DNA of 39,518 nt from Companilactobacillus tucceti DSM 20183. GTDB taxonomy: Bacteria; Bacillota; Bacilli; Lactobacillales; Lactobacillaceae. Positions 1 to 39,518 of this stretch are shown in pieces (the first letter of the stretch is position 1; each line of letters opens with the position of its first letter). The notes beneath the pieces were generated by a model that worked only from the letters and a program-made list of their open reading frames with translations, did no database searches and was not told the DNA's origin. The position numbers were made by a program, and so were the translations under genes. Where the stretch lies: the NCBI RefSeq assembly GCF_001434665.1, contig NZ_AZDG01000023.1, positions 1 through 39,518 on the forward strand, read 5' to 3'.

Positions 1-55
1 CCGAACGTTTCTATACTGGAGCTCTTTTAATGTGGAGTTATGTCACAGCCCCTTT
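1..55. mobile_element. possible terminal fragment of an insertion sequence
   Basis: The minus strand reads GGGGCTGTGACATAACTC starting near position 52. This resembles the terminal inverted repeats of IS1182-type elements in lactic acid bacteria (recalled, not searched). No complete gene is present; the longest open stretch on the plus strand stops at 69-71. A similar-sized IS-like end lies at the other edge of the window, which suggests that sequence assembly stopped inside repeated elements. Confidence 0.3.
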
Positions 56-173
56 TTTAATGCATTCATGAAAGTGATTTTTAGCAAAAGAATCTTAAAT
101 GGTGTATCATTATTATTCTGGAAAGCTGTGTTATCATTTGATTTAAGATTAAGTTTAAAACTTTAAAAAAAAA

Positions 174-210
174 TGCTACTATTAAGAATATGTTTATAAC
201 TTTTAGGAGA
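174..210 (+). promoter_or_regulatory. candidate secA promoter and ribosome binding site
   Basis: TGCTACTAT at 174-182 has the form of an extended -10 box (TGn plus TACTAT), with only a weak -35 (TTTAAA at 154-159). AGGAGA at 205-210 lies 11 bases before the secA ATG. The rest of 56-221 is AT-rich and holds no gene that I can support. Confidence 0.35.
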
Positions 211-221
211 GATATATAAGT

Positions 222-2582
222 ATGGCAAATCCATTAAGAAAATGGGTCGAAAGCGATAAAAGAGAAGTTAAAAAAATGGGCAAGATTGCCGATAAAGTCG
301 AGAGTTATGCTGATGCATATGGCAAACTTACTGACGAACAACTTCAAGCTAAGACTCCTGAATTTAAAGAAAGACTGACAAAGGGTGAAACATTAGATGA
401 TATTTTGCCAGAAGCCTTTGCCGCCGTTCGTGAAGGTGCTAAAAGAGTTTTAGGCCTTTATCCATTTAGAGTACAAATTATTGGTGGTATTACTCTACAT
501 CAAGGTAATATCGCGGAAATGAAAACTGGTGAAGGTAAAACTTTGACAGCTACATTGCCAGTATATTTGAACGCCTTAGAAGGTAAGGGTGTTCATGTTG
601 TTACAGTTAATGAATACCTTTCATCTCGTGATGCTAAAGAGATGGGTGAGTTATATAAGTGGATGGGTCTAACTGTTGGATTAAATCTTAACAGTATGGA
701 TTCCGAAGAAAAACGTGCAGCTTATAACTGTGATATTACATACTCAACAAACAGTGAATTAGGATTTGATTATTTGCGTGACAACATGGTTGTCTACAAA
801 GAACAAATGGTACAACGTCCACTTCACTTTGCAATTGTCGATGAAGTTGACTCCATTTTGATCGATGAGGCTAGAACACCATTGATCATTTCTGGAGCAG
901 CTGAAAAGTCCACTGCTATGTATGTACGTGCTGACCGTTTTGCTAAGACTTTAGCTGAAGAAGATTACAAAATCGATTGGCCTACAAAGTCAATTAGTTT
1001 AACAGAAACAGGTATCAGAAAAGCTGAAGATTACTTTGGCCTTGATAACCTTTATGATATTGAAAATACTGTCTTGAATCACCATTTGGATCAAGCTCTA
1101 CGTGCAAACTTCATTATGAGTTTGGATATTGATTATGTGGTACAAGAAGGCGAAGTAAAGATCGTTGACCAATTTACTGGTCGTGTTATGGATGGCCGTC
1201 GTTATTCTGATGGATTGCACCAAGCTATTGAAGCTAAAGAAGGTGTTGAGATCCAGGATGAAACAAAGACTATGGCTAACATCACTTACCAAAACTTCTT
1301 CCGTATGTATGACAAGTTGTCAGGTATGACAGGTACTGCTAAGACTGAAGCAGAAGAATTTAGAGAAATCTATAACATGGAAGTTATTTCAATTCCAACT
1401 AACAAACCTGTTATCCGTGATGATAAAGATGATGTTCTTTATCCAACATTGAAGAGTAAGTTTGCTGCTGTTGTTAGAGATATCAAAGCTCGTCATGAAA
1501 AGGGACAACCATTATTGGTTGGTACCGTTGCTGTTGAGTCATCTGAATATCTTTCACATCTTCTTGATAAAGAAGGTATTCCACATGCTGTCTTGAATGC
1601 TAAGAACCACGCCAAAGAAGCTGAGATCGTTATGAACGCCGGACAACGCGGTGCTGTAACGATTGCTACTAATATGGCTGGTCGTGGTACTGATATTAAA
1701 TTAGGACCTGGTGTTAAAGAAGTCGGTGGTCTTGCTGTTATTGGTACTGAACGTCATGAATCACGTCGTATTGATAATCAGCTTCGTGGTAGATCCGGTC
1801 GTCAAGGTGATCCAGGTGTTACACAATTCTACATGTCACTTGAAGATGATTTGATGAAACGTTTTGGTTCAGAAAGAATCAAGCGTGTACTTAAAGCATT
1901 GAAGATCGAAGATGATGATGCTGTTATTCAAAGTCGTATGATGACTAGACAAGTTGAGTCAGCTCAAAAACGTGTTGAAGGTAACAACTACGATACACGT
2001 AAAAATACTTTGCAATATGATGATGTTATGCGTGAACAACGTGAAGTTATCTATAAAGAGAGAATGGATGTCATTACTGAAGATAAGGATCTCGACAAGG
2101 TGTTATTACCAATGATCGAGCGTACTATCAAAGCTCAAGTAGATGTTCATACTCAAGGCAAGGAAGAAAACTGGGAATTAGATGCCATTGCTGATTTTGC
2201 TAAGTCAACTTTAGTTAGTGAAAAACAAATGAGTGTCGTTGACCTTCAATTGAAGACTCCTAAAGAAATTGTTGATTTCTTGATGGACTTCGTTAAGAAG
2301 AACTATGAAGACAAGAAAGAACAACTTGGCGATCCAGCTCAAATGCTTGAATTTGAAAAGGTCGTTATCTTAAGAGTTGTCGATGAACATTGGACAGATC
2401 ATATCGATGCAATGGATCAATTACGTCAATCTATTGGTTTACGTGGTTATGGTCAATTGAATCCGTTGGTTGAGTACCAAGAAGAAGGTTACCGTATGTT
2501 TGAAGAAATGGTTTCAGATATTGAATACGATGTAACTAGATTGTTTATGAAGGCCGAAATTAGACAAAATATGGAAAGATAA
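222..2582 (+). CDS. secA: preprotein translocase ATPase SecA
   Basis: SecA is the cytoplasmic ATPase that drives unfolded preproteins through the SecYEG channel. The 786-aa product has Walker A (MKTGEGKT, about residues 100-107), a DEAD-like Walker B ([16 protein letters not shown], about 207-222), the preprotein cross-linking region, and the second motor domain with [14 protein letters not shown] and [11 protein letters not shown]. It ends at IRQNMER without the cysteine-rich zinc-binding tail that many SecA proteins carry for SecB or lipid contact. The length matches other lactobacilli that lack this tail (known from the family), so this is unlikely to be a truncation. The ATG follows AGGAGA. 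A strong terminator comes directly after the stop, then prfB, the neighbour it usually has in Firmicutes. Confidence 0.97.
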
Positions 2583-2609
2583 AAAGCAGGCCTAGTGCCT
2601 GCTTTTTTT
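2582..2609 (+). terminator. intrinsic terminator after secA
   Basis: A perfect 6-bp stem GCAGGC/GCCTGC (2586-2591 with 2597-2602) has a 5-base loop and is followed by seven T. It lies between secA and prfB, so prfB is probably expressed at least partly by read-through or from a promoter not clearly visible in the 12 bases left. Confidence 0.85.
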
Positions 2610-2621
2610 AAAGGTGACAAG

Positions 2622-3738
2622 ATGGAATTTGGAGAAATAAAAACCAAAATAAACGACATCGAAGAGAAAGTTTCACAATTCAGGGGGTCTCTTTGACTTA
2701 GATAGTCTTGAAGAGAGTATCGCTGAAAATGAAGCCAGAATGACAGCACCAGGATTTTGGGATGATCATGAAAGGGCTCAAAAAATTATTGATGAGACTA
2801 ATGATCTAAAGGATAAATTTGATAGTTTTAAAACTTTATCAGAAAATTTGGATGATATAAAAGTGTTAGAACAACTTTATCAAGTTGATACTGAAGATGA
2901 ACTTTTACATCAATTAGAGGAAGATTCTGATTCTTTAGAAAAACAATTGCAAGCTTATGAATTGACGATGTTATTGTCTGAACCTTATGATTCTCATAAT
3001 GCTATTGTTGAAATTCATCCAGGTGCTGGAGGCAAGGAATCTCAAGATTGGGGTTCGATGCTTTTAAGAATGTATCAGAGATGGGCTGAGCAACATGATT
3101 TTTCTGTTGAGATAGAAGACTATCAACCTGGGGATGATGCAGGTATTAAGAGTGTTTCGATGATGATCAAGGGTCGTAATGTATATGGCTTGCTTCGTTC
3201 TGAACGTGGTGTCCATAGATTGGTTAGAATTTCTCCATTTGATTCAGCTGGTAGAAGACATACATCTTTTGCTTCAGTGGACGTTATGCCTGAGCTGGAT
3301 GAAAGTATTAATGTTGAGATCAACGATGATGATTTAAGAGTCGATGTTTTTAGATCATCTGGAGCTGGTGGACAACATATTAACAAAACTTCATCAGCCG
3401 TAAGAATTACACATATTCCAACAGGTATCGTAGTCAGTTCTCAAGCTCAAAGATCCCAATTGCAAAACCGTCAAACTGCAATGAATATGTTAAAAGCTAA
3501 ACTTTTCCAAAAGGAACAAGAAGAGCAAGCGGAACGTAATGCCAAGATCAAGGGTGAACAAATGGATATTGGATGGGGATCGCAAATTCGTTCTTATGTA
3601 TTCCATCCTTATACAATGGTTAAAGATCATCGTTCTAATTATGAAACTGGTAATGGGCAAGCAGTAATGGATGGAGATATAGATCAATTTATTTTTGCCT
3701 ATCTTCAGTGGAAGTTACAAGAGGAAAGCTCAGATTAA
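2622..3738 (+). CDS. prfB: peptide chain release factor 2, expressed by programmed +1 frameshift
   Basis: RF2 ends translation at UGA and UAA. The gene starts at ATG 2622 after AAGGTG (2611-2616) and reads 24 codons to CTT TGA at 2691-2696. There the ribosome must skip one base (T2694) to continue as GAC and enter the 347-codon main frame. The joined product is about 371 aa, normal for RF2. The main frame carries the stop-codon-reading SPF motif in ISPFDSAGRRHTSF and the catalytic GGQ in GAGGQHINKTSSAVR. A simple ORF caller starts at the internal ATG 2740 and loses 39 residues. The stop at 3736-3738 is one base before the next gene, so prfB and the phosphate response regulator are probably co-transcribed. 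Confidence 0.96.
2682..2697 (+). promoter_or_regulatory. RF2 autoregulatory +1 frameshift site
   Basis: The bases AGGGGGTCTCTTTGAC contain the classical parts of the prfB recoding site: a Shine-Dalgarno-like AGGGGG just upstream, the slippery CTT codon, the in-frame TGA stop and a following C that makes termination inefficient. Low RF2 favours the shift, so the protein controls its own synthesis (known mechanism). Confidence 0.96.
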
Positions 3739-3739
3739 A

Positions 3740-4408
3740 ATGACAAAAAGAATTTTGATTGTTGATGATGAACCGGCTATTTTGGAGTTAATTGAATACA
3801 ACTTGCAAGGTCAAGGTTATGAGATAAAGAAAGCTATAAATGGTCAAATGGCTCTCGATATGGCGAATTCTGAACAATTTGATCTTATTTTGCTGGACCA
3901 GATGCTACCGAAGTTAAGCGGCATTAGAGTTTTGAAAAAAATGAGATCAGTTGGTAATTTAACACCAGTGATCTTTTTGACAGCTGTTGATACTGAAGAT
4001 AGTAAGGTCGATGGATTGATAAGTGGTGCCGACGATTATATTACTAAACCCTTTAGTATCAAAGAATTGCTGGCAAGAATCGAAGTTGTAATTAGACGAA
4101 CTTCTAAAGTTGAAGACAAGAAAACAGAATTTCATCTTAATAGATCTATGAAAAGCGTTGTTATTGACGATACGGAAATATCCTTAACTCGTAAAGAGTA
4201 CGAATTGATGGATTTTCTATTAAAGAATGCTGGTATAGTAGTATCTCGAGAACAAATCTTTGAGAGTGTTTGGGGTGTTAATTCTGATTCGCAACTAAGA
4301 ATGGTTGATATTCAAATTAGTCATCTTCGTGATAAAATTGAAAAAGATACTAAGGATCCACAAATAATAAAAACCGTACACGGTTTCGGTTATATTTTAG
4401 AGGTGTGA
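3740..4408 (+). CDS. phoP: response regulator of the OmpR/PhoB family, PhoP-type
   Basis: This DNA-binding response regulator has 222 aa. The receiver domain (1-120) has the acidic pair in ILIVDDEP, phosphoacceptor Asp53 in LILLDQMLP and the conserved lysine in DYITKPFS. The C-terminal winged helix (about 125-222) ends in the typical VHGFGYIL. The ATG at 3740 is preferred to an upstream in-frame start at 3695 that lies inside prfB, because homologues begin at this MTKRILIVDDE. The gene follows prfB by one base and is followed three bases later by its kinase. The position just before the pst genes supports a role in phosphate-starvation control (inference). The general family is certain; the specific PhoP assignment rests on context. 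Confidence 0.88.
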   Translation: MTKRILIVDDEPAILELIEYNLQGQGYEIKKAINGQMALDMANSEQFDLILLDQMLPKLSGIRVLKKMRSVGNLTPVIFLTAVDTEDSKVDGLISGADDYITKPFSIKELLARIEVVIRRTSKVEDKKTEFHLNRSMKSVVIDDTEISLTRKEYELMDFLLKNAGIVVSREQIFESVWGVNSDSQLRMVDIQISHLRDKIEKDTKDPQIIKTVHGFGYILEV

Positions 4409-4411
4409 TAT

Positions 4412-6061
4412 ATGAAGAAAAAGTTAGGACCCATAATTGCAATAATTGTCTCCGTAGTCATATTCATTATCTTATCCGCATTTGCAGATAGTACCTTAGG
4501 GAGTTCTCAAAAAAATACCTTTTATGATGAAACAACTTCTTTTAAGGAACTGAAGAAGAACCATACTGCACAAGAGGCAGCCAAAATTTCAGGTCTAACT
4601 TATGTTGATGCCGATAAAAGAAGCTCAGCCGTTGAAAAAAGAGTCTATGATCTGATTCATAAAGGTGGATTGTCGCCAAGTCAAAACTATTTGACTGACA
4701 ATACATTTGGTACTAGAACCATGTATTATATTAGTGATTCCAACAAACACGTCGTGGTTAAAGAATATAATCGTTTATGGAGTGAAAATGCATCAACGTT
4801 TATATTAGTTGCTTTAGTTTATATCATCTTTACTAATGCAATTGTTTTGTTCTACTACAAGCGCAAACAAAAACTCAGCAATGATATTCAAAGCGTTACA
4901 GAGAATTTGCATCGAGTAAGAAAGAATAAAGATATGGCTTCTATTATTCTTTCTCCAGATGATGAACTATATGAATTGGTAGAACAAACTAATGAAATTA
5001 GTATGGATATCAATGAGTTGCGTGATAATGCACGTTTACGTGAGCGCAGATTTAAGAGTTTAGTAGGACATCTTCCAATTGGAGTTATGTTGTTGAATTC
5101 TCAAGGTGAGGTTTTAATGCATAACCAAGCAATGTCAGCATTACTTAACGTTAATATTTCTAATGATATTCACCCGTTCATTGAAGATGTAAAGACTTAT
5201 GGTTTAAGTAGAATGATCGAGCATACTTTGCGTAAGAATAAGAATCATCATAAAGAACTACAACTTATTGGTAATTCACAAAAATATGTGGAAGCAAATG
5301 TAATTCGTCTAGTTCACTCACGTGAGGACTTTGATCAACAGATTTTAGTTTTACTTTATGACTTGACTGAAAGTCGTAAGATGGATCAAATGCAAGTTGA
5401 TTTTGTTAATAACGTCAGCCATGAGTTAAAGACTCCAATTACTTCTATTGCTGGATTCTCTGAAACATTACTTAACGGAGCCAAGGATGATCCTGAAAAG
5501 TTAAATCATTTCTTGAATATCATCAATGAAGAAAGCACTCGTCTAACTGAATTGATTCAAGATATTCTATCCTTATCAAAAGTTCAAAAAGATGAAGATA
5601 AGTCAGAAGTTGTTGATGCTAAAAATGACATTGAAAAGATAGTTGAGCATTTATCTCAAAAAATATCTAAACGTCATTTAAACGTTGAAACTAAATTTAC
5701 AGGTAATTCAGAAATAACTATCAATAAAGAGAAGTTCAATTTGATCGTTGGTAATCTGATCAAGAATGCTATTTCTTATAATAAAGAGAACGGTAGTATC
5801 AAAATTGATTTCAATCATGATGAAATTGAAAATCGTATCAAATTCAGTGTTGAAGATACCGGAATTGGAATCGCTGAATCTGAGCAAGATAGAATTTTTG
5901 AAAGATTTTATCGTGCAGATCGTTCAAGAAGTTTAGAAACTGGCGGAACAGGTTTAGGATTGGCAATTGTTAAAGAAACACTTGATACACTTGATGGAGA
6001 TATTAGAATTGAATCTCATAAAGGTTTAGGTACTAAATTTATTGTTCGTATACCATTGTAG
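4412..6061 (+). CDS. phoR: PhoR-type sensor histidine kinase
   Basis: This membrane histidine kinase (549 aa) is the partner of the preceding regulator. It has TM1 at about 7-25, an extracellular loop of about 100 residues, TM2 at about 129-149, a HAMP-like linker, and a PAS-like domain (about 213-320). The HisKA domain has His337 in VSHELKTPI, and the ATPase domain shows N-box NLIKNAISY, DTGIGI, the F box and GGTGLGLAI. AGGTG, overlapping the end of phoP, acts as its ribosome site. The architecture matches PhoR/WalK-type kinases of Firmicutes; adjacency to pst favours PhoR. A large palindromic element begins immediately after the TAG stop. Confidence 0.9.
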   Translation: MKKKLGPIIAIIVSVVIFIILSAFADSTLGSSQKNTFYDETTSFKELKKNHTAQEAAKISGLTYVDADKRSSAVEKRVYDLIHKGGLSPSQNYLTDNTFGTRTMYYISDSNKHVVVKEYNRLWSENASTFILVALVYIIFTNAIVLFYYKRKQKLSNDIQSVTENLHRVRKNKDMASIILSPDDELYELVEQTNEISMDINELRDNARLRERRFKSLVGHLPIGVMLLNSQGEVLMHNQAMSALLNVNISNDIHPFIEDVKTYGLSRMIEHTLRKNKNHHKELQLIGNSQKYVEANVIRLVHSREDFDQQILVLLYDLTESRKMDQMQVDFVNNVSHELKTPITSIAGFSETLLNGAKDDPEKLNHFLNIINEESTRLTELIQDILSLSKVQKDEDKSEVVDAKNDIEKIVEHLSQKISKRHLNVETKFTGNSEITINKEKFNLIVGNLIKNAISYNKENGSIKIDFNHDEIENRIKFSVEDTGIGIAESEQDRIFERFYRADRSRSLETGGTGLGLAIVKETLDTLDGDIRIESHKGLGTKFIVRIPL

Positions 6062-6187
6062 AGAGCGACAAAAAACACGTTCAGCCTTCGAGCATTAAGG
6101 CAAATAGTCCCATCAATCCAGCGGATTGATGGGACTATTTGTTTTAAGCGGAAAAGGTTGTGTTTTTTGTCGCGTTTAAGCAGCAAG
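6062..6187 (+). ncRNA. unrecognised structured palindromic element, copy 1
   Basis: A perfect 14-bp outer inverted repeat, GCGACAAAAAACAC (6065-6078) with its complement at 6160-6173, encloses a conserved left strand, an inner hairpin and a conserved right strand. The left strand (6079-6100) contains a possible UUCG-loop hairpin GCC-TTCG-AGC. The inner hairpin is a perfect 19-bp stem (6101-6119 with 6123-6141) with a 3-base loop. The right strand is TTTTAAGCGGAAAAGGTT (6142-6159). The tail GCGTTTAAGCAGCA (6171-6184) is also shared with the second copy. The inner hairpin plus TTTT could terminate phoR transcription, but the extra conserved parts are not needed for that. I do not recognise the family; structured RNA or a mobile palindromic DNA element are both possible. 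Confidence 0.6.
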
Positions 6188-6208
6188 TTTAAGGAGAATA
6201 AAAGGAGA

Positions 6209-6259
6209 AATCCAGCGGATTGATGGGACTATTTGTTTTAAGCGGAAAAGGCTGTGTTT
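6209..6259 (+). repeat. partial direct repeat of the 3' half of element copy 1
   Basis: These 51 bases match 6115-6165 with one mismatch (offset 94). They contain the loop and right arm of the inner hairpin, the conserved right strand and the first seven bases of the outer right arm, then diverge. The inner left arm at 6101-6119 could therefore pair with either of two identical right arms. The remainder, 6260-6369, is AT-rich; I found no convincing Pho box or promoter there, although one is expected before pstS. Confidence 0.8.
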
Positions 6260-6381
6260 ATACTAATCATTTACTGAAAAAATAGTTTTATCACACCCCT
6301 TTTTCTTATGCTCATTATTATGCTTTTTATACAAAAAATATACATTTCTATATTAGTATTAAAAAGATAGAGGTGAGAATA

Positions 6382-7254
6382 TTGAAAAAAAGACTGGTGG
6401 CTATTTTTACATTATTATTTACTGCAATTTTAGTTTTAACAGGTTGTAAGAGTAATGATCAACAAACAATCACTGCTGTTGGATCATCTGCTGCGCAACC
6501 GCTAGTAGAATTAGCTGGGGAAGAATTCTCTAAAAACAATCCTAATGAATACATCAATGTGCAAGGTGGAGGTACTGGTACTGGCCTTAGTCAAATTCAA
6601 CAAGGTGCGGTAGACATTGGTAACTCTGATCTATACGCTGAACAAAAGAAAAATATCGATGCTAAAAAATTGGTCGATCATCGTATTGCTGCAGTAGGGA
6701 TGGTACCTATTGTAAATAAAAACGTAAAAGTAAAATCATTGACAATTAAACAATTGAGACAAATTTTTTCTGGTCAAATTACTAACTGGAAACAAGTTGG
6801 TGGACAAGATCTTCCAATAACTATTATTAATCGTGCTAATGGAAGTGGAACTCGTTCAGCCTTTGAAGATGATGTTATGGAGGGAACTCCTTCGGTAAGT
6901 TCTCAAGAACAAGATTCTAGTGGTATGGTTCGTCAAATTGTTTATAATACTCAAGGATCAATTAGTTATCTAGCAATGCCATATATGAATAATACAGTTA
7001 AATCAATCAATGTTGATGGTGTGAAACCAACTATGAAGAATATTGAGACTAATAAATGGAAGATTTGGTCTTACGAACATCTTTATACAAAAGGTGAGCC
7101 AAAAGGAATGACTAAGCGTTTCTTAGATTACATTATGACTGACCATGTTCAAAATAAAGTTGTTAAACAATTGGGATATGTTCCCATCAAAGATATGCAA
7201 TATCAAAAAGATTATAAGGGTAATGTAACCCCTATTTCTAAGGAGGGAGATTAA
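6382..7254 (+). CDS. pstS: phosphate ABC transporter substrate-binding lipoprotein PstS
   Basis: PstS captures inorganic phosphate outside the membrane and passes it to PstCA. The start is taken as TTG 6382, because GAGGTG at 6370-6375 is its ribosome site; the in-frame GTG at 6373 lies inside that site. The 290-aa product has a lipoprotein signal peptide with lipobox LTGC near residue 22, then the PBP fold with AVGSSAAQPLVELA and the phosphate-binding NRANGSGTRSAFE. Lipidation would depend on Lgt, encoded downstream in this window. The gene heads the pst operon, with the next start two bases after its stop. Confidence 0.95.
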   Translation: MKKRLVAIFTLLFTAILVLTGCKSNDQQTITAVGSSAAQPLVELAGEEFSKNNPNEYINVQGGGTGTGLSQIQQGAVDIGNSDLYAEQKKNIDAKKLVDHRIAAVGMVPIVNKNVKVKSLTIKQLRQIFSGQITNWKQVGGQDLPITIINRANGSGTRSAFEDDVMEGTPSVSSQEQDSSGMVRQIVYNTQGSISYLAMPYMNNTVKSINVDGVKPTMKNIETNKWKIWSYEHLYTKGEPKGMTKRFLDYIMTDHVQNKVVKQLGYVPIKDMQYQKDYKGNVTPISKEGD

Positions 7255-7255
7255 A

Positions 7256-8176
7256 TTGAAAGATCCAATTAGAGAAAGTTTAACCAAAAAGTCGATCTCT
7301 GCAAAACGTGAAACAAAAGGGAAAGTTATCTCATTTAGTTTTACAGCAATAATTGTTATTTTAGTAGTTACTATTATTGGATTCGTGGCATCAAGAGGTT
7401 TAGTTATCTTCTTTAAAGATGGTGTAAATCCAATAGATTTCCTAACACATTCCGTTTGGGCTCCTGATAAGTTAGATAGTGCAGGTCACCCAATTGTTGG
7501 TGCTGCTCCAATGATCATAGGATCCTTTGCAGTTACGTTGATTGCTGCTTTAATAGGGACTCCTTTTGCAATCGCAGCAGCTATATTTATGACAGAAATT
7601 TCTCCTAAGATAGGTCGGAAGGTTTTACAACCAGTAATTGAACTACTAGTTGGTATTCCTTCAGTTGTTTATGGATTTATCGGATTGACGATCGTTGTGC
7701 CATTTGTCAGAAGCATCGCGGGCGGTAGTGGATTTGGTATTTTAGCAGGATCGTTTGTTTTATTCGTAATGATTTTGCCAACTATTACATCTATGTCTGT
7801 TGATGCACTAAAAGCTGTTCCAGAATATTATCGTGAAGCTTCACTAGCTCTGGGTGCAACTAGATGGCAAACTATTCACAAAGTTATTTTAAGAGCCGCA
7901 TCGCCAGGTTTATTGACAGCGGTAGTTTTTGGAATGTCTAGAGCTTTTGGTGAAGCCTTGGCCGTACAAATGGTTATTGGTAACGCAATGCTTCTACCTC
8001 AAAATTTGGTCTCACCATCTTCAACATTGACCTCAGTTTTGACAATGAACATGGGTAACACGATTATGGGATCAACGCCAAATGATGCTCTGTGGTCATT
8101 AGCCCTATTACTATTATTAATGTCACTCTTGTTCAACTTCGTAATAAGATTGATTGCTAAGCGAGGTGAATTCTAG
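7256..8176 (+). CDS. pstC: phosphate ABC transporter permease PstC
   Basis: PstC is one of the two membrane subunits of the high-affinity phosphate importer. The product is 306 aa with about six membrane segments: an N-terminal one near 27-50 and a core bundle from about 85. It carries the EAA-type ATPase-contact loop in YREASLALGATRWQTIHKVIL. The TTG start is preceded by AGGAGGG (7241-7247), a very strong ribosome site that compensates for the weak start codon. Its stop overlaps the next start by one base, typical of translational coupling with pstA. Confidence 0.95.
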   Translation: MKDPIRESLTKKSISAKRETKGKVISFSFTAIIVILVVTIIGFVASRGLVIFFKDGVNPIDFLTHSVWAPDKLDSAGHPIVGAAPMIIGSFAVTLIAALIGTPFAIAAAIFMTEISPKIGRKVLQPVIELLVGIPSVVYGFIGLTIVVPFVRSIAGGSGFGILAGSFVLFVMILPTITSMSVDALKAVPEYYREASLALGATRWQTIHKVILRAASPGLLTAVVFGMSRAFGEALAVQMVIGNAMLLPQNLVSPSSTLTSVLTMNMGNTIMGSTPNDALWSLALLLLLMSLLFNFVIRLIAKRGEF

Positions 8177-9063
8177 TGTTTAATGAAAAAGTAAAAGACA
8201 AAATTGCTACAGGTGTTATCTATGCTATGTCAGGAATCATCGTTTTGATTCTTGCTGGATTACTGTTTTATATCCTAGGTAGTGGTTTACGTTATGTTAA
8301 TTGGCACTTTTTAACTTCAGGGTCAAAAGCTTTTCAAGCTGGAAGTGGTATTGGAATTCAGTTATTTAACTCGTTTTTCCTATTGATTTTATCAATGCTC
8401 ATCTCAATTCCTATCGCTATCTCAGCTGGTATCTTTTTATCTGAGTATGCTGGAAAAAATAAATTAGTTGAAATTATTAGAATTTCTATTGAAGTTTTAA
8501 GTTCATTACCATCAATTGTTGTTGGTTTGTTTGGATTTTTGATTTTTGTTATTAGTTTTAAATTTGGTTTTTCAATTTTATCAGGTGCTTTAACACTGAC
8601 AGTATTTAATCTTCCAATTTTAACTAGAAATGTCGAAGATTCATTAAAATCAGTTCCACAGTCTCAACGTGAAGCTGGATTGGCACTAGGATTGTCCAAA
8701 TGGGAAACAGTTATTCATGTAATAATCCCAGATGGATTACCCGGAATTATTACCGGAATGATCATTGGTGCTGGAAGAGTATTCGGTGAAGCCGCTGCCT
8801 TGATTTATACTGCTGGTCAAAGTGCTCCACCACTAGATTTTTCAAATTGGAATATTTTCAGTATAACTAGTCCATTGAACCTTATGCGTCCAGCCGAAAC
8901 TTTGGCCGTTCATATTTGGAAGGTCAATTCTGAAGGTTTGATACCTGATGCAGTTCAAGTCTCTGCCGGAGCATCAGCAGTTTTGATCATAGCTGTATTG
9001 ATTTTTAACTTGCTATCTAGATACATTGGTAACTTAGTTTATAAAAAAATGACGGGAGAGTAA
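8176..9063 (+). CDS. pstA: phosphate ABC transporter permease PstA
   Basis: PstA is the second membrane subunit of the phosphate importer and pairs with PstC. The 295-aa product has about six membrane helices and the EAA loop REAGLALGLSKWETVIHVIIP. It starts at GTG 8176, sharing one base with the TAG of pstC; GAGGTGA at 8163-8169 is the ribosome site. The order S-C-A-B-B follows the usual Gram-positive operon. Confidence 0.95.
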   Translation: MFNEKVKDKIATGVIYAMSGIIVLILAGLLFYILGSGLRYVNWHFLTSGSKAFQAGSGIGIQLFNSFFLLILSMLISIPIAISAGIFLSEYAGKNKLVEIIRISIEVLSSLPSIVVGLFGFLIFVISFKFGFSILSGALTLTVFNLPILTRNVEDSLKSVPQSQREAGLALGLSKWETVIHVIIPDGLPGIITGMIIGAGRVFGEAAALIYTAGQSAPPLDFSNWNIFSITSPLNLMRPAETLAVHIWKVNSEGLIPDAVQVSAGASAVLIIAVLIFNLLSRYIGNLVYKKMTGE

Positions 9064-9066
9064 TTT

Positions 9067-9870
9067 ATGGCTGAAGAACAAGACCAATACATCTATAGAT
9101 TAGATGAAAAAGAACACGAAATTGCTATGGAAACTAAAGATCTTCAAGTTTTCTATGGTCAAAAAGAAGCTATGCACAAAGCTTCATTACAGTTTGAACG
9201 CTACAAAATCACCTCTTTGATCGGTGCGTCTGGATCTGGTAAGTCAACTTTCTTGCGTTCTTTAAATCGAATGAACGACAATGTTCCTGGGGCCAGTGTT
9301 AAGGGTGAAATTATTTATCGAGGTTTGGATATCAACAAAGATGATGTTGATATTTATGAAACTAGAAAACATATTGGAATGGTATTTCAACGTCCCAATC
9401 CTTTTTCTAAATCAATCTACGATAATATAACTTTTGCTTTGAAACGACACGGATTACATGACAAAGATAAGTTGGATGAAATTGTTGAAACGACACTCAA
9501 ACAAGCATCATTATGGGATCAAGTCAAGGACGATCTTCATAAAAGCGCCTTAGCATTATCTGGTGGTCAACAACAACGCCTATGTATTGCGCGTGCAATC
9601 GCAATGAAACCTGATATTTTATTGATGGACGAACCGGCCAGTGCATTGGACCCTATTTCTACTTCTAACGTAGAAGAAACTATGCTAAGTTTAAAAGATA
9701 GATTTACTATTATTATCGTCACTCATAACATGCAGCAAGCTGCGAGAATTAGTGATTATACAGCCTTCTTCCACATGGGACATGCGGTAGAATTTAATGA
9801 AACAAGAAAAATCTTTACACGTCCAAAAATTAAGACAACTGAGGATTATGTTTCTGGACATTTTGGATAG
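9067..9870 (+). CDS. pstB1: phosphate ABC transporter ATPase PstB, first copy
   Basis: This cytoplasmic ATPase powers PstCA (267 aa). It shows Walker [10 protein letters not shown], signature [15 protein letters not shown], Walker [14 protein letters not shown] and the switch histidine in IIVTHNM. It has a longer N-terminus than the second copy, about 20 extra residues rich in acidic and glutamine residues. Two adjacent pstB paralogues are common in Firmicutes (known), and either could serve the same permease. A ribosome site GGGAGAG (9054-9060) lies before the ATG, four bases after pstA. Confidence 0.95.
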
Positions 9871-9880
9871 GAGAAAAACT

Positions 9881-10645
9881 TTGGCTGAAAAGAAAAAAAT
9901 TTTGACATCATCAGATGTTCATTTATTTTATGGTAAAAAAGAAGCTCTAAAGGGTATTAATCTTGATTTTAACGAACATGAAATTACAGCTTTGATTGGA
10001 CCATCAGGTTGTGGGAAATCAACCTATCTTCGTTGCCTAAATCGAATGAACGATCTGATTCCAAGTGTAACTATTACAGGAACAATTAGTTTAAATGGCA
10101 AAAATATTTACGCACCAAACATTGATACGGTAGAATTAAGGAAACAAGTAGGAATGGTTTTCCAACAACCTAATCCATTTCCATTTTCTGTTTATGATAA
10201 TGTGGTTTATGGTTTGAGATTGGCTGGCGTTAAAGATAAAGCAGTTCTTGACGAAGCAGTAGAAACCAGCTTACAAAGTGCCGCCGTTTGGGATGATGTT
10301 AAGGATAAGCTTCATCAAAGTGCATTATCACTTTCTGGTGGACAGCAACAAAGAGTTTGTATTGCAAGAGTTTTAGCAGTTAAACCAGATATTATCCTTT
10401 TAGATGAACCAACTTCAGCACTAGATCCTATTTCTTCAGCAAAAGTTGAGAATACATTGCTGGACTTGAGGGATGACTATACTATCATTACTGTAACTCA
10501 CAATATGCAACAAGCTTCGAGAATCTCAGATCAAACAGCTTTCTTCTTGAACGGAGAATTGATCGAAGCGGATAAAACAAAAAACATTTTCTTAAATCCA
10601 CAAGAAAAACAAACAGAAGATTATATTTCCGGGAAGTTCGGATAG
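9881..10645 (+). CDS. pstB2: phosphate ABC transporter ATPase PstB, second copy
   Basis: This is the second PstB ATPase, 254 aa from TTG 9881, with TAGGAG just upstream. The longer reading frame from 9797 overlaps pstB1 by 74 bases and has no comparable ribosome site, so I reject it. Motifs are Walker [10 protein letters not shown], signature [15 protein letters not shown] and Walker [14 protein letters not shown]. It is clearly paralogous to the upstream gene, with the same end (TEDYxSGxFG), so an old tandem duplication is likely. It lies in the pst operon, 10 bases after pstB1 and 13 before phoU. Confidence 0.95.
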
Positions 10646-10658
10646 GGGGCATAAAGTT

Positions 10659-11336
10659 ATGCGTAGTACGTTCGAAGAAGAACTTAGTAATTTACATTTA
10701 AGATTCTCAGAAATGGGAATGATGGCTAGTGAAGCCATTATGAAATCCGTTAAAGGATACATTGACCATGATAAAGAATTAGCTAAAGATGTTCTTTTAA
10801 AAGATCATTTCATAAATATTAGAGAAATGGACTTAGAGAAAGAATCATTTGAGATGATTGCTTTACAACAACCAGTTACTTCAGATTTAAGAATGATTGT
10901 CACAGTCCTTAAGGCTAGTTCTGATTTGGAAAGAATCGGTGATCACGCTGTAAGTATTGCGCAAGAAACTATTCGTGTGAAAGGTGAGCATAGAATCCCA
11001 GAAATTGAAAAATTAATTGCTGAGATGGGTGAACTTAGTACAAAAATTGTGGAAGATTCACTTGAAGCTTATCTTAAAAAAGATGAAGAATTAGCCCGTG
11101 AAGTTTCTCGTCGTGATATTAGAATTGACGAAAAGAGTCGTGCCATCAGTAAATTGTGTATTGAAGATATGCAAAAGAAGTCAGACAATGTATTAAGCGG
11201 TACATCATATATGTTAGTTGCTAGTTATCTCGAACGTGTTGGTGATTATGCAACAAACATCTGTGAATGGGTCGTTTACTTAAATAGCGGCCATGTGATT
11301 GAATTAAATCACAAAGGTGAAAATCCAAAAATGTAG
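10659..11336 (+). CDS. phoU: phosphate transport regulator PhoU
   Basis: PhoU is a cytoplasmic all-helical protein that links Pst activity to PhoR signalling and prevents excess phosphate uptake. The 225 aa form two PhoU repeats, each with the metal-binding motif: SDLERIGDHA in the first and YLERVGDYATN in the second. The start ATG follows AGGGGG (10644-10648 region). It is the last gene of the pst operon. No obvious terminator follows in the 56 bases before the next gene; there is only a small ACAAC-TAT-GTTGT dyad at 11349-11361. Confidence 0.94.
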   Translation: MRSTFEEELSNLHLRFSEMGMMASEAIMKSVKGYIDHDKELAKDVLLKDHFINIREMDLEKESFEMIALQQPVTSDLRMIVTVLKASSDLERIGDHAVSIAQETIRVKGEHRIPEIEKLIAEMGELSTKIVEDSLEAYLKKDEELAREVSRRDIRIDEKSRAISKLCIEDMQKKSDNVLSGTSYMLVASYLERVGDYATNICEWVVYLNSGHVIELNHKGENPKM

Positions 11337-11392
11337 TTTGAAATTTACACAACTATGTTGTATATTTTGGAAACAAGTTGAGGTGAAATTTC

Positions 11393-11662
11393 GTGAACAA
11401 AAGAATTACTAGATCGAGTGACGATCGTTTTCTTGCCGGTGTATGTGGCGGTCTAGGTGAATATTTTGGAATTGATTCTACTTGGATTAGGTTAGGATTT
11501 ATTTTCATGACACCATTCAGTTATTTCTTAACAATACTTGTTTATGTAGTATGTGTTTTCTTGATGCCAGAAAAGCGTAATGTGCAAGAGACAAGCTATC
11601 ATGCACGGCATCGTCACCTAAGAAGAGATTCAACTAAGGAGCTGAATAAAAACAAAAAATGA
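11393..11662 (+). CDS. PspC domain envelope-stress protein
   Basis: This small membrane protein (89 aa) has an N-terminal PspC domain: the pattern RSSDDRFLAGVCGGLGEYFG is followed by one hydrophobic helix (about 30-60) ending in FLMPE. The C-terminus is basic and cytoplasmic by prediction. PspC proteins sense or buffer envelope stress; this one resembles YvlC of Bacillus subtilis. The start is GTG 11393 after GAGGTGA (11380-11386). Its stop overlaps the next ATG (ATGA), so the two are coupled. The order yvlC-yvlD-hprK-lgt is also found in B. subtilis (established synteny), which supports the calls. Confidence 0.85.
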   Translation: MNKRITRSSDDRFLAGVCGGLGEYFGIDSTWIRLGFIFMTPFSYFLTILVYVVCVFLMPEKRNVQETSYHARHRHLRRDSTKELNKNKK

Positions 11663-12024
11663 AATTATTAGTAAAAGTGGCTATTCATACGCTGTTATTT
11701 TTAGCAATAGCGCGTTTATTACCCAACATGTTTAGAATTGACAGTTTAGCAACGGCAATTTTAGCCAGTTTTGTCTTGGTATTGTTAAACTGGACCGTCA
11801 AACCAATTTTACATGTTATTTCATTTCCAATAACTTTTATGACCTTTGGATTGTTCTCGTTTGTGATCAGTGCGATCACTTTGGAGTTAACATCATTTAT
11901 CCTAGGTTCAAATAGTTTTTACTTCAGTAGCTTTGGTGCCGCTTTAGTAGTGGCAGTCATTTTAGCCATTTGTAACTCGATTATAAATAGCTATACTATG
12001 AACAATTTCCAAAAACGCGTCTAG
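11659..12024 (+). CDS. YvlD-like membrane protein of the phage-holin 4 superfamily
   Basis: This is a 121-aa integral membrane protein with four predicted helices (about 5-20, 27-50, 54-80, 88-112). It matches the Phage_holin_4_2/YvlD type by the pattern LNWTVKPILHVISFPITFMT. Despite the family name there is no sign of a phage here; the chromosomal members sit beside PspC-domain proteins and are linked to envelope stress (known for B. subtilis yvlCD; exact function unknown). It starts at ATG 11659, overlapping the previous stop. A strong terminator overlaps its last codons. Confidence 0.8.
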   Translation: MKLLVKVAIHTLLFLAIARLLPNMFRIDSLATAILASFVLVLLNWTVKPILHVISFPITFMTFGLFSFVISAITLELTSFILGSNSFYFSSFGAALVVAVILAICNSIINSYTMNNFQKRV

Positions 12025-12037
12025 GACGCGTTTTTTT
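12012..12037 (+). terminator. intrinsic terminator after the pspC-yvlD pair
   Basis: The stem ACGCGTC/GACGCGT (12015-12021 with 12025-12031) has a 3-base loop and a run of T. The left arm lies inside the last codons of the yvlD-like gene. It separates the envelope-stress pair from hprK. Confidence 0.85.
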
Positions 12038-12088
12038 AATACAGATTAATGATAAACTTATTAAAAAGAAGATTTGTGAGGGTTGATT

Positions 12089-13033
12089 ATGTCAAGTTTT
12101 GTTACAGTAGCTGATTTAGTTAAAGATAACGAATTGAAAGTTTATAGTGGAGAAGAACTTTTGGATGAGAAGAAGGTTACGACTAGTGATATTTCCCGTC
12201 CAGGAATTGAATTAACTGGGTACTTTGATTACTATCCTAGTGAACGTATTCAATTATTTGGTCAAACAGAATCTGCTTATTCACGTTCAATGACGGCTAA
12301 TAACCGTTATAAAGTAATGTTAGAGATCTGTCGTGAAGATACTCCTGTTTTACTGATCTCACGTGCTATTCAACCAAGTGAAGAATTATTAAAAGCAGCA
12401 GAAGAACACAAAGTACCAGTAATTGGATCTGAATTACCAACTACAAGACTTTCAAGTATGATTACAGAATATTTAGATAGACGATTGGCACCAAGAGAAT
12501 CCATCCATGGTGTTTTCGTCGATGTATATGGAATCGGAATCTTATTGACGGGTCATTCTGGAATTGGTAAAAGTGAAACTGCTTTGGAATTAGTTAAACG
12601 AGGACACCGACTTATCGCTGATGACCGTGTTGATGTTTATCAACAAGATGAAAAAACTATTGTCGGTGAAGCACCTAAAATTTTGAATCACTTATTGGAG
12701 ATACGTGGAATTGGTATCATCGATGTAATGAATTTATTTGGTGCTGGAGCTGTACGTTCATCGAGTGATATTCAGCTTATTATCAATCTAGAAAATTGGT
12801 CACCAGATAAAAACTATGACCGAATTGGATCAATGGAAAATAAGCGTGAGATTTTTGATGTTCAAGTTCCGCAAATCACTGTTCCAGTTAAAGTTGGTCG
12901 TAATATTTCTATTATTATCGAAGTAGCCGCAATGAATTATCGTGCAAAGAAAATGGGCTATGATGCAACAAAGAAATTTGAAGAAAACCTCGGGGCTTTG
13001 ATTCAAGATAATACAAACAAGGAAGATAAATAA
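12089..13033 (+). CDS. hprK: HPr kinase/phosphorylase
   Basis: HprK phosphorylates HPr at Ser46 in response to fructose-1,6-bisphosphate and reverses this with phosphate, setting carbon catabolite control in Firmicutes. The 314-aa product has an N-terminal domain (1-130), Walker [10 protein letters not shown] and the family signature [15 protein letters not shown]. The ATG at 12089, after GTGAGGG (12076-12082), is chosen over an in-frame TTG six bases upstream that abuts the ribosome site. The stop overlaps the lgt start (TAATG), so the two genes are coupled, as in most Firmicutes. Confidence 0.96.
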
Positions 13034-13845
13034 TGCTTAATTTGCTAGCTTTGAATCCAATCGCCTTTAATCTTGGCGGTTTGCAGATCCATTGGTATGG
13101 ATTGATTATTGCTTTTGGTGCATTGATAGGTGTCTTAATGGCATTATCTGAGGCCAAAAAGCGTGGAGTAGATCCAGAAAATATTTTGGATTTAGTATTA
13201 TATGGTGTTCCGATAGGGTTAATAGGTGCCAGAATTTACTATGTAATTTTTGAATTACCATTTTATGTTGCTAATCCAGGTGAGATCATTAAAATCTGGC
13301 ACGGTGGAATTGCGATATATGGTGGATTGATTGCCGCCTTTATTGTTTTGATAGTTTTGTGTAAGAAAAGAAACATTTCAATTTGGACGATGTTAGATAT
13401 TGCTGCACCATCGGTTCTATTAGGACAAATTGTTGGTCGCTGGGGTAATTTTATGAACCAAGAAGCTTTTGGTGGTAAGACGACCTTATCATTTTTACAG
13501 TCACTTCATTTACCTGACTTTATTGTTCAACAAATGTACATTAATGGTGCATATCGACAACCGACCTTTTTATATGAGTCAAGTTGGAATGTAATCGGAT
13601 TGATTATTATTTTGGCATTACGTCATAGAAAGCAATTATTTAAGCGTGGCGAAGTCTTTCTAGCATACTTAGTTTGGTATCCTTTAGGAAGATTCTTTGT
13701 TGAAGGTATGAGAACGGATAGTCTGTATATTTTTCCAGGAATTAGAGTTTCTCAAGTGTTATCGTTGATTTTATTGGCAGTTGCAATTATCCTATTTATC
13801 TATCGTCGCAAAAAATATCAGGAACCATGGTATCAAGATGTTTGA
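13033..13845 (+). CDS. lgt: prolipoprotein diacylglyceryl transferase
   Basis: Lgt transfers diacylglycerol from phosphatidylglycerol to the lipobox cysteine of prolipoproteins such as the PstS encoded upstream. The product is 270 aa with about seven membrane helices. The hallmark [14 protein letters not shown] and the HGG segment near 95-97 are present. It starts at the ATG that shares one base with the hprK stop. No clear ribosome site is needed if translation is coupled. Confidence 0.95.
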
Positions 13846-13911
13846 GCAAGATAATAGCTATTTTTATTTAAAATGGTAATATTTGTTAAGTATTTATGAG
13901 GAGGTAAGCTG

Positions 13912-14850
13912 ATGAAAACATATGATGTTGTTGTAATTGGAGCAGGACCTGGTGGATTAACTGCCGCACTTTATGCTTCACGTGCAAACTTGTCAGTAAT
14001 GATTTTAGATCGTGGTATTTATGGTGGACAAATGAATAATACTGCGGAAATAGAGAATTATCCTGGTTTTGACAGTATTTTGGGACCAGACTTGAGTGAA
14101 AAAATGTATAATTCATCTACTCGCTTTGGCGCAGATTTTGGTTATGGTACTGTTGAATCTGTTGAGGATAAAGGTGACGTTAAAGTTATCCATACTGACG
14201 ATGGCGATTATGAAACTAAAGTTGTTATTATTGCAACTGGTTCACAATATAAGAAAATCGGTGTTCCTGGTGAGGAAGAGCTTTCAGGACGTGGAGTTTC
14301 TTACTGTGCCGTATGTGATGGGGCATTCTTTAAAGACCAAGATGTAGCCGTTATTGGTGGTGGAGATTCAGCTGTTGAAGAAGGAGTTTATTTAACTCAA
14401 ATGGCTAAATCAGTAACTATCATTCACCGTCGTGATCAATTACGTGCTCAAAAAGTTCTCCAAGATCGCGCCTTCAAAAATGATAAGATCAAGTTCGTTT
14501 GGAATGCTGATGTTAAAGAAATTACCAGCGAAAACGATAAAGTATCAGGTGTTAAATATGTAGATAAAGAAACTGGTGAAGAACATGTTGTTCCTGCTAA
14601 AGGTGCCTTTATTTATGTAGGTATTCAACCAATGACAGAACCATTCAAGAGCTTAGGTGTATTGGATGCAGATGGTTGGATCGATACAAACGAAAATATG
14701 GAAACTAATGTTGCTGGTGTTTATGCAGTTGGGGATGTTCGTAAGAAGAGTCTTCGTCAAGTAGCTATTGCTGTTGGTGAAGGTGGAATTGCCGGACAAG
14801 AAGCTTTCAACTACATTCAAACATTAGGTGATAAAGTTTCATCTAAATAA
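13912..14850 (+). CDS. trxB: thioredoxin reductase
   Basis: TrxB is an NADPH- and FAD-dependent flavoenzyme that reduces thioredoxin. The 312 aa show FAD-binding GAGPGGLTAALYASRA at the N-terminus, redox-active CAVCDG (about residues 134-139), the NADPH site GGGDSAVEEG, and the C-terminal FAD motif GVYAVGDVR. GAGGAGGT (13899-13906) precedes the ATG. A possible extended -10 box TGGTAATAT lies at 13874-13882. A clear terminator follows. Confidence 0.96.
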   Translation: MKTYDVVVIGAGPGGLTAALYASRANLSVMILDRGIYGGQMNNTAEIENYPGFDSILGPDLSEKMYNSSTRFGADFGYGTVESVEDKGDVKVIHTDDGDYETKVVIIATGSQYKKIGVPGEEELSGRGVSYCAVCDGAFFKDQDVAVIGGGDSAVEEGVYLTQMAKSVTIIHRRDQLRAQKVLQDRAFKNDKIKFVWNADVKEITSENDKVSGVKYVDKETGEEHVVPAKGAFIYVGIQPMTEPFKSLGVLDADGWIDTNENMETNVAGVYAVGDVRKKSLRQVAIAVGEGGIAGQEAFNYIQTLGDKVSSK

Positions 14851-14866
14851 TAAATATTTATTGTTG

Positions 14867-14898
14867 GTCATATTGCCTATTGGCAATATGGCTTTTTT
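14867..14898 (+). terminator. intrinsic terminator after trxB
   Basis: An 11-bp stem with one G-T wobble pairs 14867-14877 with 14882-14892 (GTCATATTGCC with GGCAATATGGC). The loop is 4 bases and six T follow. Confidence 0.88.
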
Positions 14899-14955
14899 GT
14901 TTTGTCATTTTTAAGTAATATTTAAACTTTTATTGGTAAACTTTATTAAATCAGT

Positions 14956-14984
14956 TTTTAATAGCACTATTAGATTGTTATAAT
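14956..14984 (+). promoter_or_regulatory. candidate pgcA promoter
   Basis: A perfect -10 TATAAT (14979-14984) has a weak -35 TTTTAA (14956-14961) at 17-base spacing. It lies about 40 bases before the ATG, and a 12-base palindrome GTAAGGTCTTAC (14993-15004) falls in the leader. Confidence 0.6.
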
Positions 14985-15023
14985 AGAAAAATGTAAGGTC
15001 TTACAAATTAGGAGGACGAATTA

Positions 15024-16742
15024 ATGTCTTGGCAAGAAACAATGCAAAATTGGCTTGATTATAAAGAGCTTGATCCTGAATTAAAACAACAATTATTGAA
15101 ATTAAAAGAAGATAAAGAAACAGCTCAAGAAGCATTTTATGCACCAATGGAATTTGGTACAGCTGGAATGCGTGGTTTGATTGGACCTGGTATCAATCGT
15201 ATGAATATCTATACAGTTAGACAAGCTGCAGAAGGTTTAGCTGCTTTTATGGATACTTTGGATGAAGCAACTAAAAAACGTGGAGTAGCAATCAGTTACG
15301 ATTCACGTTATTATTCACAAGATTTTGCTTTTGAATCAGCCAGAGTTCTTGGTGCACATGGAATACATAGTTATGTATTTGATTCTTTACGCCCAACACC
15401 TGAGTTATCATTTGCGGTTAGAGATCTTAATACATACGCTGGTATTATGATTACCGCAAGCCATAATCCTAAAGAATACAATGGATTTAAGATTTATGGT
15501 CCAGATGGTGGTCAAATGCCTCCAGTTGAATCTGACAATATTACTAGATTTGTTCGTAAAGCAAGTGATCTATTTGCAATCAATACTAAAACAATCACTG
15601 AATTACGTGATGAAAACTTGATGAGCTTAATCGGAGAAGATGTCGATTTAGATTACTTAGATAAGTTAGATACAGTCGTAGTTGATCATAAATTGATCGA
15701 AGAAGTTGGTAACAAGATGAAGTTTGTCTACACACCACTTCACGGAACAGGTAAAATGATTGCTCCAAGAATTTTTCAAAAACTTGGTTTTAAGAATTTT
15801 ACTATGGTTACAAAACAAGCAATTCTTGATCCCGAATTTCCAACTACTCCAGCTCCAAATCCTGAGTTTGCCCAAACATTTGATTTAGCTATTGAAAAGG
15901 GTAAAAAGATTGGTGCCAATATTTTAATTGCAACTGATCCAGATGCAGATAGATTGGGTGCAGCAGTTCGTCAACCTGATGGTTCATACAAATTGATGAC
16001 TGGTAACCAAATTGCTTCAGTACTTTTGAACTACTTATTGAGTGCCAAAAAGAAGTTAGGAACTTTGCCAACAAATGGTGCGGTTGCTAAATCAATCGTC
16101 TCTTCAGAATTGGCAACTAAGATAGCTGAAAAATATGATGTTAAAATGTTTAATGTTTTAACAGGATTTAAATATATTGCTGAAAAAATTGAAGAATTTG
16201 AAGAAACTGGTAGTCATGAATTCTTATTTGGATTTGAAGAAAGTTATGGATACTTAGTTAAACCTTTTGTTAGAGATAAAGATGCCATGCAATCAACTAT
16301 TTTGTTGGCAGAAGCAGCCGCATATTATGAATCAAAAGGTAAAACAATCTATGATGCCTTAGAAGATTTGTATCAAGAATTCGGTTATTATCGTGAAAAG
16401 ACGGTTTCTAAGACATTTGCTGGTATTTCTGGTAAAGAACAAATGAAACAAATTATGGAGAAATTCCATGAAGAAGGAATTAAAGAAGTAAATGGTGTTA
16501 AAGTCGTTGAATCGATCGACTACTTAAAGGACACTGATACAACAGCAAATGGAACCAATAAGACAGGTTTACCAAAGGCTGATGCAATGAAGTTTATTCT
16601 AGAAGATAATACTTGGATCGCTATCCGTCCGTCAGGTACAGAACCTAAGATGAAGTTTTATGTAGGAATTACTAGTGATAGTGATGATAATGCTGCTAAG
16701 AAACTTGAAGAATTTGCTAAAGTTATTGATAGTTGGGAATAA
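15024..16742 (+). CDS. pgcA: alpha-phosphoglucomutase
   Basis: This enzyme interconverts glucose-1-phosphate and glucose-6-phosphate, supplying UDP-glucose for wall polymers and exopolysaccharide. The 572-aa protein has all four domains of the phosphohexomutase family: the catalytic serine loop TASHNPKEYNG, the magnesium-binding loop DPDADRLG, the sugar-binding loop GFEESYGY and the phosphate-binding loop RPSGTEPKMKFY. The length and GFEESYG signature fit the PgcA/PgmB2 group rather than GlmM (about 450 aa). AGGAGGA (15010-15016) precedes the ATG. It is probably monocistronic, with its own promoter and terminator. Confidence 0.95.
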   Translation: MSWQETMQNWLDYKELDPELKQQLLKLKEDKETAQEAFYAPMEFGTAGMRGLIGPGINRMNIYTVRQAAEGLAAFMDTLDEATKKRGVAISYDSRYYSQDFAFESARVLGAHGIHSYVFDSLRPTPELSFAVRDLNTYAGIMITASHNPKEYNGFKIYGPDGGQMPPVESDNITRFVRKASDLFAINTKTITELRDENLMSLIGEDVDLDYLDKLDTVVVDHKLIEEVGNKMKFVYTPLHGTGKMIAPRIFQKLGFKNFTMVTKQAILDPEFPTTPAPNPEFAQTFDLAIEKGKKIGANILIATDPDADRLGAAVRQPDGSYKLMTGNQIASVLLNYLLSAKKKLGTLPTNGAVAKSIVSSELATKIAEKYDVKMFNVLTGFKYIAEKIEEFEETGSHEFLFGFEESYGYLVKPFVRDKDAMQSTILLAEAAAYYESKGKTIYDALEDLYQEFGYYREKTVSKTFAGISGKEQMKQIMEKFHEEGIKEVNGVKVVESIDYLKDTDTTANGTNKTGLPKADAMKFILEDNTWIAIRPSGTEPKMKFYVGITSDSDDNAAKKLEEFAKVIDSWE

Positions 16743-16753
16743 AATAACAACTA

Positions 16754-16796
16754 AAAAAACGATTTGTAATCTTGTTTAGATTACGAATCGTTTTTT
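16754..16796 (+). terminator. intrinsic terminator after pgcA
   Basis: A long stem (about 18 bp, one wobble) pairs 16754-16771 with 16779-16796, from A-rich CGATTTGTAATC to GATTACGAATCG plus T run. The A-rich and T-rich ends mean that it could act on either strand. Confidence 0.85.
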
Positions 16797-16887
16797 GATT
16801 ACGTTCAAATATCTAAAAATAATGTTTTGATGTAAGATAACAATCCGTTTATATGGCGTTTTTATGAATGGTTAATAAATAATGTTA

Positions 16888-16914
16888 TATAATATGAGGT
16901 ATGAAATGAGGGAG
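16888..16914 (+). promoter_or_regulatory. -10 box and ribosome site of the adhesin gene
   Basis: TATAAT at 16888-16893 has no good -35 partner. TGAGGGAG at 16907-16914 lies 5 bases before the ATG. Confidence 0.45.
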
Positions 16915-16919
16915 CGTTT

Positions 16920-19166
16920 ATGGATCAAACAAAAAAGAATAAATCAACAGTACTTATCATGCTGTTGGTGTTTGGTATCTCATTAATTGGAAATTTATTT
17001 AATGTTATTAACACAAATGCTGATACCGTTAGTGATGATAGTTGGAAAACACCTAAAATGGTTATTTTAGACGGTAGTGGCAAAGAAGATATAACTGATA
17101 AACCTGATCTTAGTGGCTTTACATCTTTAAAGGCTAATTTTTATTGGGATATACCAGATGATGCCACGATTACTGATGGAGAGACTCTTAATTTTCAAAT
17201 CCCTGATAACGTACAAATCAATTTTGACAAAGAAGGAGTAGATAAAGTAGTTAAATTAACATCTGGTGATAATAATGATGATGTAATTGGTCAAGCCGTT
17301 GTTCCATATGGTACAAGAGAGGGAGCAGTTACTCTTAATGATTACTTTACACTTACCGCTCATAATACTAATAGAAAAATAGAACTTAGTTTTTCAGGTA
17401 GAGGTCTCAATACCTCAGGTGAAAATCCCGGAACGGATCCAGGTGATAAAGCTTTTATGGTTAAGACAGGCTGGAATAATGGTAGCGATGGTAATAATCC
17501 CACCAAGTTAACTTGGCAAACTGTTTTAAACCAGAATAATAAGACTGTTTCTGGTTTAGTTGTGAACGATACAATTGGTGATGGCCAGAAATTCGATCCT
17601 AAAAGTATAACGATTCAAGATAGTAAACATAATGATATTGAAGGTGTGAATATTGATTATACGAGTAATAGTTTTACTTTAACATTTACTAAACCAATTA
17701 CTGATAAAATCGATGTTCTTTACAATACGGATATTACTACGACATTTGTTCCGAATGATATATATAGTTGGGTAAATGATGTGTTAAGTACCTATACAGG
17801 CATTAGTGATGAAGTAGGTGGCGAACCTGCTGCCGTTCCTGGTGGACCAATCAAAAATTATACTCCTACTGCAATTGTAAATTGGGGTGCCAGTGGTAGT
17901 GGTTCAGGACATAACGGCTCTGTTGTTTTAAATAAAGTGGATGCAGTTACTGGTGATCCATTACAAGGAGCAGTTTTTAATCTAGTTAGAAGTGATGGTT
18001 CAACTTTAAATGATGCTTCTGGTAATCCTAAATACCAAAATTTGACAACTAATAGTAACGGTCAAATTGATATTGCTAATTTACCAGTGGGAAAGTATAA
18101 ATTTGTGGAAACAAAGGCCCCAAATAATTATTTACTAAATTCAAGTGAAACAGATAATGAGCATGAATTTGAAATAACTGCTTCTCAACAATTGCCAATT
18201 GAATTTAATTTTCCTAATCATAGGGACCCATCTACCATTAGTGGAACCGTAACTTTGAATAAGATAGCCTCTGATACCGGTAAAGCACTTTCAGGTGCTA
18301 AATTTGATTTGCAAAAATCTGATGGTACGACTGTGGCAAAGGGATTATCGACTGATGATGACGGACAAATTAGTTATGGTAATTTACCTGTGGGTGATTA
18401 CCAGTTTGTCGAAACAAGTGCCCCAGATGGATATGATATTAATAATTCTAAACTGAATTTTTCCATTTTTGAAAAACAAGAGAACCCTGAAGTATCCATG
18501 GTTGACCAAAAGAAAACTGGGACAAGTGTTCCAGATAATACTGGAAAAGTTGTTTTAACTAAATCTGATTCAAAAACTAAATCTGTATTGCAAGGCGCTG
18601 TTTTTAGGTTAGAAAACTCAGATGGTAAAGTATTGCAAAATGATCTTACGACTGATTCATCTGGTCAAATAACAGTTGATAATTTACCAGCCGGAAAATA
18701 TCGATTTGTCGAAACAAAGGCGCCTGAAAATTATATTTTAAATGAGAATCCAGTCTCATTTGATTTAAAGGCAGGAGCAATCGTGAATGTTTCAGCAGTT
18801 AATGATAAAGAGGATGCAGGAACTATCCCAGTAGATCCGACTGACCCTACTGATCCAACAAATCCAATCAATCCAGTTGCCCCTACTGATCCAATAAATC
18901 CAGTAGATCCAACAGATCCACTGAATCCAGAATCTCCAAATCTTCCAAATAACCCCAATTCATCGATTAGTCAATCAGAATCTAATAATCCTGTATTACC
19001 ACAAGGTTCAAGCACTAATTACCGTAATGACCAAGCTAAACTACCACAGACAAATGCAATTAGATCAACTTTTGCGTCGGTATCAGGAGCATTAATATTA
19101 TTAATGATTACATTAGAATTACTGACAAAAAAACATGTATTTTCTGAAAAAGTATCACAAAAATAA
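16920..19166 (+). CDS. cell-wall-anchored collagen-adhesin-like protein
   Basis: This predicted surface adhesin has 748 aa. In order it shows a signal peptide (hydrophobic 13-33, cleavage near NADT), and an N-terminal adhesin domain whose second half resembles collagen-binding domains (TWQTVLNQNNKTVSGLVVND). Three CnaB/SpaA-like prealbumin repeats follow, starting near 334, 442 and 542, each with the GxxxFVETxAPxxY ending. Then come a proline-rich wall-spanning stalk of DPTDP/NPINP units (about 635-680) and a sorting signal: LPQTN at 708-712, a hydrophobic helix and a basic tail. LPQTN fits the LPQTxE-type sortase motif described for Lactobacillus plantarum, except that Ala replaces the final Glu. 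The ligand is unknown; collagen binding is only suggested by the fold. No pilin or sortase gene is nearby. Confidence 0.85.
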   Translation: MDQTKKNKSTVLIMLLVFGISLIGNLFNVINTNADTVSDDSWKTPKMVILDGSGKEDITDKPDLSGFTSLKANFYWDIPDDATITDGETLNFQIPDNVQINFDKEGVDKVVKLTSGDNNDDVIGQAVVPYGTREGAVTLNDYFTLTAHNTNRKIELSFSGRGLNTSGENPGTDPGDKAFMVKTGWNNGSDGNNPTKLTWQTVLNQNNKTVSGLVVNDTIGDGQKFDPKSITIQDSKHNDIEGVNIDYTSNSFTLTFTKPITDKIDVLYNTDITTTFVPNDIYSWVNDVLSTYTGISDEVGGEPAAVPGGPIKNYTPTAIVNWGASGSGSGHNGSVVLNKVDAVTGDPLQGAVFNLVRSDGSTLNDASGNPKYQNLTTNSNGQIDIANLPVGKYKFVETKAPNNYLLNSSETDNEHEFEITASQQLPIEFNFPNHRDPSTISGTVTLNKIASDTGKALSGAKFDLQKSDGTTVAKGLSTDDDGQISYGNLPVGDYQFVETSAPDGYDINNSKLNFSIFEKQENPEVSMVDQKKTGTSVPDNTGKVVLTKSDSKTKSVLQGAVFRLENSDGKVLQNDLTTDSSGQITVDNLPAGKYRFVETKAPENYILNENPVSFDLKAGAIVNVSAVNDKEDAGTIPVDPTDPTDPTNPINPVAPTDPINPVDPTDPLNPESPNLPNNPNSSISQSESNNPVLPQGSSTNYRNDQAKLPQTNAIRSTFASVSGALILLMITLELLTKKHVFSEKVSQK

Positions 19167-19186
19167 ACAGATGGTCTTTTTTACTA

Positions 19187-19215
19187 TACACATTTCACAT
19201 GAAACGGTGTATAAT
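19187..19215 (+). promoter_or_regulatory. candidate promoter of the small membrane protein gene
   Basis: TACACA (19187-19192) and TATAAT (19210-19215) are 17 bases apart. The ribosome site AAGGGGG follows at about 19237-19243. Confidence 0.6.
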
Positions 19216-19250
19216 TGCCCATAACTTATTTAATTAAAGGGGGTATTATC

Positions 19251-19451
19251 ATGGAACATATGTCAGGACATCAAAATTCATTTTCAGATATTGCTTTCAT
19301 TTTAATAATTTCATTAGTAATCATTTTTTCTTGGATGTTGATCAATTTCGGGGCACCTAAGGCATCTTTTGAATTATTGTTTAAAGCGATTGATTTTGTA
19401 CTAGCATCGGCCATCTTTTTGGTGGGGATTAAATTTAATCATGAAAATTAA
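19251..19451 (+). CDS. small two-helix membrane protein of unknown function
   Basis: I do not recognise this 66-aa protein. The start at ATG 19251 is fixed by the ribosome site AAGGGGG about seven bases upstream; a longer in-frame start at 19215 falls in the -10 box. It has two hydrophobic stretches, about 14-33 (IAFILIISLVIIFSWMLINF) and about 45-62, joined by a short polar loop containing FGAPKASFE. The N-terminus is hydrophilic and rich in His, Ser and Gln. It has its own promoter and a good terminator, so it is probably a real single-gene unit. It could be a stress- or envelope-related small protein, but nothing in the sequence shows a function. Confidence 0.7.
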   Translation: MEHMSGHQNSFSDIAFILIISLVIIFSWMLINFGAPKASFELLFKAIDFVLASAIFLVGIKFNHEN

Positions 19452-19462
19452 TATAGTAATAT

Positions 19463-19506
19463 AAACTGCCTGATGAAAAATAATTCATCAGGCGGTTTAT
19501 TTTTTA
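19463..19506 (+). terminator. intrinsic terminator after the small membrane protein
   Basis: A 15-bp stem with one wobble pairs 19463-19477 with 19484-19498 (AAACTGCCTGATGAA with TTCATCAGGCGGTTT). It is followed by ATTTTTTT. Confidence 0.88.
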
Positions 19507-19565
19507 TAGTGAGTAGCTACTTACTTGAGTTACAATATTCTATATATTAATTTGGGGGTTTTATT

Positions 19566-20858
19566 TTGTCGACAAATCAACATATGGTGATAATTTCTTT
19601 AGATTCAATGGGGTTTAGGGATCTTAATGAACATCAAGCGGAATTACCAACTTTAAATAAATTGATTAATGGAGGTACTTGGGTCAAATCAGTTACAGGG
19701 ATTTACCCAACTTTAACTTATCCCTCTCACACTACGATCATTACAGGGCAATATCCTAATGTTCATGGAATAGTGAATAATACAAGGATTCAACCAGAAC
19801 GCCGTTCTCCGGATTGGTATTGGTATCAAAGTGATGTTAGAAGTACAACACTATATGATTTGGCTCGTCAAAAGGGTCTTACTACAGCATCGTTTCTTTG
19901 GCCCGTTACTGCCGGAAGTAAAATAAATTATAATTTAGCTGAAATTTTTCCTAACCGTATATGGACAAATCAAGTATTAGTCTCATTAAAAGCTAGTTCA
20001 CCACTATTTTTATTAAAAATGAATCATAAATATGGTCATTTACGTAATGGTATAAAGCAACCTCAATTGGACGAATTTATTACTGCTTGTGCAGTAGATA
20101 CCATCGAAAATAAAAAGCCTAATTTAACTATGATCCATTTGGTCGATATGGATAGTATGCGTCATCGTTATGGCGTTCGTTCAAAAGAAGCTATGGAAGC
20201 TTTACATCGTCTTGATAAGCACGTTGCTCAATTAATAGAGGCAACTAAAAAAGCTGGTACATTTGATGATACTAATTTTGTTGTTTTAGGTGACCATTAT
20301 CAAATAAATGTTAATAAGATGATTCATCTCAATACTTTATTTGCTAGAAAAGGCTGGTCATCAGCTAAAGGCAATCAAACTATCGAGTATAATTGGTCGG
20401 TTTTGGCAAAAAGCTGTGATGGTGCAACTTATATTTATACTCGTAATTTTAAGCACTTAGATGAATTAAAAGAGCGTATTGCAAGAATTGAAGGTATTGA
20501 GCATATCTATTCTAAAGAAGAAGCTGCTAAAAGAGGTGCCGATCCTGAATGTACCTTTATGGTAGAAGCTAAACCAGGATATTATTTCACGGATGAAAGT
20601 GATCGTCCCACAATTGTTGAAGAAGTTGATCCCGATAGTTTAGGTCAACCTGATCGTTATCATGGTGTTCATGGATATGATCCTAACAAAGATGGATATC
20701 AAACAACGATTCTCTTCAATGGTCCATCTATAAATGAAGGAAAGACGATTGAAAAGGCTAACTTGGTAGATGAAGCACCAACATTTGCGAAACTATTAGG
20801 ATTAGAGTTTAAAGAAACTCTTGCCGGACATTCAATCGAGGGTGTTTTAAAAGAGTAG
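19566..20858 (+). CDS. nucleotide pyrophosphatase/phosphodiesterase family protein
   Basis: This metal-dependent phosphodiesterase of the alkaline phosphatase superfamily has 430 aa. The N-terminus has the metal-binding Asp in IISLDSMG and the nucleophile region LTYPSHTTIITGQYPNVHGI, with Thr51 as likely nucleophile. Further metal ligands are in HLVDMDSMRHRYG and VLGDHYQ, and the last histidine site is in YHGVHGYDP. No signal peptide is visible, so it probably acts in the cytoplasm, unlike the eukaryotic ectoenzymes. The start is TTG after GGGGG (19554-19558). It is followed 9 bases later by an MFS carrier, so the two are probably one operon. The substrate is unknown; the carrier may import a phosphodiester or its parent compound (inference). 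Confidence 0.85.
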   Translation: MSTNQHMVIISLDSMGFRDLNEHQAELPTLNKLINGGTWVKSVTGIYPTLTYPSHTTIITGQYPNVHGIVNNTRIQPERRSPDWYWYQSDVRSTTLYDLARQKGLTTASFLWPVTAGSKINYNLAEIFPNRIWTNQVLVSLKASSPLFLLKMNHKYGHLRNGIKQPQLDEFITACAVDTIENKKPNLTMIHLVDMDSMRHRYGVRSKEAMEALHRLDKHVAQLIEATKKAGTFDDTNFVVLGDHYQINVNKMIHLNTLFARKGWSSAKGNQTIEYNWSVLAKSCDGATYIYTRNFKHLDELKERIARIEGIEHIYSKEEAAKRGADPECTFMVEAKPGYYFTDESDRPTIVEEVDPDSLGQPDRYHGVHGYDPNKDGYQTTILFNGPSINEGKTIEKANLVDEAPTFAKLLGLEFKETLAGHSIEGVLKE

Positions 20859-20867
20859 GGGGATTTT

Positions 20868-22112
20868 ATGCATTTTAACAAACAACAATGGAGTTGGATT
20901 TTTTATGACTGGGCCAATTCAGGTTATGGAATAATCGTAACAACAGCGGTTTTGCCAGTTTATTTTAAGTCCGTTGCACAAAATGGTGGCGTTACACCAG
21001 CGAATGCTACAGCCTACTGGGGCTATGCAAACAGTTTTGGAACATTGTTAGTCTCAATTCTAGCTCCTGTTTTGGGGGCATTGGCCGATTATCCTAAAGC
21101 TAAGAAAAAAATGTTAAATATTTTTGCCATTCTAGGAGTTATTATGACTTTTGGGTTAAGTGTTGTTCCAGTAACTCAATGGTCTTGGTTATTAGGTATC
21201 TATATATTGTCGATCATTGGTTATTCAGGTGGTAATTTATTTTATGACAGTTTTCTAACAGATGTGTCAGATGATAATAATATGGATATTCTTTCTTCGT
21301 ATGGATATGGGTTTGGTTATCTTGGAGGAGTCTTAGCATTTTTACTTTTCTTAGTATTACAGTTAACAAGTGGTTTTGGAATGTTAAGTAGCTATGGTGT
21401 TGCACGTTTTAGTTTTATCTTGGCGGCAGCTTGGTGGATAATATTTTATATTCCTTTGATTAAAAATGTGCATCAAGTTTACTCACTAAAAGCTAGTTCT
21501 AAACCAATTTTATCTAGTTTTAAGAGAGTCTTTGAAACGTTAAAACATATAAAAAAATATAAAGCTGCGGCTTGGTTTTTAGTAGCTTATTTCTTCTATA
21601 TTGATGGAGTCGATACTATTTTTACAATGGCTACTTCAATTGGTATGGATATGGGGATCACTACCACTACATTGATGTTAGTTTTATTGGTAGTGCAATT
21701 GGTAGCTTTTCCATTCTCAATTCTTTATGGTTGGTTAGCTAATAAAACATCAACCAGAACAGGAATTTTTATTGGTATTATTTTGTATTTTGGTATATGT
21801 CTATATGCTTTAAAATTGAAGTCCGCTACAGACTTTTGGATTTTGGCTATTTTAGTTGGAACTAGTCAAGGTGGAATTCAAGCGCTTAGTCGTTCATATT
21901 TTGGTCGTTTGATTCCTGAAGAATCAGGTAGTGAATTTTTTGGATTTTATAATATTTTAGGAAAATTCTCTGCAGTTATGGGTCCTATCTTAGTAGGAAT
22001 TGTTACGCAAATGACTGGTAAATCAACAATCGGGGCTGCTTCTTTAAGCATCCTATTCTTAATTGGATTGATTATTTTTGCCTATCTGCCAAGGATTACT
22101 GCCCATGAGTAA
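20868..22112 (+). CDS. MFS transporter of the Atg22/UMF1 family
   Basis: This integral membrane carrier has 414 aa and about 12 helices. The N-terminal WIFYDWANSGYG and the motif RSYFGRLIPEESGSEFFGFY are hallmarks of the UMF1/Atg22-like branch of the major facilitator superfamily. Fungal Atg22 exports amino acids from the vacuole; bacterial substrates are largely unknown. The ribosome site is GGGGG just before the ATG. It is co-oriented with the phosphodiesterase gene 9 bases upstream, suggesting a joint uptake and cleavage role. A LexA box and the uvrB promoter begin directly after its stop. Confidence 0.85.
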   Translation: MHFNKQQWSWIFYDWANSGYGIIVTTAVLPVYFKSVAQNGGVTPANATAYWGYANSFGTLLVSILAPVLGALADYPKAKKKMLNIFAILGVIMTFGLSVVPVTQWSWLLGIYILSIIGYSGGNLFYDSFLTDVSDDNNMDILSSYGYGFGYLGGVLAFLLFLVLQLTSGFGMLSSYGVARFSFILAAAWWIIFYIPLIKNVHQVYSLKASSKPILSSFKRVFETLKHIKKYKAAAWFLVAYFFYIDGVDTIFTMATSIGMDMGITTTTLMLVLLVVQLVAFPFSILYGWLANKTSTRTGIFIGIILYFGICLYALKLKSATDFWILAILVGTSQGGIQALSRSYFGRLIPEESGSEFFGFYNILGKFSAVMGPILVGIVTQMTGKSTIGAASLSILFLIGLIIFAYLPRITAHE

Positions 22113-22120
22113 GATGGTGG

Positions 22121-22134
22121 CGAAAATATGTTCG
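22121..22134 (+). promoter_or_regulatory. LexA (SOS) box upstream of uvrBA
   Basis: CGAAAATATGTTCG matches the Gram-positive LexA/DinR consensus CGAACRNRYGTTCG at all but one position. It lies next to the likely -35 of the uvrB promoter, where LexA would block transcription. uvrBA is a classical SOS operon, so the site is well supported. Confidence 0.85.
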
Positions 22135-22160
22135 CTATGGTAATATAGAACCAATATAAT
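22131..22160 (+). promoter_or_regulatory. candidate uvrBA promoter
   Basis: TATAAT at 22155-22160 has a weak -35 (TTCGCT, 22131-22136) at 18 bases. The -35 overlaps the right half of the LexA box. The transcript would start near 22167, inside the left arm of the following hairpin. Confidence 0.6.
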
Positions 22161-22163
22161 TGT

Positions 22164-22212
22164 GCCTAACGCAAATGACATCTAATTCATATTTGAGTTA
22201 GGTGTCTTTTTT
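22164..22212 (+). terminator. hairpin with T run between the MFS gene and uvrB
   Basis: A stem of 12 pairs with one mismatch joins 22165-22176 to 22191-22202 (CCTAACGCAAAT with ATTTGAGTTAGG), and TGTCTTTTTT follows. It probably terminates the upstream operon. Because the uvrB start point falls in its left arm, SOS transcripts would carry only part of the stem and could escape termination (inference). Confidence 0.7.
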
Positions 22213-22232
22213 AGCTTTGGAGGGGTAAATTC

Positions 22233-24242
22233 GTGATAGATCGAGTAGACGACAATAAATTTGATTTGGTTTCTAAGTATTCACCTGCTGGAGATCAAGC
22301 TCAAGCAATCGAAAAAATTACACAAGATTTTAAAGATGGCGATAAAGAAGTCATCCTTGAAGGTGCTACTGGTACAGGGAAGACATTTACCATGGCCAAC
22401 GTAATTAAAAATCTAAATAAACCGACATTGATAATTTCACATAACAAAACTTTAGCTGGTCAACTTTATGGTGAATTTAAGGAGTTCTTTCCTAATAACG
22501 CCGTAGAGTATTTTGTTAGTTACTATGATTATTATCAACCTGAAGCATATGTTCCATCTAGTGATACATACATTGAAAAAGATTCCAGCATTAATGATGA
22601 GATCGATAAGTTACGACACTCTGCAACTAGCTCACTTCTTGAACGAAATGATGTTATTGTTGTGGCTTCTGTTTCTTGTATCTTTGGGTTAGGTGATCCT
22701 AGAGAATATGCTGATAGTATTATTTCATTGCGAGTTGGACAAGAATTATCACGTGATAAACTTTTAGAGGAATTAGTTGATAATCAATTTGAACGTAATG
22801 ATATTGATTTTCAACGTGGACGTTTTCGTGTTCGTGGGGATGTTGTTGATATTTTCCCAGCATCTCGAGATGATAATGCCATTCGTGTTGAATTTTTTGG
22901 TGATGAGATCGATCGTATTATTGAAATGGATGCATTGACTGGTGAAATTAAAGGTCAAATGGATCATATTGGAATTTTCCCAGCAACTCACTTTATGATT
23001 TCTGATTCAAAGATGGAAGATGCTTTGGATAGAATTCAAAAGGAAATGGATGAACAAGTTGCTAAGTTTACTAAAGAAGGTAAGCTACTTGAGGCCCAAC
23101 GTATTAAGCAACGTACTGAATATGATATCGAAATGATGCGTGAAATGGGTTACACATCGGGTATCGAAAATTATTCTAGACATATGGAAGGTCGTGCAGA
23201 AGGTGAACCTCCATTTACACTGCTAGATTTCTTCCCGAAAGATTTCAACATTATGATCGATGAGTCCCACGTTACTATGCCGCAAATTCGTGGTATGTAT
23301 AACGGAGACCGTGCTAGAAAGCAAATGCTGGTAAATTATGGATTCCGTTTGCCAAGTGCCTTAGATAACCGTCCACTTAAACTTGAGGAGTTTGAAAAAC
23401 ATGTTAATCGAATTCTTTATGTTTCTGCAACTCCCGGTCCATATGAATTAGATCGTACTGATCATGTGGCAGAACAAATTATCCGTCCAACTGGATTACT
23501 TGATCCAGTTATTGAAGTTCGTCCAATCATGGGTCAAATTGATGATTTAGTTGGTGAAATCAACGATCGTGTTGCTAAACATGAGCGTGTATTTGTCACG
23601 ACATTAACTAAGAAAATGGCTGAAGATTTAACGGATTACTTTAAAGATTTAGGTATCAAAGTTAAATATCTGCACAGTGATATTAAGACGCTTGAACGTA
23701 CAAAGATTATTCGTGATTTAAGATTAGGTAAATTCGATGTCTTGATAGGTATCAATCTTTTACGTGAGGGAATTGATGTTCCTGAAGTATCATTGATTGC
23801 TATCCTTGATGCAGATAAAGAAGGATTCTTACGTGCTGAAAGATCATTAGTTCAGATCATTGGACGTGCTTCTCGTAATGAACACGGTAAAGTTATCATG
23901 TATGCTGATTCAGAGACTGATTCTATGAAAGCAGCTATTAGTAAAACAGCACGTCGTCGTAAGTTACAGATGGCTTTCAATGAAAAGCATGGTATTACAC
24001 CAACGACAATTGTTAAACCAATTAGAGATGCTATCTCTATGTTCCAAAAAGTCGATAATGAAGCGTCAGAAACAGAAAAAATTGATGACGATTTAGACTT
24101 TACAGATATGTCCAAAAAGGAACAAAAAGAGTTATTATCTAATTTGCAAGAACAAATGGAAGCCGCAGCTAAGAAACTTGACTTTGAGGCCGCAGCTAAT
24201 TTACGTGATACGATTCTAGAGTTGAAGGCGGAAATGAAGTAA
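22233..24242 (+). CDS. uvrB: excinuclease ABC subunit B
   Basis: UvrB is the damage-verifying helicase-like subunit of nucleotide excision repair; it is loaded by UvrA and recruits UvrC. The 669-aa product has Walker A GATGTGKT (44-51), the beta-hairpin region with [16 protein letters not shown]-like IDESH, the helicase C domain with [14 protein letters not shown] and IGRASRN, and a C-terminal UVR motif (about 630-665) for UvrC contact. The start is GTG 22233 after GGAGGGG (22219-22225). It forms an operon with uvrA two bases downstream, under a LexA box. Confidence 0.97.
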
Positions 24243-24244
24243 AT

Positions 24245-27112
24245 ATGTTAAATGATAAAATTGTGATCCATGGAGCAAGAGCTCATAATTTAAAAAATGT
24301 TGATGTCACTATTCCAAGAGATAAGCTAGTTGTAATGACCGGTTTATCAGGTTCAGGGAAAAGTTCTTTAGCGTTTGATACTTTATATGCAGAAGGTCAA
24401 AGACGCTATGTTGAAAGTTTATCGTCATATGCTAGACAATTCTTAGGTCAGATGGATAAGCCGGATGTTGATTCAATCGATGGATTAAGTCCTGCTATTT
24501 CGATCGACCAAAAAACTACTTCTAAGAATCCTCGTTCAACTGTAGGAACAGTTACTGAAATCAATGACTATTTGCGTCTATTGTGGGCCCGTGTTGGGAC
24601 ACCAATTTGTCCAAATGATGGAACTGTTATTACTAGTCAATCAGCTCAACAAATGGTTGACGCAATTTTAAAATTAGATGATGGAACTAAATTACAAATC
24701 CTATCACCAGTTATTAGAGCAAAACGTGGACAACACAAAAAAGCCTTAGCCCAAATTCAAAAACAAGGTTATGTGAGAATTCGAGTAGACGGCGAGACAC
24801 ATGATGTTGGTGAAGAATTAGAACTCGATAAAAATAAGAAACATGATATTGACGTTGTCGTTGATAGAATTGTTATTAATGATCATATTAAGTCTCGTTT
24901 ATTTGATTCCGTTGAAGCAGCTTTGCGTTTGTCAGATGGATATATGAATGTGGACGTCATTGGTCAAGATATGATGGTCTTCTCAGAAAAAAATGCATGT
25001 CCTATTTGTGGATTTACTGTGGGTGAGTTAGAACCAAGACTATTTTCGTTTAATGCACCATTTGGAGCTTGTGAGAATTGTGATGGTTTAGGAATCAAAC
25101 TTGAAGTCGATATTGACCTTGTTGTCCCTGATCAAAGTGTAACCTTAGCACAGGGAGCAATCATTCCTTGGAATCCAATCAGTTCACAATATTATCCACA
25201 AATGTTGGCTCAAGCATGTAAAGAATTCAATATTGATATGGATGTTCCTTTTGAAAAATTATCTGATCATGATAAGAATATTGTTTTAAATGGTTCAGAT
25301 GGAAAAACATTCCACTTTCACTATGAGAATGATTTTGGAAATGTTCGAGATGTTGATGTTCCGTTTGAAGGTGTCATTCCAAATATCAATCGTCGTTATC
25401 ATGAAACAAACAGTGACTTCACTCGTGAAGTTATGAGAAAGTATATGACTGAACTTACTTGTCCAGTTTGTCATGGTAAGAGATTGAATGAAAAGGCTTT
25501 AGCTGTCAAAGTTGAAGGTCAAGATATTGCTGAAGTTTCAAATATGTCAATAAAAGATGAATTACCATTCTTTAAGAAAATTACTTTAGGTGAACAAAAG
25601 ACAGTTATTGCTAAGCCAATTCTAAAAGAAGTAAAAGATCGTTTAACCTTCTTAATAAATGTCGGTTTGGATTATTTAACATTGTCTCGTTCAGCTGGAA
25701 CTTTATCCGGTGGTGAAGCACAACGTATTCGTCTAGCAACACAAATCGGTTCCAACTTATCAGGTGTTATGTATATTTTGGACGAACCGTCAATTGGATT
25801 GCATCAACGTGATAATAATCGTTTGATAAATTCACTGAAGAAAATGAGAGATCTTGGTAATACCTTGATTGTTGTTGAACATGATGAGGATACGATGTTA
25901 GCTGCGGATTACCTTATTGATGTTGGCCCTGGTGCTGGTGAAAAGGGTGGTCAAATAGTAGCTGCTGGTACTCCTAAGCAAGTTATGCGTAGTGCTAAGT
26001 CTTTAACAGGTAAGTATCTATCTGGTAAGAAATTTATTCCTGTACCACTTGAGAGAAAATCTGGTAATGGTGATTACGTTGAAGTATATGGCGCACAAGA
26101 GAATAACTTAAAGAAAATTGATGTTAAATTCCCATTGGGTAAATTTATTTCAGTTACGGGTGTTTCAGGTTCTGGGAAATCTACATTAGTTAATACGATT
26201 TTGAAACGTGCATTGGCACAAAAAATGAATCGTAATTCTAATAAACCTGGTAAATATAAGAAAATAACTGGATATGACAAATTGGAAAAGATGATTGCTA
26301 TTGATCAAAGTCCTATTGGACGTACTCCAAGAAGTAATCCAGCCACTTATACTGGTGTATTCGATGATATTCGTGATTTATTTGCTCAAACTAATGAAGC
26401 TAAACTTCGTGGATACAAAAAGGGCAGATTCTCATTTAACGTCAAAGGTGGACGTTGCGAGAACTGCCATGGTGATGGAATCATCAAAATCGAAATGAAC
26501 TTCTTGCCTGATGTCTACGTGCCATGTGAAGTTTGTCATGGTACACGTTATAATTCAGAAACACTTGAAGTTACGTATAAGGGCAAAAATATTGCCGAAG
26601 TATTGGATATGAAAGTTGAAGATGCATTAGAATTCTTTAGCAATATTCCAAAGATCAAAAGAAAACTTCAAACTATCGTTGATGTTGGTTTAGGATATGT
26701 ATCTATGGGTCAGTCAGCCACACAGTTATCTGGTGGTGAAGCTCAACGTATGAAGCTAGCTTCTGAATTATACAAGAAATCTAGTGGAAGTAACTTCTAT
26801 ATTCTTGATGAACCTACAACAGGTTTACATACAGATGATATCAAGCGTTTGTTGTCTGTTTTACAGCGATTAGTAGACGAAGGTAACACTGTACTGGTCA
26901 TCGAGCATAATTTAGATGTCATCAAATCATCAGATTGGGTGATCGACCTTGGACCAGAAGGTGGAGAGGGTGGTGGACAAGTAGTTGCCACAGGTACACC
27001 TGAAGATATTTGTAAAGTTAAAGAAAGTTATACTGGTCAGTATCTAAAACCTATTTTGGAACGTGATACAAAACGTACGATCGATGCAGAAAAACCTGGT
27101 AAATCAGAATAA
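24245..27112 (+). CDS. uvrA: excinuclease ABC subunit A
   Basis: UvrA is the dimeric ATPase that scans DNA for bulky damage and loads UvrB. The 955 aa have two ABC modules: Walker [10 protein letters not shown] (about 33-41) and GVSGSGKST, signatures [12 protein letters not shown] and [12 protein letters not shown], Walker [12 protein letters not shown] and [11 protein letters not shown]. CxxC zinc sites occur in CPICGF...CENCDG and CENCHGDG...CEVCHG. The length is normal. It is translated directly after uvrB. A terminator follows. Confidence 0.97.
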
Positions 27113-27117
27113 AGTTA

Positions 27118-27158
27118 ATACACTAACGGAGATAATCTCTTCGTTGGTGTATTTTTTT
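27118..27158 (+). terminator. intrinsic terminator after uvrA
   Basis: A 10-bp stem with one wobble joins TACACTAACG (27119-27128) to CGTTGGTGTA (27142-27151) and is followed by seven T. Confidence 0.88.
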
Positions 27159-27194
27159 ATCAATACATAAAAAATACTTAGTATTATCTTAAAA

Positions 27195-27223
27195 ATGACA
27201 CACCAGGGATGTTGTGGTATGCT
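27195..27223 (+). promoter_or_regulatory. rapZ-yvcK-whiA promoter
   Basis: ATGACA (27195-27200), a 17-base spacer and TATGCT (27218-27223) preceded by TGG form an extended -10 promoter. The rapZ ATG follows 24 bases later with GTGAGGTG as ribosome site. Confidence 0.65.
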
Positions 27224-27247
27224 AATATCTGAATGTGAGGTGCACTT

Positions 27248-28162
27248 ATGTCAAAAGACGTGCTTAATTTAGTTATTGTGACTGGTATGAGTGGCGCAGG
27301 GAAAACTGTTGCCATGCAGTCTTTTGAAGATCTGGGGTATTTTTGTATCGATAATATGCCACCAAATCTTTTGCCAAAATTTTGGGAATTGGTTCATGAA
27401 TCTGGAACCATCAATAAAGTTGCTTTAGTTGTTGATATTCGTTCTCGTGCATTTTATGATGAAATATTTTCTATGGTTTCACAAATGGATGAAGATGAAC
27501 AAGAGAAACATCAAAAAGTTAACATGAAAATTTTGTTCTTAAATGCTTCTGATGAGGAACTGGTTTCAAGATACAAAGAAACTCGTCGTAGTCATCCTTT
27601 AGCCATGGAAGGACGTTTACTAGATGGTATTCAAAAAGAACGTGAGCTTTTATCAGAAATTAAAAGTAGAGCTCAAGTTGAAATTGATACGACAGATTTA
27701 ACACCACGCCAATTGCGTGAAGAAATATTCTCTAACTTTCAAGAAAGTACAAGTGTCCCAACATTCCATATTGAAGTAATGTCATTTGGATTCAAATATG
27801 GCTTGCCGATCGATGCAGATATCGTTATGGATGTTAGGTTTTTGAAAAATCCTTACTATGTCGATGAATTAAAGGCAAAGACCGGTTTAGATAAGCCGGT
27901 ATATGACTATGTTATGAATGATGATCAGACAGAAACATTTTATAAAAAATTGTATGACTTATTTGAATATATTGTGCCTGGTTATGAAAAAGAAGGCAAA
28001 ACTAGTTTAACGATAGCGATAGGTTGTACTGGTGGACAACATCGATCAGTTGCCATTGCTCAACGTTTAGGAACCGACCTGAAAGAAAAATACTATGTTG
28101 ATATTACACACCGTGATATGGACAAATCTCAAAAGAAGGTAATTGAAGATGCCAACAAATAG
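27248..28162 (+). CDS. rapZ: RNase adapter / nucleotide-binding protein RapZ (YvcJ)
   Basis: This P-loop protein family couples glucosamine-6-phosphate and cell-wall precursor status to gene expression. In E. coli, RapZ guides RNase E to a small RNA; the Gram-positive YvcJ role is less clear and includes competence effects. The 304 aa have Walker A GMSGAGKT (13-20), Walker B VVDIRS and the C-terminal signature [13 protein letters not shown]. It overlaps yvcK by 14 bases in a different frame. The trio rapZ-yvcK-whiA is conserved across Firmicutes. Confidence 0.95.
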
Positions 28163-29183
28163 GATAGTTCGTGTTGTTAAAGGACGTCGTCCAAAAGTGG
28201 TTGTTATAGGTGGGGGAACTGGTTTACCAGTTGTATTAAATAGTTTAAGAAATAAAGATGCGGATATTACCGCAATCGTTACTGTAGCAGATGATGGGGG
28301 ATCTTCTGGTATTATCAGAAACTACATTAACGTGGTTCCACCTGGGGACATCAGAAACGTTTTAGCTGCTTTATCAGATTTACCAAAAGTAGACTTGGAC
28401 GTTTTCCAATATCGTTTTAATACAAACGATGATTTCTTCTCGGGACATGCTATCGGTAATTTAATTATTGCTGCACTTTCTGAAATGTCACCTAACATCT
28501 TTGATGCCGTTCAAGAACTATCCAAGATGATGAAAATTGATGGTCATGTATATCCGGCCAGCAATACAAAATTGACATTGAATGCCGAATTTACTGATGG
28601 GACGACTCTTGCTGGGGAGCATGAGATAACTCATTCAGGAAAACATGTAAAACGTGTCTGGGTAACTGACTCAGATGATCCTAAAGAAGTACCTAAATCG
28701 TTATTGCCGGTTGTAGCGTCAATTATGCAAGCGGATGTAGTAGTTTTAGGACCAGGAAGTTTGTTTACTAGTATTTTGCCTAACTTAATGATCAGTGATT
28801 TAGGCGAAGCTGTGAGACAGACACCTGCTGAAGTCGTATATATTTGTAATATTATGACTCAAATTGGTGAAACAGAAGGTTTTACTGATGCTGACCATGT
28901 AAATGTTTTGAATGAGCATTTAGGTGGAAATTATATTGATACCGTATTAGTCAATACTCGTGAAATTCCAGATAATTATATGGATCATAAGAAGTATGAC
29001 GAGTACGTAAAACAAGTAACACCTGATTTTAAAGGTTTACGTGATATGGGATGCCGTGTTATTCAAGATGATTTCTTATCGTTACATGATAAGGGTGCCT
29101 TTCACGATGGAGCAAAGATTGCTCGAGAAATATTAAACTTAGCCTTTCAATCAGGGAATAGAAAAAATGAGGTGAGACACTAG
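28149..29183 (+). CDS. yvcK: gluconeogenesis/morphogenesis factor YvcK
   Basis: YvcK binds UDP-sugars and is needed for growth on gluconeogenic carbon sources and for normal cell shape. From ATG 28149 the product is 344 aa, with the N-terminal Rossmann motif [28 protein letters not shown] and [12 protein letters not shown] typical of the CofD-like family. The ATG has ribosome site GAAGGT (28135-28140) at eight bases; the in-frame TTG at 28143 would be too close. It overlaps rapZ upstream and shares one base with the whiA start. Confidence 0.95.
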
Positions 29184-30118
29184 TGGCTTCTTACGCAAGT
29201 GAAGTAAAGAAGGAACTCACTAGTTTGGAAGTTCATCCCGAACATGCCCGTGTTGAATTATCAGCACTTTTGAGAATGAATGGTTCACTTAGTTTACAGA
29301 ATCATCATTTTGTTTTGACCGCACAGACGGAAAATCCGGCCATTGCCAGAAGAATCTTTTCTTTGATCAAGCAAAAATATGGGATGGAATCGGAACTTTT
29401 GGTTCGTAAGAAAATGAAGTTAAAAAAGAACAATCAATACTTAGTTCGTTTGAAGTATGACACGAATAAAGTATTGACTGACTTAGGAATTTTGGATGAG
29501 TCGGGATTATCCATCAATACAGATGTGCCTAAAGACATCTTAAATGAAGATCAGCGTATGAGATCTTATTTAAGAGGAGCCTTTTTGGCAACAGGTAGTG
29601 TGAATAATCCTGAAACATCTCGTTATCATTTGGAAATATATTCATTATATGAATCACACAATGAAAGTATTGCTAAGATGATGAATCATTTTGGCTTAAA
29701 TGCCAGAATAACTAAACGTCGTAATGGTTATATTGTTTATTTAAAAGAAGCTGAAAAAATTGCTGACTTCTTACAAGTTATCGGCGCTACAAATGCGATG
29801 CTTAAATTTGAAGATATAAGAATTGTTCGTGATATGCGTAATTCAGTAAATCGATTGGTAAATTGCGAGAATGCTAATATCAATAAGACAGTTGAAGCTG
29901 CAGAAAGACAGATCAACAACATAAAACATCTTCAAACGACTGTAGGATTAGACTCACTTCCTCAAAAACTTCAAGAAATCGCTGTATTAAGATTGGATAA
30001 TCCTGAAGTATCTTTGAAAGAATTGGGGGAAATGGTACCTAGTGGGGCTATTTCTAAATCCGGTATTAATCATCGTTTAAGAAAAATAAATCAGATTGCT
30101 GAAAGTAGTCAGGTATAA
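29183..30118 (+). CDS. whiA: DNA-binding protein WhiA
   Basis: WhiA is a nucleoid-associated regulator linked to cell division and chromosome segregation. The 311 aa comprise an N-terminal LAGLIDADG-like homing-endonuclease fold (about 20-210; [15 protein letters not shown]) and a C-terminal helix-turn-helix (about 230-305; [15 protein letters not shown]...[12 protein letters not shown]). It starts at GTG sharing one base with the yvcK TAG; GAGGTGAG at 29169-29176 is the ribosome site. A hairpin with a T run follows. Confidence 0.95.
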
Positions 30119-30120
30119 AG

Positions 30121-30152
30121 GAATTATTCGTTTTAGAATAGTTTCTTTTTTA
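30121..30152 (+). terminator. probable terminator after whiA
   Basis: GAATTATTC (30121-30129) pairs with GAATAGTTTC (30136-30145) with one bulged base and is followed by six T. The stem is AT-rich and weak. Confidence 0.6.
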
Positions 30153-30165
30153 TTTTTAGCTATAT

Positions 30166-30174
30166 TGCTATAAT
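30166..30174 (+). promoter_or_regulatory. extended -10 box of the TMEM175-like gene
   Basis: TGCTATAAT is a perfect extended -10 (TGn plus TATAAT). There is no clear -35. It lies about 28 bases before the TTG start. Confidence 0.55.
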
Positions 30175-30201
30175 TAGTTGACTTTTCAGGGAGGGATTTT
30201 T

Positions 30202-30801
30202 TTGAATAAATCTAGAGTTGAAGCATTTACAGACGCTGTTATAGCAATTATTTTAACGATTATGATTTTGGAGTTTAAGATACCTGAATCAGCTAAATTG
30301 TCAGCAATTTTACCTCAGGTTCCGTATATGATCTCGTATGCGGTTGGTTGGTTGTTTATTGGAATAGCTTGGTATAATCATCATTACATGTTTTCTAAAA
30401 CCAAAGTTGTTACTAGAAAAATATTTTGGATCAATAACACTTGGATGTTTACAACCTCATTTATCCCAGTTGCCACAGCTTGGGTCGGTCGTGATCTGAA
30501 TGCACAGGGACCAGAGATATTCTATGCCATAGTTTATTTCTTGTGGTCATTTGCATATACAGTTCTGACTTATGAGATTGCTAAGGCCAATGAAAGAGCT
30601 GGACATAAAGAGATAGCAGCAAGTATTCGTGATATGAAAATATATAAAGCATTAATTAGCTGGAAGTTTGTTGGTGCAGAGATAGTTGTTTGGATATTGA
30701 TTTTAATATTCATGCCAGCACTACAGATGGTATTAATAGCTTTTCAAGTACTATTTGTTGGTGGAAACGTTAATGAAGATAGTGACAAATTATTTGATTA
30801 G
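30202..30801 (+). CDS. TMEM175-family potassium channel-like protein
   Basis: This is a predicted integral membrane protein of 199 aa. The first helix carries the family signature as RVEAFTDAVIAIILTIMILE; bacterial TMEM175 proteins form tetrameric potassium-conducting channels built on this FSDxxxA motif (here FTDAVIA). Four or five further hydrophobic helices follow. The TTG at 30202 is chosen because AGGGAGGG (30188-30195) is directly upstream; an in-frame TTG at 30178 precedes that site. It is probably monocistronic, with an extended -10 box before it and a terminator after it. Confidence 0.85.
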   Translation: MNKSRVEAFTDAVIAIILTIMILEFKIPESAKLSAILPQVPYMISYAVGWLFIGIAWYNHHYMFSKTKVVTRKIFWINNTWMFTTSFIPVATAWVGRDLNAQGPEIFYAIVYFLWSFAYTVLTYEIAKANERAGHKEIAASIRDMKIYKALISWKFVGAEIVVWILILIFMPALQMVLIAFQVLFVGGNVNEDSDKLFD

Positions 30802-30819
30802 AAAAGTCACGGTAAATAT

Positions 30820-30863
30820 ATAAGCTTTAGAATCCTTTGTGAGATTCTGGAGCTTATTTTTTT
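30820..30863 (+). terminator. intrinsic terminator after the TMEM175-like gene
   Basis: A 15-bp stem with two G-T wobbles pairs 30820-30834 with 30843-30857 (ATAAGCTTTAGAATC with GATTCTGGAGCTTAT), followed by a T run. Confidence 0.85.
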
Positions 30864-31264
30864 ACCAAATTTTAGGAAAATCAATGTGAAGTATGTGTCT
30901 AAGTCATGGCGATTTATTACAAGACTAATAAATGATTTAGAAAAATCGTTAACTTGTGTATAAAATTAAATAAATATACTCTGAATTTTAATAAATTACT
31001 ATTATAAAATGATATTAGAAAATAATAATCTTATTTCTTGATTTTGAACGCAAAAAATCAAAAAGTATGCAAATAATAACTTAAAAAAGATAATTCACAT
31101 TTTTATGTTAAATATGTATTATCTTTTTTCACTATTTTTTGATAAATAGCATGTTATATATTTATTCATATCTTGTAAACTTTTATTACAATAACTGAAT
31201 TAATCAATAAAGCGATAAATTGTATACTTAATTGTGAAGAAAGTATTATTAGGAGGATTAATTT
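30864..31264 (+). other. 400-bp AT-rich non-coding stretch before the accessory surface genes
   Basis: I find no gene here. It contains a perfect 12-bp inverted repeat AAAAAAGATAAT (31083-31094) with its complement at 31118-31129, which could terminate on either strand. There is a smaller dyad TTGATTTT...AAAATCAA near 31038-31059, a -10 box TATACT (31223-31228) with weak -35, and ribosome site AGGAGGA (31251-31257). The length and AT content stand out from the rest of the window and mark the start of an accessory region. Confidence 0.55.
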
Positions 31265-32356
31265 ATGAAAAGGGGAAAAGCAACTAAAATTGGATTAGTT
31301 ACTTTTTTTTCAACTTTAACAATTGGTATATTTATGATTCAAAATAGTACTCAAATTGAAGCCGCACCATTGGGAACTCCATTGACTAACAATGCATTCA
31401 CATCTACTCCAGCACCGGACAAGTTTTTGAATATCTGGAATACTAATGGTTATGACTTGGAACCTGATGCAGTCACTTATACCGTTGTCGGTAACTCTGT
31501 GACTTTACACACTGATGCGGCTCGTTCTTTGTGGACAGTTCTAGGTGGAGTTTTCGATGCACCTCATTATAGATGGTACAAGTCTGATGACGGAATCAAT
31601 TGGAATGAAATTCCTGAATGGCAGAATGGATATCGTAAGAACTTCCCCATTCAAACTGGCCAAGAAGGAAGAACTTGGTATCAACTAGACACACAGTATT
31701 GGAACTATCTAACTGGCTGGATTGCTAAAACCCATATTTATTCAACGGTCGCGGAAGTAAATGCAGTTAATACACCGATTAACGCCACTGATATGAACGT
31801 TAATTCAGATAGCAATTACATTTATAACAATCGTGAAGGTCAAGTTAATACGACATATGTTCACGCCAATGTTAATCCTATAAGTTCGACCGGTAAGGTT
31901 ACGTGGGATGTTGACAATAGCAATCTTGCTAGTGTTGATAGCACCGGTAAAGTGACCGCTAACGATAGAGGATTATCCGGTGTAGTTAAAGTAACAGGAA
32001 TATTCCACAACATGGACAGTTCATTTGTTGTTGGATCTGCTTATGTTCAAGTAGGTGGGGGACTAGATAACCAGACTGTTCCTGCAGGACAATCTGCAAC
32101 ATTTTCACTTCGTGGTGATACAAACAGTATGACTGGTCTGATCAATAATGGACGAGCCAAAGTTGAATGGTATAAGAAAGCACCTGGTATCACCAAAGCA
32201 GAATATTTAGGCAAAAGTAATAGTTTTTCATATACAACGTATAATACGACGATATCTGATAATGGAACACAATATCAAGCAAAGATAACTCTTAAAGAAG
32301 GCTATAAGAGTACTGTTATAAAAACTAACTGGGCCACTCTCTACGCTAGTTATTAA
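31265..32356 (+). CDS. exported protein with bacterial Ig-like (Big_2-type) domain
   Basis: I do not recognise a specific function. The 363-aa protein has a signal peptide (basic 1-8, hydrophobic 10-25, likely cleavage after EAA near 34). A tryptophan-rich region follows (about 60-165) with WYKSDDGINWNEIP, a pattern seen in Ig-like secreted repeats. Then comes a Big_2-like segment (about 168-262; GKVTWDVDNSNLASVDSTGKV) and a second Ig-like module to the end (VEWYKKAPGIT). There is no LPXTG, WxL or membrane anchor, so it is either released or held non-covalently. The next gene, 76 bases on, encodes a WxL-like surface protein, a plausible partner. The start is well fixed by AGGAGGA. Confidence 0.75.
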   Translation: MKRGKATKIGLVTFFSTLTIGIFMIQNSTQIEAAPLGTPLTNNAFTSTPAPDKFLNIWNTNGYDLEPDAVTYTVVGNSVTLHTDAARSLWTVLGGVFDAPHYRWYKSDDGINWNEIPEWQNGYRKNFPIQTGQEGRTWYQLDTQYWNYLTGWIAKTHIYSTVAEVNAVNTPINATDMNVNSDSNYIYNNREGQVNTTYVHANVNPISSTGKVTWDVDNSNLASVDSTGKVTANDRGLSGVVKVTGIFHNMDSSFVVGSAYVQVGGGLDNQTVPAGQSATFSLRGDTNSMTGLINNGRAKVEWYKKAPGITKAEYLGKSNSFSYTTYNTTISDNGTQYQAKITLKEGYKSTVIKTNWATLYASY

Positions 32357-32365
32357 TTATTTTTA

Positions 32366-32401
32366 AGAGATCAGTGCTTATTGTGTAACTAGTCTCTTTT
32401 T
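32366..32401 (+). terminator. weak terminator-like hairpin between the two surface genes
   Basis: AGAGATCAGT (32366-32375) pairs with ACTAGTCTCT (32388-32397) with one mismatch and one wobble, then TTTT. Partial read-through into the next gene is possible. Confidence 0.55.
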
Positions 32402-32432
32402 ATATTAATTAAAGTGTGAGGGGGCAAGCAAG

Positions 32433-34589
32433 ATGAAAACTAACAAGTTGTTTTTCAGTAGATACTTTATCGTAATAGTGCTAATTATTGGAGTTATAGG
32501 GACTTTACCAACACCAATTGCAGAAGGTGCTACGACAAATACTTCAGCAATTAGTGATAAAGCATCATCTTCGACTACTGAAGCAGCTAATAAAGCTCTA
32601 ACAGCTACTAAACAAGCAAATCAAAATTCCATTTCAAATGTAGTAACACAATTTGCTTCACCACTGGACAGTGTGAATAGTACAAGTTCTATAACGACAT
32701 TAAATAACTTAATTTCACCGTTAACTATAAATAGCTCTACTATTGAAGGTCCTGTCGGTAATACAGGCTTATATTTAGAGTCCAATGTTAATTATATTTT
32801 TAACAGTGATAATAATCCTTCAGGTCTCGGTAATACCGGAACCATCACCTTAAAGTATAATAAATCAGGAACCGTTCCTAAAGTTATTCGATGGACTTTG
32901 ACAGATAGAAGAGGTAAAGGTGATGTTACAGTAGATGGGTCAACTAAAAATAATAAGACTAGTGCTGGTGATACAATACAAATTATGGATGATCAAACAG
33001 TATTAGTTGGTGGAAGTGGAATAAACACAGGTAACCCTAATATGATCGATGGTGGATTCATTTCTGTAAAGGCTGATCCAGAAAATGATGCACCGGTATA
33101 TATAGATATACCGACTGGTGGTGCCATGACTTCAGAAGATTTCTCCGACCACGCATTTGACGATACTTTGATGCATTTTCACATTAAAAATGATATTTTT
33201 TCGAGAGTTATCGATGATTTTATTTCGAGAAAGGGACTCACTTCATACAAGAATTTTGAATGGACTAGTATAAAGCTTGAGTGGGTGGTTGATAATCGTG
33301 AAAAGATGGAAAAGGCAGGTACACGCATAGGTTATGAGTCATATTATCTTACCTTTAACAATAATACTCATGAAATCTCATTTGATCCATCTATTCTTAA
33401 CTATAGTTTTGTTTTCTTTAAAGATGGTAATTATACGAATTACAATGTTGTGCATGCGACTTTAACGGGATCGTTCAGATACAAAAAAACAAGTTTGATT
33501 GATACCGGAAAAGGTTCTCGATCTGTTAATTTTGGTGGGATATTTGCAGTAAGTCCACTTAATGAGGCTCCTACAACAGATGAAGAGTTGCCTAAGTTAT
33601 CGATATCCAATCAAATTCAAAACCTGACCAATCCGGATAGTAATATCACGGATGGAGATAAAAAGGGATTGGAGATTCGAAACGTTAAGAATGGTGACAA
33701 AATTGAATATGGAGCTAATTTTGATGCCGAGAGTGCAAGTGGTTCAGGTGGTAATCCTGCTTTGATTAGGCAAGGTGTTTATACAGTACCGATACCTAAG
33801 GGAGTCGATATTGATACTAATGGTATTAAGTATACTAGTTTCTACGATTATCAAAATTCTGTGGATAATTCAAAATACAATCTAGTCGATTCTGACAATG
33901 TAAGCATACAGGATGATCCAAATGACAGTTCCAAACAACTTTTGACGGTAAAGGGATTGAGTATTACTCCACAGGTTTCAGGTGATATCGGTAGATTAGT
34001 ATTCGATGGTAAAGTGACAGATGACAATCAATCTGACTTTGCCTTCACACCTTCATTTAAGGGTGTGGGTGGTTATGATAACAATGATCAAACCAAACCG
34101 TTATATGTTGAAGCAGATGGGCAAGATCAACTTATTAATTTTGATCCTACAAAGCCTTCAGGTGGAGTGACATTAACGCCAGTAAATATAGATTTCGGTT
34201 CTCTTAATTCAATTATTAATAGTGACCTTTTAAAACATCGTGTAAATGATAGTAGTTCACCTGTGTTGTCGATACAAGATGACAGAAGTGATGCGAATAA
34301 AAATAGTCAAACCGTTTCAGTTCAGCAAAAAGGAGAACTAACTAATGGTGGTTCAGCATTTCCTGGTGAATTGAGATTTTATGATCCAAGTGGTTCGAAT
34401 GATGAGTTCAAATCTCTTGTAAGTGGGGAGATAGTTCCAATTTATATTTCTAAAAATGATGAAACGATTCCATCTATTTCTTGGGAAAATAATAAGGGAC
34501 TTTTGTTACATGTAAATGGTTCAAATACGGCAATTCCATCGGGGAAATACACAACTACGTTGGATTGGACCGTTAGTGACACAATATAA
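32433..34589 (+). CDS. divergent WxL-domain-like surface protein
   Basis: This large exported protein has 718 aa and a signal peptide (hydrophobic about 11-27, likely cleavage after AEGA near 34). A Ser/Thr/Asn-rich region and beta-rich domains of unknown type follow. The last 140 residues (from about 577) resemble the WxL domain, which binds peptidoglycan non-covalently: TLTPVNIDFGSL near its start and the closing YTTTLDWTVSDTI. The closing WxL is WTV, and the first WxL position is replaced by QTVSVQQKG, so the domain is degenerate. Typical WxL loci also encode DUF916/DUF3324 proteins, which are absent here. ATG 32433 follows GAGGGGG. The function is unknown; adhesion or surface binding is an inference. 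Confidence 0.7.
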   Translation: MKTNKLFFSRYFIVIVLIIGVIGTLPTPIAEGATTNTSAISDKASSSTTEAANKALTATKQANQNSISNVVTQFASPLDSVNSTSSITTLNNLISPLTINSSTIEGPVGNTGLYLESNVNYIFNSDNNPSGLGNTGTITLKYNKSGTVPKVIRWTLTDRRGKGDVTVDGSTKNNKTSAGDTIQIMDDQTVLVGGSGINTGNPNMIDGGFISVKADPENDAPVYIDIPTGGAMTSEDFSDHAFDDTLMHFHIKNDIFSRVIDDFISRKGLTSYKNFEWTSIKLEWVVDNREKMEKAGTRIGYESYYLTFNNNTHEISFDPSILNYSFVFFKDGNYTNYNVVHATLTGSFRYKKTSLIDTGKGSRSVNFGGIFAVSPLNEAPTTDEELPKLSISNQIQNLTNPDSNITDGDKKGLEIRNVKNGDKIEYGANFDAESASGSGGNPALIRQGVYTVPIPKGVDIDTNGIKYTSFYDYQNSVDNSKYNLVDSDNVSIQDDPNDSSKQLLTVKGLSITPQVSGDIGRLVFDGKVTDDNQSDFAFTPSFKGVGGYDNNDQTKPLYVEADGQDQLINFDPTKPSGGVTLTPVNIDFGSLNSIINSDLLKHRVNDSSSPVLSIQDDRSDANKNSQTVSVQQKGELTNGGSAFPGELRFYDPSGSNDEFKSLVSGEIVPIYISKNDETIPSISWENNKGLLLHVNGSNTAIPSGKYTTTLDWTVSDTI

Positions 34590-34617
34590 AACGTTTTAAA
34601 TCGGGGAGAGAGTATTT

Positions 34618-34800
34618 ATGGTATTAACTGATGCACAGAGACGTGCGAATGAAAAGTGGCATAGAAATAATCGTGAACGTGCCAATTATATAGCTATGAG
34701 ATCTTCAGCAAGAAGCTTCATAAGAAAGAAGTCAACCTTGGATGATTTGGATGGATTAGAGGAGATTATCAGGAAACGTAGAGAAGAGCTGAAAGAGTAA
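34618..34800 (+). CDS. small basic helical protein of unknown function
   Basis: This 60-aa protein has many basic residues (NEKWHRNNRERANYIAMRSS) and an acidic-basic helical C-terminus (LDDLDGLEEIIRKRREELKE). Similar short proteins beginning TDAQxxANxKW occur in streptococci and lactobacilli, often in accessory regions (recalled, not searched). It could bind nucleic acid, but no known fold is evident. The ribosome site GGGGAGAG (34602-34609) lies nine bases before the ATG. It follows the WxL-like gene by 28 bases and is followed at once by the second palindromic element, so it may be linked to that element. Confidence 0.7.
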   Translation: MVLTDAQRRANEKWHRNNRERANYIAMRSSARSFIRKKSTLDDLDGLEEIIRKRREELKE

Positions 34801-34924
34801 GAGCGCATCAAAACACGTTCAGCTTTCGAGCATTAAAGTAAAATGGCCCAGCAACCTGAAGGTTGCTGAGCCATTTTATTTTAAGCGGAAAAAGTTGTGT
34901 TTTGATGCGCGTTTGAGCAGCATA
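34799..34924 (+). ncRNA. unrecognised structured palindromic element, copy 2
   Basis: The outer inverted repeat GCGCATCAAAACAC (34803-34816) pairs perfectly with 34897-34910. Compared with copy 1, four adjacent bases in each arm differ, and pairing is kept. The left strand (34817-34838) differs from copy 1 at only two positions; one of these makes a perfect GCT-TTCG-AGC tetraloop hairpin. The inner stem (34839-34856 with 34861-34878, one mismatch, TGAA loop) has an unrelated sequence. The right strand TTTTAAGCGGAAAAAGTT (34879-34896) and tail GCGTTTGAGCAGCA are conserved. The element lies between convergent genes and begins right after a stop codon. Confidence 0.6.
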
Positions 34925-34974
34925 CTTAAGAAAGATATATAGGACGCTCAAATTTTCATTTACTGTTGCATGTG

Positions 34975-35020
34975 ATTTAAACGAAAAAAGTTGTGTTTTG
35001 ATGCGCGTTTAAGTAGCATA
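34975..35020 (+). repeat. partial direct repeat of the 3' half of element copy 2
   Basis: This stretch repeats the conserved right strand, the whole outer right arm GTGTTTTGATGCGC (34993-35006) and the tail of copy 2 with a few changes, at an offset of 96 bases. The outer left arm at 34803-34816 therefore has two possible partners. Copy 1 shows a partial repeat at almost the same offset (94). Confidence 0.8.
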
Positions 35021-35031
35021 TATATTCGACA

Positions 35032-35667
35032 TTACCAAACCCAAGGAATCAATTCCTTAGTACTCCTCTGGTACTCAACAAATGATTGACCGTAATGATG
35101 TTTTAAATATTTATCCGCATTTGGAATATAACTAAACACAAACAATAACAATAAAAAGATAGGAATGATTAGGCTCCATAAATTACAAGTAGCTAAAGCT
35201 AAACCAGTTACCCAAAGTACGTCTCCAAAGTAATTAATGTGAATAGCATATTTAAAAAGTCCACCAGTATACAATTTATCCTTGTTATTGGGATCATCTT
35301 TAAAAGGTTTTCTCAACAATTCAGAAGTAGTATTGATTATTGAACCTAAGATAAATAATATCCATCCTACGACGATCATTGGCATATTGATATTTCCAAA
35401 AACTGCAAGGATCGGAAATCCTAGATAATATAAACCAAATGCTAATCCATTTCCAATTGCCTCTTTAAAACTGATACCTCTTGGAAGCCAAAAGAACATC
35501 ATCGAATTCAATCTTAAGAAAACGATTAAAATCATAATGTTAATATTTGAGATCATGAAGTTATCGAAGTGTCCTAAAATCAACCAGTAAACAATTATCA
35601 AATAAATAATTTGAATTACAAGTAGAGATATTTTAGCAGAGGTAGTTTTTTTATGTATTCCATACAT
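35032..35667 (-). CDS. DUF1295/isoprenylcysteine-methyltransferase-like membrane protein
   Basis: This integral membrane protein (211 aa, about six helices) has C-terminal motifs of the steroid-reductase/ICMT superfamily: KDKLYTGGLFKYAIHINYFGD near 130-150 and YGQSFVEYQRSTKELIPWVW at the end. Members reduce or methylate lipid-like substrates using a cofactor bound by the C-terminal part; the exact reaction here is unknown. The usual HPNY is IHINY here. The ATG at 35667 is preferred over an in-frame TTG at 35676, because AGGA sits right against the TTG but nine bases before the ATG. It lies just downstream of an MFS exporter on the same strand (gap 18 bases), so the pair is probably one operon. 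Confidence 0.8.
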   Translation of the reverse strand: MYGIHKKTTSAKISLLVIQIIYLIIVYWLILGHFDNFMISNINIMILIVFLRLNSMMFFWLPRGISFKEAIGNGLAFGLYYLGFPILAVFGNINMPMIVVGWILFILGSIINTTSELLRKPFKDDPNNKDKLYTGGLFKYAIHINYFGDVLWVTGLALATCNLWSLIIPIFLLLLFVFSYIPNADKYLKHHYGQSFVEYQRSTKELIPWVW

Positions 35668-35685
35668 TTTTATCAATCCTAATAT

Positions 35686-37071
35686 TTAAAGTTTCTTTTT
35701 ATCTTTAACAAGAATAGCAAAAATAAAACCTAAAATGGCCATAATACAGAAGAAAGTAAAGACGTAATGATATCCAATCAAGCCTGTATTGGCTGATAGA
35801 CCATGATTTTGATTAGCTGTAACAAGTATTAATGTTGCTAAACAAACACCTAGAGAGCCTAATAATTGACGGACAGTCGTAATGATAGCAGTACCGTGAG
35901 GGATCAATTCTTCTGATAGAGAATTTCCGCCCAAAGTAGTTGCTGGCATCATAACAAAAGCATTTCCACCTTCAATGAGCATGGCAATCAGAATCATTGG
36001 TAACAATCCTAATTTTTGATTAAGGATGAATAGTAAAAACCAGCCGATAACGATCATCGACATTCCAGTAATCAAAGTTGATTTAAAACCAATTTTGTCA
36101 GCTAGTTTACCAGTTAATGGATTTAAGATACTTAATATTATTGCTGGTGGAACTAACGCAAGTCCTGATACTAGAACTGAAGTATGTAAAATGTTTTGGT
36201 AATATAATGGATAAATTATTGTTACAACAATTAAAGAAATATATGAGAATCCTGTTAATAAAACCGCTAAGTCAAAATTAAAATTAGACATTACCTTTAG
36301 ATCAAGCAAGGGTTCTTTTTGAGTTAGTTGACGATGTATGAATAATCCTGTCAACACGATACTTACAACTAAGAGTATCAATAAATTCGTACTTAAACTA
36401 TGTGTACTGCCGGCTTGATTTACAACATACAATAAACCGATCAAACCTAATAAATAAAAAATAGAAAGGGCATCAAGTTTTACTTTATGACGTGGCATAA
36501 CATCTTTAATATAAATCGTTCCGATAATAAAAATGACGATCATAATAATCAAAAATATTACAAACAACCCTTGCCATTTTAGAAAGTTTAAAACGATTCC
36601 TGAAATTATTGGTCCAGAAGCAAGAGCTGATCCCATTACTAAACCGGCAAATCCCATGGTAGTACCACGATTATCTTCTGGTGTGATTGCCAAAAGTACC
36701 GACTGAAACGATGGGAATAGTATTCCTACACCTATAGCTTCTAAAGCTCGTCCTAACATTGCCATCGGGAAATTAGTTGCTGTTATGATGATTAAAGTTC
36801 CTATAGCAAATATTGCGACAACACCTAAGAAAATTTTCTTAAATGAAATATTATTTAATAGCCAAGGACTGATCGGCATCATGATACACATTATCAACAT
36901 AAATCCAGTTGTTAGCCATTGAATTGTTGGTGCAGTGACGCCAAAGAATCTCATAAGTGTCGGATAAGCTGTTGATAGTGATGATTGACTGATGGACATA
37001 GTAAATGTTCCAGATAAGAGAGTGATAATAAACAACTTACGACTTAAAGAGTCTTTTATAGTAGTCTCCAT
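35686..37071 (-). CDS. MFS drug exporter, DHA2 (14-TM) family
   Basis: This proton-driven efflux carrier has 461 aa and about 14 helices. Features of the EmrB/QacA/LmrB branch are visible: an N-terminal SQSSLSTAYPTLMRFFG resembling the motif D1 region, GRALEAIGVGILFPS (motif C/B-like), GPIISGIVL and TTVRQLLGSLGVCLATLI. The substrate is not predictable from sequence. AGGAGG (37079-37084 on the opposite strand) precedes the ATG, and a -10 TATAAT lies at 37102-37097 with a poor -35. No regulator gene adjoins it. It is followed by the DUF1295-like gene in a likely two-gene operon. Confidence 0.88.
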   Translation of the reverse strand: METTIKDSLSRKLFIITLLSGTFTMSISQSSLSTAYPTLMRFFGVTAPTIQWLTTGFMLIMCIMMPISPWLLNNISFKKIFLGVVAIFAIGTLIIITATNFPMAMLGRALEAIGVGILFPSFQSVLLAITPEDNRGTTMGFAGLVMGSALASGPIISGIVLNFLKWQGLFVIFLIIMIVIFIIGTIYIKDVMPRHKVKLDALSIFYLLGLIGLLYVVNQAGSTHSLSTNLLILLVVSIVLTGLFIHRQLTQKEPLLDLKVMSNFNFDLAVLLTGFSYISLIVVTIIYPLYYQNILHTSVLVSGLALVPPAIILSILNPLTGKLADKIGFKSTLITGMSMIVIGWFLLFILNQKLGLLPMILIAMLIEGGNAFVMMPATTLGGNSLSEELIPHGTAIITTVRQLLGSLGVCLATLILVTANQNHGLSANTGLIGYHYVFTFFCIMAILGFIFAILVKDKKKL

Positions 37072-37143
37072 ATTTAATCCTCCTTTTGTTCTCCTAATTA
37101 TAAATTAAGGATAGCCTAAATAACTTAAACTGTCTAATGGCAA

Positions 37144-37175
37144 CAAAAAAGCACAGAATACAATTATTCTGTGCT
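37144..37175 (-). terminator. intrinsic terminator after clpP
   Basis: On the minus strand a perfect 11-bp stem AGCACAGAATA/TATTCTGTGCT (37150-37160 with 37165-37175) has a 4-base loop and is followed by a T run. Confidence 0.9.
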
Positions 37176-37189
37176 GAGATTAAGCTAAA

Positions 37190-37783
37190 TTACTTCTTAG
37201 CTTTTTCTTTATTTGTCATAACTTCATCAATCAAACCGTAGTCTTTGGCTTCTTGTGCAGTCATGTAATTATCACGTTCAGTATCTTTTTGCAACTTATC
37301 GAATGTTTGACCAGAATTGTCAGCCAAGATATGATTTAATCTTTCTCTTGTCTTACCAATTTCTCTAGCAGCAATTTCGATCTCAGTTTGTTGTCCTTGG
37401 GCACCACCTAATGGTTGGTGAATAAGAACAGTTGAGTTTGGAAGTGCAAAACGTTTGCCCTTTGTTCCAGCTGATAATAAAACACTAGCCATTGAAGCAG
37501 CTAAACCTGTTGCAATGGTTTGAATATCAGATTTTACAAAGTTCATAGTATCCATAATTGCTAATCCGGCGGTAACAGAACCACCAGGTGAGTTAATATA
37601 GATAGAAATATCCTTGTCAGAGTCTTGAGCATCAAGGAAGAGTAATTCAGCAATTACTGTATTAGCTAATTGATCGTTAACCTCACCAGATAACATGATG
37701 ATTCTGTCTTTTAATAATCTTGAATAAATGTCATAGGCACGTTCGCCACGTGAGTTTTGTTCAATAACTGTAGGAACTAACAT
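37190..37783 (-). CDS. clpP: ATP-dependent Clp protease proteolytic subunit
   Basis: ClpP forms the 14-subunit peptidase chamber that degrades proteins fed by Clp ATPases and so controls stress responses. The 197-aa protein has the catalytic serine in [13 protein letters not shown], histidine in [10 protein letters not shown] and aspartate in the C-terminal [10 protein letters not shown] region. The start at ATG 37783 (MLVPTVIEQ) is fixed by AGGAGGC immediately upstream; a nine-codon longer frame reaches into the CIRCE element and is rejected. It is monocistronic, with its own promoter, a CIRCE operator and a terminator. Confidence 0.97.
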
Positions 37784-37803
37784 AAAATGCCTCCTATTTT
37801 TAA

Positions 37804-37830
37804 TTAGCACTCTTAATAGTACAGTGCTAA
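37804..37830 (-). promoter_or_regulatory. CIRCE element (HrcA operator) of clpP
   Basis: TTAGCACTC, nine bases, then CAGTGCTAA is the CIRCE inverted repeat (consensus TTAGCACTC-N9-GAGTGCTAA) with one mismatch. It overlaps the -10 edge and start-point region of the clpP promoter, where HrcA would block transcription until heat stress. Confidence 0.92.
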
Positions 37831-37857
37831 TTTAGCATACTATTCTAAGAGGGTCAA
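37829..37857 (-). promoter_or_regulatory. clpP promoter
   Basis: On the minus strand TTGACC (37857-37852), a 17-base spacer and TAAATT (37834-37829) preceded by TGC form an extended -10 promoter. I looked for a CtsR heptad repeat (GGTCAAA-N3-GGTCAAA): only one half, GGTCAA at 37852-37857, is present. Confidence 0.7.
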
Positions 37858-37876
37858 CAAACAAACCTCGAGAATA

Positions 37877-37902
37877 TAAAAAAACTCCCATAATAGGGAG
37901 TT
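37877..37902 (-). terminator. intrinsic terminator after the KDPG aldolase gene
   Basis: On the minus strand AACTCCC (37902-37896) pairs with GGGAGTT (37889-37883) around a 6-base loop, and a T run follows. Confidence 0.85.
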
Positions 37903-37907
37903 AAATG

Positions 37908-38555
37908 TTATTTACTTCTGATTTCTTCAAGTTTTGCATGATATGCTTGAGCATTTTTCTTAACTTGTTCAAAGTCACCCTTAGCAGCTGGTCCAACTAA
38001 GTTGCCACCGGCACCAACAAGAGTAACACCCTTATCGAACCATTCTTCCATATTATCCAAACTTACACCACCAGTAGGCATAATACTTACCTGTGGAAAT
38101 GGAGCTTTAACAGCTGAAACAAATCCTTGCCCAACAACGCTGCCTGGGAATACTTTAACGATGTCTGAACCATATGTCATAGCAGTTTGAATTTCTGTAA
38201 TTGACATGCAGCCAGGTGTATATGGAATTTCGTAGAGATTACATAATTTAGCAACTTCTTTATTAAATGAAGGACTAACAATAAACTCAGCACCAGCCAT
38301 GATAGCAATACGAGCTGTTGTAGGGTCTAAAACAGTACCAGCACCGATACATGCATCTGGATCATCTTTGTAATCTTCTTTAAGGTCGGCAATGATCTTA
38401 TCAGCTTCTGGGGCTGTGAAAGTTAATTCAATTCCCTTAACACCGCCGTCTATACAAGCCTTGGCGGCTTTGTATGCTTCTTCTTTAGAAGCTCCACGAA
38501 CAACTGCGACCACACCAGTTTTTTCCATTTTCTTTAAAATATCAACTTTTTGCAT
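37908..38555 (-). CDS. kdgA: 2-dehydro-3-deoxy-phosphogluconate (KDPG/KHG) aldolase
   Basis: This class I aldolase splits KDPG into pyruvate and glyceraldehyde-3-phosphate, the last step in breakdown of uronic acids and 2-keto-3-deoxygluconate. The 215-aa TIM barrel has Glu43 in GIELTFTAPEA, the phosphate site GAGTVLD, Schiff-base Lys134 in DIVKVFPGS and PTGGV near 165. It stands alone here: no KDG kinase, dehydratase or transporter adjoins it, so the rest of its pathway must be elsewhere. It diverges from an IclR-type regulator (start-to-start 100 bases) with overlapping promoters. Confidence 0.93.
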   Translation of the reverse strand: MQKVDILKKMEKTGVVAVVRGASKEEAYKAAKACIDGGVKGIELTFTAPEADKIIADLKEDYKDDPDACIGAGTVLDPTTARIAIMAGAEFIVSPSFNKEVAKLCNLYEIPYTPGCMSITEIQTAMTYGSDIVKVFPGSVVGQGFVSAVKAPFPQVSIMPTGGVSLDNMEEWFDKGVTLVGAGGNLVGPAAKGDFEQVKKNAQAYHAKLEEIRSK

Positions 38556-38605
38556 AAAAGTTCACCATTTCCTTATAATAAATTTACTTTTCCTATTAGA
38601 AATTA

Positions 38606-38640
38606 TATAATCATTATAGCGCTTTCCTTAAATGTATCAA
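38606..38640. promoter_or_regulatory. overlapping divergent promoters of kdgA and the IclR gene with a shared dyad
   Basis: The perfect 13-base palindrome TATAATCATTATA (38606-38618) supplies both -10 boxes: TATAAT on the plus strand for the regulator (with -35 TTTACT at 38583-38588, spacer 17), and TATAAT on the minus strand for kdgA (with -35 TTGATA at 38640-38635, spacer 16). A regulator bound here would cover both promoters. A cre-like sequence TTATAGCGCTTTCC (38614-38627) overlaps the kdgA promoter but departs from the consensus at three fixed positions. Confidence 0.65.
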
Positions 38641-38655
38641 GTGGAGGACATACAA

Positions 38656-39411
38656 TTGGTAGAATCAAAAAGCTATGGGACAGTTTTAATTAAGGCTAAG
38701 GCAATCTTGGATTATTTAATGGATCACGATTCTGGATTGACCTTAAAAGAAATTCACGAAGGTATGGAGATGTCTAAGTCTACAACATTGAAGATTTTGA
38801 CTACCATGTGTGAATTGGATTTGCTTTGGAGAAATGATGAAGATAAGAAGTATCATTTAGGTGCTGAATTGATCGGATTAGGTCAAAAAGCACTTGCTGA
38901 TTTTAATATCCATCAAATAGCATTACCTTATTTAAAAGAATTACGTGATGCAACTGAAGAAACAGTTCATCTTGGTGTAGAAATTGCTGATCATGTTGAA
39001 TTTTTGGAAAAGTTGGAAAGCCCTAGAAGTGTTAATTTAAAATCAAAAATCGGTGGTCGCCTTAATCTTTATTGTTCAGCCATGGGTAAGGCTATATTAG
39101 CTACGAAAACGCCGGATGAACTAGAAAATTATTTTGATAGTAATCCTTTAGATCCACTAACTAAATTTACTTTAGTCAATCGTAAAGCAATAATGAAGCA
39201 AATTGATGTAGTTAGACAAAACGGCTACTCAATAGATGACCGTGAAAACGAAGTTGAAGTATTTTGTATAGGAACCGTACTTAAAAAGCATAACCAAGTT
39301 TATGGTGCGTTTAGTGTAAGTACTCCGTACTATAGAATGGATGAAGACCGTGAGAAGCGGATTATTAAATTAGTTTTGGAAACAAAAGAAAAAATTGAAC
39401 AAGCAATATAG
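38656..39411 (+). CDS. IclR-family transcriptional regulator, probably of kdgA
   Basis: This repressor-type regulator has 251 aa from TTG 38656. GGAGGA (38643-38648) lies seven bases before this TTG, whereas the in-frame ATG at 38632 lies upstream of that site. The N-terminal winged helix (about 10-75) reads KAKAILDYLMD...LTLKEIHEGMEMSKSTTLKIL. The C-terminal IclR effector domain (about 80-250) has TVHLGVE, GRLNLYCSAMGKAILA and GYSIDDRENEVEVFCIGTVL. IclR proteins such as KdgR control uronate and KDG metabolism; the divergent kdgA makes that the likely target (inference). The effector is probably KDG or a relative, unproven. Confidence 0.9.
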   Translation: MVESKSYGTVLIKAKAILDYLMDHDSGLTLKEIHEGMEMSKSTTLKILTTMCELDLLWRNDEDKKYHLGAELIGLGQKALADFNIHQIALPYLKELRDATEETVHLGVEIADHVEFLEKLESPRSVNLKSKIGGRLNLYCSAMGKAILATKTPDELENYFDSNPLDPLTKFTLVNRKAIMKQIDVVRQNGYSIDDRENEVEVFCIGTVLKKHNQVYGAFSVSTPYYRMDEDREKRIIKLVLETKEKIEQAI

Positions 39412-39414
39412 TTG

Positions 39415-39454
39415 AAAAGACCCACATCTTTTATATAGATGTGAGTCTTTTTGT
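39415..39454 (+). terminator. intrinsic terminator after the IclR gene
   Basis: AAAAGACCCACATCT (39415-39429) pairs with AGATGTGAGTCTTTT (39437-39451) with one mismatch, and T residues follow. Confidence 0.85.
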
Positions 39455-39464
39455 TAATTATTTC

Positions 39465-39518
39465 GGTTCTTTGTCAAATCGTATTGATGAATGATTTTGG
39501 ACCTGAGGCACCTCTTAA
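39465..39518 (-). mobile_element. possible end of an ISL3-family insertion sequence
   Basis: GGTTCTTTGTCAAATCGTAT starting at 39465 resembles the terminal inverted repeat of ISL3-type elements of lactic acid bacteria (recalled, not searched). On the minus strand an open frame runs in from the window edge and stops at TGA 39476-39474 (ending KSFINTI), consistent with the last codons of a transposase reading toward this end. The window stops 54 bases into it. Confidence 0.4.

Follow-up and report, generated by a model that had tools for sequence, protein, structure and literature searches.

A structured element of about 120 bases at the ends of dozens of genes in Companilactobacillus tucceti suggests an unlisted family of gene-end structures

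The window analysed here, a stretch of 39,518 nucleotides of DNA from Companilactobacillus tucceti DSM 20183, carries two copies of one hairpin-forming element (Table 1). Copy 1 begins at the stop codon of a gene for a phoR-like sensor histidine kinase, with a response regulator gene before it and a gene for a phosphate-binding-type protein after it; judged by these neighbours and by its predicted domains, phoR is a fair name for the gene. The kinase is matched in all 36 genomes of the genus, that of C. tucceti included, and the protein is 93% identical to its counterpart in Companilactobacillus baiquanensis and 90% identical to those in C. keshanensis and C. kedongensis.

Table 1. Features of the window and the basis on which each was placed.
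Feature	Position	Strand	Basis or remark
Gene for phoR-like sensor histidine kinase	4412..6061	+	Pfam HATPase_c, HisKA, PAS_8; stop TAG 6059-6061 adjoins element
Element copy 1, full hairpin	6060..6175	+	Model R1 (119 positions), 126.8 bits, E 1e-29
Copy 1 outer stem, left arm (variable; partner 6160-6173)	6065..6078	+	Centroid fold
Copy 1 conserved GUUC-type bulge	6079..6082	+	Fold and alignments
Copy 1 middle helix, left strand, and CGA side of conserved internal loop	6083..6091	+	Fold, alignment
Copy 1 inner hairpin	6095..6149	+	UUAA base conserved; stem variable; tip AAUCC/GGAUU conserved
Copy 1 inner hairpin, U-rich 3' side UAUUUGUUUUAAG	within 6095..6149	+	Fold, alignment
Copy 1 GGAA side of internal loop and middle helix, right strand	6150..6159	+	Fold, alignment
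Copy 1 outer stem, right arm	6160..6173	+	Centroid fold
Copy 1 second right half: hairpin tip, same inner-stem right arm, conserved right strand	6209..6259	+	
Copy 1 presumed right end: ATAGTTTTATCACACCCC, then T-tract	6282..6304	+	Boundary inferred by eye
60-aa ORF	34618..34800	+	Stop TAA 34798-34800 directly before copy 2
Element copy 2 (L028), full hairpin	34798..34912	+	Model R1, 122.1 bits, E 1.8e-28
Copy 2 second right half, same outer block GATGCGC	~34974..35019	+	10/10 bases of block

Folded as RNA, copy 1 reaches -66.1 kcal/mol (z -12.8) and copy 2 -61.1 kcal/mol (z -10.7), and none of 200 shuffles of either was equally stable. A sequence-only reading had described one architecture common to 6065-6173 and 34803-34910, with which the boundaries set by our covariance model agree, and had pointed to a four-base outer block and an inner stem that differ between the two copies; in the folds, both are indeed paired within each copy. 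The core hairpin stands as described there, but the feature is longer, with a second right half behind each copy. That of copy 1 is 98% identical to positions 76-126 of the query (blastn) and ends before the outer block. The T-tract at the presumed end of copy 1 occupies the place of the terminator T-tract of relatives (locus L071 compared with L072 and L074).

The count of two copies holds within the window but not for the genome, where blastn with copy 1 found about 40 further places. We aligned 40 oriented copies with MAFFT, derived a consensus structure of 45 pairs with RNAalifold and built covariance model R1. All 75 loci submitted match R1 at E ≤ 1e-16 as full-length copies; the search gave 80 matches at this threshold, five of them antisense echoes of the same places, and weaker matches also exist. 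The notion of a two-copy curiosity is therefore rejected.

Among the 40 copies, 97.7% of 1797 alignment cells pair. Changes on both sides occur in 26 of the 45 pairs, against 16.8 ± 1.7 in shuffled alignments, and in 10 of the 14 pairs of the outer stem. The covariation score is 0.413, compared with 0.144 ± 0.007 for shuffled and at most 0.076 for slid versions; the alignment was not fitted to the structure, and the structure was derived from the same alignment on which it is counted. Covariation thus exceeds both kinds of control, as would be expected of a conserved structured RNA, and together with fold stability against shuffles it rejects a chance origin. The covariance-model search that the sequence-only reading had proposed as a check returned numerous copies in which the stems covary and the conserved strands recur.

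The consensus runs, in its 5' half, from the stop codon through GAGYG, a variable arm, CAYG, a bulge (GUUC in most of the 40), AGCUUU and CGA to GCAUUAA. The 3' half consists of a variable hairpin with the tip AAUCC/GGAUU, then UUAAGC, GGAA, AAAGCU, RUG, the complementary arm and CRCGUUUA. Between the variable outer and inner stems there is thus a conserved module made up of the GUUC-type bulge, the AGCUUU/AAAGCU helix and the CGA/GGAA loop.

The sequence-only reading had named no matching family. Rfam 15 gave no match at the gathering threshold in the window and ten further loci of the genome, and none up to E 0.01 in 20 loci of other genera; copy 1 with its flanks (6000-6350), searched up to E 10, gave 17 hits, all below gathering scores and the best at E 0.0022. 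A known Rfam family is rejected on this ground, the gathering score never being reached. A matching description was not found in the open-licence literature searched, three motif strings included. A phage origin of copy 1 was also considered and rejected, blastn giving no match in a phage collection. With paired arms that change together around a small central module that is kept, and with relatives in many related bacteria, the element points to a family of gene-end structures not listed so far.

A folded sense transcript tolerates G-U pairs and not A-C pairs, so the balance between the two bears on whether the element works as RNA or DNA. Read in the sense direction, G-U exceeds A-C by 42 to 18 in the MAFFT alignment (p 0.003), by 75 to 30 in a model-fitted alignment of 57 rows from relatives and by 97 to 47 in one of the 75 own copies; these cells are not independent, and model-fitted alignments lean to pairs. 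The excess, about 2:1, is present in the outer, middle and inner zones. Antisense echoes, second hits per locus, locus L041 (a place already represented) and pairs with G-U in at least 30% of rows (one or two pairs per alignment) were left out of the count. A report on the L17 downstream element, in the part available to us, argued for the strand from G-U pairs in the same way (PMC2864571). Where the earlier reading had left a choice between a structured RNA and a DNA fold recognised by a protein, the structure is now strongly supported and the choice leans to RNA. Strand-biased C-to-T change would push the counts the same way, and the excess is support for RNA, not proof.

The element sits at gene ends in a preferred sense. 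Among 77 own-genome copies (80 loci were fetched, and L162, L165 and L168 were dropped since no anchor was found in them), with open reading frames called by a simple script, the upstream gene lies on the same strand in 70, and in 62 a same-strand gene has its stop codon no more than about 20 nt from the 5' end of the element. The gene that follows points towards the element in 51 copies and runs with it in 26; five copies are antisense to both neighbours and two lie between divergent genes. A stop codon is equally close in 22 of 29 congeners (one locus each) and in 15 of 27 loci from other genera and families, the other 12 having no same-strand stop so near. Among annotated records, a Pediococcus damnosus plasmid has a CDS with its last base at 15079 and an element match that begins at 15077; in an Enterococcus faecium plasmid the gene is annotated as reaching 38 bases into the match, to a point in the left conserved strand.

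The architecture extends well beyond the genome. R1 matches 33 of 35 congeners (34 of the 36 genus genomes with our own), and its matches among relatives come to 37 of 60. In a sample of 345 genomes from the order it matches 34 (17 of 79 genera), and in one of 398 from the class it matches 2. When 28 matched loci, 27 of them outside the genus, were folded, most showed the same architecture by eye with different stems, and even the middle helix replaced by complementary letters. We built a second model, R2, from a MAFFT alignment of 27 sequences (24 outside the genus and three within; 16 pairs), in which inner stems are poorly aligned and from which L284, L300 and L303, all outside the genus, were left out. 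R2 matches 102 of the 345 order genomes and 36 of the 79 sampled genera, a reach that is not independent of R1, with which its sequences were found. In the class draw, which includes members of the order and an unstated number of genomes from outside it, R2 matches 12 of 398; nine belong to a single further family (f17) and the other three to the order. Among the 27 sequences of R2, which span genera and families, two-sided changes occur in 15 of the 16 pairs, with a covariation score of 0.647 against 0.220 ± 0.022 for shuffled alignments, the structure again being derived from the same alignment; here the middle helix, too, covaries between families.

Plasmids also carry the element or parts of it. 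Three from Enterococcus faecium match 95% of an Enterococcus-type copy, in two pieces, and in three from Pediococcus damnosus the match extends over 83% of a query that joined another copy to its flanks. In seven Lactiplantibacillus plasmids and one from Pediococcus acidilactici only the left half of copy 1 is matched; the two of these matches that were read both break off in the inner stem. Among congeners, R1 matches per genome, which are lower bounds, run from 0 to at least 60: G003, G012, G022, G031 and G034 gave none or one and other congeners at least 60, with R2 giving one match in G031.

Comparison with relatives shows the element standing where they often have an intrinsic terminator. 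After phoR, for which 30 loci were fetched with that of the window included, the element motif occurs within 400 bases in none of the 29 other congener loci, and each of these 29 gene ends has, by eye, a hairpin and a T-run. In 1.59 Mb of C. baiquanensis, 44 of the 77 element loci have collinear flanks; seven intervals longer than 450 bases were left out and 37 were scored. The strict motif marks five of the 37, and 32 are without it. Of these 32 gene ends, 23 carry a terminator-like hairpin in C. baiquanensis by a script test (stem of at least 7, 5 T in 8); in the window's genome, where the test covered just the right-hand side of the element core, four do. The core itself passes the same test in 30 of 32 cases in the forward and 28 of 32 in the reverse direction; the test counts an A-U stem base as a U-tract and is laxer than a strict terminator scan, which gave no site in 5900-6400. 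By eye, many C. baiquanensis intervals hold an ordinary terminator between the stop codon and a T-tract shared with the window's genome, and others hold other structured families or longer sequence. Also by eye, C. baiquanensis shares the element at L034 and L040 in the same sense and at L140 in the opposite sense, has a remnant opposite L021, a doubtful case at L157 and, at L012, a copy without its left part that the motif missed. The direction of change is clear at phoR only, as two genomes cannot separate gain from loss elsewhere.

The sequence-only reading had set the element apart from mobile elements and from plain terminators. Both contrasts now look too sharp, given that its presence varies among close relatives at the same gene ends and that it takes a place where they often have a terminator. 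The first of these facts is also what would be expected of the main rival to a host role: a mobile DNA element, not autonomous, that a transposase or recombinase would recognise by its single-strand or cruciform fold through the bulge and loop, in the manner of attC, with gene ends being only the least harmful insertion sites or sites of target hairpins. The widely different match counts of the congeners fit this rival as well, as do tandem rows of the element at four loci outside the genus (L322, L328, L333 and L336; by eye) and the precedent of BOX, RUP and SPRITE in Streptococcus pneumoniae, small structured repeats of high copy number that are enriched between convergent genes and, in the portion of the source available, read as parasitic (PMC3049150). 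We nevertheless consider it unlikely, if a serious contender, because insertion where it does no harm would not be expected to fix strand sense and distance to the stop codon so tightly, the G-U excess counts against it, and the intervals compared with C. baiquanensis look, by eye, like replacement of a native hairpin. As to the marks of a MITE, identical terminal repeats and a target-site duplication, the arms of the element are complementary and differ from copy to copy, and in those intervals we noticed no clear target duplication (by eye, unscored). PF01797, the Y1 family, has no match at E ≤ 1e-10 in the own genome, a 51-contig draft in which a gap is possible; it is present in 15 of the 36 genus genomes, among them G012, which has 1 element match, and G001, which has 3. 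Within the limits of the draft, a resident Y1/RAYT transposase is rejected as the mobiliser.

Other structured families came into view alongside the element. A second gene-end family of the own genome (L169, L170, L171, L173, L174, L175, L177 and L180) has the same outer ends and another interior (GAGAGTGTGACAAAAGGCGG..CCACCGGAGCATAGCCTAGAA, a hairpin, TTCGTAGCTATGTGGAGGTTGCAGCC..), and faces the element's copy in the C. baiquanensis comparison at L014, L036, L137 and L143. A third, GAGCGTGACATAAGGCGGTTAGAGACTGAGCATATCCTAGAA.. hairpin ..AGCGGAGGTCTCTGCCTTATGTCACGCG and variants, stands in C. baiquanensis opposite L021, L031, L133 and L153. The fourth is several-armed and lies there opposite L014, L017, L027, L143 and L152, with conserved pieces like CTGCTGTGGGACCG, CTTCGCAAAGTTCGCGAA and CACTGCTG and self-complementary arms that differ by place; five C. 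baiquanensis tiles scanned gave no Rfam match for it. In tile L234 of C. baiquanensis, two Rfam rli28 matches (1150-1331 and 1817-2005) lie close to the tmRNA gene. Searched for as the possible mark of an autonomous transposon with shared ends, the end-sequence pattern of the element occurs at 38 places in the own genome, and the 15 stretches taken, with 300 bases read after each site, held other structured families and insertion-sequence-like ends. At L173, L180 and L182, contigs of the own genome stop within such structured elements, at the point where an insertion-sequence-like end (GGTACTG...) starts, so these elements may be targets of some insertion sequence.

The two stems vary almost independently of each other. 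Over 2775 copy pairs, the Spearman correlation between outer-stem and inner-stem variation is 0.07. The inner stem is shared, with no more than one pair different, by 38 copy pairs, and 21 of them have at least four different outer pairs; among the 43 that share an outer stem, at least six inner pairs are different in 16. Copies that are one pair apart differ on both sides of that pair in 20 of 31 cases for the inner stem and in 16 of 38 for the outer. These statistics come from an alignment fitted to the model, with antisense echoes left out, and the copy pairs are not independent. Stepwise mutation alone should leave mostly one-sided differences at the smallest distance, which suits the outer stem better than the inner. 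We infer that the stems, and the inner hairpin above all, pass as blocks from one copy to another by way of the conserved strands, whether or not template switching takes part.

Two less likely accounts start from these observations and from the second right halves. In 13 of the 77 copies, copy 2 among them, the second right half agrees with the outer block of its own copy in no fewer than 9 of 10 bases; comparisons with the outer blocks of other copies reach that level in 2.6%. In 64 copies, copy 1 among them, the 154 bases searched hold no such repeat. Two further right halves in a row, each with the copy's own outer block, follow the element at L003 and L017, and at L012, L018 and L127 its left end is tandemly repeated right before it (for example AGAGTGCAATGAA in L018). 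One account invokes DNA mechanics in place of selection: template switching at the palindrome would copy one arm onto the other, and covariation would be a by-product. The inner two-sided differences, the own-block repeats and the repeated left ends all suit it, but two-sided changes at small distance also suit block exchange between copies and are fewer in the outer stem, and the conserved middle, the presence in 36 of 79 genera, the stop-codon position and the G-U excess would be left unexplained; we regard it as improbable. The other account is an attenuator-like RNA switch in which the left arm would pair with either the first or the second right half or tail. Near-exact downstream repeats of the block matching the left arm would permit this in the 13 copies, and one subfamily has a tail, GTTTTGTCCCAAACTC, complementary to its 5' end. 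Such a switch would need loops of more than 100 nt and second halves that, by eye, look more decayed than the first in several copies, and most copies have no repeat to pair with, which makes it very improbable.

The reading that we favour, at confidence just under even, is that of a structured module of gene ends. It would stand in for the native terminator and be retained for that work, a factor would bind its middle, and it would spread in bursts. The 75 copies, their covariation, the stop-codon position, the terminators of relatives and the G-U excess all lead to it. The module would form the 3' end of the upstream mRNA, beginning at the stop codon, and would fold into one long three-zone hairpin, in which the conserved middle lies between an outer stem and an inner hairpin that both vary, the latter U-rich on its 3' side. 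This inner hairpin would act in place of the intrinsic terminator and 3'-end hairpin native to the gene, in many cases serving two convergent genes together. The middle, with its bulge, six-base-pair helix and small internal loop, would be the putative binding site of a factor that serves the RNA or the spreading. From gene end to gene end the module would spread in lineage-specific bursts, its stems being renewed as blocks by exchange between copies, of which only paired versions would survive. The five copies antisense to both neighbours and the two between divergent genes speak against this reading, as do the 12 loci of other genera or families with no same-strand stop so near and the E. 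faecium gene that ends inside the match. Two observations count against the terminator function: the strict scan gave no site in 5900-6400, and a transcript that ended at the inner hairpin would lack the right outer arm, which nevertheless covaries. Termination may then be partial, or the whole hairpin may matter as DNA or as a longer RNA; covariation of the outer stem is poorly covered by every account considered here.

More tentatively, the element may represent an order-wide class of mobile 3'-end RNA modules, in which a fixed recognition module between two exchangeable stems would invade gene ends, replace native terminators and be kept for terminator work. If such a class exists, the gene-end structures of many lactic acid bacteria would be shared, spreading parts bound by a common putative factor, not private sequences. 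The pneumococcal repeats, read as parasites, are nearly confined to their species and its nearest kin in the part of the account available (PMC3049150), and here one architecture is found in 36 of the 79 sampled genera of the order. Should the terminator and factor parts of the favoured reading be true, the element would make the turnover of terminators through invasion tractable to study, and it would be a target in the search, in these bacteria, for a protein that binds RNA or recombines. The 75 copies in one genome are a natural variant set for what a gene-end hairpin must keep.

Among known systems, the attC sites of integrons are long imperfect palindromes right after a gene, with variable complementary stems, conserved unpaired bases on one strand and a variable end hairpin. 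The present element resembles them in this anatomy, but by eye no pair of R-boxes is recognised at its ends and it is scattered over the genome. With REP and REPIN sequences and their RAYT transposases it shares the character of interspersed palindromes, and it differs from REP in measuring about 120 nt against 20-40 bp and in the absence of a Y1 match from the genome, as far as the available parts of those sources describe them (PMC3116915, PMC3733652, PMC2817692).

Structured elements of related bacteria come closer. The L17 downstream element, RF01708, is likewise structured and found in 3' UTRs of Lactobacillales, but in the portion of the report available it is tied to one gene (PMC2864571), and no Rfam family reaches threshold in the window. 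Efa-1 of Enterococcus faecalis is an intergenic structured repeat of 163 bases in 65 copies (PMC2267715, seen in part). It is, like the present element, a structured repeat of lactic acid bacteria, a group in which three E. faecium plasmids carry a relative of our element, and it could be such a relative itself; compared by description, it differs in being predicted as a pair of adjacent stem-loops. In the account of BOX, RUP and SPRITE, as far as it was available, these repeats are almost entirely absent from other streptococci, and SPRITE, found near 3' ends, is thought to have been co-opted as a terminator (PMC3049150). Compared by description only, the present element is, like them, a small structured interspersed repeat of high copy number near gene ends; unlike them, it is matched by R2 in 36 of 79 genera, starts near the stop codon and has covarying stems. 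It is thus a small structured interspersed repeat, and an unusual one in its range, its place and its stems.
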